Shown piece by piece: positions 1-53,519 of a stretch of 53,519 nt of DNA. Below the pieces are notes generated by a model that saw only the letters and a list, made by a program, of their open reading frames with translations, ran no database searches and had not been told where the DNA came from. Where the stretch lies: the NCBI GenBank assembly GCA_015489955.1, contig WFYR01000048.1:1-53519 (forward strand), read 5' to 3'. The DNA comes from Mesoaciditoga sp. (GTDB lineage: Bacteria > Thermotogota > Thermotogae > Mesoaciditogales > Mesoaciditogaceae). Within the stretch, counting starts at the first letter, position 1. Every line of letters starts with the position of its first letter. The translations under genes and the position numbers were made by a program.

Positions 1-156
1 GGGCTAGTTGTTATAATCATTGCTTTTGCGATCATCTGCTATCTTTCTGCTGTTGCCTTTTCCATACTCTTGCTATCTGAACTTTCGGTGCTTTTCGTAA
101 TGTTACTATTTATGTTGTTCTATAGGGTTAAATTAAAAAAAGGCAGCGTACGTTGA
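1..156 (+). CDS. C-terminal end of a membrane protein (truncated by window edge)
   Basis: Frame 1 is open from base 1 to a TGA at 154-156 and encodes about 51 residues. The fragment is very hydrophobic: a first segment (VVIIIAFAIICYLSAVAF), a second (SVLFVMLLFMLFY), then a basic tail (RVKLKKGSVR). This looks like the last two transmembrane helices and the cytoplasmic tail of an integral membrane protein. It is too short for the ORF track. The family cannot be named from this fragment. Confidence 0.6.
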   Translation, partial: GLVVIIIAFAIICYLSAVAFSILLLSELSVLFVMLLFMLFYRVKLKKGSVR

Positions 157-274
157 GTACTCAAAAAGTTGAATTTAATTGTGCTAAGTAGACCAAAATC
201 CTTCACATTTAACATTTCCAACGTTGTTATTTAACCATTTCTTCTTTTTGCTTCACAATATTTCATAGAAGGGG

Positions 275-283
275 TGGTAAAAT
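275..283 (+). promoter_or_regulatory. Probable extended -10 promoter for the OsmC gene
   Basis: TGGTAAAAT reads as an extended -10 element (TGn plus TAAAAT) about 40 bases before the OsmC start. No good -35 hexamer lies at the usual distance. The same GTGGTA(A/T)AAT string precedes two other genes in this window (near 32783 and 38893), which supports it as a real promoter signature. Confidence 0.5.
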
Positions 284-323
284 ATATTTTGAGCATATGA
301 CTATAATGAAGGAGGTCAAGAGT

Positions 324-761
324 ATGGAAAGTAACGAAGTAAAACTGCAAGAATTTTTGATAGAAACGCAGTTTAAAGCAGATAAAACCTTGGCATTAAA
401 CAAAGGAAGGGAAATCATCACGACCGTTTCAGTGAGTCCGACCGGAAGTCATCCTGCCGCTCATTCTCCTGTGGAAACCATAATAGGGGCGTTAGGAGCA
501 TGCTTTCTCATAAATCTTCAAAGGTATTTCAATGAAAAACAAAAGAAGTTGACTGATTCGGATGTACATATGGAATTGAAAGGGTACAGGGATCCGAGTA
601 TTCCAAAACTTGTTAAAATCACTTACGTTGTAGAGATAAACGACAAGTTTGAGTTTGATCCAGAAACGCTGAAAGAATTCATGGAAAAGCAAAGCACAAC
701 CTACAGAACCCTGGAAAACTGTGTAGAAATTTCAGGAGAAATTAAAAAATTCTCAAATTGA
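324..761 (+). CDS. OsmC/Ohr-family protein
   Basis: A 145-residue protein of the OsmC superfamily, small dimeric thiol peroxidases that reduce organic hydroperoxides or act in related redox roles in the cytosol. Two cysteines sit in the expected places: one in GALGACFLINLQRYF and one in LENCVEISGEIK near the end, the peroxidatic/resolving pair of the family. The ORF track starts at 297, but AAGGAGGT at 309-316 is seven bases before the ATG at 324, so 324 is the better start. It is transcribed alone, from an extended -10 element and into a strong hairpin terminator. The substrate cannot be told from sequence. Confidence 0.85.
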   Translation: MESNEVKLQEFLIETQFKADKTLALNKGREIITTVSVSPTGSHPAAHSPVETIIGALGACFLINLQRYFNEKQKKLTDSDVHMELKGYRDPSIPKLVKITYVVEINDKFEFDPETLKEFMEKQSTTYRTLENCVEISGEIKKFSN

Positions 762-797
762 ATTAAAAAGAGCTCCGCTCAACTTAGTTTTTCTTCA

Positions 798-836
798 AAA
801 AGCACTTCCTTTTTTATTCGAGAAGGAAGTGCTTTT
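798..836 (+). terminator. Hairpin terminator after the OsmC gene
   Basis: A perfect 14-bp inverted repeat, AAAAGCACTTCCTT / AAGGAAGTGCTTTT, has an 11-base loop and runs into TTTTC. It ends the OsmC transcript. The stem has A and T runs on both sides, so it could work in either direction, though only plus-strand genes flank it. Confidence 0.85.
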
Positions 837-851
837 CGGTTTCTCATTATG

Positions 852-869
852 AAATTTTTAGTGTAAAAT
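852..869 (+). promoter_or_regulatory. Promoter-like element shared with the 32.6-kb region
   Basis: AAATTTTTAGTGTAAAAT lies 33 bases before the oxidoreductase start and contains a TAAAAT -10-like hexamer. The identical 18-mer occurs on the minus strand at 32599-32582, upstream of the hydrolase gene. An exact 18-base match in two intergenic regions suggests a shared promoter or regulator site. No convincing -35 box is visible. Confidence 0.4.
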
Positions 870-902
870 TGAAAATGAAAATGTTGGTCAGGGGTGAATC
901 TT

Positions 903-1892
903 GTGAAAAAACTAAAGCTTGGTGTTTTGGGTATTTCGCACCATTTTGTAAAGAGAGTGCTTTTTCCTTTGAAAAGATCAAACAGCGTAGAAATAAGCGC
1001 CATTGCAAGCAGAAATAAGGAAAAGGCAAATGCTTTTGCCCAAAAGTACGAAATCAAAAAGGCCTACGCTTCTTACGAAGAGCTTCTTAAAGACAAAGAT
1101 ATCGATGCGATTTACATACCACTTCCAAACCATTTACACCTGGAATACATAAAAAAAGCGGCTGATGCCCACAAACATGTAATATGTGAAAAACCAATTG
1201 CTTTGAACTACGCAGAGGCGAAAGTAGCTTTTGAATACGCGCAAAAGAACAATGTTTTGCTTATGGAAGCTTTCATGTACAAACATCATCCACAATGGAT
1301 AAGAGTAAAAGAAATAGTTGAAAGCGGGGAAATTGGCGATGTTATATCAATTCACTGTTATTTTTCTTACGATAACAAAGATCCAAAAAACATACGCAAC
1401 GTTTTGGAATACGGCGGAGGCGCTCTCTTAGACATAGGCGTGTACGCCGTTTCAAGTGCAAGGTGGATTTTCAATGAAGAACCAACAAAAGTGCTTTCTA
1501 TTTTAGAAAGAGACAAAGAGTTTGGAGTAGACACGCTTGTTTCAGGAATTATGGATTTCAATGGAAAAAATTCCCTTTTCACCGTAGCCACTCAGGCTTT
1601 TCCCTCACAAAGCGTGGAGATATACGGAACCGATGGTTGGGTGAAAGTTGAAATTCCCTTCAACACCTTTCCAGATGTTCCAGCCAATTTGTTTGTTAAA
1701 ACTCATATTGGAAGCCGAGACGTGAAAGTGGGCCCAACCGATCACTACCTCTTGGAATTCGAATACTTTGCTAGAGCAATCGAAGAGAAACGCTCACTTT
1801 TTTCTTTTCAAAATGATTCTCTTCACAACATGAAAGTGATAGACGCTCTCTTCGAATCCGCAAGAGAAGAAAGTTGGGTGTTCGTAAAGTAG
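903..1892 (+). CDS. Gfo/Idh/MocA-family oxidoreductase
   Basis: A 329-residue NAD(P)-dependent oxidoreductase of the glucose-fructose oxidoreductase/inositol dehydrogenase family. The N-terminal Rossmann domain starts with LKLGVLGISHHF, where the usual GxGxxA motif is weakened to GxSHHF. The conserved EKPIA dinucleotide-binding motif follows (HVICEKPIALNYAEA), and then the C-terminal beta-sheet substrate domain (GGGALLDIGVYAV). The track starts at GTG 894, but GGGGTGA at 891-897 fits the GTG at 903 better, giving MKKLKLGVLG. It is monocistronic as far as can be seen and converges on the PAS-GGDEF gene. The sugar or cyclitol substrate is unknown; the window holds a second, only distantly similar member at 25407. 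Confidence 0.85.
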   Translation: MKKLKLGVLGISHHFVKRVLFPLKRSNSVEISAIASRNKEKANAFAQKYEIKKAYASYEELLKDKDIDAIYIPLPNHLHLEYIKKAADAHKHVICEKPIALNYAEAKVAFEYAQKNNVLLMEAFMYKHHPQWIRVKEIVESGEIGDVISIHCYFSYDNKDPKNIRNVLEYGGGALLDIGVYAVSSARWIFNEEPTKVLSILERDKEFGVDTLVSGIMDFNGKNSLFTVATQAFPSQSVEIYGTDGWVKVEIPFNTFPDVPANLFVKTHIGSRDVKVGPTDHYLLEFEYFARAIEEKRSLFSFQNDSLHNMKVIDALFESAREESWVFVK

Positions 1893-1905
1893 AAAGGCCC
1901 ATCTT

Positions 1906-2835
1906 TTATTCCAGAAAGACGACTTCGTTTCTCATCTTAGATTCGTACATTGCTTTGTCAGCTCTTTTTAAAATGCTGTCTTTGTTGTCGTCTTCACGGA
2001 TTTTAGTTACACCGACGGCAGCTGTAACCCTTCCAGCACAACTTTTTACAACAAGGCGTTCCTTTATATCTTTAATTCTTTTCATCATCACATTTACATC
2101 GGTCGAACGATCTATTTCAAATATGACAACGAATTCGTCTCCACCAAAACGGCTTGTACGTGGGCGAAAAACCTCATCTTCCTTTCGAACGAGACTTTGA
2201 AGTTCATCCGAAATTTTCTTTATTACTTTGTCTCCTTCTATATGACCGCATTTGTCATTTACGTTTTTGAAATTGTTTAAATCTAAGAGCACAGCGTACA
2301 TTTGCTTACCACGTTTGACAGCCGCGATCGCTTTTTCGAGATGGTTAAACATTTCTCTTTTGTTGTAAAGATTGGTGAGTGAATCCCTTGTGGAAAGGGT
2401 TTTAAGCTTTTTATTTAGGGCTTCAAGCTTATCGTATTCAGATATATCGTCAAAAGTTTCAACGGCTCCTATTACATTTCCAAATTTGTCACGCATTGGA
2501 ATAGCTTTAACTAAAATATGCTTTAATCCTTCCTTTTTTGTGTGAACCCAAACTTTCTTTTCAACCTTTGTTTCCTTTTCCACAGCTTCTACGAGCGGGC
2601 ATCTTCCAAAGCAAAGGTTTTCCCCTCTATCGTCTAAGTGCTTCAAAGGAGTTTCAAAGCATTTCTTCCCAACGATTTCACTCTCTTTAAAGCCTGTAAG
2701 CTCCTCGGCGCCTTTATTCCAGTAAAGAATGAGGCGTTCAGGCGTTACAAAGTAAACTCCTGTTGCCACGTTGTCAAGTATCTCTTCTATGGTGATAAGC
2801 GATACACGAGAAATTATTTTTTCTTCATTTTTCAT
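1906..2835 (-). CDS. PAS-GGDEF diguanylate cyclase
   Basis: A 309-residue signalling protein that probably makes cyclic di-GMP. Residues about 12-130 form a PAS domain (LDNVATGVYFVTPERLILYWNKGAEELTG) with a PAC-like end (VIGAVETFDDISEYDKLEAL). A short linker helix leads into a GGDEF domain (STRDSLTNLYNKREMF). The active-site loop is an intact GGDEF (SRFGGDEFVVIFE). The RxxD inhibitory site expected just before it is absent (RPRTS instead), so product inhibition is probably lost. No membrane segment is seen, so it should be cytosolic. ATG 2835 shares one base with the TGA of the upstream gene (TGATG). It is the last gene of the long minus-strand run. Confidence 0.88.
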   Translation of the reverse strand: MKNEEKIISRVSLITIEEILDNVATGVYFVTPERLILYWNKGAEELTGFKESEIVGKKCFETPLKHLDDRGENLCFGRCPLVEAVEKETKVEKKVWVHTKKEGLKHILVKAIPMRDKFGNVIGAVETFDDISEYDKLEALNKKLKTLSTRDSLTNLYNKREMFNHLEKAIAAVKRGKQMYAVLLDLNNFKNVNDKCGHIEGDKVIKKISDELQSLVRKEDEVFRPRTSRFGGDEFVVIFEIDRSTDVNVMMKRIKDIKERLVVKSCAGRVTAAVGVTKIREDDNKDSILKRADKAMYESKMRNEVVFLE

Positions 2836-3098
2836 CAATCTCTTCTACTCCCGATCATCCTTATTCTTTTTTTTCCTTTTTTCACTATTAAAATGGATAA
2901 AAATATCAAGCCAGCCGTCATAGAAAATATGACTATCATTTTCACGAAGTTTTTATCAAATGATTGAATGCCTATACGAATTCCAGCGTAAACAAGCAAG
3001 GCAACTAAAAGCCAGATCACTATTTGTCCCAATAAAAGTGACGTCAGGTAAATGGCATCGGCTTGCTTTTCCAAATCTTCCTCATCTCTGTTTTTCAA
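2835..3098 (-). CDS. Small two-TM membrane protein, unknown function
   Basis: An 87-residue protein with an acidic N-terminus (MKNRDEEDLEKQADAIYL) and two hydrophobic helices at about 20-43 and 52-72. A strongly basic tail (KKGKKRIRMIGSRRD) should lie in the cytosol. The start is TTG 3098, overlapping the endonuclease V stop as TTGA and preceded by GAGGTGGTGG. I do not recognise the family. Its tight position between nfi and a cyclic di-GMP enzyme says only that the three are co-expressed. Confidence 0.7.
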   Translation of the reverse strand: MKNRDEEDLEKQADAIYLTSLLLGQIVIWLLVALLVYAGIRIGIQSFDKNFVKMIVIFSMTAGLIFLSILIVKKGKKRIRMIGSRRD

Positions 3099-3745
3099 GA
3101 ATCCACCACCTCTTTTTTGAGCTTTTTGGTGTAAAAATCTGCTATGCGTGTTGGTTCAGGAAGTTTATATCCCATTGAGGTTTTCAATGTGTACTCAATG
3201 CAATCCTCTAAATTCACGTAACTTCCAGGAGAAACGAAAAGCGGTTTAACGTTGTCCTTTGTGGTTAACACAACGCCTATTCTCCTATCTTTATCGTAAA
3301 GATAGGTATAATTCCCCCTTTTCTTTTCTGGCATTTCATACGTTCCATAAAGATGTGATTTTGCAACTCCTATGGAAGGTTTTCCGAGTTCCAATGCCAT
3401 ATGGGAGGCCAGTCCAAGATGGCGAGGGTGGGCTATTCCTTGTCCATCAAAAAAGAGCAGATCAGGCTCATTTTTCAACATCGAATAAACCTTTAAAATC
3501 GCCGGTCCTTCTCTAAAACTCAATAAGCCTGGAATGTACGGAATTTTCACCTTGGAAATTGTCCATTTCAATTCAACGATCTCCAACGTTTCAAAGTTCA
3601 GCACGACACCCACTGCCAATGCTTCTTCTTTTGAAAGAAAAGAAAGATCAAAACCGGCCACAAGTTTCGGTTGTCCTACAAGTTTTTGTAAAACTACTTT
3701 TGACGATAATTCCCGTTGAAGGGCTATCATTTCAGGTATTTTCAA
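3095..3745 (-). CDS. nfi: Endonuclease V (deoxyinosine 3' endonuclease)
   Basis: A 216-residue DNA repair enzyme that nicks the second phosphodiester bond 3' of deoxyinosine, the product of adenine deamination, which is faster at high temperature. Family motifs are intact: GFDLSF with Asp33, PYIPGLLSFREGP with Glu79, FFDGQGIAHPRHLGLASH with Asp100, and GKPSIGVAKSHLYG. The spacing of the three acidic residues (33/79/100) is that of the enzyme family. The start is TTG 3745, overlapping the preceding stop as TTGA; the next ATG (3730) would cut into the first conserved helix. The C-terminus PEPTRIADFYTKKL is typical. Confidence 0.93.
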   Translation of the reverse strand: MKIPEMIALQRELSSKVVLQKLVGQPKLVAGFDLSFLSKEEALAVGVVLNFETLEIVELKWTISKVKIPYIPGLLSFREGPAILKVYSMLKNEPDLLFFDGQGIAHPRHLGLASHMALELGKPSIGVAKSHLYGTYEMPEKKRGNYTYLYDKDRRIGVVLTTKDNVKPLFVSPGSYVNLEDCIEYTLKTSMGYKLPEPTRIADFYTKKLKKEVVDS

Positions 3746-4368
3746 TATACTTTACTTACCACCCATCTCAAATGTTTGTAAGGCTGACCAGTTGCGGACG
3801 AGATTGCCCTCATTACGAGAACGTTGGCATTCTTCGTACTTCCATCTTTAAATGACAACTGAACTTCTAATTTATACGCTGTGAACTGCGGGATATCCTC
3901 TCGCGCGTTTAGCATCGTTTGAATGGTCGAAATGTTGTAATTGGCGAGCAACGTGTTTAACTGTTGAGCGTTCAGATCCTTTGTAACGTAACCATTTTTC
4001 TTTAAAAATTCAAGACTTTTAGCATTCACAAAGGTATAATTTTTAAAGGCCTGGTTAACTTCTTCCTTTGAAAGCTTTGCTTTTTTCAAAATTTTAACGT
4101 CTTTTACATCTTTTCCAACGTACGTGAGCCAGAACGACTTTGCAATCTCAGATTCTGACACGTTTTTTGCTATTATCTGGTAAGTTCCGGCATTCATAAG
4201 GGCATTCGTGTAAATTGGATCTATTTCATCTATGCTTGCGTGAGTTCCATTTACAAGCACATCGTTTACCGTCTTGGTAAAATTGGCACTTAAAGCAAAA
4301 ACTCCCCACAGTGCAATGGCACCAGCTACCAGCGCAATAAGTATTTTTAGTTCTGTTGAGATCTTCAA
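3742..4368 (-). CDS. Membrane-anchored extracytoplasmic protein, unknown function
   Basis: A 208-residue protein with one N-terminal hydrophobic helix after a short basic stretch (LKISTELKILIALVAGAIALWGVFAL). The remaining roughly 180-residue domain should lie outside the membrane. The helix lacks an obvious signal peptidase site, so it is probably an anchor. The ORF track begins at 4512 inside lepA, but AAAGGAGGA at 4382-4375 is followed six bases later by TTG 4368, which overlaps the lepA stop as TTGA. That start removes the non-protein-like N-terminus of the track ORF. No family is recognised; the C-terminal half (YKLEVQLSFKDGSTKNANVLVMRA) looks like beta-sheet. Confidence 0.75.
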   Translation of the reverse strand: MKISTELKILIALVAGAIALWGVFALSANFTKTVNDVLVNGTHASIDEIDPIYTNALMNAGTYQIIAKNVSESEIAKSFWLTYVGKDVKDVKILKKAKLSKEEVNQAFKNYTFVNAKSLEFLKKNGYVTKDLNAQQLNTLLANYNISTIQTMLNAREDIPQFTAYKLEVQLSFKDGSTKNANVLVMRAISSATGQPYKHLRWVVSKVY

Positions 4369-6182
4369 TTTTTGTCCTCCTTTCCGATGCTCAATATGGA
4401 TAAAAATACGTCCTTTGAAATACTCACATTTCCAAGCATTCTCATTCTCTTTTTGCCTTCCTTTTGTTTTTTCAAAAGTTTCATCTTCCTCGTAACATCT
4501 CCTCCGTAACATTTTGCCAGAACATCTTTTCGATATGCTTTCACCGTCGCCCTTGCGATTATTCTACCACGCGCAGTTGCCTGAATTGGTATTTCAAACT
4601 GCTGACGTGGCATTTTTTCTGCAATGCTTTCAACTAACGCTTTTGCAACTTTGTACGCTTTGCTTTCGTGCACAACCGTACTTAGCGCTTCAACGGGTTC
4701 TTTGTTTACAAGGATTCCTATTTTAACTAACTTTGATTCCCTGTATTCCGCAAAATCGTAATCCATTGAAGCGTATCCATGGCTTATGGCTTTTATTTTA
4801 TCAAAAAAATCGAATATCATTTCAGACATTGGCATTTTAAAGTTCAAAGTTACCCTATTTTTACCCGCATTTTCAGTCGAAACGAATTCACCCCTCTTTT
4901 CATTTTGAATGAAATTCATCACAGCACCCATGGTATCTACCGGCGTCATAATACTCAAATCTACATATGGTTCTCTTATCCTTAAATAAGTACCTTCTTT
5001 TGGCATTTTTGCGGGATCCGTGATTCTAACGGTTTCACCGTTGTTCATTTCAACTTCGTACACGACATTTGGAGCAGTTGCTATAACATCTAGATTGTAT
5101 TCTCTTTCCAATCGTTCAACGACTATTTCCATATGAAGCAATCCTAAAAAGCCGCACCTAAAGCCAAATCCAAGTGCGGAAGAATTATCCGGTTCAAAAA
5201 CAAATGCCGCATCGTTAAGTTTGAATCTTTCCAATCCCTTCCTCAATTCTTCATAATCTTTTGGATCGGTTGGATAAAGGCCGGCGTAAACAACTGGCTT
5301 CGCCTCTTTATATCCCGGCAAAGGCTCTTTTGCTGGATTTACAGCCAGCGTTATGGTATCACCAACTCGCGCTTCTCGAGCCTCTCGCATTGAAGCGGCA
5401 ACGTAGCCAACTTCTCCGGCAGATAAAATATTCGTTGGTGTCATGTAAGGAGAAAAAATGCCAACTTCGACGACTTCATGAGTTGCCTTCGTAGACATCA
5501 TCTCTATCACGTCTTTCGTAGAAAGCTTCCCTTCAAAGATTCTCACATGTGCCACCACACCCTTGTATGGATCGTAATTTGCGTCGAATATCAAGGCGCG
5601 CAACTTGTCTTCAGGACTTCCTGAAGGTGCCGGTATCCTTTTAACAACCTCTTCCATGAGTTCTGGCACACCCTCACCGGTTTTCGCGCTTACCAAGAGA
5701 GTTTCTTCGGGCCTTATTCCTAAGGTATCGTATAGTTCGCGTTGCGTTTCCTCTACGTTGGCATTTGGCATGTCTATTTTGTTTATCACCGGCACTATTT
5801 CCAGGTTATTTTCTATAGCCAGATAAGCGTTTGCAACAGTTTGGGCTTCCACACCTTGAGTTGCATCAACCAAAAGTATGGCTCCTTCGCACGCGGCCAA
5901 ACTTCTAGAAACCTCGTAAGAAAAATCTACGTGTCCCGGCGTGTCTATAATATTTATTTCGTAAGCTTTCCCATCTTTAGCATTGTACAAAATCTTAACG
6001 GGTTGAGCTTTGATCGTTATTCCGCGTTCTTGCTCTATTTCCATGGTATCAAGGTATTGAGCGTGCATTTTTCTTGCCTCAACGCTGTTTGTAAGTTCAA
6101 GTATTCTGTCTGCCAATGTTGATTTTCCGTGATCTATATGGGCAATGATCGAAATGTTCCTTATCAAAGAATTATCAAACAT
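4365..6182 (-). CDS. lepA: Elongation factor 4 (LepA) GTPase
   Basis: A 605-residue translational GTPase that acts on stalled or mis-translocated ribosomes. The GTPase domain carries G1 AHIDHGKST, G2 ERGITI, G3 DTPGHVDF, G4 NKID and G5 SAKTG. The LepA-specific part follows, ending with the C-terminal ATARGRIIARATVKAYRKDVLAKCYGGDVTRKMKLLKKQKEGKKRM segment. The start is ATG 6182 (MFDNSLIRNISIIAHIDHGKST), four bases after the smc TAA and behind GCGGGGTAA. The track start at 6245 lies inside smc. Length matches the family. Position directly after smc is unusual, but the overlaps on both sides place it in the same transcript. Confidence 0.97.
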   Translation of the reverse strand: MFDNSLIRNISIIAHIDHGKSTLADRILELTNSVEARKMHAQYLDTMEIEQERGITIKAQPVKILYNAKDGKAYEINIIDTPGHVDFSYEVSRSLAACEGAILLVDATQGVEAQTVANAYLAIENNLEIVPVINKIDMPNANVEETQRELYDTLGIRPEETLLVSAKTGEGVPELMEEVVKRIPAPSGSPEDKLRALIFDANYDPYKGVVAHVRIFEGKLSTKDVIEMMSTKATHEVVEVGIFSPYMTPTNILSAGEVGYVAASMREAREARVGDTITLAVNPAKEPLPGYKEAKPVVYAGLYPTDPKDYEELRKGLERFKLNDAAFVFEPDNSSALGFGFRCGFLGLLHMEIVVERLEREYNLDVIATAPNVVYEVEMNNGETVRITDPAKMPKEGTYLRIREPYVDLSIMTPVDTMGAVMNFIQNEKRGEFVSTENAGKNRVTLNFKMPMSEMIFDFFDKIKAISHGYASMDYDFAEYRESKLVKIGILVNKEPVEALSTVVHESKAYKVAKALVESIAEKMPRQQFEIPIQATARGRIIARATVKAYRKDVLAKCYGGDVTRKMKLLKKQKEGKKRMRMLGNVSISKDVFLSILSIGKEDKN

Positions 6183-6186
6183 GTTT

Positions 6187-9100
6187 TTACCCCGCATTCG
6201 TTTCAGAAAATTCAGAAAGCTCCACCGGAATAACCGTGGATACACCGTTTACCATAGTAATGCCGTAAAGTGTATTCGCTCTTTCCATAACGATTTTGTT
6301 GTGCGTCATAACTATGAAATTTGAATCTTTGGAATATTCAACGAGCAAATTAACAAAACGCTGCGTGCTAAAATCGTCCAAAGCTGCATCCACTTCGTCA
6401 AGAATGTAAAAAGCGCTTGGATTTATCATCAAGAGCGAAAAAATAAGCGCAAGGCCCACTAATGATCGTTCACCACCGGAAAGCATGTAAAGTTTTTGAG
6501 TTCTTTTTCCCACGAGTTTGACGTTTATTTCCACTGGTGAATTCAACACGTCATCTGTGGTAAAAGAGAGGTAACCGCTACCATGAGAAAAAAGAATAGA
6601 TATCATCTTTCCGAATTTTTCGTTTATTACGTTTAAAGTTTCCTTAAGGAGATTCCTTGCTTCATCATCCGTTTTCTCTATGACATTTTCAAGTGAAGTT
6701 TTAGATCTTTCCAGATCTTTTTTCTGTTCCAATAATTCTTCATGCCTTTTTTCAACCTTGGAATATTCATCTATGGACGAAAGATCGACCGGGCCAAGAA
6801 ATTTCATCTTTTTTTCATAGCTTTCTATTTCTTCGGCTATGCTGTTTAGCTCTTCTTCATTTAAAATGGCGCATTCTTGCGTGTTCCCCCCCGCTTTTAA
6901 CAGTTCATCCAGTGAATTCTGTACAGCGTTTTCTAAAGATACTTTTTTTATTTCCAAAGCGTGTGCCTCTTCGCGATTTTTTTCTATTCTTTCTTTTTTT
7001 TCGTTTATCATTCTTTCGAGATTTTCCAATTTTTGAAGCGTTTGATCACGGTTGCCTTTGGAATTTTTAGATCTGCTGAAGAGATCTTCCATATCTTTTC
7101 TTACAGAAGAAAGATCTCTTTCAACGTTTTCAAGCCTTTCTTGTGATTGTTTCATATCATTCGCGATTTTTTCCATCCTGGCATTTATTTCTGAAATTTC
7201 GTTTTCTATTTCATCTACGCGTTTTGAAAGTCTAAAAGATTCCTTTTTATAACCTTCTGCCCTTTCTTTTAGCGAGTTCATGTTCATCCTGATGTCTATC
7301 ATCTTTTCTTGCAGGCTTTCTATTTCCTGTCGGTTTTTCAAGGTCTCAGTTTTATCGCCACTTAACTCTTCTTGAATTCGCGCAAGCCTTGAATTTATCT
7401 CTTCTACTTTCACATTGGATTCTTCAACTACTTTTTCATCTTTTTCTATCCTTTTCAAATAATCTTTCTGGAATTTCTCAAGGCTATCAACTTCTTTTTG
7501 CAAAGAAGCCAATTGTGCCAATATGGATTCTTTTGTACTTTTGGAATTGTTAAGTGAAAGGTTGTCCTGAAGCAGGGTTTTTTCGATGTCGTTTTTTTCT
7601 TTAAATGCTATTTCCCTGTCAATTTGAAGATCGGCTATTCTGGCATCTATTTCCTTCATTTGCTGCGAAATGGCAACGATCTTTCCTTCCACGTCCTTCA
7701 AAATTCTTCTTTGAGAAACAAAGTTAGATCTCTCAACACTTCCGCCCGTTATAGTTCCAGATGAAGATACGATTTGACCATCCAAACTAACTATTCTGGA
7801 ATGAAGTGCCTTTTTCCGTTTTAAGTCAATGGCATTTTGAAGACTTTCCACTACCAAATCGTGTGAAAACAAGAAATTGACCAGTCCTTCAAATCCTCGA
7901 ACGGCTTTTACCAATTTCGCCGCATATCCTACCATACCAGGAGCGGAAATGAGTGAAACGTTTATCACTGGCTCTCTGAGGTCTATCATGTCCATTGGTA
8001 TAAAAGTGGCTCTTCCCGTTCTGTTTCTTTTCAAGAATTCAACACATTTTCGGGCCACTTGTGAATCTTTTACCACCACGTTTTGAGCCCTACCGCCAAG
8101 CAAAACGGAGATCGCCGTTTCCACATCCTTTGGAACTTCAAGAAGATTCGCAACGACATCTATAACCCCGTCTATTTTTGCATTCATTATAGCCCTTACG
8201 GCGTTGGAATATCCCGCGTATTCTTCAATACTCCTTTTTAATATGTCTCTCTTTGAGTTGAGTTCCATCTTTTGAGAATTCAACTCGTTGTGATGTCTTT
8301 GAAGTTTCTCTATTTCCTCATCGATTTTCCGCCTTTTTTGTTCTATTTCGGAAAGTTTTTTATTCTTCTCTTCAAGTTTCTTGGCATAATCATTTTCTTT
8401 CTTCGATATTTCATCCAGTTTGTCTTGCAATTGAGCGGCTTTTTCCTTTTTTTCGTGAAGCTGCACCCGCAAAACCTCAAGGCGTTTCTTCAGATCTTTT
8501 ACATTTTCTATTGCTTTTGACTTCGCCACTTCAAGTGAATTCTTTTGTTTCGTCAAGGCGGAAATCTCAGATTCCATTTCGGCTTTTCTCTTTTCTATTC
8601 GAGAAATCTCTTCGGCTTTTGAATTGTAAACCTTTTCAAATTTTTCAAGCTCTTCGTTCATTTTAGAATAATCTTCGTCTAAGCTTGAAATAAGTCTTTT
8701 AAGTTCTCCTAATCTCTCAAGGCTCCTATCGACTTCAGAACGCATGGAATCTTTTTTTGTTCCCAGCTCAACGTAATTCGTTCTATCATTTGACAATTTT
8801 GAAGAGTACAGTTCTTTAAGGTTTGCCAGAGTTTTCTCTCTTTCTCTGTACTTTTCAAGTTCGTTTTCAAATCTTTTTATCTCTTCTTCGACTCCAGATG
8901 AAAGCTCTTTAAGCTCAGAGCTTTGAAGCTCTAATTCAAAAAGCTCTTTCTGTTCTTTTTCTATTTCTTCAGAGAGGTTTTTCAACTTTTCTTTAACTTC
9001 ATTCATCTTTGTGGAATTCAAAAAATAGAAGTGGCCAAAGTACGCTCTCTTCAATTTTTTCAATTTCTCTTCATATTCTTTATACCTTTTTGCCCTCTTC

Positions 9101-9708
9101 AATTTCAAGTTCAAAGAGCGAAGACCTCTTTCAACCTCAGAAATGATATCTTGGAGCCTCTGAAGGTTTTCCTCGACGCCAAAGAGCTTTGAAAGAGTTT
9201 CAGATTTTTTTGCCTTGTAAGTCGCAACGCTTGCCGCTTCTTCAACCAGGGCTTTTATTTGCTCTGGCGAAGAATTAACCAAATTGGATATTTCACCCTG
9301 ACCGACTATGGAATAAAGATCTTTTCCCGTCCCGGTACCGGTAAAAAGTGAGTTGATATCTTTCAGCCTTGTGGTCGAACCATTTAAAAAGTAAGAATTT
9401 TTTCCATCCGCGGTGAATATCCTTTCAACGCTTATTTCCTTGTTATTTTCATCAATAAAAACAGCCTTCACCCACGCTTTTTCCGCCTTTTTTACACTTG
9501 ATGAACCCGCATAAAGCACGTCTGAAGCATTTGACATTCTCAGTTTACTGCTTGCCCTTTCTCCGAATATCCATCTAACCGCGTCAACAACGTTCGACTT
9601 TCCAGAGCCGTTTGGTCCAACGATGCAAGTTATTCCCTTTGGAATATCAAACTTCACGTAATTTCCAAAAGATTTAAACCCTTCAACTTCTAACCTCACG
9701 AGTCGCAT
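6187..9708 (-). CDS. smc: Chromosome segregation ATPase SMC
   Basis: A full-length 1173-residue SMC protein, the core of the bacterial condensin that organises and segregates the chromosome. The N-terminal ATPase half has Walker A GPNGSGKSN (around residue 32). A long coiled coil, with dense Lys/Glu heptads, runs to a hinge near 505-660 (AGYSNAVRAIMNAKIDGVID...GRAQNVVV), and a second coil returns. The C-terminal half has the ABC signature LSGGERSLVGLALIFSLL and Walker B FYILDEVDAALDD. The start is ATG 9708 with AAGGAGA seven bases before it; it overlaps the radical SAM gene by 13 bases. No ScpA or ScpB gene is in the window. Confidence 0.97.
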   Translation of the reverse strand: MRLVRLEVEGFKSFGNYVKFDIPKGITCIVGPNGSGKSNVVDAVRWIFGERASSKLRMSNASDVLYAGSSSVKKAEKAWVKAVFIDENNKEISVERIFTADGKNSYFLNGSTTRLKDINSLFTGTGTGKDLYSIVGQGEISNLVNSSPEQIKALVEEAASVATYKAKKSETLSKLFGVEENLQRLQDIISEVERGLRSLNLKLKRAKRYKEYEEKLKKLKRAYFGHFYFLNSTKMNEVKEKLKNLSEEIEKEQKELFELELQSSELKELSSGVEEEIKRFENELEKYREREKTLANLKELYSSKLSNDRTNYVELGTKKDSMRSEVDRSLERLGELKRLISSLDEDYSKMNEELEKFEKVYNSKAEEISRIEKRKAEMESEISALTKQKNSLEVAKSKAIENVKDLKKRLEVLRVQLHEKKEKAAQLQDKLDEISKKENDYAKKLEEKNKKLSEIEQKRRKIDEEIEKLQRHHNELNSQKMELNSKRDILKRSIEEYAGYSNAVRAIMNAKIDGVIDVVANLLEVPKDVETAISVLLGGRAQNVVVKDSQVARKCVEFLKRNRTGRATFIPMDMIDLREPVINVSLISAPGMVGYAAKLVKAVRGFEGLVNFLFSHDLVVESLQNAIDLKRKKALHSRIVSLDGQIVSSSGTITGGSVERSNFVSQRRILKDVEGKIVAISQQMKEIDARIADLQIDREIAFKEKNDIEKTLLQDNLSLNNSKSTKESILAQLASLQKEVDSLEKFQKDYLKRIEKDEKVVEESNVKVEEINSRLARIQEELSGDKTETLKNRQEIESLQEKMIDIRMNMNSLKERAEGYKKESFRLSKRVDEIENEISEINARMEKIANDMKQSQERLENVERDLSSVRKDMEDLFSRSKNSKGNRDQTLQKLENLERMINEKKERIEKNREEAHALEIKKVSLENAVQNSLDELLKAGGNTQECAILNEEELNSIAEEIESYEKKMKFLGPVDLSSIDEYSKVEKRHEELLEQKKDLERSKTSLENVIEKTDDEARNLLKETLNVINEKFGKMISILFSHGSGYLSFTTDDVLNSPVEINVKLVGKRTQKLYMLSGGERSLVGLALIFSLLMINPSAFYILDEVDAALDDFSTQRFVNLLVEYSKDSNFIVMTHNKIVMERANTLYGITMVNGVSTVIPVELSEFSETNAG

Positions 9709-10679
9709 TTGGATATCTCCTTAAGCTTGACAATGTGTTCTTTTAGCCACTTTTTAAATGATATTGTGGCGTTTTCCGATTCAACCCATATTTTACCATC
9801 TTCTTTAAATTCAACCTTTAAATCTTTGTTTCTTCCCACTATCTGTGACCTGAGTTTATCAGGCGCGTGAACTTTTAAGGCGTTTGTGGAGATTAGAAAT
9901 TTTCTGTACAGCGCTGCCCTTGCCAATTCTCCAAAAGCTGGGTGGTATGGTCCTCCAACAACGTTGGGAAGGGTTTGAGCATCCTGGTACATACCCAATC
10001 TTTCTATGGTGATGTTGGAATCTAAGAAAATTGCCACCATGTCGGACACCCAATCAAGAGCTTCTTTTAGCGTTTGAGGAACGTATTTTTTTTGAATGTA
10101 CAAACGCTCTAATTCCGTTTCTTTCAGCACTAAAGTTGGGTGTATTCTGACGGCATCCACATTTAAATTTGCCACCTCAAAAGCGGAAAAAAGAGATTTC
10201 GACTTCGTATCTTTTGGAAGCCCTGTCATTAGATGGACTGAGACCTTCACGTTTGCTTTAGTTAAAGATTTAATGGCATTTTTCACATCTTTTGCGCTGT
10301 GATAACGTTTGGAAGCTTCTAACACGTCTTCACACATAGACTGGGCTCCAATCTCAACAAACGTTACGTGGTGATTGGATAAAAATTCGGCGTCTTCTAT
10401 TTCATCTGGCCTTGTTGAGATTCTTATTCTGGTTATACCTATTTTCAAAGCGCACTCTTCAACTCTTAAAAGTATTTCTTTCCATTCTTTTATACCGGTA
10501 AAAGTACCACCGTAAAGAGCGATTTCGGAATTTTCATCGCCATGGTAAAAAGCGTAAGCTTTTTTTATCTCTTCGCAAATTGATAACGGTACTCTTTTCA
10601 TCGTTGCCATCCACTCATTGCAAAAGACGCACCTGTATTTGCACCCTGCATTTGGGAAGAAAATTGGAATTATTTTCAA
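9696..10679 (-). CDS. Elp3-like radical SAM protein
   Basis: A 327-residue radical SAM enzyme with the iron-sulfur cysteines in CKYRCVFC (CX3CX2C, residues 13-20). Next come ALYGGTFTGI, typical of the Elp3/COG1243 group, and RISTRPDEI. The acetyltransferase domain of true Elp3 is absent. A gene of this kind commonly lies between rnc and smc in clostridia, exactly as here. The start is TTG 10679, overlapping the rnc stop as TTGA with AAGAGGT upstream. The substrate is unknown; a role in tRNA or rRNA modification is inference from the family. Confidence 0.82.
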   Translation of the reverse strand: MKIIPIFFPNAGCKYRCVFCNEWMATMKRVPLSICEEIKKAYAFYHGDENSEIALYGGTFTGIKEWKEILLRVEECALKIGITRIRISTRPDEIEDAEFLSNHHVTFVEIGAQSMCEDVLEASKRYHSAKDVKNAIKSLTKANVKVSVHLMTGLPKDTKSKSLFSAFEVANLNVDAVRIHPTLVLKETELERLYIQKKYVPQTLKEALDWVSDMVAIFLDSNITIERLGMYQDAQTLPNVVGGPYHPAFGELARAALYRKFLISTNALKVHAPDKLRSQIVGRNKDLKVEFKEDGKIWVESENATISFKKWLKEHIVKLKEISKCDS

Positions 10680-11365
10680 ATCTTTTTCAACCTCTTTAAC
10701 GCATCTTTCGCCGCTTCCTGCTCCGCGGCTTTTTTGCTTTTACCCATACCTTTTCCGCAAATCTGTCCGTTCACAATTACTTTAAAAGTGTATATCTTCT
10801 TGTGTGAGGGTCCTTTTTCCTCTACAAGAAGATATTCCGGCAGGGTGCCGTATTTGTCCTGTGTATACTCTTGAAGCATGGTCTTGTAATCGAAGAAGAT
10901 CTTTTTTTGAGTGGCGGCGTTTATCTTGTCTTTAAGCAATCCTTCCACCGTACTGTAAGCTTTTTCAAAGCCAAAATTCAAAAAGATCGCTGCCATAGTT
11001 GATTCAAATATATCTGCGAATATAGATTCTAAACTATCATCTGATGAACGCAAGCTCTTTCCTATCAACACCAGCTTGGATAGACCGATTTCTTTGCTTA
11101 CTTCAGATAAAACCGGTTCACTTCCTACAACGGCTTTTACTTTTGCCATATCGCCCTCTGCCATCTTCGGAAAGTTTTCAAAAGTTTGATGAGCTATTAC
11201 CAAACCGACTACAGCGTCTCCCAAAAATTCAAGCCTTTCGTAAGAAGGCACACCGTTCTCATTGGCGTAAGAACTGTGTGTCAAAGCCCATTCAAAGTAA
11301 TGGGGAAATGGAGGAACATCTTCTATTTTTAAAATTTTTAAAGCTTTCAAAACCAATTCCTTCAC
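10676..11365 (-). CDS. rnc: Ribonuclease III
   Basis: A 229-residue double-strand-specific RNase that processes rRNA precursors and structured mRNAs. The catalytic domain carries the signature YERLEFLGDAVVGLVIA and the second acidic cluster SIFADIFESTMAAIFL. The C-terminal double-stranded RNA-binding domain runs from about 155 (DYKTMLQEYTQDKYGTLPEY) to the end (GKSKKAAEQEAAKDALKRL). The start is GTG 11365, overlapping the GDPD stop as GTGA. Length and domain order are normal. Confidence 0.96.
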   Translation of the reverse strand: MKELVLKALKILKIEDVPPFPHYFEWALTHSSYANENGVPSYERLEFLGDAVVGLVIAHQTFENFPKMAEGDMAKVKAVVGSEPVLSEVSKEIGLSKLVLIGKSLRSSDDSLESIFADIFESTMAAIFLNFGFEKAYSTVEGLLKDKINAATQKKIFFDYKTMLQEYTQDKYGTLPEYLLVEEKGPSHKKIYTFKVIVNGQICGKGMGKSKKAAEQEAAKDALKRLKKI

Positions 11366-12093
11366 TTTTCTTTTTCCTCTTTGAAGAATTTAGCCGCTCT
11401 TTCCACTTCGTTTGTTATAACGGCGTAGGCCCCACATTTCTTTGCAAAGTCAAAGTCTTCTACAGTATTAGAGTCCCAAAATACGACCTTTATACCGTTT
11501 TCTTTTGCGAACGAGAAAAAATCGTCAAATCCTTCAATTCCCACAGCGTAAGTCGGAATGTTGTACGAAAAAACGTTTATCTTGAGGCTCAAATTCAAAC
11601 TCTCTTTTAAATTTAAAGTTTTAAGATGTTCTTCGCCAAAGAGCATTCCCAGTTTCACGTTTTTGTCCAGTTCTCTTATTTTGACTAACGTTTCGTGATT
11701 AAAAGAAGAAAGCCACACCCTTTCCGGGTTGCAATCGTTGATAAGTCCCAACACATCTTCTTCCAAATTTTTGTAACGAATTACATTTGTTTTTAGCTCC
11801 ACATCTACTATAGCCGACTCTGGAATGACCTCAAAAACCTCTTTAAGTGTCGGCATTTTCTGTCCCATCGATTCGTACTCTTTAATCTCGTTAAGGGTTT
11901 CATCTTTTATCCATCTGCGTTTACCGTAAGTTCTGTACATGTTTTCATCGTGACATACAACCATTTGTCCATCTTTGCTAAGGTGAACGTCCAGTTCAAT
12001 GCCATCCGCTTTGTACTCGATGGCTTTTTGAAATGAAAGGAGCGTATTTTCGGGGTAAGCTCCAGAATACCCCCTATGACCCAATATCACCAC
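11362..12093 (-). CDS. Glycerophosphodiester phosphodiesterase family protein
   Basis: A 243-residue GDPD-family TIM barrel, which hydrolyses glycerophosphodiesters to glycerol 3-phosphate and an alcohol. The family residues are visible: GHRGYSGAYPENTLLSF (His-Arg pair and Glu), DGIELDVHLSKDG (metal-binding Glu and Asp) and VVCHDENMYRTYG (catalytic His). There is no signal peptide, so the enzyme is cytosolic and resembles the UgpQ type. The start is GTG 12093 behind GGAGGTG. It is tightly packed between thyX and rnc. Confidence 0.9.
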   Translation of the reverse strand: MVILGHRGYSGAYPENTLLSFQKAIEYKADGIELDVHLSKDGQMVVCHDENMYRTYGKRRWIKDETLNEIKEYESMGQKMPTLKEVFEVIPESAIVDVELKTNVIRYKNLEEDVLGLINDCNPERVWLSSFNHETLVKIRELDKNVKLGMLFGEEHLKTLNLKESLNLSLKINVFSYNIPTYAVGIEGFDDFFSFAKENGIKVVFWDSNTVEDFDFAKKCGAYAVITNEVERAAKFFKEEKEK

Positions 12094-12094
12094 T

Positions 12095-12724
12095 TTACAC
12101 CTCCAACAAATCGCCCTCGTAAGATTTTCTTAAGAAGGCGTCGTATGTCCATGGGCAAGTTTCTTTGAAAAAAATCGCCACGGCCAATGCGTATTGCTGT
12201 ATTTCGTACTGTGCGTGTTTATCCGCGCGCAAATTCAAGAAATTCATAAGACTTCTTGCGTTAACGGTCCAATACCATTGCGTGTACAAACTCATCGGCA
12301 GTACCATTCTTGCGACTTCCTTTTTTACCCCATTTTCAAGGAGTTCTTTGTAAGTTTTAAACGAAGATTGCATTTGTGCCCTCATTACTTCTTCAAGTCC
12401 ATTTGCCCTATCTTTTGCAGGCACGTAAAATTCTTCATCGAATTTTGTGTACCTGCCGGAGCGTTCCATGAAAGATCCTATTCTGTGTCTGAACCATTGT
12501 CTCGCAACGAAAATAGGAGCTTTTATTTGAAAGGTAAAGACTATGTGTTCAAATGGAGATTCATGACCATTTGTCATCAAGAGTTCTATAAGTCTCTTGT
12601 CCCCCTGCGGATCTGATTTAGACATGTAAGATATTCGCGCTGCACGCGCGGCTGCTCTGTCTCCCCCAAAAACATCTATCAGTTCTACAAAACCTTTGTC
12701 GAGAACCTTAATCTTTTTTTTCAC
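12095..12724 (-). CDS. thyX: Flavin-dependent thymidylate synthase ThyX
   Basis: A 209-residue enzyme that makes dTMP from dUMP using methylene-tetrahydrofolate, FAD and NADPH. The ThyX signature RHRX7S is present as [14 protein letters not shown] (residues 79-92), with the conserved Ser at 89. The residue usually Asn before the Glu in this motif (SxNExS) is Met86 here. Other hallmarks are HESPFEH near 54-60 and the C-terminal [12 protein letters not shown]. The start is GTG 12724, behind GGGGGAT, overlapping the response regulator by 17 bases. ThyX yields dihydrofolate-free turnover and ties this region to the fhs/folD genes on the plus strand. Confidence 0.94.
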
Positions 12725-14033
12725 TTTTAATCCCCCATTGCTTCAATTTCATGTGTAAAGTGCTTAAACCTATTCCCAACACTTTCGCCGTTTTTGTCTT
12801 GTTGTCTCCAAACTTTTTCAGCGTACTTTCAATCACCAATTTTTCAGCCTCTTCTAAAGAGATGCCTATCGGGATTTTAACGTACTCTTTTAAAGGATTA
12901 TCGGATTGAATTGGAAGATCTCCAACTTTGATTTCGCTTTCATTTGAAAAGACTAACGCAGATCTCACGATATTTTGAAGTTCTCTCACATTTCCCGGGA
13001 AATCGTACTCCTTTAAGGCGCTTAACGCTTCCTGACTAAAGGGTTTTGCTTTGACGTTCAATTGCTTTGAAAAAAGCTTGGTGAAGTGTTCAACGAGCAT
13101 TGGAATGTCTTCTTTTCTTTCTCTAAGAGGTGGAACGTCTATTTTGACGACGTTTATCCTGTAATATAGATCTTCACGAAACTCATTTCTTTTCACGGCT
13201 TCTTCCAGATTTCTATTGGTGGCAGAAAGCACACGCACGTTCACTTTCTTTGGCTGCGTTCCTCCAAGCCTTTCAACTTCGGATGTTTCTAAAACGCGTA
13301 GGAGCTTAACCTGTACAGCTTTCGGAAGTTCTCCAATTTCATCTAAAAAGAGTATCCCTCCATTCGCCAGTTCAACTTTTCCAGCCTTTGATTTCATAGC
13401 TCCGGTAAAAGCACCTTTTTCGTAGCCGAAAAGTTCGGACTCAAAAAGCTCTTCTGGTATCGCTCCACAATTAACGGCCACAAATGGCTCGTTAGCCCTA
13501 TCACTTAACTTCCAAATGGATTTTGCCACCACTTCTTTTCCACTACCAGATTCACCTTGAATGAGAACGGTAACATTTTTAGATGCGACTGTGTTTATCA
13601 CGTCGCGCAGTTTTCTCATGGCAGAGCTTTCTCCTACCAATTTGGTTGGCAGCTTCAAGGAAAGATTTTCCAACTTCAGCGCCTTGCTTTCCAAAGCCCT
13701 CTCGACTTCCGTTGTCAAACTTGCCAATTCAAAAGGCTTTGGAATAAAATTAAAGGCGCCGAGCTGAACTGCCTTAACGGCTGTATTTATGTCACCATGA
13801 GCGCTTATAACTATGACTTCACTTTTCACTACCGCTTCTTCGAGGATGTCAAGACCATTTCCATCCGGAAGCATTAAGTCCAATATCGTCAAATCGTAAC
13901 AGGAATTTTCAAAAGCCTTTTTAGCCTCTTTTAAGCTCTTAACGCCGTTTGTCGTATGTCCTTCCATCTCAAGCGCCTTGCAGATAAGACGATTTAGACT
14001 TGTATCATCTTCTACTACCAGGATTTCAGCCAT
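12708..14033 (-). CDS. NtrC-family sigma-54-dependent response regulator
   Basis: A 441-residue activator. Residues 1-115 are a receiver domain ([11 protein letters not shown], phospho-Asp in [13 protein letters not shown], Lys in IPKPFEL). The AAA+ domain has Walker A GESGSGKE, the sigma-54 contact loop GAFTGA, and Walker [13 protein letters not shown] Fis-type helix-turn-helix closes it ([23 protein letters not shown]). Start ATG 14033 has AGGTG six bases upstream; the track start at 14042 ignores this. It overlaps its partner kinase gene by eight bases. A working sigma-54 is implied in the genome. I see no clear sigma-54 promoter in the window, so the target genes are unknown. Confidence 0.93.
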
Positions 14034-15390
14034 TATCATCACCTAAGAGCGGAATGTACAAATTCACCGTCGTTCCCTCTCCTTTCTTGCTCATAACTTT
14101 TACTTTGCCGCCGTGAGAAGTAACGACCCTTTTTACAATACTCATTCCCAGACCAGTTCCGCCATTTTTTAAAGTGAAAAAAGGTTCAAATATGTAGTCT
14201 AACGCGTCTGGAGAAATTCCTTTTCCATTGTCCGTGAAGGAAATGGTAACCATTTTCTCTTCTTTTTTTACTTTTATGCTTATCTTTCCATTCTCTTCAC
14301 AGGCATCCATTGCGTTAACTAAAACATTTAAAAACGCCGAATTCAACGCGTTCATATCTCCCAATACAACCACATTTTCATCGGAGTAGTCCGTCGTTAT
14401 TTGAATATTTCTATCTCTTGCCCTTATTCTCGCGAGCTTAACGGCTTCTGTAACAACTTCTATCACGTTTAAAGCTTTGAATTCGTATTTTGGATTTGAA
14501 AATTCCAAAAAACCTTTTGACCTTTCTTCAAGCCTCCTTACTTCTTTATCAAGTACGTTTATGGTTTCCAAAATTTCTGAATTGGAATTTCCAAGCTGTT
14601 TTTTTAAAAGCTGGACCGATAATTTTAAAGACGCTAACGGGTTCTTTATCTCATGCGCCACGCTTGCAGTTATCTTTCCAAGCAAAGCAAGATTTTCAGC
14701 TCTACTCAATGCATTTTCAAGATTTTTCACTTCAGTTACGTCTTCGAATATGTAAAGTGCGTTGAACCTTCCTCCAACTTCCATGGAGACTTGTCGTATT
14801 ATAAGCTTTTTCCCCGTTTTTTTGGAAGATATTATCTTCTTTATTTCTCCAGGAATAATTTCATAAAATCTGAAAAATTCGTTTATGTTTTTTCCCTTCC
14901 AATTCGCTCGGTGAGTCGAGAATATCTTTTCGGCACCGTGATTGATCATGAGTATTTCGCCATTGGCCGTTGTCATTATTATTCCCTCTTCAAGGGATTC
15001 CACTATGTTTCTGTACTCGTTGTACGTTTCAAGTAAGCCATCTCTTTCCCTTTTCAGAGTTTCAGCCAATCTGTCCACTTCTTTAAGAATTTCATCAAAT
15101 TCTCCGTTGAACCCTTTTTTTCGAGAAGGTTTAAGGGTTAAAGAAGTTTTTTTCACCCTTCCTATAAGAGTCAATATCGGTTCATCCACGAAGTGAGAAA
15201 TAAAGAAAATGGTGATAAAGTAGATCACCGCGTCGAAAGCTATTACCACCAAGAAATACAGGAGTGCCGGAGGAAGAAAGAAGAAATATATTAAAAATTC
15301 AAGGGCAAAAACAACCGAAAGCAAAAAAATGAACATTCCATTTCCAAGGCGAGTGTGGCTTTCAGCCTTGGAAAAAGGTAATAATTTCAC
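14026..15390 (-). CDS. Membrane sensor histidine kinase (NtrB-like)
   Basis: A 454-residue kinase paired with the NtrC-type regulator downstream. Two hydrophobic helices at about 18-40 and 42-64 have almost no loop between them, so there is no periplasmic sensor. A HAMP-like linker is followed by a PAS domain (YRNIVESLEEGIIMTTANGEILMINHGAEKIF). The HisKA phosphoacceptor is in SVAHEIKNPLASLKLSVQLL. The HATPase domain has the G1 box DNGKGIS and G2 box GGTGLGMSIVKRVV. The start is GTG 15390, three bases after the fabG TGA. Its signal is probably cytosolic or intramembrane, read by the PAS domain. Confidence 0.92.
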   Translation of the reverse strand: MKLLPFSKAESHTRLGNGMFIFLLSVVFALEFLIYFFFLPPALLYFLVVIAFDAVIYFITIFFISHFVDEPILTLIGRVKKTSLTLKPSRKKGFNGEFDEILKEVDRLAETLKRERDGLLETYNEYRNIVESLEEGIIMTTANGEILMINHGAEKIFSTHRANWKGKNINEFFRFYEIIPGEIKKIISSKKTGKKLIIRQVSMEVGGRFNALYIFEDVTEVKNLENALSRAENLALLGKITASVAHEIKNPLASLKLSVQLLKKQLGNSNSEILETINVLDKEVRRLEERSKGFLEFSNPKYEFKALNVIEVVTEAVKLARIRARDRNIQITTDYSDENVVVLGDMNALNSAFLNVLVNAMDACEENGKISIKVKKEEKMVTISFTDNGKGISPDALDYIFEPFFTLKNGGTGLGMSIVKRVVTSHGGKVKVMSKKGEGTTVNLYIPLLGDDNG

Positions 15391-15393
15391 TTT

Positions 15394-16095
15394 TCACATC
15401 ACCATGCCACCATCTACATTTACGACTTGACCGGTTATGTAAGAAGCCGCATCTGAAATTAAAAAGGCCACCAATTCCGCAACTTCTTCTGGTCTTCCAT
15501 ACCTTCCAAGCGGAATCAAGCTCAGATATTGTTTTTTGTGGGCTTCATCTAATTTTTCAGTCATCGCGGTGTCTATAAATCCAGGTGCAACCGCGTTAAC
15601 CCTTACGCCTTTCTTAGCGTATTCCTTTGCCACACTCTTGGTGAAAGAAATTATTCCGCCCTTTGAAGCTGCGTAGTTTGCCTGACCTATTGTTCCAACG
15701 AGTCCCACAACAGAAGCGATGTTAACCACACTTCCTTTGTTCCTTATCAGATCACGAATGACGGCCCTTGTCATCCTAAATGTACCGGTTAAATTCACGT
15801 CCAAGACTTTTTCCCATTCTTCATCCTTCATTCGCATAAGGAGATCATCCGCCGTTATTCCGGCGTTATTCACCAGTACTTTTATTCCTCCAATTTTTTT
15901 TGCAAAGTCCACCGTTTTTTCCACATCGCTTTGAACGCTTACATCTGCTTTAATTGAGTGGGCACTCGTTTTTTCAAGCTCACCGGCGGAATGCGCGTAG
16001 GTGGCAACCACTTCGTAGCCCAAGCTCAAAAGTTTCCTTACCACGGCCAACCCAATTCCTCTACTTCCACCGGTAACTATGGCGACATCATTCAT
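15394..16095 (-). CDS. fabG: 3-oxoacyl-ACP reductase (FabG-type SDR)
   Basis: A 233-residue short-chain dehydrogenase that reduces 3-oxoacyl-ACP with NADPH in fatty acid elongation. It has the cofactor motif [15 protein letters not shown], the catalytic Ser in VNIASVVGL, the YxxxK pair in [10 protein letters not shown], and a family-typical C-terminus ([14 protein letters not shown]). It is about 10 residues shorter than usual because of a compact loop after the second strand ([18 protein letters not shown]). The start is ATG 16095, an ATGA overlap with the previous stop, with GGAGGT upstream. No other fatty acid gene is nearby, so the substrate assignment rests on family resemblance. Confidence 0.85.
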
Positions 16096-16859
16096 TTTAG
16101 GACCTCCAAAGTTAATTTTTCCCCAAGTTGAACTTTTAAAATATCTGCGGCACTGAATTGTGATATTATCTCGGCGTATCCGGCGGCGCCTTCTCGAAGA
16201 ATGAGAGATTTATTTTCTCTATCGCGCTCATCCTCACTTACAAGCACGATCTTCCCTTTAACTCTTATCTCATCACCAGATTCAACGTTCAACTTTTTGA
16301 GGAGAGAAAATGGAATATTCGTCTCCACGTTTTGACCATCAAAAAACGCCACCTCCCCCTCTATTTTATCGGGAAAGAGAACCACTTTGTGATATTTCAA
16401 ACTGTAATACGTCATGTAAAGCTCTCCAACTTCCGATATTTTTTTACCCATTGTCAAATCAGATACAGTTGAAACCAATATGTTCAGAGAAGATCTAAAA
16501 AAAGACAGTGAAAACCCATCTTTGCTCTTTATTCTTCTAATCTGGTGTATCCCGTAGCTCTTTATAACCGCCGTGAACATACCGTTATCGAAACCAACAA
16601 AAATTTTTTCATCTTTTGTTTCGAGAACAATGGGTATTCTCGCACTTTCGTTAAAGGCGTCCACAATACTTAAGAAAATCGTGCCCCTTGGAAGGTAGTA
16701 AGCAATTCGTTCTAAGATGTAAGAAGCACTGTAGACATCTTTTGATTCAACCTGCCTCAATCTAACTATTCTTTCATCATTACACAACGCATTCAGCTTC
16801 GACTCGACCAAATCCATTAAGAGACCTTCATCACTTTTGTCTCCTATTATCACTATCAT
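16092..16859 (-). CDS. DUF62 / SAM hydroxide adenosyltransferase-like protein
   Basis: A 255-residue protein resembling the DUF62 family, enzymes that split S-adenosylmethionine using water (the fluorinase relatives). The clearest match is [12 protein letters not shown]...[26 protein letters not shown], corresponding to the family's GTV-VVDPGVGS and VGPDNG motifs. The DPGVGS segment is degraded to DAFNES and the N-terminal DFG motif to GDKSDEG, so activity is uncertain. The C-terminal domain is beta-rich, as in the family. The start is ATG 16859 behind AAGGATG; the track start 16910 lies inside the upstream gene. It sits two bases after the CoA-disulfide reductase stop. Confidence 0.68.
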
Positions 16860-16861
16860 CG

Positions 16862-18217
16862 TTAAACATCCTTTTTTGCGACATTTGCCGCCACCAAAAC
16901 GGGATCCCAAACGGGTGAAAAAGGAGGCGCATATGCCATATCGATAGTTGAAAGCTCTTCAACTGTCATACCTGCCGTTATTGCAGAAGCCACAACATCT
17001 ATTCGCTTTGAAATTTCTCCGCCTGCCATCTGCGCTCCTAAAAGCTTCCCACTTCCTTTTTCGTAGACCAACATTATCTGAACTTCTCTGTTTCCAGGAT
17101 AGTAATGGGCCTTTGACTTTGAAGTTACAAGTGTCATGCCGGCTTTAAACTTTTCGGAAGCTTCGCGGTATGTAAGGCCGGTTCTTGCGTATTCAAGGGC
17201 AAATATTTTTGTAACTGCCGTGCCAAGAACGCCTTTGAATTCTTCGTACTTTCCAGCGGCGTTTCTTCCGGCAATTCTTCCCTGCTTATTTGCCGTTGTA
17301 CCCAGAGGAATGTACACGCTTTCACCCGTTAACCTGTGAGGTGCCGTTGCGCAATCACCACAGGAATACACATCTTTGAAATTTGTAGACATGTCAGCTC
17401 TTACATCTATTGCATCTTTAATCGAAGTCGTTATTCCACTTGCCTTTGCCAATTCTGATTCCGGTGCAACACCGATCGTAACGAGCAGTATATCACTTTC
17501 CAAAACCCCATTGGTGGTACTCAATCTCAAAGACTCTTCAGTTTCTTCCACAAAATTGAGTTTCGTTTTGGTCATAATTCTCACGTTGTTTTTCAGTAAT
17601 TCACGTTCTATGGCTTCGCTCATTTGGACATCCGCCGTTGGCATGACATGATCCATCATTTCTATGATCGTTACATTCATTCCATTGGCGGACAACGCCT
17701 CTGCCATTTCCAAGCCTATATAACCGCCTCCCAATATAACGGCATCTTTGGGAGCGTTGTCATTCAAAAAAGTTTTAAGCCTTATGGCGTCTTGAAGAGT
17801 TCTAACTTTGAATATCCTTTCGCCTTCTTTTAAGCCGTCGATCTGGGGCATAACGGCTTTTGCGCCAGTTGAAATTATGAGCTTGTCGAAAAAAACATTT
17901 ATTTCTTCCGAATCTTCCAATCTTTTAACTTTCAAGCTCTTATTTTTTGGATCTATTGAGGTAACTTCGTGAAGTATTCTAACATCGACACCTTTACTTC
18001 TTTTAAAATCTTCAGGTGTGAACACAATTATGTCTTTGTAACTTTTCGTTAGGCCTTCTATGTAGTACGGTATCCCACAACCACCGTAAGATATAAACCT
18101 ATCTTTTTCAAAAAGGACAACTTTTGCCTCTTTATTTTCTCTCACAGCTGCCGCCGCGGCACTCGTACCAGCTGCGACTCCACCTATGACGGCAATATCC
18201 ACTTTTTCTTCTTTCAT
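16862..18217 (-). CDS. CoA-disulfide reductase / NADH oxidase family flavoprotein
   Basis: A 451-residue FAD enzyme of the pyridine nucleotide-disulfide class. The FAD motif is IGGVAAGTSAAAAA, the redox cysteine is C47 in SYGGCGIPYYIEG, the NAD motif is ILGGGYIGLEMAEAL, and the C-terminal FAD segment is VYSCGDCATAPH. A single Cys in this place marks the CoA-disulfide reductase/Nox group, which reduces CoA disulfide, polysulfide or oxygen with NAD(P)H. The start is ATG 18217, with GAGGTGA upstream; the track's GTG 18229 would place the Shine-Dalgarno inside the gene. It is the first gene of the long minus-strand run, directly behind an extended -10 promoter. Confidence 0.88.
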   Translation of the reverse strand: MKEEKVDIAVIGGVAAGTSAAAAAVRENKEAKVVLFEKDRFISYGGCGIPYYIEGLTKSYKDIIVFTPEDFKRSKGVDVRILHEVTSIDPKNKSLKVKRLEDSEEINVFFDKLIISTGAKAVMPQIDGLKEGERIFKVRTLQDAIRLKTFLNDNAPKDAVILGGGYIGLEMAEALSANGMNVTIIEMMDHVMPTADVQMSEAIERELLKNNVRIMTKTKLNFVEETEESLRLSTTNGVLESDILLVTIGVAPESELAKASGITTSIKDAIDVRADMSTNFKDVYSCGDCATAPHRLTGESVYIPLGTTANKQGRIAGRNAAGKYEEFKGVLGTAVTKIFALEYARTGLTYREASEKFKAGMTLVTSKSKAHYYPGNREVQIMLVYEKGSGKLLGAQMAGGEISKRIDVVASAITAGMTVEELSTIDMAYAPPFSPVWDPVLVAANVAKKDV

Positions 18218-18237
18218 GTCGGTGATCACCTCGCTGA

Positions 18238-18243
18238 ATTATA
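18238..18243 (-). promoter_or_regulatory. Promoter -10 box for the minus-strand run starting at 18217
   Basis: On the minus strand the sequence reads GATGATATAATTCAG: a perfect TATAAT preceded by TGA, giving an extended -10 (TGnTATAAT). It would start RNA near 18231, leaving a leader of about 14 bases that includes the GAGGTGA ribosome site. No good -35 is seen. It is the only clear promoter I can find for the following 16 kb of minus-strand genes. Confidence 0.6.
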
Positions 18244-18275
18244 TCATCGTACAAAGGTGGTACTCTTACACTTAC

Positions 18276-18935
18276 TTATTTTACCAGATCGGTGTTTAAA
18301 AATACGGGAAATTTAACCTTCACTCCTTTCTTCTTCCCGTTTTTAACTCCCTCAATTAAAATCAGCTTTGAATTCACTTCTTTTTTTCCGTAGATCGGAA
18401 CAAAAAATTTCGGTATCAACCTGTTTTTTTCGAGCAATTCCACATGCGTTAACAAATTCATAGGAGATGTTATCATTCTAAAATATCCTTTGTTCTTCAA
18501 TATTTTAAAGGATGAAATGACGAATTTCTCGAAGGCGTTTTCATTTCTTTCCAAAAATCTCCTCTCATTTTTGCTGACTTTTCCACTTATGTGAAATGGC
18601 GGGTTGAAAAACACGAAGTCAACCGATTCGTATCCTATGAATTCTGGTATTTTCAAAACGTCCATGTTTATCACTTCAATTCTTTCGTTTAGCTGATTCA
18701 ATTTCACAAAAGCTTTCGCTTCTTCACAGGCTTTTTTATCTACATCTACGGCCTTTATCTTAAGATGCGTATTTAGCAATGCCATCATGATAGATGCCAC
18801 TCCATTCCCGCTTCCAAATTCAACGGCATTCCACACTTTCACACTTAATGGGTAACTTCCCAGAATAACTGAGGCGTGGGTATGTTTTATTTCGAATTCA
18901 TCTGGAACTTTGAATTTTGGCACTCTTATTTTCAA
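18276..18935 (-). CDS. TrmN6-like N6-adenine methyltransferase
   Basis: A 219-residue class I SAM methyltransferase. Motif I is VEFGSGNGVASIMMA, motif II is KAVDVDKKACEEAK, and the catalytic motif is FFNPPFHISG. NPPF in this context marks N6-adenine or exocyclic amine methylases of the TrmN6/YfiC group, which modify A37 of tRNA-Val. The start is TTG 18935, a TTGA overlap with the GNAT gene and GGTGAG upstream. It ends the operon of the XRE-type regulator. The tRNA target is inference; an rRNA or other target is possible. Confidence 0.78.
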   Translation of the reverse strand: MKIRVPKFKVPDEFEIKHTHASVILGSYPLSVKVWNAVEFGSGNGVASIMMALLNTHLKIKAVDVDKKACEEAKAFVKLNQLNERIEVINMDVLKIPEFIGYESVDFVFFNPPFHISGKVSKNERRFLERNENAFEKFVISSFKILKNKGYFRMITSPMNLLTHVELLEKNRLIPKFFVPIYGKKEVNSKLILIEGVKNGKKKGVKVKFPVFLNTDLVK

Positions 18936-19771
18936 AATCTCACCATTTCTAATTGTTCAAAAAACGCTTTCATTCCAAGGCTAACACACGCTTTATTGAG
19001 TGGATCGTTGTCTGGAACGTTCATTATCAAAATATTCTTTGGAAAAAATTCATTTTGAATGTTGGCAACTACGCGTTTAAAAAAGCGAGTGTAATAGTCC
19101 CATTTTTCTGGAGCGGCATCTACAATGTAAGCACCATTTGAATTTATTCCCCACACCACGTATCCAATTTTTTCACCATTTTCCACTATAAAATGGTTGT
19201 TGTATCTTTGTCCGGCATTCTTCAAACTTAGCGCTTCTCTTTGCCAATTTGGAAATCTCTTTTTTTCTTTTTCGTTTAGCACTGCCATTTCGTATATTTC
19301 TTCTGCCGTTGCCTCTTCGAATTTTACAGGCTTTTCTTCAATGGTTTTATCTAAAAAATAAGACGTCAGTTTTCTTTCAAATCTGAAGCCATATTTTTCG
19401 TAAAAAGAAACGGCTGGATCGCCTTCTGCTACCTCTAAAAACGTCTTATTCGTGTTTTTCCACTTTAAAGTGTCTAACGAGTATTCTAAAAGTGCCGTAC
19501 CGTAACCATGCCCCCTGAATTCTTTCAGTATTCCAAAAGCGTCTATTCTTGCCCTTGGAGGTCTGATCGCATTTATGGAAAGCCCAATTTCTTTGCCGTT
19601 GATAAGTATGAAAAACGAGTTTTCAAGTGAAATGGAATTTTCTTCTACATCAAGTTCAAAAGAGATGACATCCCACTTTATAGGAATGACATAGTCAGAA
19701 AATATTTCGTTTACCATATCCACTACCTTGCTTAGAGATAACGCACTCAACTTTTCAAACGTCACTTCCAT
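18932..19771 (-). CDS. Tandem GNAT acetyltransferase
   Basis: A 279-residue protein with an N-terminal GNAT domain. The acetyl-CoA motif A is AFGILKEFRGHGYGTALLEYSL (R/Q-x-x-G-x-G/A), followed by FYEKYGFRFERKLTSYFL. Residues about 150-279 look like a second, decayed GNAT fold (GEKIGYVVWG, NVPDNDPLNKACVSLGMKAF) without the pyrophosphate loop. The start is ATG 19771; the track's ATG 19780 is almost on top of the CGGGAG ribosome site, while 19771 is nine bases away. The acceptor is unknown. Confidence 0.78.
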   Translation of the reverse strand: MEVTFEKLSALSLSKVVDMVNEIFSDYVIPIKWDVISFELDVEENSISLENSFFILINGKEIGLSINAIRPPRARIDAFGILKEFRGHGYGTALLEYSLDTLKWKNTNKTFLEVAEGDPAVSFYEKYGFRFERKLTSYFLDKTIEEKPVKFEEATAEEIYEMAVLNEKEKKRFPNWQREALSLKNAGQRYNNHFIVENGEKIGYVVWGINSNGAYIVDAAPEKWDYYTRFFKRVVANIQNEFFPKNILIMNVPDNDPLNKACVSLGMKAFFEQLEMVRF

Positions 19772-19776
19772 TTTAA

Positions 19777-21510
19777 TCATCTCCCGTATCGAATTATGCC
19801 TTCTTCGGCCAATCGATCAAGGTAATACTTTGCGTCTTCAACAACATTTTGGTCAATTTCAAATTCGCGTTTTGCAAGCTCTGTCGAGTTTTCAAATGAG
19901 ATTCCCAATTCCATGAAATTCAATAGTTCGTATTTGAAACTCCTGAATTCGGGAATACGTCTGACCACTTCAAAAAACCATTCTCTATCCTTTTCGTTCA
20001 TCCACACGTCTTGAATTGGGCCTTTTACTTTTCTTAAATATTGACGGTTAACAAGACCCTGGGCTTCCTCCGCTTCCCTTGAATATGGAGCAAGCATTTT
20101 TTTCAGCGTTTCCACTTTTGTGTACTTTTCAAGTTGTTTCATCTTCTCACGTGCCATGTAAGAAATCCACTTTCTTACCAAAGGCAATTCACTTCTTGTA
20201 TGATTTTCAACGAATTCTTTGGCAACGTTCGCTTGCACTTTTGAAGAAACCGTTTTTGGAAAATCGTAGGTAACATCAAACAACGAGTTAAGAACACCTT
20301 CACCAATCCATTTGAAAGATTCAATCGAAGATTTGTCTGGAGTGTCTTCGCTTGTGTGATAGAATCTATCAGGAAACTGAGTCAATGAAGTTGCTCCCAC
20401 TCCTATGGTTGCGTCGGTGAATATGAAGTGATCGGAGCCCTCAAAATACCGTCCCGTTACCATTTTGAAATTATCGTTTTGAAGATTGGCGTAAAGCAAA
20501 TCGCTTACAATGGAGGGAATAGACCAAGGTGTTGAGGATACTTGCAAAACTGACTTGGTTTTATCTTGATCTTCACCCACCATGTCAAGATTTATTCCAA
20601 AATCAAAATCGTAATCATGATCTCGTAAATACGATATCGTTCCATACATTTCTGGTACCCAAAGGGCAATTACTTCCCTGTCTATTTCGGCTTTTCTTAA
20701 AACCCTTGCGATTTCCGCCAACAACGCTGAGCCACTGGCGTTATCATTCGCGCCGGGGCGTGGATGACAGAGATGAGCAGTCAAGATTACAAGCTTTTTA
20801 GAACTTCTCCTTCCCAACCTGGCTTCCAAAACTTCTAAAACGTTATTGCCTTCATCTGAATCTATAAGCGCTTTTATTTCCACAGCGCCGTTCTTAAATT
20901 GCTTTTTTATTTTTTTGTACTGATCATAACTGAGAGCAAAACCAAAAATTCCTTCTTTAACGTATGAGGGAAAAGAGGTGTAGTTAACCGCATGTGAAAG
21001 CAGCTCTGGAGTTCTTTCTATTGATTTAACTTGAAATCTCATAAAGTATGAAAGCACGCATTTTGCCCCAAATTTCTCCACTCCAAGATCGTAAACTCTC
21101 GAAATGTCACCATTTGCAAGAATGGCTTTTCCTCTCACATTTTTTCCTTCGTAATCTTTTTCTTTCTCTCCGCTACCAACATCAACCAACTGAAGGTTTT
21201 GAATTCCATTGGTGGGAGATGACATAAAAATAGCAGATATTGGTGAAAGTTTTAGATCTGATATGACATATTTTCCGTTTACCTTTAAAAATCCGCCATT
21301 GAGATTCCAACCTTTCGGAATCTTCCACCCTTCGCAATTTACGCCCGCCGGGTACTTCAAAATGTTTGAGTCTCCCACAACACTTTTTACAAGTTCAACC
21401 GCCTTTGAATATCCTTCACCGCCTTTCGAGTGATGAAATCTTGACAGTTCGTATTCTATCTCAAACGCATTTTGCGGAGAAAATTCATCTATCCAATTTT
21501 TTCTTAGCAT
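19777..21510 (-). CDS. M28-type aminopeptidase-like protein with DUF4910-like layout
   Basis: A 577-residue zinc peptidase-like protein. The metal-site segments are TAHLCHPRPGANDNASGSALL (His and bridging Asp), WVPEMYGTISYL (catalytic Glu region), INLDMVGEDQ (Asp) and FYHTSEDTPD (His). A PA-like insert (about 100-190, VRGKAILANGDISRVYDLGVEKFGAKCVLSYF) precedes the catalytic part. A helical C-terminal extension of some 150 residues ends in a possible winged-helix segment (DAKYYLDRLAEEGIIRYGR). There is no signal peptide. ATG 21510 is preferred over GTG 21516 because AAAGGATGA sits at the right distance. The substrate is unknown. Confidence 0.78.
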   Translation of the reverse strand: MLRKNWIDEFSPQNAFEIEYELSRFHHSKGGEGYSKAVELVKSVVGDSNILKYPAGVNCEGWKIPKGWNLNGGFLKVNGKYVISDLKLSPISAIFMSSPTNGIQNLQLVDVGSGEKEKDYEGKNVRGKAILANGDISRVYDLGVEKFGAKCVLSYFMRFQVKSIERTPELLSHAVNYTSFPSYVKEGIFGFALSYDQYKKIKKQFKNGAVEIKALIDSDEGNNVLEVLEARLGRRSSKKLVILTAHLCHPRPGANDNASGSALLAEIARVLRKAEIDREVIALWVPEMYGTISYLRDHDYDFDFGINLDMVGEDQDKTKSVLQVSSTPWSIPSIVSDLLYANLQNDNFKMVTGRYFEGSDHFIFTDATIGVGATSLTQFPDRFYHTSEDTPDKSSIESFKWIGEGVLNSLFDVTYDFPKTVSSKVQANVAKEFVENHTRSELPLVRKWISYMAREKMKQLEKYTKVETLKKMLAPYSREAEEAQGLVNRQYLRKVKGPIQDVWMNEKDREWFFEVVRRIPEFRSFKYELLNFMELGISFENSTELAKREFEIDQNVVEDAKYYLDRLAEEGIIRYGR

Positions 21511-21670
21511 TTTCACTCATCCTTTCAATCGCAGTTTTCCACAACTCTATTTTTCCGTCCGATCTGAGCTTTTCATTTTTTGTCCAAACATACCCTTTTT
21601 TCCATAAAATAAAAAATAATTCCATTTTTTCCTCGTCCACATGGAATCCCTCCAACATGATTTTAGCCAC
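21485..21670 (-). CDS. Possible 61-residue protein between the regulator and peptidase genes
   Basis: An ORF of 61 residues starts (GTG 21670) one base after the regulator's stop and overlaps the peptidase start by 26 bases. Its sequence (MAKIMLEGFHVDEEKMELFFILWKKG...) looks protein-like, with an amphipathic Lys-rich C-terminus (AIERMSENAKKKLDR). No clear ribosome site precedes GTG; ATG 21658 is an alternative. It fills what would otherwise be a roughly 160-base hole in a packed operon, which argues for a real gene. No family is recognised. Confidence 0.5.
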   Translation of the reverse strand: MAKIMLEGFHVDEEKMELFFILWKKGYVWTKNEKLRSDGKIELWKTAIERMSENAKKKLDR

Positions 21671-21671
21671 A

Positions 21672-22265
21672 TCATTTGAATTTTTGCCATCTCCCCACGA
21701 TCACTCCAAGAATGGACGATGAAATTTTCAAAACGTCTTCTATGGAAGGTTTGTATTTCGAGTTTTCAGGCTTCAAAATTACGTCATCGCCTTGAATGTA
21801 CAAACGCCTTATCTGAATCTTTTCTCCCTTCCACAAAATCAGATCTCCATCCATTGCGGGTCCTTTTTTTATCAAAGCTACGTCACCCTTAGAAAGCACC
21901 GGCTCTTCCGAGTCATCAGGCACGATAAAGCCATATGAGCATTCAGCCCATATTGGAAGTTTTATTCGTTCTATCGCTTCTTCGTTAAGTATGGATTTCT
22001 CATCGAAAACAGGTATGTCCTTTAACGTGTATTCTTTTAAGGTTGTTTTGGATTTTTCTATATCGGTTGCGCCTAAAAGATAGTCAACGCTCACATCAAA
22101 AATTTTGGAAATTTTAACAAGTGTTTGAAAGTCAGGCGCATTTCTTCCATTTTCGTAAGCGGAAATGGTCTTATCACTTAAGCCGAGCATTTTTCCTAAG
22201 GCTTTTTGGCTCAATTTTTTCTTTATTCTTAAAGTTTTTAATCGTGAAGAGAAAAACGATGGCAT
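21672..22265 (-). CDS. XRE-family regulator with LexA/S24-like C-terminal domain
   Basis: A 197-residue repressor-like protein. Residues 8-65 form a Cro/CI helix-turn-helix (LRIKKKLSQKALGKMLGLSDKTISAYENGRNAPD). The C-terminal part resembles the S24 peptidase domain of LexA/CI: FIVPDDSEEPVLSKGDVALIKK holds the Ser position and GDLILWKGEKIQIRRLYIQGD the Lys strand. The Lys expected in that strand (TVKRL in LexA) is Arg (QIRRL), so self-cleavage is doubtful. The start is ATG 22265 with GAGGTGAT. It heads an operon and faces a divergent gene with a palindrome at its transcription start, a likely binding site. Confidence 0.85.
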   Translation of the reverse strand: MPSFFSSRLKTLRIKKKLSQKALGKMLGLSDKTISAYENGRNAPDFQTLVKISKIFDVSVDYLLGATDIEKSKTTLKEYTLKDIPVFDEKSILNEEAIERIKLPIWAECSYGFIVPDDSEEPVLSKGDVALIKKGPAMDGDLILWKGEKIQIRRLYIQGDDVILKPENSKYKPSIEDVLKISSSILGVIVGRWQKFK

Positions 22266-22281
22266 TTTATCACCTCAACCA

Positions 22282-22310
22282 ATTCTACATTATATAGATT
22301 TTTTTGTCAA
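22282..22310 (-). promoter_or_regulatory. Promoter of the XRE regulator operon
   Basis: On the minus strand TTGACA (22310-22305) is followed after exactly 17 bases by TAGAAT (22287-22282). This is a near-consensus housekeeping promoter. RNA would begin near 22275, just ahead of GAGGTGAT and ATG 22265. Confidence 0.75.
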
Positions 22311-22317
22311 ATAAATC

Positions 22318-22346
22318 TTGTAAAAATAGATAGAAAGATGTATACT
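22318..22346 (+). promoter_or_regulatory. Promoter of the 22394 gene
   Basis: TTGTAA (22318-22323), a 17-base spacer and TATACT (22341-22346) make a good plus-strand promoter, back to back with the regulator's promoter. The expected start of RNA, near 22353, falls inside the palindrome described separately. Confidence 0.7.
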
Positions 22347-22357
22347 ACGATTCGTAG
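22345..22357. promoter_or_regulatory. Palindromic operator candidate CTACGA-T-TCGTAG
   Basis: A perfect 6-bp inverted repeat with a one-base centre overlaps the -10 end and the transcription start of the 22394 gene. A further half site, CTACGA, lies at 22373-22378. The neighbouring XRE regulator is the natural candidate to bind it and block the plus-strand promoter. No copy is seen in the regulator's own promoter, which is about 35 bases away. Confidence 0.55.
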
Positions 22358-22393
22358 ATGTTTTTTATTTCTCTACGAATAGGAGATGAAACG

Positions 22394-22636
22394 GTGGAAA
22401 AAGCCATACTTGAACTTTTAAAAATACAGGCTATGACAGAGTTTCAAATTACGGAAGCGCTTTTACCACTTTTGGATAAAAAAATGATTTTTCTCCGCAA
22501 TGGAAATAAGAGCTCTTGCGAAGTCAGGATTGCATTGAGCAAACTTGTTTGCGCAAAAAAGGTGTTTGTTAAAGGTGAAGTATTCATGCTAAATACTCCT
22601 CTGTCATATTTTTCAGACGAAAAAGAGAAGCGTTGA
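22394..22636 (+). CDS. Small winged-helix-like protein, unknown function
   Basis: An 80-residue protein. GTG 22394 follows TAGGAG at a normal distance; the track ATG 22358 has no ribosome site and would read through the half operator. The order of elements (AILELLKIQAMTEFQITEALLPLL, then EVRIALSKLVCAKKVFVKGEVFML) resembles a winged helix-turn-helix with a C-terminal wing. That is a fold guess, not a family match. It is transcribed from a promoter that the divergent XRE regulator probably controls. Confidence 0.65.
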   Translation: MEKAILELLKIQAMTEFQITEALLPLLDKKMIFLRNGNKSSCEVRIALSKLVCAKKVFVKGEVFMLNTPLSYFSDEKEKR

Positions 22637-22642
22637 AAGTAA

Positions 22643-22672
22643 TTGTACCCCTTGCCGTGTGAATGTTATAAT
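22643..22672 (+). promoter_or_regulatory. Promoter of the tsaB operon
   Basis: TTGTAC (22643-22648), an 18-base spacer and TATAAT (22667-22672), with TG at 22664-22665 giving an extended -10 (TGTTATAAT). It would start RNA near 22680, about 25 bases before the tsaB start. Confidence 0.72.
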
Positions 22673-22704
22673 TGTGATACTTGAAAAGATGAAGGATGAT
22701 AGAA

Positions 22705-23334
22705 TTGAATTTTTTAGCTTTGGATACCTCGTCTAACTGGATAAAAATTGCGATACAAGCGAACAATGAAGTCGCGACGATGAATTTGCGTTACAATCGA
22801 CGAGCGGATTTTTTGATGGTTGAAATTGATCATCTTTTGAGAAGTCTCAACATCTCCTTAAAAGACTTGGATGGAATGGGATGCGTAAGCGGTCCAGGGC
22901 ATTTCACTGGATTGCGAAGTGGTCTTGCAAGCATTAAAGCCATGGCTTTCGCGAGCTCTTTGAAAATATCTGCCCTTCCATACGCTGAATGTTTGAATGT
23001 TTGCGAACCCACGATTTTGTTGAGAAGAGCAAGAAGAGGATGGTGGTACTTTTCTGAATTCGATGGTGAAAAATGGTACTATTCGTTGCAGCCTTCGCAA
23101 AAACTTAAAGAGCTTACCTTAAACAAGAACGTTATTGCAGAAGAAGAAGCAGAAGATCTGAAACAAATTGATATGAAAATTAAAGAACCGATTTTTACCG
23201 CTTACGAAATGCTTGAGGCCTTAAAGAGGGCTTTTGAAATGGGGCTTACTTACGATCACATGTCCCTCAAGCCATTCTACGTTCAAAGACCTATAGCTCA
23301 AGAAAAACTCATGAAAGGGAAAAATAAATTATGA
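22705..23334 (+). CDS. tsaB: tRNA threonylcarbamoyladenosine biosynthesis protein TsaB
   Basis: A 209-residue partner of TsaD that scaffolds the complex making t6A37 on ANN-decoding tRNAs. The ASKHA N-terminal motif is FLALDTSSNWIKIAI, and the diagnostic segment is GMGCVSGPGHFTGLRSGLASIKAMA. The start is taken as TTG 22705 (MNFLALDTSS): AAGGATGAT lies just ahead of it, while the track ATG 22696 is part of that ribosome site. No tsaD or tsaE is nearby. It leads the tsaB-HEAT-mrp group through an ATGA overlap. Confidence 0.92.
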   Translation: MNFLALDTSSNWIKIAIQANNEVATMNLRYNRRADFLMVEIDHLLRSLNISLKDLDGMGCVSGPGHFTGLRSGLASIKAMAFASSLKISALPYAECLNVCEPTILLRRARRGWWYFSEFDGEKWYYSLQPSQKLKELTLNKNVIAEEEAEDLKQIDMKIKEPIFTAYEMLEALKRAFEMGLTYDHMSLKPFYVQRPIAQEKLMKGKNKL

Positions 23335-24632
23335 AAGAAAACTCGTTAAAACTTCTTAGACGATTGAAAAGAAATTTCATAGAAAGGGAAGGTGAACTTG
23401 TCTCTCAAGGTTTGACTTCTACTGTGCCGGCTATTGTAACAGCAGCGTTGATCGAATTGAGAAAGTTGAAGGATCCGTTTCACATGCACAACGCTGTGGA
23501 ACTTTTAAAAAGCCCAAACGATGAGATAGTGATCGCTTCTTTGAAATATTTAGAAAAAGTTGAGCATCCTGTTCCTTACGAAAAACTGGCTTTTTTGATG
23601 AAAAAGGGAACTAAAGTGAAAAAAGCAGTTGCAAGTGCCGCAAAACTTTGTGATTACAGGAGTGCCTGTGAATTGTTGAAGACGCTCCTTAAAGATCCAT
23701 CACATGATGTAAAAATTAGTGCTCTAAAGGCGTGCGGAGAAATTGGGTGTGATGACGAAGTTGAATACATTAAAGAACTGGCAAAGGGCGATAATATGGA
23801 TTTGAAGTTAGAAGCCATAGAAACGCTCATAGAACTTGGTGAAGAGGTAACGGAAGATGAATTGAAAAAGATCATTTTCAATCCTTTGCTTAACGATAAA
23901 GAAAGGAAAAAGGCTTTGAAACTCTTTTTGAAATATTCCATATCTCCGTTGGAAATCATAAAAAAAGTTTTAAATATGAACCATCTACCCTTGACTTTGG
24001 TGGCGCTAAAGTCACTTGGTAAAATGAAGTGTGGAGAGGTATGGGAAATCATTGAAAACTTCTTAAAAGACGAACAATCGCCTACAATTATGGAACCCGT
24101 TCTTGATTCGGCTCTTAGGAGTTGCGCAAATGAAAAGAGCGAACTTGAAAAGCTCGCATTGAAACACTTAGACCATCCATCAAAAAAGGTGAAAGTACTT
24201 GCCTTTAAAATTTTGATGCAAGTGAATGTGGCACAGGCAAAGGACTTAGTCGAAGATTTTTTGAATTCCGATATTTTTGAACTTAAAAAGGCGGCAATTC
24301 CTTTCGTTTACAATTACCCAACTCAAGAGAATATCGAAATTCTGAAGAAGATCATAAAAGAAGGCGAAGAAAGAAACGCAGCCCTTGCGCTTAAAACTCT
24401 TAGAAAACTCAAAATTTACGTTGAAGAAGCCCGAGAATACATGGAGGAAAATCATTCCCTGAACGTTAAAAAAGAAGCCTTAAAAACTCTGATCTCATCA
24501 AAACAAGTCGAAGCTAATGAGCTGGAAACAATCGCATTGTCTGACGAGCCTCTTCAGTTAAGAATTATCGCGCTGGAGGGGATTGCAAAGATCGAACCAG
24601 AAAAGCTAAATGAAATGGAGGTTACATCATGA
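23331..24632 (+). CDS. HEAT-repeat protein
   Basis: A 433-residue, all-helical protein built of roughly 30-residue HEAT-like repeats through almost its whole length. Examples are DEIVIASLKYLEKVEHPVPYEKLAFLM, HDVKISALKACGEIGCDDEVEYIKELA, LKLEAIETLIELGEEV and ALALKTLRKLKIYVEEAREYM. There is no signal peptide, membrane helix or catalytic motif. Such proteins are usually binding scaffolds. It is joined by ATGA overlaps to tsaB before it and mrp after it, so it is made together with them; a link to tRNA modification or Fe-S assembly is only inference from this. Confidence 0.8.
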   Translation: MKENSLKLLRRLKRNFIEREGELVSQGLTSTVPAIVTAALIELRKLKDPFHMHNAVELLKSPNDEIVIASLKYLEKVEHPVPYEKLAFLMKKGTKVKKAVASAAKLCDYRSACELLKTLLKDPSHDVKISALKACGEIGCDDEVEYIKELAKGDNMDLKLEAIETLIELGEEVTEDELKKIIFNPLLNDKERKKALKLFLKYSISPLEIIKKVLNMNHLPLTLVALKSLGKMKCGEVWEIIENFLKDEQSPTIMEPVLDSALRSCANEKSELEKLALKHLDHPSKKVKVLAFKILMQVNVAQAKDLVEDFLNSDIFELKKAAIPFVYNYPTQENIEILKKIIKEGEERNAALALKTLRKLKIYVEEAREYMEENHSLNVKKEALKTLISSKQVEANELETIALSDEPLQLRIIALEGIAKIEPEKLNEMEVTS

Positions 24633-25372
24633 AAACTTTAATGGTAACAAGTGGAAAGGGTGGAGTTGGAAAGTCAACGGTAGCGGTTAACCTTGCCATG
24701 GAACTTTCTTTAAATGGAAACAATGTTGGACTTATGGATGTCGATATTCACGGACCGAATGATCATGTCATACTTGGAATAGAAAAGCCTGAGATTCTAA
24801 CGGATGGTAAACATTTTCAGCCAATAGAAATAGGAAGCTTGAAATTCATGACCATTGCTTCTGCTATAGATGACAATACACCGATAATATGGAGAGGTCC
24901 ATTAAAGGCAAAGTTAATAGATCAATTCTTGCAAGATACCATGTGGGGAGATTTGGATTACATGGTTTTGGATTTTCCACCCGGTAGCGGAGATGAGCCG
25001 CTTGAAGTTTTGAAAGTTTACGACAACAAAGTGGATGGTGCGGTAATAGTGACAACGCCACAAAAAGTAGCGCTTGGTGATGTGGAAAAGATCATGAATT
25101 TCTTGAAAAAGATGAAAGTGCCTTTGATTGGAATATGGGAAAACATGTCTTACTACGTTTGTCCCCATTGTGGAAAGAAACATTATCTTTTTGGAAGACA
25201 CACCGATGAATTGGCAAAAAAGATGCAAACGGATATCATCGCGCGCATACCGTTAATACCAGAAGTGGGAGAAAAATTTGGTGCCGCGAATTTGTTCTTA
25301 ACGAGGAGTAAAGGCGAAGTGAGAGATGAATTCGAAAAAGCCGTTAAAAGGGTAGTCGATTTTTTGGGATAA
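24629..25372 (+). CDS. mrp: Mrp/NBP35 (ApbC) family Fe-S cluster carrier ATPase
   Basis: A 247-residue P-loop ATPase that binds and passes on iron-sulfur clusters. It has the deviant Walker A SGKGGVGKSTVAVNLA, the family motif LMDVDIHGPN, Walker B-like YMVLDFPPGSGDE, and the bridging cysteines in YYVCPHCGKKHYLFG. The N-terminal MIP18-like domain found in longer Mrp proteins is missing, as in many anaerobes. ATG 24629 overlaps the HEAT gene stop (ATGA), with ATGGAGGT upstream. Confidence 0.92.
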   Translation: MKTLMVTSGKGGVGKSTVAVNLAMELSLNGNNVGLMDVDIHGPNDHVILGIEKPEILTDGKHFQPIEIGSLKFMTIASAIDDNTPIIWRGPLKAKLIDQFLQDTMWGDLDYMVLDFPPGSGDEPLEVLKVYDNKVDGAVIVTTPQKVALGDVEKIMNFLKKMKVPLIGIWENMSYYVCPHCGKKHYLFGRHTDELAKKMQTDIIARIPLIPEVGEKFGAANLFLTRSKGEVRDEFEKAVKRVVDFLG

Positions 25373-25406
25373 GGCTTAGTTTCTTTTTTGAAAAGAGGGG
25401 GAAAGC

Positions 25407-26420
25407 ATGACTAAGAAAGTACGTTTGGGTCTTATCGGAACGGGTATAGCAATGAAGAAGCTTCACTATCCAGCGTTGAGAAAGCTGTCCGATCTTTTCG
25501 ATGTCGTTGCCGTGGCAAGCGAACACGTTGAGAGCTCTCAAGAGTTTGTAAAAGAAATTGATGCCAACATTCACGTTTTCAACAATTATCATCATATGAT
25601 CGTTTCAGGACTTGTAGACGCGGTTGATGTTGCCATTCCACCACAATTCAACTTAGAAGTTGTTAGAGACGCTCTCAGAAATGGCGTTCACGTTATATGT
25701 GAAAAGCCAATAGCCGAAAACGTAAAGGTCGCCAAAGAAATTTTAAAAGTGGCGAGAGGATACGATCGCATCTTCATGGTGGCAGAAAGTCAGAGATATG
25801 ACTTACAACTCAATCAGATCAATGATCTTATTAGAATCGGTAAAATTGGAAAGCCGGCGATGTTCGATTGGAATGTCATCGTGAATTTCTCTGAAGACAA
25901 CGAGTACGTTAGGACGCCATGGCGCATAGAACCAAAACACGTAGGTGGCTTTTTGTCTGATGGGGGAGTACATCATATGGCAGTTTTAAGGGCTATATTC
26001 GGTGAAGTGAGCGAAGTTTCTGGCTTCGTCAGGAAAATAAACGATCATATTGGTGGAGAAGATACGATGGTGCTGAATATGCTTTTTAAAAATGGTATAG
26101 TGGGCAGTTATTCGGTTAGCTATGGTTTGCGTGCGCCAGCACATAAGAGTTTGAAGATATACGGCACTCATGGAAAGATGAGGGCAACTCCACGAACAAC
26201 AGAAGTGATCAAGGAAAATGGAGAAATAGAGGAGTACGAAGCTCCGATAGTCAATCTTTTCGAAGAAGAGTTTAAGGAATTCTACAACGCAGTCGTAAAT
26301 AGAACAGAAATAAAATTAGGGACTCCAGATGAGGCGTTAAAAGATCTCGCGCTGATAGAGGCGGGGATTCATTCGTCTCACATTGGTTGTGTGGTAAAGA
26401 TGGATGAGTTTTTAGAATGA
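25407..26420 (+). CDS. Gfo/Idh/MocA-family oxidoreductase (second copy)
   Basis: A 337-residue Rossmann oxidoreductase. The dinucleotide motif is LGLIGTGIAMKKLH, the conserved lysine motif is HVICEKPIAENVKVAKEIL, and the C-terminal domain includes HVGGFLSDGGVHHMAVLRAIFGE, a family pattern with the catalytic His region. It shares only the family motifs with the protein at 903, so the two are not a recent duplication. The start is ATG 25407 with AGAGGGGGAAAGC upstream. The substrate is probably a sugar or sugar derivative but cannot be fixed. Confidence 0.86.
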   Translation: MTKKVRLGLIGTGIAMKKLHYPALRKLSDLFDVVAVASEHVESSQEFVKEIDANIHVFNNYHHMIVSGLVDAVDVAIPPQFNLEVVRDALRNGVHVICEKPIAENVKVAKEILKVARGYDRIFMVAESQRYDLQLNQINDLIRIGKIGKPAMFDWNVIVNFSEDNEYVRTPWRIEPKHVGGFLSDGGVHHMAVLRAIFGEVSEVSGFVRKINDHIGGEDTMVLNMLFKNGIVGSYSVSYGLRAPAHKSLKIYGTHGKMRATPRTTEVIKENGEIEEYEAPIVNLFEEEFKEFYNAVVNRTEIKLGTPDEALKDLALIEAGIHSSHIGCVVKMDEFLE

Positions 26421-26442
26421 GCTTCTTTAAGGAAATTTCGCT

Positions 26443-26958
26443 ATGAAAATATGTTCAACGTTTGAGAGTCCCATTGGAACGATGAAAATTTGTGAAGAAA
26501 ACGATAAAATATGTGAAATAAGATTTGTAAAAGATGGAGAAAATATAAGTGAAGATGTAAAAGGCGAAAATTCAGGAAAGTCAACAATTGAAAAGGTATT
26601 AAAAGAACTGAAGGAGTACTTTTACGCAGGGAGAACCACTTTTGATTTCTCAATTTCATTGCGTGGAAGTGATTTTGAGAAAAAAGTATGGAGGGCCGCT
26701 CTTTCAATACCCTTTGGAAAGGTGAAAACTTATTCCGATCTGGCCAAATTTATAGGTAGACCAATGGCTTACAGAGCGGTCGCAAATGCGTTGGGAAAGA
26801 ACAAACTTGTATTGGCTGTTCCGTGCCATCGTGTTGTGTCCAAAAGCGGAATTGGAGGTTTCAGTGCTGGATTGTGGAGAAAAGAATGGTTTTTGAAGCA
26901 TGAAGGCATTGAATTGACCACGTTAACGAAAAGTACAAAGGAGGAGAATTTAAGATGA
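26443..26958 (+). CDS. ogt: Methylated-DNA--protein-cysteine methyltransferase
   Basis: A 171-residue suicide enzyme that removes the alkyl group from O6-alkylguanine. The active-site motif is LAVPCHRVVSKSGIGGFSAGLWRK, and the DNA-binding helix-turn-helix is YSDLAKFIGRPMAYRAVANALGKN. The N-terminal ribonuclease-like domain is small and Glu/Lys-rich. The start is ATG 26443 with AAGGAAATTT. It is followed by an ATGA overlap with DUF1015 and then by lexA, so a DNA repair gene and its likely regulator share a transcript. Confidence 0.93.
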   Translation: MKICSTFESPIGTMKICEENDKICEIRFVKDGENISEDVKGENSGKSTIEKVLKELKEYFYAGRTTFDFSISLRGSDFEKKVWRAALSIPFGKVKTYSDLAKFIGRPMAYRAVANALGKNKLVLAVPCHRVVSKSGIGGFSAGLWRKEWFLKHEGIELTTLTKSTKEENLR

Positions 26959-28148
26959 TCGTAAGACCTTTTAAGGCACTACGACCAGATTCAAAGTACG
27001 TTGAAAGGGTGCAATGCCCACCTTACGATGTTGTGACGAAAGAAGAGGCAAAGAAGTATGCTGAAGATCCATACTCCTTCATGAGTGTTATAAGACCAGA
27101 TGCTATAGCAAAGGAAGACGAAAATATCTACGAAGTCGCTGCCAGAGAATTAAAGAGACTGATAAAAGAAAAGGTGCTGATAAGAGATGAAAAGCCCATC
27201 TTTTACCTTTACTCTCAGACAATGGGACATCATACACAAACGGGTTTGGTGGCATGCGTTGCTGCGAAAGAGTATCCAGAAAAAATAAAAAGACATGAAC
27301 TTACCAGAGAGGATAAAGAAAAAGAACGAATAAAACATATATTGGCTACGCGGGCGAATACCGGCCAGGTTTTTTTGACTTTCAGAAGCGATGATAATTT
27401 GAAAAAAGCCATTAACGTTGAAAATGGACGGCTTCTTTACGAGGTTAAAAGCAAGAACCCGGATGTTGTTCACCGCATCTACGCTATAGAAAATGAAATC
27501 GATATCAAACGAATAGAAGATATTTTTGATGATGTACCAGCATTTTACATTGCCGATGGTCATCATCGTGCATCCGCTTCTGTTCAAGTTTCCAAAGAGT
27601 TTAATGGTGAGGGAGAATGGAATTACTTTATGGCAACGATATTTCCTCATGACGAGCTTCAACTGATGGGATATCACCGTGTGGTGAAAGATCTGAATGG
27701 AATGTCAGAAGAAGAATTTCTTAAAAGATTGAAGAAGGCGAATTTCGATGTTTGTGAAGTTAACAGCAGTGTGGTTGAGCCAAAAACCGTTCATCATTTT
27801 GGAATGTATCTTGATGGAAAGTGGTATGAATTGAAGGCGATTGACGTTAATGATAAAGATCCAATAAAAAAATTAGACGTTTCCATTCTGCAAGAAAGAG
27901 TTCTGAGCCCTATTCTTGGAATTGAGAATCCGAGAACCAATTCAAGAATAGATTTCGTGGGTGGAATACGTGGAATTCCTTACTTAAAATCTCTGGTAGA
28001 CAATGAGAATTACGTTGTTGCCTTTGCACTTTATCCGACTAGAATTGAAGATGTCATGGAAGTTGCAGATGCCAATCTCTTTATGCCACCAAAATCCACG
28101 TGGTTTGAGCCAAAGCTTCAAAGTGGTCTTTTAATACATACTTTTTGA
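26955..28148 (+). CDS. DUF1015 family protein
   Basis: A 397-residue protein of the DUF1015 family, recognised by the N-terminal VRPFKALRPDSKYVERVQCPPYDVV and by AFYIADGHHRASASV. The DGHHR motif resembles the catalytic segment of ParB/sulfiredoxin-like folds, and family members have been proposed to be kinases. Biochemical function is not established. The start is ATG 26955, with GGAGGAG upstream and overlapping the ogt stop. Neighbours (ogt, lexA) hint at a link with DNA damage, which is inference only. Confidence 0.85.
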   Translation: MIVRPFKALRPDSKYVERVQCPPYDVVTKEEAKKYAEDPYSFMSVIRPDAIAKEDENIYEVAARELKRLIKEKVLIRDEKPIFYLYSQTMGHHTQTGLVACVAAKEYPEKIKRHELTREDKEKERIKHILATRANTGQVFLTFRSDDNLKKAINVENGRLLYEVKSKNPDVVHRIYAIENEIDIKRIEDIFDDVPAFYIADGHHRASASVQVSKEFNGEGEWNYFMATIFPHDELQLMGYHRVVKDLNGMSEEEFLKRLKKANFDVCEVNSSVVEPKTVHHFGMYLDGKWYELKAIDVNDKDPIKKLDVSILQERVLSPILGIENPRTNSRIDFVGGIRGIPYLKSLVDNENYVVAFALYPTRIEDVMEVADANLFMPPKSTWFEPKLQSGLLIHTF

Positions 28149-28170
28149 TCGTTGAACAAAGAGGTGTTAG

Positions 28171-28734
28171 CTGATAAAAGAGCTTACAAAGCGTCAGAAG
28201 GAAGTCTACGATTTTATAAAAAAATTCATCAAAGAAAATGGATATCCTCCAACCATAAGAGAGGTGTCTCATCATTTTGGATTTTCTTCTCCTTCGGGAG
28301 CTATCGCTCATATTGAAGCCCTTCAAAAAAAAGGATATATAAAGCGTGATCACGCTTCAAGAGGAATAAAGCTTGTAGCGGAACCACCTTTGGAAATAAG
28401 TGCGGCGCGTGTATTTGGGCATTTCGATGAAAATGGTTTAGTTCAAGAAAATAAGAAGTTGAAATTTATTCCCCTTCCAGATGAAAAAGATGATCTCATC
28501 GCTGTCGTGAGTAAAACTGACATTCCTGCGGTAAACATTTTAAAAAACGATTACGTCATATTTGAAATGAACACTGCAAAAGAGGGTCTGGCTATGGTAT
28601 CGATGGAAAGGAGAATTTTCGTTGGCTTTTTGAAAAAATCAAAATTCGAGAAGCTCTCAGGAGAAAAGCAAAAAGGGTTTAAAGTTCTTGGTTCCTTTTA
28701 TGGCATTTTGAGAATTCAAGAAAGGAGGAAATAA
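28171..28734 (+). CDS. lexA: LexA-like repressor with a CTG (or ATA) start codon
   Basis: A 187-residue LexA homologue. The winged-helix N-terminus is textbook: KELTKRQKEVYDFIKKFIKENGYPPTIREVSHHFGFSSPSGAIAHIEALQKKGYIKRD. In this frame TAG (28168) is followed directly by CTG ATA AAA GAG CTT, and no ATG/GTG/TTG exists until GTG 28264, which would remove the first half of the DNA-binding domain. GAGGTG at 28161-28166 serves CTG 28171 (4 bases) or ATA 28174 (7 bases). The C-terminal domain is S24-like in outline but has no Ala-Gly cleavage site, Ser or Lys where LexA has them (VVSKTDIPAVNILKNDYVIF; RRIFVGFLKK). It may therefore respond to a signal other than RecA-driven self-cleavage. Confidence 0.82.
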   Translation: MIKELTKRQKEVYDFIKKFIKENGYPPTIREVSHHFGFSSPSGAIAHIEALQKKGYIKRDHASRGIKLVAEPPLEISAARVFGHFDENGLVQENKKLKFIPLPDEKDDLIAVVSKTDIPAVNILKNDYVIFEMNTAKEGLAMVSMERRIFVGFLKKSKFEKLSGEKQKGFKVLGSFYGILRIQERRK

Positions 28735-28735
28735 C

Positions 28736-29203
28736 GTGAGTGAAATTAAAGTCGTAAGTTTTAAAATCGGAGGGGAAGAGTACGCGCTGGATATAATGAA
28801 AATAGACAGCATCATAGAAGTCAAAGATATTCTAAACGTTCCACAGGCTCCGTACTTTGTCAAAGGGATAATGGATTTTAGAGGAACGGTCATCCCCGTT
28901 TTAAGCGGTAAAAAGAAGTTTGTTTCTCCAAATGAGGAAGATGAGAGCAACAAAGCAATAGTGGTAAACATAAAAGATAAGAAAATGGCCATTCTTGTGG
29001 ATGAGGTAAAAGAGGTTTTGACCTTTTCACAAAACGTTCTGGAGGAGCCGCCAGAAGAGATCACAAATGAGTCTAACAAATATATAAGCGCTATAGCAAA
29101 TGTTAAAGGCAGAATGATAATGGTCTTGGATATAGACAGGCTTCTCAGTAAAAAAGAAGAAGAGAAAATTTCGAATTTAAGCGCACAAAGTGAAACTAAA
29201 TAA
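28736..29203 (+). CDS. cheW: CheW chemotaxis coupling protein
   Basis: A 155-residue adaptor that links chemoreceptors to CheA. The whole sequence is a CheW domain: VVSFKIGGEEYALDIMKIDSIIEV, then QAPYFVKGIMDFRGTVIPVL, and ILVDEVKEVLTF near the middle. The Ser/Lys-rich tail is short. The start is GTG 28736, one base after the lexA TAA, with AGGAGGAAATAAC. No other chemotaxis gene is in the window, so its receptor and kinase lie elsewhere. Confidence 0.93.
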   Translation: MSEIKVVSFKIGGEEYALDIMKIDSIIEVKDILNVPQAPYFVKGIMDFRGTVIPVLSGKKKFVSPNEEDESNKAIVVNIKDKKMAILVDEVKEVLTFSQNVLEEPPEEITNESNKYISAIANVKGRMIMVLDIDRLLSKKEEEKISNLSAQSETK

Positions 29204-29227
29204 GCAACTTACTTGCGAAGGGAGGAA

Positions 29228-29253
29228 ACACGGTGGAAAAATTGAAACCGTGT
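29228..29253 (+). promoter_or_regulatory. Stem-loop between ribosome site and start of the purH-like gene
   Basis: ACACGGT (29228-29234) pairs perfectly with ACCGTGT (29247-29253) around a 12-base loop. GGAGG at 29221-29225 lies just before the stem and TTG 29262 eight bases after it. If the stem forms, the ribosome site and TTG come to about 10 bases apart; unpaired, they are 36 apart. The stem also covers the GTG of a tiny ORF. Confidence 0.5.
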
Positions 29254-29265
29254 GAAATTCGTTGA
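29233..29265 (+). CDS. Possible 10-codon leader ORF before the purH-like gene
   Basis: GTG 29233, seven bases after GGAGG, opens MEKLKPCEIR and stops at TGA 29263-29265. That TGA overlaps the TTG start of the next gene as TTGA. The main gene's TTG has no ribosome site of its own, so it may be translated by coupling to this tiny ORF. It could equally be a chance ORF under a stem-loop. Confidence 0.4.
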   Translation: MEKLKPCEIR

Positions 29266-30581
29266 ACATAAATACCGCTTTTTTGGAAAGAAAAGACGGA
29301 GACTTTGAATGGCTCGGCAAAAAGCTTATCCAATTCGGAATAAAAACGGTAAGTGTGGAAGACTTCAACGATCTTTTTGATTTGAACAGCGAAATTTTAA
29401 AAGCCGGAGGTGCTGATTTTAAAGGGATTGATCTTGTCGCCATAGATTTAGGCGAAAATCCGACAAAGCTGAATGAAGAACGCATACTTTCAGACATCGA
29501 GCCATGGAAATATGCCGTTATTTATTCGGCAGTGAAAAATTACCGTAATTCTATTGTGTTAGTGGATAGTGACGATTTTGAAAGGGTTATAGAGTCCATA
29601 GATGAGTGCGGAGATGTAACTCTTCAAGACAGAAGAATGTTGTCTTTGAAGGCCATGTACCGTCTTTTAAGAATAAATTCTCTTACCCATAAGGAATTAA
29701 GTGAAGTCTTCGCCGCGGAGAAATTTGAGACCGTCATATTAGAAGAAATCGTTCCATTAAGGTACGGTGAAAATCCACACCAGTACGCGCACATTTCAAA
29801 AATAGCCAAAGAGAAAGCCTTTTTTGATTTCTTGGACGAAGATCAACTTCTTGGAATGAGCTACAACAATTTGATAGATCTTCATCTGGCTTTAAGTGTT
29901 TTGAAAAATCTTAGGGCTCCATTTGTGGTTAGGGTTCACCATGGAAGTGTGGTTGATGTTGTTAACAAAAACTTCAATTTCTCAAAGGTTCGTGGGGTAT
30001 TGGCAACCAATTTTGTTAACGAGAAACTTGTAACTTCATTAAAAGAGAATGATTTGGATGTTCTTGCTGTACCCGAAGGAAGCGATGTAAAAGTGAAAGC
30101 TAAGAGAGTAGTTAAATTCAACGAAGAGTTTCTCTCATTTTCCAAGAGAGAATACAGGTTTTTAGATGGAAATTTTTTGGTTCAAACTTCCGACGATCTC
30201 GAAGAAATGAGATTTTCTTCTGACAACGACGATCCGCAGTACCGATGGGCTAGCGTTATCGCTTCTTTGTCTAATTCAATGGCATGTTGCATTTTCAAAG
30301 AAGGTGAAATGATATCATTGGGAAGCGGTCAACCGGATCAAATAGACGCCTTGGAAATAGCTTTGCTGCGCGCTAAAAGACACTCAAAAGACGTTCAAAA
30401 TGCGATCTTTGCTTTTGATGGGCCCATAAAAGACGAAAAAGTTTTGAAAAGGCTTGAAGAAGTGGGAAGTGGTACCGTGATACAGCCGGGAGGCTCGAAA
30501 ATGGACACGCTGGTTAAAGAGAGGTTGGAAAACGCTAATATAAAATTGATCTTTACAGGTAAAAGGAGATTCAAACATTGA
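29262..30581 (+). CDS. Divergent PurH (AICAR transformylase/IMP cyclohydrolase) homologue
   Basis: A 439-residue relative of PurH, the enzyme of the last two steps of IMP synthesis. Clear family landmarks are LRYGENPHQ (166-174), LLGMSYNNLIDLHLAL (SYNNILDAD in the family), SNSMACCIFKEGEMISLGSGQ (337-357), VIQPGGS (406-412) and the terminal FTGKRRFKH. The transformylase KH-NPCG motif is VVRVHHGS here, SDAFFPF is FAFDGPI, and the N-terminal cyclohydrolase domain lacks the KTLHP segment and is shortened. It may be inactive, regulatory or altered in specificity. TTG 29262 matches the family N-terminus (MNINTAFLERKDGDFEWL). The downstream neighbour is homoserine dehydrogenase, not a purine gene. 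Confidence 0.75.
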   Translation: MNINTAFLERKDGDFEWLGKKLIQFGIKTVSVEDFNDLFDLNSEILKAGGADFKGIDLVAIDLGENPTKLNEERILSDIEPWKYAVIYSAVKNYRNSIVLVDSDDFERVIESIDECGDVTLQDRRMLSLKAMYRLLRINSLTHKELSEVFAAEKFETVILEEIVPLRYGENPHQYAHISKIAKEKAFFDFLDEDQLLGMSYNNLIDLHLALSVLKNLRAPFVVRVHHGSVVDVVNKNFNFSKVRGVLATNFVNEKLVTSLKENDLDVLAVPEGSDVKVKAKRVVKFNEEFLSFSKREYRFLDGNFLVQTSDDLEEMRFSSDNDDPQYRWASVIASLSNSMACCIFKEGEMISLGSGQPDQIDALEIALLRAKRHSKDVQNAIFAFDGPIKDEKVLKRLEEVGSGTVIQPGGSKMDTLVKERLENANIKLIFTGKRRFKH

Positions 30582-31588
30582 AAAGGATCGGCATAGTCGG
30601 ACTTGGAACGGTTGGTGGGGGCTTCTACGAACTTGCCAAAGAAAGAAGAGAATTTGTCATTCACAAAGTATTAAATCGTTCTGAGTCGAAATATCTCGTT
30701 CACAATGTAAAAAGTCAGGCGATTGCTAAAAATATCCAAGATTTGATAGAGGAAGTTGATATCGTTGTTGAAACTGTTGGTGGGACAGACTTTGCTTATA
30801 AACTTATTAAAGAGGCTTTGAAAAAAGGAAAGAACGTGGTTACTGCCAATAAGGCTCTTATCGCATCGAAGGGCGTAGAGATTATGAGATTGGCCGAAAA
30901 AAACAACGCAAAAGTGATGTTCGGTGCAAGTGTAGGCGGTGGAATGCCGGCGTTGAGAAATTTGAAGTACCATTCTTACGGAAAAATAAAAAAGTTATAT
31001 GGCATCCTGAACGCCACTTCCAATTTCATTTTATCGAAGATGGTCAATGGAATGCCTATGGAAGAAGCCGTAAAGATTGCCCAAGAAAAAGGATATGCCG
31101 AACAGGATCCAAGCGATGATATCAACGGTTTAGATGCCGCGCGCAAAGCTTCCATAATGTGCGGTTTAGTTAGCAAAAGAATTCCGAAACTTGAATCTTT
31201 TACAATAGAACCCATAACAAATGTGAATGTGAAAAAGCTCGAATATGCAAAAAAACTAAAGAGCGTTGTAAAGCCGATAATTTACATCTCATTTGAAGAA
31301 AAAATCAAGATGTTTGTCGGTCCCGTTGCCATTCCAAAGTACTCCCGCATCGCAAGGGTAGATAAAACTGAGAATTGCTTGGTGATAGAAGGAGAAAGTG
31401 GCATTAATTTTTTGAGCGGTGTTGGAGCAGGACAGAATCCAACCGCTTTTGCTGTAATGGCAGACGTTCTTTCAATAATAAACGATGAAAATATGAACGT
31501 TGATTTTGAAAGCTACATAGATTCAAGAATTGGTGAACCTGATTTGGACACTTTTGAAGGATTGAAAATATTCAGACCTTCTATTTGA
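30578..31588 (+). CDS. hom: Homoserine dehydrogenase
   Basis: A 336-residue NAD(P)-dependent enzyme that reduces aspartate semialdehyde to homoserine, the branch point to threonine and methionine. Rossmann motif GIVGLGTVGGGFYELA; KKGKNVVTANKALIA; substrate domain GASVGGGMPALRNLK, LNATSNFILSKM, and AEQDPSDDINGLDAARKASIM with the catalytic Asp and Lys. The C-terminal ACT domain of longer forms is missing, so threonine feedback through that domain is unlikely. TTG 30578 overlaps the previous stop as TTGA, with AAAGGAG upstream. A terminator follows. Confidence 0.94.
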   Translation: MKRIGIVGLGTVGGGFYELAKERREFVIHKVLNRSESKYLVHNVKSQAIAKNIQDLIEEVDIVVETVGGTDFAYKLIKEALKKGKNVVTANKALIASKGVEIMRLAEKNNAKVMFGASVGGGMPALRNLKYHSYGKIKKLYGILNATSNFILSKMVNGMPMEEAVKIAQEKGYAEQDPSDDINGLDAARKASIMCGLVSKRIPKLESFTIEPITNVNVKKLEYAKKLKSVVKPIIYISFEEKIKMFVGPVAIPKYSRIARVDKTENCLVIEGESGINFLSGVGAGQNPTAFAVMADVLSIINDENMNVDFESYIDSRIGEPDLDTFEGLKIFRPSI

Positions 31589-31597
31589 GCTTGTTCT

Positions 31598-31621
31598 GAT
31601 CGATGCCGTTCGATCTTTTTT
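31598..31621 (+). terminator. Intrinsic terminator after hom
   Basis: GATCGA (31598-31603), a six-base loop and TCGATC (31610-31615) are followed by six T. This ends the plus-strand transcript just before the convergent hydrolase gene. The opposite strand has no T-run after the stem, so it acts mainly on the plus strand. Confidence 0.75.
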
Positions 31622-31625
31622 ATCT

Positions 31626-32447
31626 TCAACGATCCTCGGCGTGGTCAATTATCCAATCTACAATAGTTTTTCTGAATTCAGTCCTGTGTTGTGGATCGCA
31701 AAATATTTCGTGGTATGCTCCTTTAAACACTTTAAGTTTTTTATCCTTGGAAGCCACTTCTAAAAATAGCCTTTTAGTTCCTCTGGGAGGAACCACCTTA
31801 TCGTTTTCACCGGCCAAAAAAAGTATTGGAAGAGACAAAGACCTGGCCTTCTCAAAAGTTATTTGAACGTTTTTAAACAATTCACTTGCCAGCCGGGCGC
31901 TTATTTTTGAATGAACTAACGGATCTTCTGTGTACTTTCTAACCGTCTCTTCATTTCTTGAAAGTGTGTGGGGATCTATACCATTCGAAAAAGTAAAAGT
32001 GGGAAAGAGAACTGAAGTGATCTTTACAACGAACTTCAAAATAGAGGGCACGTTATCAGAAACAAAGGCACCACTTGAAAGGATTAGCCCATTTATAGTG
32101 TTTGGGTATTCTTCCGCGTAGCGCGCGGCTATTAGCCCTCCAAGGCTATGTCCTAACATGAAAAGAGGAAATTCATCTTTTTCCATTTCCACAAAGGATT
32201 TGAGATCTTTCAAAAACAAATTAAATGAATCAACATGTCCCTTCTTAGTTGAATTCTTGCCATGACCCCTTTGATCAAATCCGATCATTTCTATTCCGGC
32301 ATCGTTAAAATCTTTTGATATCGCGTCGTAACGTCCAACATGTTCTCCAAGGCCATGCACTATTACAAGCTTGAACTTCTTTTTAGAAGCTGGCCATTTT
32401 ACCATTCGAGTACTTTTTCCATTTAAAGTTATATTTTTTTCCTCCAT
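31626..32447 (-). CDS. Alpha/beta hydrolase, monoacylglycerol lipase/lysophospholipase type
   Basis: A 273-residue cytosolic hydrolase. The oxyanion region is VIVHGLGEHVGRY, DQRGHGKN follows, the nucleophile elbow is FMLGHSLGGLIAARYAEE, the acid is in ILFLAGENDKVVPP, and the His in VFKGAYHEIFCD. This set is typical of monoglyceride lipases and PldB-like lysophospholipases. ATG 32447 is preferred: GGAGGGAAAA lies five bases before it, and the track start 32489 has no site. It is monocistronic. The possible promoter element at 32599-32582 would leave a leader of about 130 bases. Confidence 0.87.
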   Translation of the reverse strand: MEEKNITLNGKSTRMVKWPASKKKFKLVIVHGLGEHVGRYDAISKDFNDAGIEMIGFDQRGHGKNSTKKGHVDSFNLFLKDLKSFVEMEKDEFPLFMLGHSLGGLIAARYAEEYPNTINGLILSSGAFVSDNVPSILKFVVKITSVLFPTFTFSNGIDPHTLSRNEETVRKYTEDPLVHSKISARLASELFKNVQITFEKARSLSLPILFLAGENDKVVPPRGTKRLFLEVASKDKKLKVFKGAYHEIFCDPQHRTEFRKTIVDWIIDHAEDR

Positions 32448-32516
32448 TTTTCCCTCCATCTGTATGAAAAAGCTCCGAAACCCCAACAAATTTGAAATCT
32501 CACGTTGTACATGAAA

Positions 32517-32540
32517 ATTGCAAAAGACACTTTTTGCAAT
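32517..32540. repeat. Inverted repeat ATTGCAAAA/TTTTGCAAT
   Basis: A perfect 9-bp inverted repeat with a six-base centre (GACACT), 70 bases upstream of the hydrolase start. It could be an operator or an RNA hairpin in the hydrolase leader. No T-run follows it on either strand, so a terminator is unlikely. Confidence 0.6.
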
Positions 32541-32581
32541 GCTTTGTAACTTTGAAGCGCATGATAAGTTAAGCCATTTGT

Positions 32582-32599
32582 ATTTTACACTAAAAATTT
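32582..32599 (-). promoter_or_regulatory. Promoter-like 18-mer upstream of the hydrolase
   Basis: Read on the minus strand this is AAATTTTTAGTGTAAAAT, identical to plus-strand 852-869 before the first oxidoreductase gene. It contains a TAAAAT -10-like hexamer and would give the hydrolase mRNA a long leader carrying the 9-bp inverted repeat. Confidence 0.4.
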
Positions 32600-32730
32600 T
32601 CTTGATGAAACCTCTTCGTCAACTACGTTGGTGCTACTTTTAGCTTTGTAAAGGGAATTGAAAGGACTGTTTTTCAAATGAAATTTCTTTTTGAAGTACT
32701 TTGTAACAGACGCATATGATGAGATGAGTT

Positions 32731-32750
32731 GTTAAGTTCTTAAACTTAAC
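32731..32750. repeat. Inverted repeat GTTAAGTT-CTTA-AACTTAAC
   Basis: A perfect 8-bp inverted repeat with a four-base centre, about 35 bases upstream of the likely -10 element of the 32809 gene, where an operator or activator site would be expected. Confidence 0.6.
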
Positions 32751-32782
32751 ACACGGTGAGTAAAAAGTTGATACGCATTTCG

Positions 32783-32791
32783 TGGTAAAAT
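32783..32791 (+). promoter_or_regulatory. Extended -10 promoter of the 32809 gene
   Basis: TGGTAAAAT again reads as TGn plus a -10 hexamer (32786-32791), with RNA start expected near 32798, about 11 bases before the first codon. It is the same string as at 275-283. This may be the promoter for the NAD-salvage and vitamin genes downstream. Confidence 0.55.
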
Positions 32792-32808
32792 TAGTATGGT
32801 GAACTTTT

Positions 32809-33330
32809 ATGATGAACGTATCAAAATTGGGATTTGAAAATCCTATTTTACACTACAAATTGGATCCGGGAGAAATGGGAGTTGCGTCTCCTTCCTCTGC
32901 CATGTTAAGCATCAGTAGAGTAGCTGGTCACGAGACGGGAAACGCGGTTAGAATGTGGGCGGAAGCCATCGCGAATGGTGGTTACGTGATATATTCAGCC
33001 ATAACGCTGGATATGAGAAAGAGGGGAGCTTTTCTGGCGGCGGTGGCTGGAAAGACGACGGTGGAAGTTTACTATCCGCATGGAAAAAGAGGAGAAAGCT
33101 ATATCAATGGCAAAAAGAAAACAAGTGATTTTTTTCCAATCCGAAATGTGGAAATGAAATTAAAGACGGCGTTAAACACTTTGAGGAATTTGCTTAAAAA
33201 CACGACGGATCCCGCAGAGAGAGAAAGAATCAAAAGAAAGATCTCTCAAATTGAGAAAGCCATTAACATGTTAAGAATGGGAAATATACCCATTCATAAT
33301 ATGGAAAGTTTGGTGAATGTCTATGCGTAA
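32809..33330 (+). CDS. Hypothetical protein upstream of NAD-salvage genes
   Basis: A 173-residue protein I do not recognise. The N-terminal half is unusually rich in Gly, Ala and Ser (MGVASPSSAMLSISRVAGHETGNAVRMWAEAIANGGYVIYSAITL). The C-terminal half is a basic amphipathic helix pair (NTLRNLLKNTTDPAERERIKRKISQIEKAINML) that could form a coiled coil. There is no signal peptide or clear membrane helix. Start ATG 32809 (or ATG 32812) follows GGTGA. It overlaps the nicotinamidase gene by a few bases, so it is co-translated with NAD salvage. Confidence 0.7.
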   Translation: MMNVSKLGFENPILHYKLDPGEMGVASPSSAMLSISRVAGHETGNAVRMWAEAIANGGYVIYSAITLDMRKRGAFLAAVAGKTTVEVYYPHGKRGESYINGKKKTSDFFPIRNVEMKLKTALNTLRNLLKNTTDPAERERIKRKISQIEKAINMLRMGNIPIHNMESLVNVYA

Positions 33331-33859
33331 AGCACTTATGGTTGTGGACATGCAAAATGATTTTGTCACTAAAAATGGGGCGCTTTATTTTGAAAAAGCC
33401 GAAAGTGTAAAACCAGTTGTTTTAGATTGCGTTAAAAAATACATAGAAAACAACGCCCCAATTATCTTTACTCAAGACTGGCACGATGAGGACGATAAAG
33501 AATTTAATATTTTTCCAAAGCATTGTATTAAAGATACTTGGGGAGCTCAGTTGTTTGATAGCTTAAAGAAAGTAGCGGAAGGATACGATAACGCTTTTTT
33601 TGTGAAAAAGAGAAAGTATTCCGCTTTTTACCAAACTAACTTGGATGAAAAGTTAAAGACACTCTCTCCAAAAACTGTTGAAGTCTGTGGGGTAACCACA
33701 AATATTTGTGTGCTTTTCAACGTTGAGGAGTTGAGAAATAGAGATTTTGAAGTAATCGTGTATGAAAATGCTGTAGCTTCTTACGACGATAATTTACATG
33801 ATTTTGCAATTCAACAAATAAAAGACGTGCTTGGAGCCAAAATATGTACATGGAGGTGA
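33323..33859 (+). CDS. Nicotinamidase-like isochorismatase-family hydrolase
   Basis: A 178-residue hydrolase that probably turns nicotinamide into nicotinate. The catalytic triad is visible: Asp in MVVDMQNDF, Lys in VKKRKYSAF, Cys in CGVTTNICVLF. Metal ligands Asp and His are in TQDWHDEDD and the third His in FPKHC. The start is ATG 33323 with GGTGA five bases upstream; the track ATG 33317 lies on that site. The next gene is nicotinate phosphoribosyltransferase, four bases away, which uses its product, so the assignment is strong from context. Confidence 0.87.
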   Translation: MRKALMVVDMQNDFVTKNGALYFEKAESVKPVVLDCVKKYIENNAPIIFTQDWHDEDDKEFNIFPKHCIKDTWGAQLFDSLKKVAEGYDNAFFVKKRKYSAFYQTNLDEKLKTLSPKTVEVCGVTTNICVLFNVEELRNRDFEVIVYENAVASYDDNLHDFAIQQIKDVLGAKICTWR

Positions 33860-33863
33860 GCTT

Positions 33864-35144
33864 GTGAGAGCTCAAAGGCTTGATCCGAGAGTTTTCAAAG
33901 TACCCATTGATAGGATAAGAGCGGGTTATTACTCGGATAAATACTTTACAAGATACGTGGAAGTTTTGAAGAAAGATGATCACCATCCAAAGGTGCTTTA
34001 TCAATTTTTTCCAAGAAGAGACGCCGTAATCGTTGGTATAGATGAAGCTCTGGCAATATTGAAAATGTGCACAGGTTATTATAAAGACGAAGAAAAAGCC
34101 GATTCTCTTTTCAAAGAATTACTTAAAGCGGAACGTGAATTGCAAGATGCTGTTTACGTCATGGACAGAAAAGAAATTGAAAAAGCGAACCGCAAAAGGT
34201 GGGATTTGCGTGAATCTCTTAACAACTTGTGGGTGGACAAATTTTCTGAGATAGAAGTTAAAGCCCTTTACGATGGCGAAGAGGCAAAAAATATGGAAGC
34301 CATAATGACAATCGAAGGAGATCCAACTTATTTCGGATACTTGGAAACCGTGTTGCTTGGAGTAATAGCAAGAGGTAGTTCCACCGCAACAGCTGTCAAG
34401 AAAGTTGCGAAAGTTGCAAATGGAAAACCCATTTTATTTTTCTCCGCGCGCTTTGATCACTATTGGGTTCAGGCGACAGATGGTTACGCCGCTTTTAAAT
34501 CTGGAGCAGATGTCGTTTCAACAGATGCAAATGCCGATTATTGGGGAGCTGAAGCGACCGGAACAGTTCCTCATGCACTAATAGCGGCTTATGATGGATC
34601 CACTTCGAAAGCTGCCATAAAATTCGATCAATACATTCCATCTCATGTTAACAGGATCATTCTTGTCGATTGGGAAAACGATGTCATAGGTACAACGAAG
34701 AAGATGCTTCAGAGCTTTTACGAATACGTCACCGGTGAAAAGTACAGAGAAGGTTCTCCTCTACAAAAAATAATAGGTCCCGGAAAGAACAAGATATGGG
34801 GAGTAAGATTTGATACTTCCGGTACGTTAAGAGATGTGTCAGTTACTCCTATCGGAGAGATGTCTCTGGGGGTTTGCCCTGAGCTTGTCTGGAAAGCGAG
34901 AAAGGAATTTGATTCTATGGGTTTGGAAAACCTTAAAATAATAGTTTCCGGTGGATTCAATGCCGATAAGATAGCGCTTTTTGAAAAGTTAAAAGTTCCG
35001 GTGGACGCGTACGGAGTGGGATCTTCACTTCTTAAGGAAAAAGTAGATATCACGGCAGATATAGTTGAAGTGAATGGAAAGCCTTGTGCGAAGGTGGGGA
35101 GGAAAAAAGCGGATCTTTCACGATTGGAAAAAGTCGAATATTGA
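33864..35144 (+). CDS. pncB: Nicotinate phosphoribosyltransferase
   Basis: A 426-residue enzyme that joins nicotinate and PRPP to nicotinate mononucleotide in the Preiss-Handler route to NAD. Family features include DRIRAGYYSDKYFTR near the start, TIEGDPTYFGYLETVLLGVIARGSSTATAV, TGTVPHALIAAYDGSTSKAA, the phosphate-site region GVRFDTSGTLRD, and IIVSGGFNADKI plus VDAYGVGSSLL at the end. The start is GTG 33864, with GGAGGTGA four bases upstream. The track start at 33831 lies inside the nicotinamidase gene. Confidence 0.93.
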   Translation: MRAQRLDPRVFKVPIDRIRAGYYSDKYFTRYVEVLKKDDHHPKVLYQFFPRRDAVIVGIDEALAILKMCTGYYKDEEKADSLFKELLKAERELQDAVYVMDRKEIEKANRKRWDLRESLNNLWVDKFSEIEVKALYDGEEAKNMEAIMTIEGDPTYFGYLETVLLGVIARGSSTATAVKKVAKVANGKPILFFSARFDHYWVQATDGYAAFKSGADVVSTDANADYWGAEATGTVPHALIAAYDGSTSKAAIKFDQYIPSHVNRIILVDWENDVIGTTKKMLQSFYEYVTGEKYREGSPLQKIIGPGKNKIWGVRFDTSGTLRDVSVTPIGEMSLGVCPELVWKARKEFDSMGLENLKIIVSGGFNADKIALFEKLKVPVDAYGVGSSLLKEKVDITADIVEVNGKPCAKVGRKKADLSRLEKVEY

Positions 35145-35205
35145 ATACAAATGGCACAGAGAATTATGAAGACGGTAAGGTCAAATTAGGAGGTGTACTG
35201 AATAA

Positions 35206-36084
35206 ATGAATGAAAAAGGAACATGGGTTGTAAAAGAAGGTTTTGCGGATATGTTTAAAAATGGAGTGATAATGGATGTTACCACTCCGGAGCAGGCCAA
35301 GATAGCCGAAGAGGCTGGTGCCGTTGCGGTTATGGCTTTGGAAAGGGTTCCCGCGGACATAAGAAAAGCCGGCGGAGTGGCGCGAATGGCAGATGTAGGT
35401 CTCATACACAAGATAATGGATGCCGTTTCCATTCCGGTTATGGCGAAAGTAAGAATAGGACATATCGCAGAAGCGAGGATTTTAGAAGCGTTAGGAGTTG
35501 ACTTTATAGATGAAAGTGAAGTCCTTACACCTGCAGACGATAAATACCATATAAACAAGCACGAATTCAACGTTCCCTTTGTTTGCGGCGCGCGAGATCT
35601 TGGAGAGGCTCTGAGAAGAATTTCAGAAGGAGCCGCAATGATAAGAACAAAAGGTGAAGCTGGGACGGGTAACATTGTGGAAGCCGTTAAACATATGAGA
35701 ACTGTTATGGATGCGATAAGAAGGTTGAAATTCATGGCTGATGAAGAGCTTTCTGCTTTTGCAAAGGAAATACGCGCTCCGTTAGAACTTGTCAGGATTG
35801 TTAAAGAAAGAGGAAGACTACCAGTGGTGAATTTTGCGGCAGGTGGGGTCGCAACCCCTGCAGATGCCGCCTTGATGATGTTACTCGGAGCAGATGGGGT
35901 TTTCGTTGGATCTGGAATATTCAAATCTTCCAACCCTCCAAAAATGGCAAACGCCATAGTGCAAGCAGTTCTTCATTACGACGATCCTGATGAACTTGTT
36001 AGAATAAGTGAAGGAATAGGCCAGGCTATGGAAGGTCAAGAAATAGCCACTTTAAGCGAAAAATTGCAAGAAAGAGGTTGGTAA
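35206..36084 (+). CDS. pdxS: Pyridoxal 5'-phosphate synthase subunit PdxS
   Basis: A 292-residue synthase that builds PLP from ribose 5-phosphate, glyceraldehyde 3-phosphate and ammonia delivered by PdxT. It is one of the most conserved proteins here: [46 protein letters not shown], the catalytic Lys in [38 protein letters not shown] and [14 protein letters not shown]. The start is ATG 35206 with TTAGGAGGTG upstream. A terminator-like hairpin separates it from pdxT. Confidence 0.98.
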
Positions 36085-36086
36085 AA

Positions 36087-36115
36087 AATTGGGCATACTT
36101 TGTGTATGCCCAATT
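36087..36115 (+). terminator. Terminator-like hairpin between pdxS and pdxT
   Basis: A perfect 12-bp stem, AATTGGGCATAC / GTATGCCCAATT, with loop TTTGT, begins two bases after the pdxS stop and is followed by TTTCTTC. The T-run is broken by C, so it probably ends only part of the transcripts or protects the pdxS mRNA end. This would make more PdxS than PdxT. Confidence 0.65.
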
Positions 36116-36157
36116 TCTTCAATTTTGAATGTGAATTTGATAGAGAAAGGGGAGAGA

Positions 36158-36184
36158 GGCCACTCGTTGGCCGCTTTGTTATGA
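36158..36184 (+). promoter_or_regulatory. Structured leader and 5-codon ORF before pdxT
   Basis: AAAGGGGAG (36146-36154) is 26 bases before pdxT ATG 36181, too far for normal use. Between them lie a hairpin, GGCCA (36158-36162) with TGGCC (36168-36172), and a tiny ORF TTG 36167 (MAALL) whose TGA overlaps the pdxT ATG as ATGA. Folding the hairpin brings the ribosome site to about 11 bases from ATG. Confidence 0.4.
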
Positions 36185-36765
36185 AAATAGGTGTTTTGGG
36201 AATGCAAGGTGACATAGAAGAACATCTCAACATGCTGGAAAAATTAGATGTGCCAGCGATAAGGGTAAAATCATCCAAGCATCTCAACTCCATCGATGGC
36301 CTAATAATTCCGGGTGGAGAAAGCACAACAATGGTAAAGCTTTTGAAAAAAACGGGGCTCTTTGATGAATTAAAGCAAAAAATAGAAAACGGTCTTCCCG
36401 TTTACGGAACGTGCGCAGGTATGATACTTCTTGCCAAAGAAATAGTTTCTCATCCGGAACAGGATTCCCTTAAAGCGTTGGATATAGCGGTTAACAGGAA
36501 CGGTTACGGCAGACAGGTTGATTCTTTCGAGGTCGATATTCCAATTCCAATTCTCGGAGAAAAGCCATTTAAGGCCATCTTCATTCGCGCTCCTAAGATA
36601 ACAAGGGTTGGAAACGACGTGGATGTGCTTGCCAAATACGGTGAAACACCCGTTATGGTAAGAAAAGACAATATTTTTGCGTCATCCTTTCATCCTGAAA
36701 TTACGAACGACACGCGCATTCATGAACTTTTCCTAAAGGTGGTAGAAAATGCTGCTCGCCGTTGA
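36181..36765 (+). CDS. pdxT: Pyridoxal 5'-phosphate synthase glutaminase subunit PdxT
   Basis: A 194-residue class I glutamine amidotransferase that hands ammonia to PdxS. It starts with MKIGVLGMQGDIEEHLNML, has GLIIPGGESTTMVKLL, the nucleophile Cys in VYGTCAGMILLA, RNGYGRQVDSFE, and the His-Glu pair in ASSFHPEITND. ATG 36181 is the family-typical start; the track start 36100 reads through the hairpin and leader. There is no close Shine-Dalgarno, see the leader entry. It overlaps coaX by 17 bases. Confidence 0.96.
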   Translation: MKIGVLGMQGDIEEHLNMLEKLDVPAIRVKSSKHLNSIDGLIIPGGESTTMVKLLKKTGLFDELKQKIENGLPVYGTCAGMILLAKEIVSHPEQDSLKALDIAVNRNGYGRQVDSFEVDIPIPILGEKPFKAIFIRAPKITRVGNDVDVLAKYGETPVMVRKDNIFASSFHPEITNDTRIHELFLKVVENAARR

Positions 36766-37513
36766 TGTCGGCAATACACACACGGTTTTGGGACTTTTTG
36801 ATGGTGAACAAAACGTGAGCAACTGGAGGATTGCTACTTCTCACATTGCGACAGAAGACGAATTTATGGTTAACGTTAACAATCTTATAAACTTTTCGAG
36901 CAAATCTTTTGATGATATCGAAGCTATGTGTGTAGCTTCCGTAGTTCCAAGTGTTAACAACGTCTTTTTGTACTTTGCAAAGAAGTACTTGCATTCTGAT
37001 CCGATGTTCATTACCACAGAGAGTGTTGACTGGATAGAGTGGAACGTTTACACACCGAGTGAGATTGGAGCTGACAGGATCGCAAACATCATTGCTGCAA
37101 AGAAGGAATTTAAAAAAGACGTTGTTGTCGTTGATTTTGGAACCGCAATAACACTGGACGTTGTAACCGACAAATACGAAGGAGGCTCCATACTCATAGG
37201 TCCACGCACTTCGCTAAAGGCCCTTTTTTCAAATGCGGCGAAATTGCCTGCAGTTTCTGAAAAGTTACCTTCTTCTGCCGTTGGAAAAGACACCCCTTCG
37301 AATATACAATCCGGCACAATGCTGGGCACTTCCTTTGCCATCGATGGTCTTGTAGAAGCTTACGAACAAGAACTCTCAAAAAGCTTTAAAGTGGTTGCCA
37401 CGGGTGGAGAAGGAAACCTTTTTTCCCAAATATGCGCCAGGATAGAAGTGTACGATCCACTTCTAACTTTGAAGGGTATTTCATATTACTACGAAGAGTT
37501 GAAAAAAAGATGA
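36749..37513 (+). CDS. coaX: Type III pantothenate kinase
   Basis: A 254-residue kinase for the first step of CoA synthesis; this type needs a monovalent cation and is not feedback-inhibited by CoA. ASKHA motifs: LLAVDVGNTHTVLGLFDG, VASVVPSVNN, YTPSEIGADRIANIIAA, VVVDFGTAITLDVV, and GTSFAIDGLVEAYEQEL. The start is ATG 36749, with AAAGGTGGT upstream inside the pdxT end. Grouping with pncB and pdxST makes a cofactor-synthesis block (NAD, PLP, CoA). Confidence 0.95.
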   Translation: MLLAVDVGNTHTVLGLFDGEQNVSNWRIATSHIATEDEFMVNVNNLINFSSKSFDDIEAMCVASVVPSVNNVFLYFAKKYLHSDPMFITTESVDWIEWNVYTPSEIGADRIANIIAAKKEFKKDVVVVDFGTAITLDVVTDKYEGGSILIGPRTSLKALFSNAAKLPAVSEKLPSSAVGKDTPSNIQSGTMLGTSFAIDGLVEAYEQELSKSFKVVATGGEGNLFSQICARIEVYDPLLTLKGISYYYEELKKR

Positions 37514-38850
37514 AAGCGCTTCTGGTTAACCCATACATTTACGATGTGTCAGCTTACGATTTTTGGTTAAAACCTGTTGGTCTTTTGTACATCGCATCTG
37601 CGTTGAAAAAAAGCGGTGTGGAAGTTAAGCTTCTGGACCTTTTGGACAGATCATTGCCAAATAATAACGTTCACGAAGGACCTTACGGCACAGGAAAATT
37701 TCATAGCGTGATTATAAAAAGCTTGATGGAAGAATACGGTATTCCTCGCTACCTGAAACGATACGGCGCGCCAAAGGAAGTTTTTAACTCTTTAGATTTT
37801 GAACCCGATGTGATAATGATAACGTCAATGATGACATACTGGTATGGTGGCGTTTTCGAAACTATTAAAATTTTGAAATCGCGTTTCAAGGCTCCAATAA
37901 TACTTGGAGGAAACTATCCAACACTTCTTCCAAAACACGCAAAAAGATCTGGTGCAGACGAAATTGTTGTTGGAGAGGGAATACCAAAAGTGTACGACGC
38001 AATTGAAAAACTCACCGGCGCGAAGGTTGAACACGCCATTGGAAATGACTGGTTTGAACTGTTGAAACCAGATTATTCTTTTTATAAATCCTTAAAAGCC
38101 GCCGTTGTTCACACTACATTTGGGTGCCCTTTTAGGTGTACTTACTGCATAGCGTGGAAAAAGGGATTCAAAGTCAGAAGCGTAGAAAGCGTCCTGGAAG
38201 AAATTGAAAACTTGAAATCGCAGGGCGTAAAAGATTTGGCATTTTACGATGACGCGCTTCTTGTTAGAAGAGAAAGATTTAAAGAAATTTTGAAAAATTT
38301 GCCAGATGAAATGAATTACCATTTGCCGAATGGAATTCACGCCAAGCTTTTAGATGAAGAAACGGCGATGCTTTTGAAGAAAAAGAATTTCAAAACGATA
38401 AGAATAGGATACGAAACGAGCGATGTGGAACTTCAAAGGAAAACTGGTGGGAAAGTGAGCAACGAAGCATTTTACAATGCTGTTAAACTTCTAAAAAAGG
38501 CTGGATTTACCGAAAAAGAAGTGGGGGCATACCTTATCGTTGGATTGCCGGGTCAAAGCTTCGAATCCGCTTTGAGAGATGTAAAGCGTGTTGTAGAAGT
38601 TGGTGTGAAACCCGTGATAAATGAATACACCCTCATTCCTGGTTCTATAGATTGGAAAATAGCCGTGAACGAAAAATTAATTGATGAAAACGTTGATCCA
38701 CTTTTACTGAACAATTCGTTAATGAGTTACTGGTGGAAGGGATCAATGGGTATTGAAAAAATACAACTTTTAAAGGGCATTCTTCATAAGTACACACTTG
38801 GAAAATTAGAACGAGAAGAACTCTTGAATCTCAATCCTGAAAATGTGTAG
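37510..38850 (+). CDS. B12-binding-domain radical SAM protein
   Basis: A 446-residue enzyme. The N-terminal cobalamin-binding-like domain has the pattern KALLVNPYIYDVSAYDFWLKPVGLLYIASALKKSGVEVKLLDLLD and IILGGNYPTLLPKHAKRSGADEIVVGEG. The radical SAM core has its Fe-S cysteines in TTFGCPFRCTYCIAWKKG (CX3CX2C) and GGNYP/KTIRIGYETSD-type barrel strands. The His that contacts cobalt (DxHxxG) is not evident, so B12 may be bound differently or not at all. ATG 37510 overlaps the coaX stop (ATGA). The reaction is unknown. Confidence 0.82.
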   Translation: MKALLVNPYIYDVSAYDFWLKPVGLLYIASALKKSGVEVKLLDLLDRSLPNNNVHEGPYGTGKFHSVIIKSLMEEYGIPRYLKRYGAPKEVFNSLDFEPDVIMITSMMTYWYGGVFETIKILKSRFKAPIILGGNYPTLLPKHAKRSGADEIVVGEGIPKVYDAIEKLTGAKVEHAIGNDWFELLKPDYSFYKSLKAAVVHTTFGCPFRCTYCIAWKKGFKVRSVESVLEEIENLKSQGVKDLAFYDDALLVRRERFKEILKNLPDEMNYHLPNGIHAKLLDEETAMLLKKKNFKTIRIGYETSDVELQRKTGGKVSNEAFYNAVKLLKKAGFTEKEVGAYLIVGLPGQSFESALRDVKRVVEVGVKPVINEYTLIPGSIDWKIAVNEKLIDENVDPLLLNNSLMSYWWKGSMGIEKIQLLKGILHKYTLGKLEREELLNLNPENV

Positions 38851-38892
38851 TTTATGATTTTATTTTCACGTAAGAGTGTGTGCATGGCTTTG

Positions 38893-38901
38893 TGGTATAA
38901 T
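38893..38901 (+). promoter_or_regulatory. Extended -10 promoter of the M24 peptidase-efp operon
   Basis: TGGTATAAT at 38893-38901 is a perfect TATAAT with the extended TGn. RNA would begin near 38908. The leader then carries GAGGGGAGG and a small CTCAC/GTGAG inverted repeat before the second ribosome site GAGGAGA. No clear -35 box. Confidence 0.65.
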
Positions 38902-38959
38902 TTTTCAAAGAGGCATTAAAGAGGGGAGGCATTCTCACATTTTGGGTGAGGAGAAGCGT

Positions 38960-40021
38960 ATGAGCAGATCAGAAAAAATGAAAGAATTTCTCGCAGAAAA
39001 GGGATTGGACTATTTTGTGAGTATTTCTTCTGAAGGTTCAAACACCACCGTGAGGTATTTCAGTGGTTTTAGTGGGGATACAGGAGCGGTGATCATAGGA
39101 GAAAATGAGCGTTTTATAGTCGTTGACTCGCGTTTTTACACGCAAGCTTCTCAAGAATCTGATTTTGAAATGGTAAAAACTGAAAATTCTTCTCTTATGG
39201 ATAAAGTGGGTGAAATTGTTAAAGGAAAGAAGATAGGTGTAGAAGAATCCAAGATGTTTTACGCTTGGTATAGAGATTTAAGTTCCAAAGCTGCCAGTAT
39301 TGAAAATGTGGAAGATAAAGTTTACGAGTTGAGAGCTGTCAAAGATGAAGATGAGATCAAAAAGATCGAAAAAGCCGTGGAAGTAGCTCAGGATGCGTTG
39401 GAAAGAACGCTCGAAAAATTCCATGTTGGGATGAGTGAAAAAGAATTTTCGGCCATTCTTGAATTTGAAATGGCAATGGGAGGGGCACAAAAGCCTTCTT
39501 TTGATACAATAGTGGCATCTGGATATCGCGGCGCTTTGCCACACGGACTTGCTTCTGATAAAAAAATAGAAAATGGTGAGATGATGGTGGTTGATTTTGG
39601 AGCGTTGGTAGATGGGTATTGTAGCGACTTAACCAGAACATTTGCCATTGGAAAGGTTTCGCAAAAGGCTAAAGATGCTTACAACGCCGTTTTAAATGCT
39701 CAGATGACAGCCATGAAAGCCGCCAAAGCTGGCATGACCGGCAAGGAAATAGATGCAATTGCAAGAAACGTATTAGAAGAAGCCGGTTTGGGTGAATATT
39801 TTACACATAGTTTGGGACACAGTGTTGGAATGGATGTTCACGAACCGCCGTTTTTAAGTCCCAAATATGAGAAAAAGATCCCTTCGCATGCAATTGTCAC
39901 TTTTGAACCGGGTGTTTACATAGCAAATGAATTTGGAATCCGTATAGAGGACGATGTACTTTTAACTGAGGAAGGTTACAGGTGTCTATCATCCTTCAAA
40001 AAAGAATTCACACAAATATGA
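38960..40021 (+). CDS. M24B metallopeptidase (Xaa-Pro aminopeptidase family)
   Basis: A 353-residue creatinase-fold peptidase. The N-terminal domain (1-125) is the usual Xaa-Pro type (VRYFSGFSGDTGAVIIGE...VDSRFYTQA). Metal-binding residues are in MMVVDFGALVDGYCSDLTRTFAIG (two Asp), SLGHSVGMDVHEPP (His), VTFEPGVYI (Glu) and RIEDDVLLTEEG (Glu). The start is ATG 38960 with GAGGAGA five bases upstream; the track start 38876 lies before the promoter. A peptidase of this kind next to efp is also the Bacillus order. Confidence 0.92.
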   Translation: MSRSEKMKEFLAEKGLDYFVSISSEGSNTTVRYFSGFSGDTGAVIIGENERFIVVDSRFYTQASQESDFEMVKTENSSLMDKVGEIVKGKKIGVEESKMFYAWYRDLSSKAASIENVEDKVYELRAVKDEDEIKKIEKAVEVAQDALERTLEKFHVGMSEKEFSAILEFEMAMGGAQKPSFDTIVASGYRGALPHGLASDKKIENGEMMVVDFGALVDGYCSDLTRTFAIGKVSQKAKDAYNAVLNAQMTAMKAAKAGMTGKEIDAIARNVLEEAGLGEYFTHSLGHSVGMDVHEPPFLSPKYEKKIPSHAIVTFEPGVYIANEFGIRIEDDVLLTEEGYRCLSSFKKEFTQI

Positions 40022-40034
40022 GGAGGTTGTATCG

Positions 40035-40595
40035 GTGATAGATGTTACGAGTTTAAGAAAAGGGACACACATAATGCTAGATGGGAAGATCTACAAAGTC
40101 GTCGATTTTTCGATGCATAAAATGGGAAGGGGGCACAGCGCGGTTGTAAGAACAAGGCTTAAAGACGTTTTAACCGGGTTGGTACAGGATAAAACGTTCA
40201 AAAGTGGAGAAAAAGTCGAAGAAGTGAGCTTGACTTTGAAATCCGCTCAGTACTTGTACAAAGACGAAAGCTTTCTTCATTTTATGACGAATGACGATTA
40301 CGAGCAGTACTCACTTCCTATTAAAGATTTTCAAGAAGAACTGAATTTTATGACCGAGAATATGGACTTGAATTTGGTTTTTCATGAAGATAAAGTTATA
40401 GATATATTGTTGCCCGCAAGTGTTGTCTTAGAAGTTGTGGAAACTGATCCGAGCTTCAAAGGAGACACGGTTTCTGGAGGCGGAAAACCCGCTGTTCTCG
40501 AAACGGGATTAAAGGTAACGGTGCCATTTTTTGTAGAAAGAGGAGAAAAGATAAAGGTCGACACGAGAACAGGTGAGTACATAGAAAGGGCTTAA
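40035..40595 (+). CDS. efp: Translation elongation factor P
   Basis: A 186-residue factor that relieves ribosomes stalled at polyproline. All three domains are present (KGTHIMLDGKIYKVVDF; DDYEQYSLPIKDF; VETDPSFKGDTVSGGGKPAVLETGLKVTVPFFVERGEKIKVDTRTGEYIERA). The tip of the loop that reaches the tRNA is KMGRGHS, with Arg32 in place of the usual Lys. In some bacteria Arg32 is rhamnosylated by EarP; no earP gene is seen here. The start is GTG 40035 with AGGAGGT. Confidence 0.97.
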   Translation: MIDVTSLRKGTHIMLDGKIYKVVDFSMHKMGRGHSAVVRTRLKDVLTGLVQDKTFKSGEKVEEVSLTLKSAQYLYKDESFLHFMTNDDYEQYSLPIKDFQEELNFMTENMDLNLVFHEDKVIDILLPASVVLEVVETDPSFKGDTVSGGGKPAVLETGLKVTVPFFVERGEKIKVDTRTGEYIERA

Positions 40596-40632
40596 TGCCT
40601 ATTGGTAACGATTAAAGAAAGGTGGCGGAAAT

Positions 40633-41028
40633 ATGAATGAAAACGACAATTTTGAAGATGTTGAAAAATCATCTGGTGGTAAAATAGACATTTCCAATCA
40701 AGTTATAGAAGATGTCGTTATTTTAACTTTAGCGAAAGCTGAAGGAAAAGAGATAACACAGAAATCCAAAGAATACAAGTATTACAGAAAACAGGTAACA
40801 ATAGACAGAAAAGATGAAGATAGCATTTCTGTGGCTGTTAAGACGAAGGTGAGATACGGAGAAAAAATTCCAGAAGTGTCCAAAAAGATTCAAAAAGAGA
40901 TCACCGAAGAGGTGGAAAACATAACTGGTCTTAAAGTTATAGCCGTTAACGTTTTGATAGAAGATGTGATTCCACCAAACCATTCCGATGAAGAATTCAA
41001 CGATGATGAAACGGAGGATCAAGAATAG
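40633..41028 (+). CDS. Asp23/Gls24 family protein (YqhY-like)
   Basis: A 131-residue Asp23-domain protein (GKIDISNQVIEDVVILTLAKAEG...SISVAVKTKVRYGEKIPEVSKKIQKEITEEVENITGLKVIAVNVLIEDV). Acidic tails flank the domain. Position directly before nusB is that of yqhY in Bacillus, where the family is linked with fatty acid/acetyl-CoA carboxylase control and the cell envelope. No acc genes are nearby. The start is ATG 40633, behind AAAGGTGGCGG. Confidence 0.88.
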   Translation: MNENDNFEDVEKSSGGKIDISNQVIEDVVILTLAKAEGKEITQKSKEYKYYRKQVTIDRKDEDSISVAVKTKVRYGEKIPEVSKKIQKEITEEVENITGLKVIAVNVLIEDVIPPNHSDEEFNDDETEDQE

Positions 41029-41030
41029 AG

Positions 41031-41468
41031 GTGTACACAACCAAGTCTCATCGTAGACAAATAAGGGATTTGGCTTTTAAAGCCATCTATCAAATGGAGT
41101 TTCAAGATTTAACACCTTCCGAGTCGGTGCACAGAGTGTGCCAAATGGAAGGTGTTTCTTCAGATTTTGAGAAGGAAGTTATGGATTTTGTGGAAGGCAC
41201 TTTCTCCAGATTGAATGAAATAGATGGGATAATATCGGAAAGATTGATTGGGTGGTCTCTTGAAAGGCTTTCCAGCATTTCAAGAAGCATATTAAGGTTG
41301 GGAACTTATGAATTGATATACGTACCAAACATTCCAATTGAAGTAACTCTTAACGAGGCAGTAGAATTGTCTAAGAGTTACGGAACACCCAAAGATAGAA
41401 AATTTGTAAATGGAGTGTTAGATAGAATAGCAAAAAAATTTGCTCCAGATTTCAAGCGTGAGTTGTAA
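41031..41468 (+). CDS. nusB: Transcription antitermination factor NusB
   Basis: A 145-residue all-helical protein that binds boxA RNA with S10 in rRNA antitermination. Typical features are RRQIRDLAFKAIYQMEFQD at the start, and LERLSSISRSILRLGTYELIYVPNIPIEVTLNEAVELSKSYGTPKDRKFVNGVLDRIAKKF at the end. The start is GTG 41031, two bases after the asp23 stop. Confidence 0.95.
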   Translation: MYTTKSHRRQIRDLAFKAIYQMEFQDLTPSESVHRVCQMEGVSSDFEKEVMDFVEGTFSRLNEIDGIISERLIGWSLERLSSISRSILRLGTYELIYVPNIPIEVTLNEAVELSKSYGTPKDRKFVNGVLDRIAKKFAPDFKREL

Positions 41469-41528
41469 TTTTTAAATCTCTAAATTTATGCGCTTACTAC
41501 GATGCGCGAAAATACAAAAGGAGGTGAG

Positions 41529-41583
41529 TGTGGCACTTCTCCGCGACGAATTAGAAGTCGTGGTAGAGACCACAGAAAAATGA
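41529..41583 (+). promoter_or_regulatory. Structured leader and 17-codon ORF before fhs
   Basis: AAAGGAGGTGAG (41517-41528) is more than 50 bases before the fhs ATG. Directly after it GTG 41530 opens a 17-codon ORF (MALLRDELEVVVETTEK) whose TGA overlaps ATG 41580 as ATGA. The same stretch can fold: TGTGG (41529-41533) with CCACA (41570-41574), enclosing ACTTCT/AGAAGT, which leaves the ribosome site about 9 bases from ATG. A competing hairpin GTGGT-AGAG-ACCAC (41560-41573) shares bases, so two states are possible. Confidence 0.45.
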
Positions 41584-43250
41584 AGAGCGATATTGAAATT
41601 GCCCAGAGTGTTGAATTGAAACCGATAAGAGAGATTGCAAAGATGGTAGGAATAGAAGAGGATGAATTGCTTCCCTACGGAAAGTACGTTGCAAAGATAC
41701 CGCATCAGTTGTTGAAAAAGTACAAAGATAAACCAAATGGGAAACTTATAATCGTTACCGCAATAACGCCCACACCGGCGGGCGAAGGAAAAACGACGAC
41801 AAGTGTTGGGTTAGCGCAAGGAATGAACAGAATAGGAAAGAAAGCCATAGTCACCTTACGTGAACCATCGCTCGGACCAGTCTTCGGAATAAAGGGAGGT
41901 GCCGCAGGCGGAGGATACGCTCAGGTCCTGCCTATGGAAGACATAAATTTGCACTTTACAGGCGACATGCATGCCATTAGCGCTGCGCATAACCTTCTTT
42001 CGGCCATGATAGATGCCCACGTACATCATGGAAACGATCTTGATATAGATGTGAGAAGAATAACATGGCCGAGAGCCATAGATATGAACGATCGTGCGTT
42101 AAGGCAGATAGTGATTTCATTGGGTGGAAAGGGAAATGGTTATCCCAGAGAGGATAGATTTGTTATAACCGCCGCTTCAGAAATAATGGCAATTCTATGT
42201 CTTGCAAGCGATCTTTCGGATCTTAAAAGAAGACTGTCTAACATAATAATAGGTCAAACAAGGAAAGGAAAATACGTTACAGCTGGTCAACTAAAGGCTG
42301 AGGGGGCAATGGCGGCTTTGCTTCGAGATGCCATAAATCCAAACCTTGTTCAAACGATAGAACATACACCTGCTTTCGTCCATGGTGGACCTTTTGCAAA
42401 CATAGCTCACGGTACGAATACAATCGTGGCAACTAAGTTGGCACTTAAACTTGCAGATTATGTCATAACTGAAACGGGTTTTGCAGCTGATCTTGGTGGT
42501 GAAAAATTCTTTGATGTCGTTTCGAAGTACGCAGATTTAAAACCGGACACGGTCGTACTTGTTGCAACGGTTAGAGCACTGAAGATGCATGGTGGAATGG
42601 ATAAAAAAGAGTTGAAGCAAGAGAATTTGGAGGCTTTAAAGAAAGGATTGGAAAATCTTAAAGTACACATAGAAAATGTTAAAAAATTTGGTTTACCAAT
42701 AGTCGTGGCTTTGAACAAATTTGAAAGCGATACCGATGCCGAATTGAAGATCGTTGAAGACTTTGTGAAGAGTATGGGTGTGAGAATTGCTCTAAACGAT
42801 GCCTGGGCGAAAGGCGGAGCTGGAGCGGAAGAACTTGCAAGAGAAGTTGTAAAATCCACAGAAGAAGACGAAAACAACTTCCATCGTTTGTACGATTGGG
42901 AAGCGCCAATCAAAGAAAAGATTGAAACACTTGCGAGAGAGATATACAGGGCTGGAAATGTAGTTTACACTTCCAAAGCGTTATCCGATATAAGAAAGAT
43001 CGAAAAAGAAGGAAAGGGAAACCTTCCGATAATAATGGCAAAAACTCAGGCTTCTATAAGTGATGATCCGAAAGCGATTGGAGCACCAAGCGGTTACACG
43101 TTCACCGTGAGGGAAGTCTTCCTTTCAAATGGTGCGGGCTTTATCGTTCCAATTGCCGGAGAAATAATGACCATGCCAGGCTTACCGAAAGTTCCAGCGG
43201 CTCAGATGATAGACGTTGATGACGATGGGAAGATAACAGGGCTATTTTGA
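41580..43250 (+). CDS. fhs: Formate--tetrahydrofolate ligase
   Basis: A 556-residue enzyme that makes 10-formyl-THF from formate, ATP and THF. It starts with the family-typical MKSDIEIAQSVELKPI, has the ATP loop TPTPAGEGKTTTSVGLAQG, REPSLGPVFGIKGGAAGGGYAQV, LHFTGDMHAI, NDRALRQIV, FVHGGPFANIAHGTNT and the C-terminal TMPGLPKVPAA. All main motifs are intact. The track start 41502 has no ribosome site and adds a non-family N-terminus. It supplies formyl groups for purine and fMet synthesis and pairs with folD next door. Confidence 0.97.
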   Translation: MKSDIEIAQSVELKPIREIAKMVGIEEDELLPYGKYVAKIPHQLLKKYKDKPNGKLIIVTAITPTPAGEGKTTTSVGLAQGMNRIGKKAIVTLREPSLGPVFGIKGGAAGGGYAQVLPMEDINLHFTGDMHAISAAHNLLSAMIDAHVHHGNDLDIDVRRITWPRAIDMNDRALRQIVISLGGKGNGYPREDRFVITAASEIMAILCLASDLSDLKRRLSNIIIGQTRKGKYVTAGQLKAEGAMAALLRDAINPNLVQTIEHTPAFVHGGPFANIAHGTNTIVATKLALKLADYVITETGFAADLGGEKFFDVVSKYADLKPDTVVLVATVRALKMHGGMDKKELKQENLEALKKGLENLKVHIENVKKFGLPIVVALNKFESDTDAELKIVEDFVKSMGVRIALNDAWAKGGAGAEELAREVVKSTEEDENNFHRLYDWEAPIKEKIETLAREIYRAGNVVYTSKALSDIRKIEKEGKGNLPIIMAKTQASISDDPKAIGAPSGYTFTVREVFLSNGAGFIVPIAGEIMTMPGLPKVPAAQMIDVDDDGKITGLF

Positions 43251-43283
43251 GTCTGTTGGGAAAATTAAGGAGATGTTTGTCAT

Positions 43284-44111
43284 ATGATCCTTTCAGGAGC
43301 AGAACTTTCCAAAAAAATAAAGTCAGAAACTGCCGAAGAAGTCCAGCGTCTCAAAGCGGAGGGCATTACCCCCGCTTTGAGATGCGTTGTTTCTGGCGAT
43401 GATAGAGCTACGGATGTTTATTTAAACTCAATAAAGAAGAATTGTGAGAAACTCGGTATAGACTTTGCGAAGGTTACGACAGAGGGTAAAAAGATCATAG
43501 AAGACGTGAAAAGTTTAAATGATGACCCAAATGTTAGTGGAATAATGATAATGCATCCAGTTCCAAAAGAAGTTGATGAGTTGACTGTTTTAGAAACTCT
43601 CAGTCCTTTAAAAGATGTGGAAGGTAGAACTCCTCAGAATTTAGGAAAAGTATTATTGGGCGTGAAATCTTTTACACCATGTACGGCTCAAGCTGTTATG
43701 GAGTTGCTTGAATATTACGAAATTGATTTGAAAGGTGCAAATGTTACAATAGTTGGAAGAAGCACTACGGTTGGAAAGCCTCTTTCGTTGATGATGCTTT
43801 CAAAACACGCAACTGTAACGGTATGCCACTCAAAAACGCGTGATTTAAAAGAAAAAACGAGAAATGCCGATGTGCTGATAGCAGCGGTTGGGAAAGCGAA
43901 AATGTTTGACGCAGATTGGGTAAAAGAAGGAGCTGTAGTTGTAGACGTTGGAATAAACGTGGTAGATGGCAAGGTAGTCGGCGACGTCGACTTCGATTCC
44001 GTTTCTCAAAAGGCTTCAGTCTCAAAAGTACCTGGAGGTGTTGGGAGCGTAACAAGCGCCATTCTCATGAGAAACGTGGTGGAAGCCGCCAAGATAAATG
44101 CGAAAAAGTGA
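43284..44111 (+). CDS. folD: FolD-type methylene-THF dehydrogenase/cyclohydrolase
   Basis: A 275-residue FolD homologue. The NADP-binding half is well kept (VTIVGRSTTVGKPLSLMML, VTVCHSKT, ADVLIAAVGKAKMF, GAVVVDVGINVVDGKVVGDVDF, VPGGVGSVTSAIL). The folate site differs from the E. coli/human enzymes. The catalytic YxxxK motif is Y46-LNSI with Ile50 at the Lys position and Lys at 51-52. The QLPLP segment is MHPVP (Met90 for Gln), and KDVDG is KDVEG. PCTPxG is PCTAxA. These changes may be normal for the lineage. Start ATG 43284 with TTAAGGAGATG. Placement after nusB/fhs and before xseA matches folD in Bacillus. Confidence 0.9.
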   Translation: MILSGAELSKKIKSETAEEVQRLKAEGITPALRCVVSGDDRATDVYLNSIKKNCEKLGIDFAKVTTEGKKIIEDVKSLNDDPNVSGIMIMHPVPKEVDELTVLETLSPLKDVEGRTPQNLGKVLLGVKSFTPCTAQAVMELLEYYEIDLKGANVTIVGRSTTVGKPLSLMMLSKHATVTVCHSKTRDLKEKTRNADVLIAAVGKAKMFDADWVKEGAVVVDVGINVVDGKVVGDVDFDSVSQKASVSKVPGGVGSVTSAILMRNVVEAAKINAKK

Positions 44112-44114
44112 AAA

Positions 44115-45461
44115 ATGATCGAGTACAACGAGATGGGTGTGGCAGAGCTCACCCAGAGGATAGTGCAAGATCTAAAATCAGATCATACTTTGAGTAACGT
44201 CGCAATTCGTGGGGAAATTTCGAATTTCAAGTATTCGGGTCCCCACGCCTATTTTTCTCTTAAAGAGAATGATTATTTGTTGAATTGTGTTATGTTTAAC
44301 GCTGTTTACAAATTGCGCAACAAAAAAATAGAAGAAGGAACGCTGGTAAAAGCGTATGGAGCAATTCGCGTTTACACAAAAAGAGGAACGTATCAACTTT
44401 ACACGGAAGCCATAGAGGTTGGAAGAGATTTTGGAGAACTTTACAGGCGCTTCGAGGCATTGAAAAGGAAACTGATGGCGAATGGAATTTTTGATAAACC
44501 TAAGAAATCTCTTCCGCTTTTTCCAAGAAAAATAGCCGTTGTGGCTTCAAGAACATCTGCGGCTTTTCAAGATGTTTTAAACACCGTAAACAAAAGATAT
44601 CCTTTGGCCGAAATTTTACTTTTTCATACGGGAGTTCAGGGAGAAGCGGCCACTTCTCAGATAGTAAACGCATTAGAACAGGCCGATAATTCAGATGCGG
44701 ACGTTGTTTTACTCGTACGTGGAGGCGGGAGCATAGAAGATCTGTGGAATTTCAACGAAGAAAGGGTTGTTATGAAAGTTTACAATATGAAAAAACCGGT
44801 TGTTACAGGGGTTGGTCACGAAGTTGATACAACGCTTGTCGATTACGTGGCGGACATGAGGGCCCCCACTCCCACTGGAGCAGCGGAAAGGGTAACTCCA
44901 GATTTGAAAGATATAGAAAGAAGAATCGAAATAACCTTTAAAAATTTATCAACTTTTTTACTTGCCAAGTTATCTTCTCATACTTCAAATATCAATCATA
45001 TGAGACAAAAGCTCAGCGCTCGTTCTCCTTCAAGAATTCTTGAAATGAAAAAACAGAATGTTGAAACGTTTTTTGAAAGGATAAGTAGAAGGGTCGATGG
45101 AATTTTGAAAGAGAAAACCAAAAGTATTTTGAGAGATGAAGAAGCTCTAAAACGCTCAAAAAGTGTAAGAGAAGTGGAAATATTCAAAGAAAGAGTTGAA
45201 AATGTCTTTTACAATTTGAAAATCTTGATGCGTTCTAGAGTTGAGAAAAATAGATACATTTTGGATAAATTGGAAAGTGAATTAAAAGCGCACGATCCAC
45301 GAGCGCCTTTAAAAAAAGGCTATTCTTTTGTCTACAAAGAAGGTTCACTGGTAACTTCAGCTAACGATCTTCAAAACGGCGATGTCCTTAAAGTTGTGCT
45401 CGCAGATGGCTTTGCGCTTACGAATGTTAAGGAGGTACATCAAAGTGAACGATACTCCTGA
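44115..45461 (+). CDS. xseA: Exodeoxyribonuclease VII large subunit
   Basis: A 448-residue subunit of a single-strand exonuclease used in repair. The N-terminal OB fold reads VAIRGEISNFKYSGPHAYFSLKEND. The catalytic domain carries FPRKIAVVASRTSAAFQDVLNTVNKRYP, VLLVRGGGSIEDLWNFNEE, PVVTGVGHEVDTTLVDYVADMRAPTPTGAAE. A long coiled-coil follows, and the C-terminal segment is PRAPLKKGYSF. ATG 44115 comes three bases after the folD stop with only a weak ribosome site, so translation may depend on folD. Confidence 0.96.
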   Translation: MIEYNEMGVAELTQRIVQDLKSDHTLSNVAIRGEISNFKYSGPHAYFSLKENDYLLNCVMFNAVYKLRNKKIEEGTLVKAYGAIRVYTKRGTYQLYTEAIEVGRDFGELYRRFEALKRKLMANGIFDKPKKSLPLFPRKIAVVASRTSAAFQDVLNTVNKRYPLAEILLFHTGVQGEAATSQIVNALEQADNSDADVVLLVRGGGSIEDLWNFNEERVVMKVYNMKKPVVTGVGHEVDTTLVDYVADMRAPTPTGAAERVTPDLKDIERRIEITFKNLSTFLLAKLSSHTSNINHMRQKLSARSPSRILEMKKQNVETFFERISRRVDGILKEKTKSILRDEEALKRSKSVREVEIFKERVENVFYNLKILMRSRVEKNRYILDKLESELKAHDPRAPLKKGYSFVYKEGSLVTSANDLQNGDVLKVVLADGFALTNVKEVHQSERYS

Positions 45462-45696
45462 AAATGGAGAAAAAGGTAAAATAGAATCGCTATCTTTTGA
45501 AGAAGCGTACAGGCAATTAGAAGAAACCCTTCAGCGTATGGAAAGCGAAGACGTGACTTTGGAAGAATCTTTGGAACTCTTTAAAAAAGGAGTGGAACTT
45601 TACAAGAGGTGCAAAGAACTCATCAATTCGGCTTCACTAACGGTGAAAGAAGTTTTAGGGAGTCTCGAAAGGGAGATCGAAAGTGAAAACTCCTGA
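45445..45696 (+). CDS. xseB: Exodeoxyribonuclease VII small subunit
   Basis: An 83-residue helical-hairpin subunit that binds the XseA coiled coil. Family pattern: LSFEEAYRQLEETLQRMESEDVTLEESLELFKKGVELYKRCKELI. The start is GTG 45445 with TTAAGGAGGT upstream, overlapping the xseA end by 17 bases; the track start 45382 lies inside xseA. It overlaps dxs by 14 bases. Confidence 0.93.
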   Translation: MNDTPENGEKGKIESLSFEEAYRQLEETLQRMESEDVTLEESLELFKKGVELYKRCKELINSASLTVKEVLGSLEREIESENS

Positions 45697-47566
45697 AATC
45701 CTCAAAGATGAACCTCTCTTCAGAAAATTAAAAAACATGTCGTGTGAAGAGCTTCAAGAACTGGCAGATGTTATCCGAAAATACATAACGGAAGTTGTAA
45801 GCTCTGGAAATGGCCATATGGCTTCCAATCTGGGGACGGTAGATCTCGCTCTAGCGCTTTACAAAATCTTTCCCCCAGATGAAAATTACATAGTTTGGGA
45901 CACAGGACATCAAGCTTACACTCACAAGATACTCACCGGCAGGGCAAAATCTCTCCCAACTATTAGAAAATTTGGAGGAATAAGCGGTTATCCAAACATT
46001 CATGAATCCCCTTACGACAGGTTTGGTGTTGGACACGCTGCCACTTCGATTTCCGCCGCGCTTGGAATAGAAGCTGCAAATAAGATTTTAAAAAAAGATG
46101 GGAAAACCATCGTGGTTATAGGAGACGGAGCGATGACTTCCGGAACAGCGCTTGAAGCGTTAAATCAGATAAAATCGATCTCCTCCAACTTGAAGATCGT
46201 TTTAAACGATAACGGTATGAGTATATCTCCAAGTGTGGGTCAACTATCAAAAAAAATTTTAACTCATCTTCGCACTTCGAAAGGGTTTAGAACAATTGAT
46301 AACAAATTTTACGATTTGCTCAAAGAAAATGACTTGGAACAAATAGCCGAGAAGGTGAAATTGTCAATAAAGAAATTGCTCCTTTCAAACAATTTTTTTG
46401 AAGAAATGGGTTTAAAATACCTTGGACCAATAGATGGACACGATATTAAAATGTTGTTGAGAGCTTTTAAAAGTTTGAATGAAATAGAAGGACCGGTTGT
46501 AGTTCATGTTGTAACCCAAAAAGGCAAGGGAGTTTCATACGCGGAAGAAAATCCCACAAAATTTCATGGTGTTTCCATGATAGATCCAAAGACTGGAATT
46601 TCGCTGGAAGTAAAAAAAGAAAAGCATTCTTACAGCGAGGTTTTTGGAAGAGTTTTATCGTTAATGGCCGATATAGACGAGAGAATAATAGGAATAACCG
46701 CCGCTATGGAGGAGGGAACAGGGCTTAAATTCTTCCATGAAAAACATCCAGAAAAATTTTACGATCTGGGAATAACAGAGAGTCTTTGTACAACTTTCGC
46801 CGCCGGCGCTGCCACACGCGGTTTAAAACCGGTAGTTGCGATATACTCAACTTTTCTTCAAAGGGCGTTTGATCAGATAATTCACGATGTGGCCCTGCAA
46901 AACCTGGACGTTGTCTTTGGAATAGACAGGGCTGGATTGGTAGGAGAAGACGGCCCTACTCACCATGGAACATTTGATATTTCTTATTTGAACCTCATTC
47001 CCAATATGAAAATATTGGCACCTTCTTCAACGAAGGAATTGTCTTCAATGATGAAAGCGATTATAGGAAGAATAAAGGGTCCTATTGCCATAAGATATCC
47101 AAGAAAGAGTGAAAAGGTGAACATCACGGAAGTCGTTCTTGCACCAATTTTGAATGATCCATTCAAATGGCAAAAAATTGTTAACGGAAAAGATGGTACA
47201 ATACTTGCAGTAGGCTCTATGGTGGAAGTTGCACTGGAAGCCGCGGAGATTTTAAAAGAAAAAGGTTTATCAGTCACGGTGTACAATTGTAGAAGTGTAA
47301 AACCTTTAGATATCGAAGCGCTAGAAGAAGTGAAATTTTCGCCACACATTTGGACTTTAGAGGAAGGCAGCGTGATTGGAGGGTTTGGAAGTTCAGTCAT
47401 GTTAAAATTACAAGGTTTTAGAAATAAAATAGAAGTGTTTGGAATAGACGACAACTTTGTTGAGCACGGAACGAGAGAAGAACTTTTGGAAAAGGTGGGA
47501 CTTTCTGCCGAAAGAATCGCAGAAAGAATGTTTTTCTCGTTGACAATGAGAAAATGGGAGGGATAA
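45683..47566 (+). CDS. dxs: 1-deoxy-D-xylulose-5-phosphate synthase
   Basis: A 627-residue thiamine-diphosphate enzyme that condenses pyruvate and glyceraldehyde 3-phosphate, the entry to the MEP isoprenoid route. The motifs are NLGTVDLALALYKIF, WDTGHQAYTHKILTGR, GVGHAATSISAALG, the ThDP motif GDGAMTSGTALEALNQ...LNDNGMSIS, FGIDRAGLVGEDGPTHHG, and IRYPRKSEK. The start is GTG 45683 behind AGGGAGATCG. Bacillus has ispA between xseB and dxs; it is missing here. Confidence 0.96.
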   Translation: MKTPEILKDEPLFRKLKNMSCEELQELADVIRKYITEVVSSGNGHMASNLGTVDLALALYKIFPPDENYIVWDTGHQAYTHKILTGRAKSLPTIRKFGGISGYPNIHESPYDRFGVGHAATSISAALGIEAANKILKKDGKTIVVIGDGAMTSGTALEALNQIKSISSNLKIVLNDNGMSISPSVGQLSKKILTHLRTSKGFRTIDNKFYDLLKENDLEQIAEKVKLSIKKLLLSNNFFEEMGLKYLGPIDGHDIKMLLRAFKSLNEIEGPVVVHVVTQKGKGVSYAEENPTKFHGVSMIDPKTGISLEVKKEKHSYSEVFGRVLSLMADIDERIIGITAAMEEGTGLKFFHEKHPEKFYDLGITESLCTTFAAGAATRGLKPVVAIYSTFLQRAFDQIIHDVALQNLDVVFGIDRAGLVGEDGPTHHGTFDISYLNLIPNMKILAPSSTKELSSMMKAIIGRIKGPIAIRYPRKSEKVNITEVVLAPILNDPFKWQKIVNGKDGTILAVGSMVEVALEAAEILKEKGLSVTVYNCRSVKPLDIEALEEVKFSPHIWTLEEGSVIGGFGSSVMLKLQGFRNKIEVFGIDDNFVEHGTREELLEKVGLSAERIAERMFFSLTMRKWEG

Positions 47567-47907
47567 TGTTGAAATTTTCCACGGAATACGGAGAAATAGA
47601 AGTTTCTTCACAAGCTTTGAAAGCTCTTATCAAAGAGGCAATGGTAAACAGCTATGGAATAGTCGATCTGTCAAATCCATCTGTTTTTTCTGGTATTGTT
47701 TCAATGTTCAGTGATGTTGACAAGGGTATAAAACTTGTAGACGATGGAGTAGACATAAAAGCGGATATTTACGTTGTTGTGGAATATGGAACAAACATTC
47801 CGCAAGTCGCCAAGAATCTACAAGATAGCATCATATACAACCTTACAAATTACGCCGGAAAGGAACCTCTGGAAGTTAACGTACACGTTGTGGATGTGAG
47901 TTTCTAA
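47566..47907 (+). CDS. Asp23/Gls24 family protein (YloU-like)
   Basis: A 113-residue Asp23-domain protein (YGEIEVSSQALKALIKEAMVNSYGIVDLSNPSVFSGIVSMFSDVDKGIKLVDDGVDIKADIYVVVEYGTNIPQVAKNLQDSI). It is the second in the window and lies before a DAK-phosphatase gene, just as yloU precedes yloV (fakA) in Bacillus. The start is ATG 47566, sharing a base with the dxs stop (TAATG) and behind GGGAGGG. Confidence 0.88.
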   Translation: MLKFSTEYGEIEVSSQALKALIKEAMVNSYGIVDLSNPSVFSGIVSMFSDVDKGIKLVDDGVDIKADIYVVVEYGTNIPQVAKNLQDSIIYNLTNYAGKEPLEVNVHVVDVSF

Positions 47908-47923
47908 ACTTTTTCTCTTTAAC

Positions 47924-47966
47924 AAAGGAGGTGTTGTTCTCACGTTTAAAAGCGTGAGTTTGCGTT
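47924..47966 (+). promoter_or_regulatory. Structured leader of the DAK/FakA-like gene
   Basis: AAAGGAGGTG (47924-47933) is over 30 bases before the GTG start at 47967. Between them is a hairpin, CTCACG (47939-47944) with CGTGAG (47953-47958). There is also a tiny ORF (GTG 47931 or TTG 47934, ending at TGA 47955-47957, nine bases before the gene). The gene has no closer ribosome site. Confidence 0.45.
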
Positions 47967-49568
47967 GTGAAAAGAATTAACGGAGAACTTTTTGCCATAG
48001 GATTCAAAAAAGGAACAGAGATACTTTTAACACACGTCGATGAAATCAACACTTTAAACGTTTTTCCCGTTCCTGATGGAGATACGGGTTCCAACATGTC
48101 TTCCGCACTTTTAGAAGCGTGCAAGCACATTGAACAATTGAAAAAACAGGAGCTTCCCTCCGTTTTACAAGCAATAGAAACGGGAACGTTATTGGGAGCA
48201 AGGGGAAACTCGGGCGTTATACTTTCACAGATATTCCGTGGCTTCGCCCAAGCGTGTAAGGGGAAGAAAACCCTTGATTCGCACGACTTTGCAAAAGCTT
48301 TGAAAAGTGCAAAAGAGGTTTCATACGGAGCCGTTATAAAGCCTGTAGAAGGAACTATGTTAACTGTGATAAGAGTATTGGCAGAAGAAAGTGAAAGCCT
48401 TATCGATGAAGATCTCACTAAATTCATGGAAAAATTGTGGAAGCGCTCTCAAGAAGTTGTGGAAGAAACCCCAAAACTTTTGAAAAAATTGCGCGACGCG
48501 GGCGTGGTTGATTCCGGTGCAAAGGGCTTTTCCTACATAATAGAAGGATTTTACAAGGCTTTAAATGGTGAAAGAGAGGTTAACCTCGAAATAGAAAATG
48601 CCGGTCCTCGAGAAATAGTTCGTATATCTCAAGAAGAATTGAAGTATCTTTATTGCACGGAAGCGATAGTAAAACTAACAAAGGAAATTGACATTTCTTC
48701 CCTTAAAGCTTATTACAATTCACTGGGAGATTCTTTGGTATTGGTTAATTCAGGAGATTATTTGAAATTTCACGTTCACACCAACACGCCGGGTAAAGCC
48801 ATAGACAAGGCGTTGGAATTTGGAGAGCTCGTTAAATCTAAAATAGACAACATGAAGATCCAGCACCATCAGATAATAAAAAACGAGAAAGATTCACCAA
48901 CTGAAAAGAAGAAGTATGGGCTCATTGTTGTGGCAAATGGAGAAGGTTGGGAATCCATTTTCAAAAGCATAGGCGTTGACGTGGTTGTGAGCGGTGGTCA
49001 GACATCCAACCCGAGCACTGCACAATTTAAAGAAGCGGTTGAAAAGGTAAATGCGGAGGAGATATTCATCTTTCCAAATAACTCCAATATAATACTGGCG
49101 GCGGAATCGGTCAAGGAAATGGTGGAAGGTAAGAAAGTTTTCATCGTGAAAACTTCCACCGTTCAACAGGGATTGGCAGCCCTCTTCATGTTCAATCCAC
49201 AGGCGAGTTCTCTGGAAAACATGAACAGGTTTAAAGAAGCCATTGAATCTGTGAAATCTTTGGAGATAACCCAGGCTGTTAGGGATAGCAAGATAAGAGA
49301 CACCGAAATAAAAGAGGGAGAGTTCATAGGGTTTTTGGATGGAAATCTGGTATGTTCGAAAAAAACCCTTGACGAAAGCGTTTTCTGCACATTGGATAAA
49401 GCGTCGGCTTCAAGCGCGGATATAATAACCCTCTTTTACGGAAAAGATGTTAGCGAAAGTGATGCACAGGTGATTTTCAAAGAAATACAAATACGATATC
49501 CAAGCGTGGATGTTGAGATGTACAATGGCGGTCAAGCTCACTATTACTATTTGATTTCCGTGGAATGA
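47967..49568 (+). CDS. DAK phosphatase-domain protein, FakA/YloV-like
   Basis: A 533-residue protein like FakA, the kinase subunit that phosphorylates fatty acids bound to FakB/DegV. The N-terminal DhaL-like nucleotide domain has NTLNVFPVPDGDTGSNMSSAL and GARGNSGVILSQIFRGFAQ, giving the Mg/ATP site. A middle domain (ESVKSLEITQAVRDSKIRDTEIKEGEFIGFLDG) and a C-terminal domain (ADIITLFYGKDVSESDAQVI) follow as in YloV. Length is near the family's 550. The start is GTG 47967 (MKRINGELFAIGFKKG). No degV gene is in the window. Confidence 0.88.
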   Translation: MKRINGELFAIGFKKGTEILLTHVDEINTLNVFPVPDGDTGSNMSSALLEACKHIEQLKKQELPSVLQAIETGTLLGARGNSGVILSQIFRGFAQACKGKKTLDSHDFAKALKSAKEVSYGAVIKPVEGTMLTVIRVLAEESESLIDEDLTKFMEKLWKRSQEVVEETPKLLKKLRDAGVVDSGAKGFSYIIEGFYKALNGEREVNLEIENAGPREIVRISQEELKYLYCTEAIVKLTKEIDISSLKAYYNSLGDSLVLVNSGDYLKFHVHTNTPGKAIDKALEFGELVKSKIDNMKIQHHQIIKNEKDSPTEKKKYGLIVVANGEGWESIFKSIGVDVVVSGGQTSNPSTAQFKEAVEKVNAEEIFIFPNNSNIILAAESVKEMVEGKKVFIVKTSTVQQGLAALFMFNPQASSLENMNRFKEAIESVKSLEITQAVRDSKIRDTEIKEGEFIGFLDGNLVCSKKTLDESVFCTLDKASASSADIITLFYGKDVSESDAQVIFKEIQIRYPSVDVEMYNGGQAHYYYLISVE

Positions 49569-49595
49569 GTTTATTGAATTGTCAAGGAGGAAAAG

Positions 49596-50075
49596 ATGAA
49601 AGAGAAGATAGTTCTTACCAAAGAGGGATACGAATCTTTAAAAAAAGAACTCGGTGAATTGAGAGAAAGGCTTATGAACGATGTTGCTCAGAAGATCAAA
49701 GAAGCAAGAGAATATGGAGATCTCAGCGAAAACAGTGAATATGACGAAGCAAAAAATGAACAGGGAAAGATAAACAGCAGGATAACCGAAATAGAAGAAA
49801 TACTGTCTCACGCCGTTGTTGTAGAAGAAAGCAAGGACATTCACGAAGTGAACATTGGAAGCATCGTGAAATTGAAAGATTTAAACACCGGCAAAGAAAT
49901 GAAAGTGATGGTGGTAACATCACAAGAATCAGACATATTTAAAAACAAGATTTCCGTTGATTCTCCATTGGGAGAAGCGATCTACAAAAGGCATCTTGGA
50001 GAAACGGTTAGAATTAAGGCACCAAATGGGGCAAAAAAGTATTTGATCATGGATGTAACGACTGGAACGCTTTGA
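49596..50075 (+). CDS. greA: Transcription elongation factor GreA
   Basis: A 159-residue factor that rescues backtracked RNA polymerase by stimulating cleavage of the RNA 3' end. The N-terminal coiled coil has the acidic tip [21 protein letters not shown], and the C-terminal FKBP-like domain includes [16 protein letters not shown] and [23 protein letters not shown]. The start is ATG 49596 with CAAGGAGG. It is followed directly by lysS, as in clostridia. Confidence 0.97.
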
Positions 50076-50101
50076 TTTCCACTTTGAAAGGAGAAAAAGG
50101 A

Positions 50102-51610
50102 ATGGACGAATTGAGGCTTCAAAAGATCAAAGAAGTTGAAGAGTTAAAAGAAAAAGGAGTTAACCCGTATCCATATCGTTACGATGTGTCGCACAAATTG
50201 ATAGAGATTCATGAGAAATTCGATCACCTTCAAAACGGTGAAAAAGATGAAAGTTTCACGACCTCCATTGCCGGTCGCGTCATGGCAATAAGGCATCATG
50301 GAAAGTCCGCCTTTTTCGTTTTGCAGGATTCAACCGCCAGGCTTCAATGCTACATAAATGTTCAAGTCGGACAAGAAGAATTCAAAACTTTTAAAGAATA
50401 CGTGAAAGTTGGAGATTTCGTTGGAGTTAAAGGTTTTCCATTTAAATCTCACACTGGTGAGTTGTCTGTTTTTGTCAACTCGTACGAAATTCTCTCAAAA
50501 GCGATAAGAATTTTACCCGAAAAGTGGCACGGTCTTACCGATAAGGAAAAGATATACAGGCAAAGGTACGTTGATACAGTGGTTAACAGAGAATCATTTG
50601 AAAGATTCAAGAAAAGGTATGAAATAATAAGGTTGATAAGGGATTTTATGAATGAAGAGGGCTTTTTGGAAGTTGAAACGCCAATTTTACAATTTGTAAC
50701 CGGTGGTGCAACTGCACGACCATTCATCACTCATTTGAACGTTTTTGACATACCAATGTATTTAAAAATTGCTCACGAGCTCTATTTGAAAAGATACATA
50801 GTCGGTGGCTACGACGCGGTTTACGAAATAAACAAATGTTTCAGAAATGAAGGCGTGAGTTACAAACACAATCCAGAATTTACCATGATGGAGTGCTACA
50901 AAGCGTACGCTGACTACAACGATATGATGGATCTAACTGAAAGGTTGGTAACACACGTTATAGAGAAGACAAACGGAAAGTTAAAGATAGAATACCAAGG
51001 AAAGGAAATAGACTTTTCTCGTCCATGGAAAAGGATAAAGATGCGTGATTACATATTAGAACGTTTGGGTGTTGATATATTAGAAGATTCCGATGAAAAG
51101 ATGCTACAAGTTTTGAAAGACCATGACGTTGAACCTTCTATGAAAGAAAGGGGCCATTACATCGAGAAATTATGGGATCTTCTTGAAGACACGATAGTAA
51201 ATCCGACTTTCCTCATGGATCACCCTGTTGACATTTCTCCACTTGCAAAACGGCACAGAGAAAATCCAAGACTTACGGAAAGGTTTGAAGTTATAGTCAA
51301 TGGTAATGAGCTCGCGAACGCTTTCAGTGAGTTGAACGATCCTTTAGATCAAAGAAAGCGATTTGAAGCTCAAGCGGCTTTGAGAGAAGCTGGAGATGAA
51401 GAAGCTCAAATGATGGATTTCGATTTTCTGAGAGCTCTGGAATACGGTATGCCCCCAACTGGAGGACTTGGAATAGGAATAGACAGACTCGTCATGTTCG
51501 CCACAAACGCTGCTACCATAAAAGACGTCATCGCTTTCCCGATAATCAGACCAGAAGAGTTCAACGCCGATGGGTTAGAAGTGGAAAAAGAAAAGGAAGA
51601 AAAAAAGTGA
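50102..51610 (+). CDS. lysS: Lysyl-tRNA synthetase (class II)
   Basis: A 502-residue synthetase. An N-terminal OB fold binds the anticodon ([21 protein letters not shown]). Class II motif 1 is [21 protein letters not shown], motif 2 [21 protein letters not shown], and motif 3 [16 protein letters not shown]. The start is ATG 50102 ([26 protein letters not shown]) with GAAAGGAG upstream; the track start 50072 overlaps greA. The tail is Glu/Lys-rich. Confidence 0.97.
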
Positions 51611-52929
51611 GAAAGTACTTCGGTACAGATGGTGTACGGGGCATTGCAAACAAAGAATTAACCGCTGAACTCGCTTTTAAAATAGGAAAAGCAAGCGCCT
51701 ACGTTTTGAAAGAACATAATCATCCTTTGAACACCGTTCTTATAGCGCGTGACACGAGAATTTCAGGCGAGATGCTGGAAGCCGCCTTGGTTTCGTCCAT
51801 CCTTTCAATGGGTTTTAACGTTTTAACATGCGGTGTCATGCCCACGCCGGTTTTAGCATGGTTAACCAGAAAAGAAAAGACGGTAGGCTTTATGGTGAGT
51901 GCAAGCCATAATCCATGGGAACATAATGGGATAAAGATCTTCTCAAACGGTTTCAAATTACCAGACGAATTGGAAGAAGAAATAGAATCTCATTTTGAGG
52001 ATGAATTGAGAAGCTTCGAAGTGGGAAGAATGGTGCGAAAAGATATGCTAAGTGAGTATGTGGAGTGGCTCGCAAAAAGATACGCGCATTTGAAGGGATA
52101 CAAAATATCCTTTGATTTGGCAAATGGCGCAGCCGTTTCAACCGTTCCAGCCGTTGCAGAGGCAATAGGCCTGGAAGTGGTGCTTCACAATTTCGAGCCA
52201 GATGGAAAGAATATAAACGAAAATTGTGGTGCCCTTCATCCTGAATACCTTTCAAAGAAAATCAAAGAAACGGATAGTGATTTTGGTGTTATCCATGATG
52301 GCGATGCGGATAGATGCATAATGATCGCCAAAAGCGGAAGAGTTGTCGATGGCGATGATATGCTCGTGATAAACGCTGAGCACATGAAATCAAACGAAAG
52401 ACTTAAAAATAACACCGTTGTGGGAACAATCATGACAAATTTGGCCATAGAAGAGGCTCTAAAGAAAAATGGTATAAACTTCGTTCGAACAAAAGTGGGT
52501 GATAGGTACGTCTTGCAAGAGATGAAAAAACGTGGGGCAACGTTGGGAGGAGAACAGTCAGGGCACATAATATTTTTCGATCTGGCGACGACAGGTGATG
52601 GACTTCTAACGGCTCTTGAAACTATAACGGCTGTATCCTCTTTGAAAGAAGATTTGGATTCGTTTGTTTCTAAAATAAAAAGGTACCCTCAAAAGATGGT
52701 GAATGTGAAGGTAAGGGATAAAAACGTAATCATGAATGATGAAAGGATATCTTCGTTTTTGAGAAATGAAAATAGAAATGAAGAAATTAGAGTGGTGTTA
52801 AGGGCTTCTGGAACAGAACCGTTGATACGGATCATGGTTGAGGGAAAAGACGAGAAAAAAGTAAATGCGTCGTTAGAAAGGGCGCGTCAACTTGTTGAAG
52901 AGGTGAGCTCTTCTGGAAAATTTTCTTAG
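51607..52929 (+). CDS. glmM: Phosphoglucosamine mutase
   Basis: A 440-residue mutase converting glucosamine 6-phosphate to the 1-phosphate for peptidoglycan precursors. It has the N-terminal [14 protein letters not shown], the phosphoserine loop [17 protein letters not shown] (Ser100), the Mg loop [22 protein letters not shown] for sugar binding, and the phosphate loop [18 protein letters not shown]. The start is GTG 51607, overlapping the lysS stop as GTGA. The uvrA reading frame begins inside its last 17 bases. Confidence 0.95.
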
Positions 52930-53519
52930 AGTAAAAGGTGCCAAAGTTCACAATTTGAAAAACGTCAACGTGGAAATCCCAAGAAACACCTTAACAGTCG
53001 TAACAGGGCTTTCTGGATCTGGAAAATCTTCGTTGGCGTTCGATACGATATACGCGGAGGGACAAAGAAGGTATCTTGAGTCCCTTTCTTCTTACGCAAG
53101 ACAATTTTTGGGCGAATTTAAAAGGCCGGATGTTCAAGAAATAGAAGGTCTCTCTCCGGTTATAGCCATAGATCAAAAAAGCGTTTCTCACAATCCACGT
53201 TCCACCGTGGGAACCGTTACAGAAATATACGATTATCTTCGTCTTCTTTACGCAAGAGTTGGTATTCCTCACTGTACTCAATGCGGTAGACCCTTGGAAA
53301 AGCAAAGCATCGATGAAATAGTAGATAAAATAGAAAAACATTACAAACCTGAAAAAAGAATAGCCATCTTGGCTCCGTTAATTGTTGAAAAAAAGGGAGA
53401 GTACAAAAATCTTTTCGATTATCTTAAACGCCGTGGATTTCTAAGGGTCATAGTGGATGGCGAAGAAAGATTACTCGAGGAAGAAATTTCCATAAAAAAA
53501 AAACAAGGCATACCATAAA
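52913..53519 (+). CDS. uvrA: UvrA, 5' part, with CTG start and a frame break at an A10 tract
   Basis: The N-terminal roughly 200 residues of excinuclease ABC subunit A, the damage sensor of nucleotide excision repair. Walker A is [39 protein letters not shown]-loop region [34 protein letters not shown]; first zinc-module cysteines HCTQCGRP. The frame opens after TGA 52904 and has no ATG/GTG/TTG before TTG 52955, which would cut off the conserved [12 protein letters not shown] 52913, seven bases after GAGGTG, gives [17 protein letters not shown], the family length. At the 3' end the frame stops (TAA 53516) just after ten A; one extra A gives KKKTRHTI, matching the UvrA pattern. So either a sequencing error, a pseudogene or programmed slippage. 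Confidence 0.85.

Follow-up and report, generated by a model that had tools for sequence, protein, structure and literature searches.

A LexA-like repressor of a Thermotogota family with a predicted AUA, AUC or AUU start codon and without the residues for self-cleavage

Where translation of a lexA gene begins when its reading frame offers no ATG, GTG or TTG before codon 31 is the question raised by a stretch of 53,519 nucleotides from Mesoaciditoga sp. (hereafter the window), which is contig 48 of a 1.77-Mb draft genome (G000; 120 contigs, 88% complete). The LexA frame is open from 28171 to 28734 and reads TAG-CTG-ATA-AAA, the codons CTG and ATA being the only ones before the conserved Lys-Glu-Leu-Thr. 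A preliminary description of this DNA had pointed out the missing conventional start, the TAG followed by CTG ATA, a ribosome-binding site at the proper distance and a GTG as the first conventional in-frame codon, all of which we could confirm; the GTG is codon 31 (Table 1). The Pfam LexA_DNA_bind match begins at residue 2 of the protein as started from ATA (E 2e-23).

Table 1. Features of the lexA-like locus, given as positions in the window
Feature	Position	Strand	Remark
Upstream gene, presumably DUF1015-type	26955..28148	+	ATG start; probable operon partner of lexA
Shine-Dalgarno sequence AAAGAGGTG	28158..28166	+	seven bases 5' of ATA; similar purine block in relatives
TAG stop in LexA frame	28168..28170	+	rules out a start further upstream
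CTG codon	28171..28173	+	not conserved in relatives; unlikely as start
ATA, predicted lexA start codon	28174..28176	+	ATA, ATC or ATT in 9/9 family members
lexA-like gene	28174..28734	+	186 codons plus stop
Winged helix-turn-helix DNA-binding domain PF01726	28177..28365	+	Pfam match
GTG (Val31), first in-frame conventional codon	28264..28266	+	not kept as start in relatives
C-terminal LexA-like domain	28399..28713	+	without Ala-Gly site, catalytic Ser and Lys; no Pfam Peptidase_S24 match
Downstream cheW-like gene	28736..29203	+	GTG start; named by reading the sequence

We compared the locus among ten genomes of the same Thermotogota family (G000-G009, including the window genome). A search for relatives found the lexA-like gene in nine of them, G003 lacking it, and in all nine an isoleucine codon is aligned to the methionine of normal LexA: ATA in six (G000, G001, G002, G005, G007 and G009), ATC in two (G006 and G008) and ATT in G004. 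Each of these codons is preceded, at similar and workable spacing, by a ribosome-binding site of the AGG, GAGG or GGAG type. The preliminary description had left the choice between CTG and ATA open and suggested aligning the start region in relatives; this alignment upholds ATA and leads us to reject CTG, because CTG is private to the window genome and the isoleucine codon is common to all nine.

LexA genes of other Thermotogota start differently: all 86 genes collected from six other families have a conventional codon (ATG, GTG or TTG) no more than three codons away from the aligned position. At the aligned start of LexA in the Thermotoga family (f11; L111-L115, L122-L125, L127, L129, L130, L140 and L145) we observed TTG in 12 of 14 genes and GTG in the other two, so that weak starts of lexA may be more widespread in the phylum. 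A background scan of 408 open frames, taken from 400 kb of G007 plus the window, gave a coding signal before the first NTG for lexA (both copies), some fragments and gatA of G007. The latter (L069:1536-2930) has no conventional in-frame start, its ATG being out of frame, which probably reflects a small indel error in the assembly; in the relatives examined, conventional codons lie close to the start of gatA, and the problem is private to G007. This lineage thus makes no habit of unconventional starts. Searching the contigs of named relatives yielded only two distant LexA loci, and in a limited literature search we found no report of a bacterial lexA with a non-AUG start.

The window protein contains the winged-helix DNA-binding domain of LexA (PF01726, 82.3 bits versus a cut-off of 23.7), scores 80.1 bits with the full-length LexA equivalog TIGR00498, below the cut-off of 110.95, and gave no Pfam match to Peptidase_S24. 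Its predicted structure resembles LexA (mean pLDDT 87, pTM 0.60), and Foldseek retrieved LexA of E. coli and T. maritima, including 3jso and 3k2z (T. maritima LexA) with E values of about 1e-10, in support of a LexA-like C-terminal fold; TM scores of the full-length model to LexA structures are low (0.38-0.46) owing to the uncertain domain arrangement. In another family of the same class LexA is nearly identical to 3k2z, which fits the Thermotogota lineage. With one strong PF01726 gene per family genome, G003 having none, the lexA-like gene is the only close LexA homologue of the family. The Ala-Gly cleavage site, the catalytic Ser preceding Met and the Lys of the TLK motif are lost in nine of nine family proteins; Ala-Gly and Ser are present in all 21 aligned LexA proteins from other Thermotogota families and the Lys motif in nearly all of them. 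This loss had gone unmentioned in the preliminary description and alters the probable role of the gene. In genus g10 of family f7 (L139, L147, L148, L150, L157 and L160) the open frame with the LexA domain comprises only 157-170 amino acids, suggesting that part of the peptidase domain may be missing in this genus as well.

We consider it likely that the family possesses a non-cleavable LexA-like repressor that is started at AUA, AUC or AUU and kept scarce by weak, IF3-sensitive initiation. Comparison within the family places the start at the isoleucine codon and reveals the loss of the cleavage residues; IF3 control and low expression are plausible by analogy with published cases. Initiator fMet-tRNA, positioned by the Shine-Dalgarno sequence, would read the ATA with a third-base mismatch, and IF3 would disfavour this codon so that LexA synthesis would reach only a small part of the rate expected with AUG. 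For other genes it is established that IF3 destabilises initiation at codons of this kind and that output is therefore low, and an isoleucine start codon in nine species suggests that initiation of translation probably keeps lexA production at a low level. As RecA-triggered self-cleavage would be impossible, the amount of LexA would be set by weak synthesis, dilution and turnover, and it may rise or fall with IF3 activity. It is conceivable, though we are doubtful, that synthesis control has replaced RecA-driven self-cleavage, the dose of an uncleavable LexA being adjusted via IF3-sensitive AUH initiation; if so, the LexA regulon would be tied to the state of the translation machinery.

That the codon has a functional role is suggested by its retention and by the contrast to the 86 conventionally started genes, since neither its third base nor the ribosome-binding site stands out. 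Taken alone, the lack of G at the third base falls short of significance, with six of 22 fourfold-degenerate columns also being free of G in all nine genes, and the Shine-Dalgarno sequences of the family lexA genes are not clearly stronger than average (median -11.5 versus -10.7 kcal/mol). An unusually strong Shine-Dalgarno sequence like that of S. aureus ccpN was not found in these genes. The non-significant G avoidance would suit an account that we regard as unlikely, namely that the isoleucine start has no regulatory meaning: a decaying LexA would have acquired a weak start a single time, in the ancestor of the family, and no repair would have followed. The lost peptidase residues agree with such decay, as does the clean absence of the gene between its neighbours in G003, but in nine species the gene retains an uninterrupted frame and a strongly conserved DNA-binding domain. 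Moreover, the third base has varied (A, C or T), and silent sites differ by 36-64% between the pairs of family members compared, which would have left ample chance for a one-step repair to ATG.

Far less probable is initiation at an upstream in-frame GTG, which would make the isoleucine an internal residue. Such a GTG is found two or three codons upstream in G002, G005, G006 and G008, where it overlaps or abuts the Shine-Dalgarno sequence, lying inside it or only a few bases from it. It is absent from the other five genomes: a stop directly precedes the isoleucine codon in G001, G007 and G009, a stop plus one codon does so in G000, and G004 contains no conventional codon between the last in-frame stop and ATT. 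An upstream GTG start is thus excluded for the window genome and impossible in five genomes. The first conventional codons downstream in these five, at residues 31 (G000), 67 (G001), 19 (G007), 19 (G009) and 47 (G004), were rejected as starts as well, being unconserved and located such that initiation there would cut into or remove the DNA-binding domain. The earlier conclusion that this LexA must start unconventionally therefore gains the support of nine genomes, five of which offer no alternative.

We give hardly any credence to the idea that the window genome carries a pseudogene here or was misread in sequencing or assembly. The window comes from a fragmented and incomplete draft, and the gatA frame problem of G007 suggests that errors do occur in such assemblies, but this explanation is refuted by the relatives, as nine separate genomes, among them the 3-contig assembly G007, carry one of three different codons at the same place, so that the ATA of the window is not a sequencing slip. 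It is just as implausible that a fused LexA arises by readthrough or frameshifting, be it out of the upstream gene or out of a mini-ORF: the upstream gene ends 12-25 bases before the isoleucine codon in eight genomes and GTG-NNN-stop stands in frame directly before ATA in G001, G007 and G009, but frames and stops vary from genome to genome, a mini-ORF of this kind is missing from G000 and G004, and in G001 the two genes lie about 770 bases apart.

The predicted AUH start of lexA resembles that of infC, which encodes IF3, starts with AUU, AUA or AUC and is autoregulated. The preliminary description had drawn this analogy, and it fits the family, where, in each of the nine genomes with an infC gene found (G001-G009), ATT, ATA or ATC stands eight codons ahead of the first conserved Asn; infC was not found in the window's own draft genome. 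In this family (f1; L039 and L041-L048) a GTG or ATG also lies in or near the ribosome-binding site of infC, two to three codons upstream, so that the gene has two possible starts and is suggestive rather than proof. The infC genes of several other families have ATC or ATA. Both lexA and infC carry an AUH codon behind a Shine-Dalgarno sequence, but IF3, the product of infC, itself represses such starts, whereas LexA is not part of the initiation machinery, and no closed feedback loop is therefore evident for lexA. The infC gene, with AUU or AUA, is the textbook example of a start codon under IF3 control (PMC5472188), and in Listeria infC and rnhC start with ATT and ATC (PMC13068326).

E. coli pcnB, in which an inefficient AUU start limits the amount of protein, differs from lexA in encoding an enzyme, poly(A) polymerase. 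Closer in function is ccpN of S. aureus and B. subtilis, which like the family lexA encodes a DNA-binding repressor and has a conserved AUA start (PMC13009471); CcpN, however, belongs to an unrelated repressor family, and its unusually extended Shine-Dalgarno sequence is missing from most family lexA copies. Conserved AUA and AUU starts have been described for ccpN and cvfC1, and in S. aureus such starts give about 10% of AUG expression, ccpN reaching up to 30% in rich medium (PMC13009471). Streptomyces sigR starts with GTC in 32 of 34 species and with GTT in the other two, and its GTC start was shown experimentally to be repressed by IF3 (PMC5472188). Like lexA it is a regulator with a conserved non-canonical start, in this case a stress regulator held down by it, but the codon is GTC rather than AUH, the protein has an anti-sigma factor as partner and IF3 control has been demonstrated by experiment. 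The predicted inability to self-cleave has a parallel in Synechocystis LexA, which lacks the Ala-Gly site and the catalytic Ser and is used outside the SOS response (PMC7567884), whereas the family LexA has lost the Lys too.

Conserved start codons of the AUH or a similar kind are, to our knowledge, known from no more than a handful of bacterial genes. With support from nine species, a LexA-type repressor would join this short list, which includes infC, pcnB, sigR and ccpN. Gene finders miss or mis-start genes with AUH-like start codons; in automated annotation this lexA would either lose part of its DNA-binding domain or, as in four species, gain two or three residues that are probably spurious. 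The coincidence of the isoleucine start with the loss of self-cleavage also raises the question of what stops an indestructible LexA from silencing its targets.

The gene is dispensable in G003 (genus g3), as there cheW comes immediately after the DUF1015-type gene (L109:2680-2745). The gap upstream of lexA in G001 (L003:2160-2820) holds two copies of a roughly 300-base repeat that is absent from other family members. RecA is present in the family genomes searched, its best natural single-copy match among solved structures being 3hr8 (T. maritima RecA), which likewise fits the Thermotogota lineage. Other S24-domain proteins are also encoded in the family and might run a damage response. A crude search for a LexA operator before recA revealed no shared palindrome, and another coding frame appears to lie immediately before recA. 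Two other Peptidase_S24 proteins, which may be self-cleaving repressors of the damage response that take the place of LexA, are encoded as open frames in the window genome, one of 233 amino acids (L076, G000:C54) and one of 262 amino acids (G000:C15).
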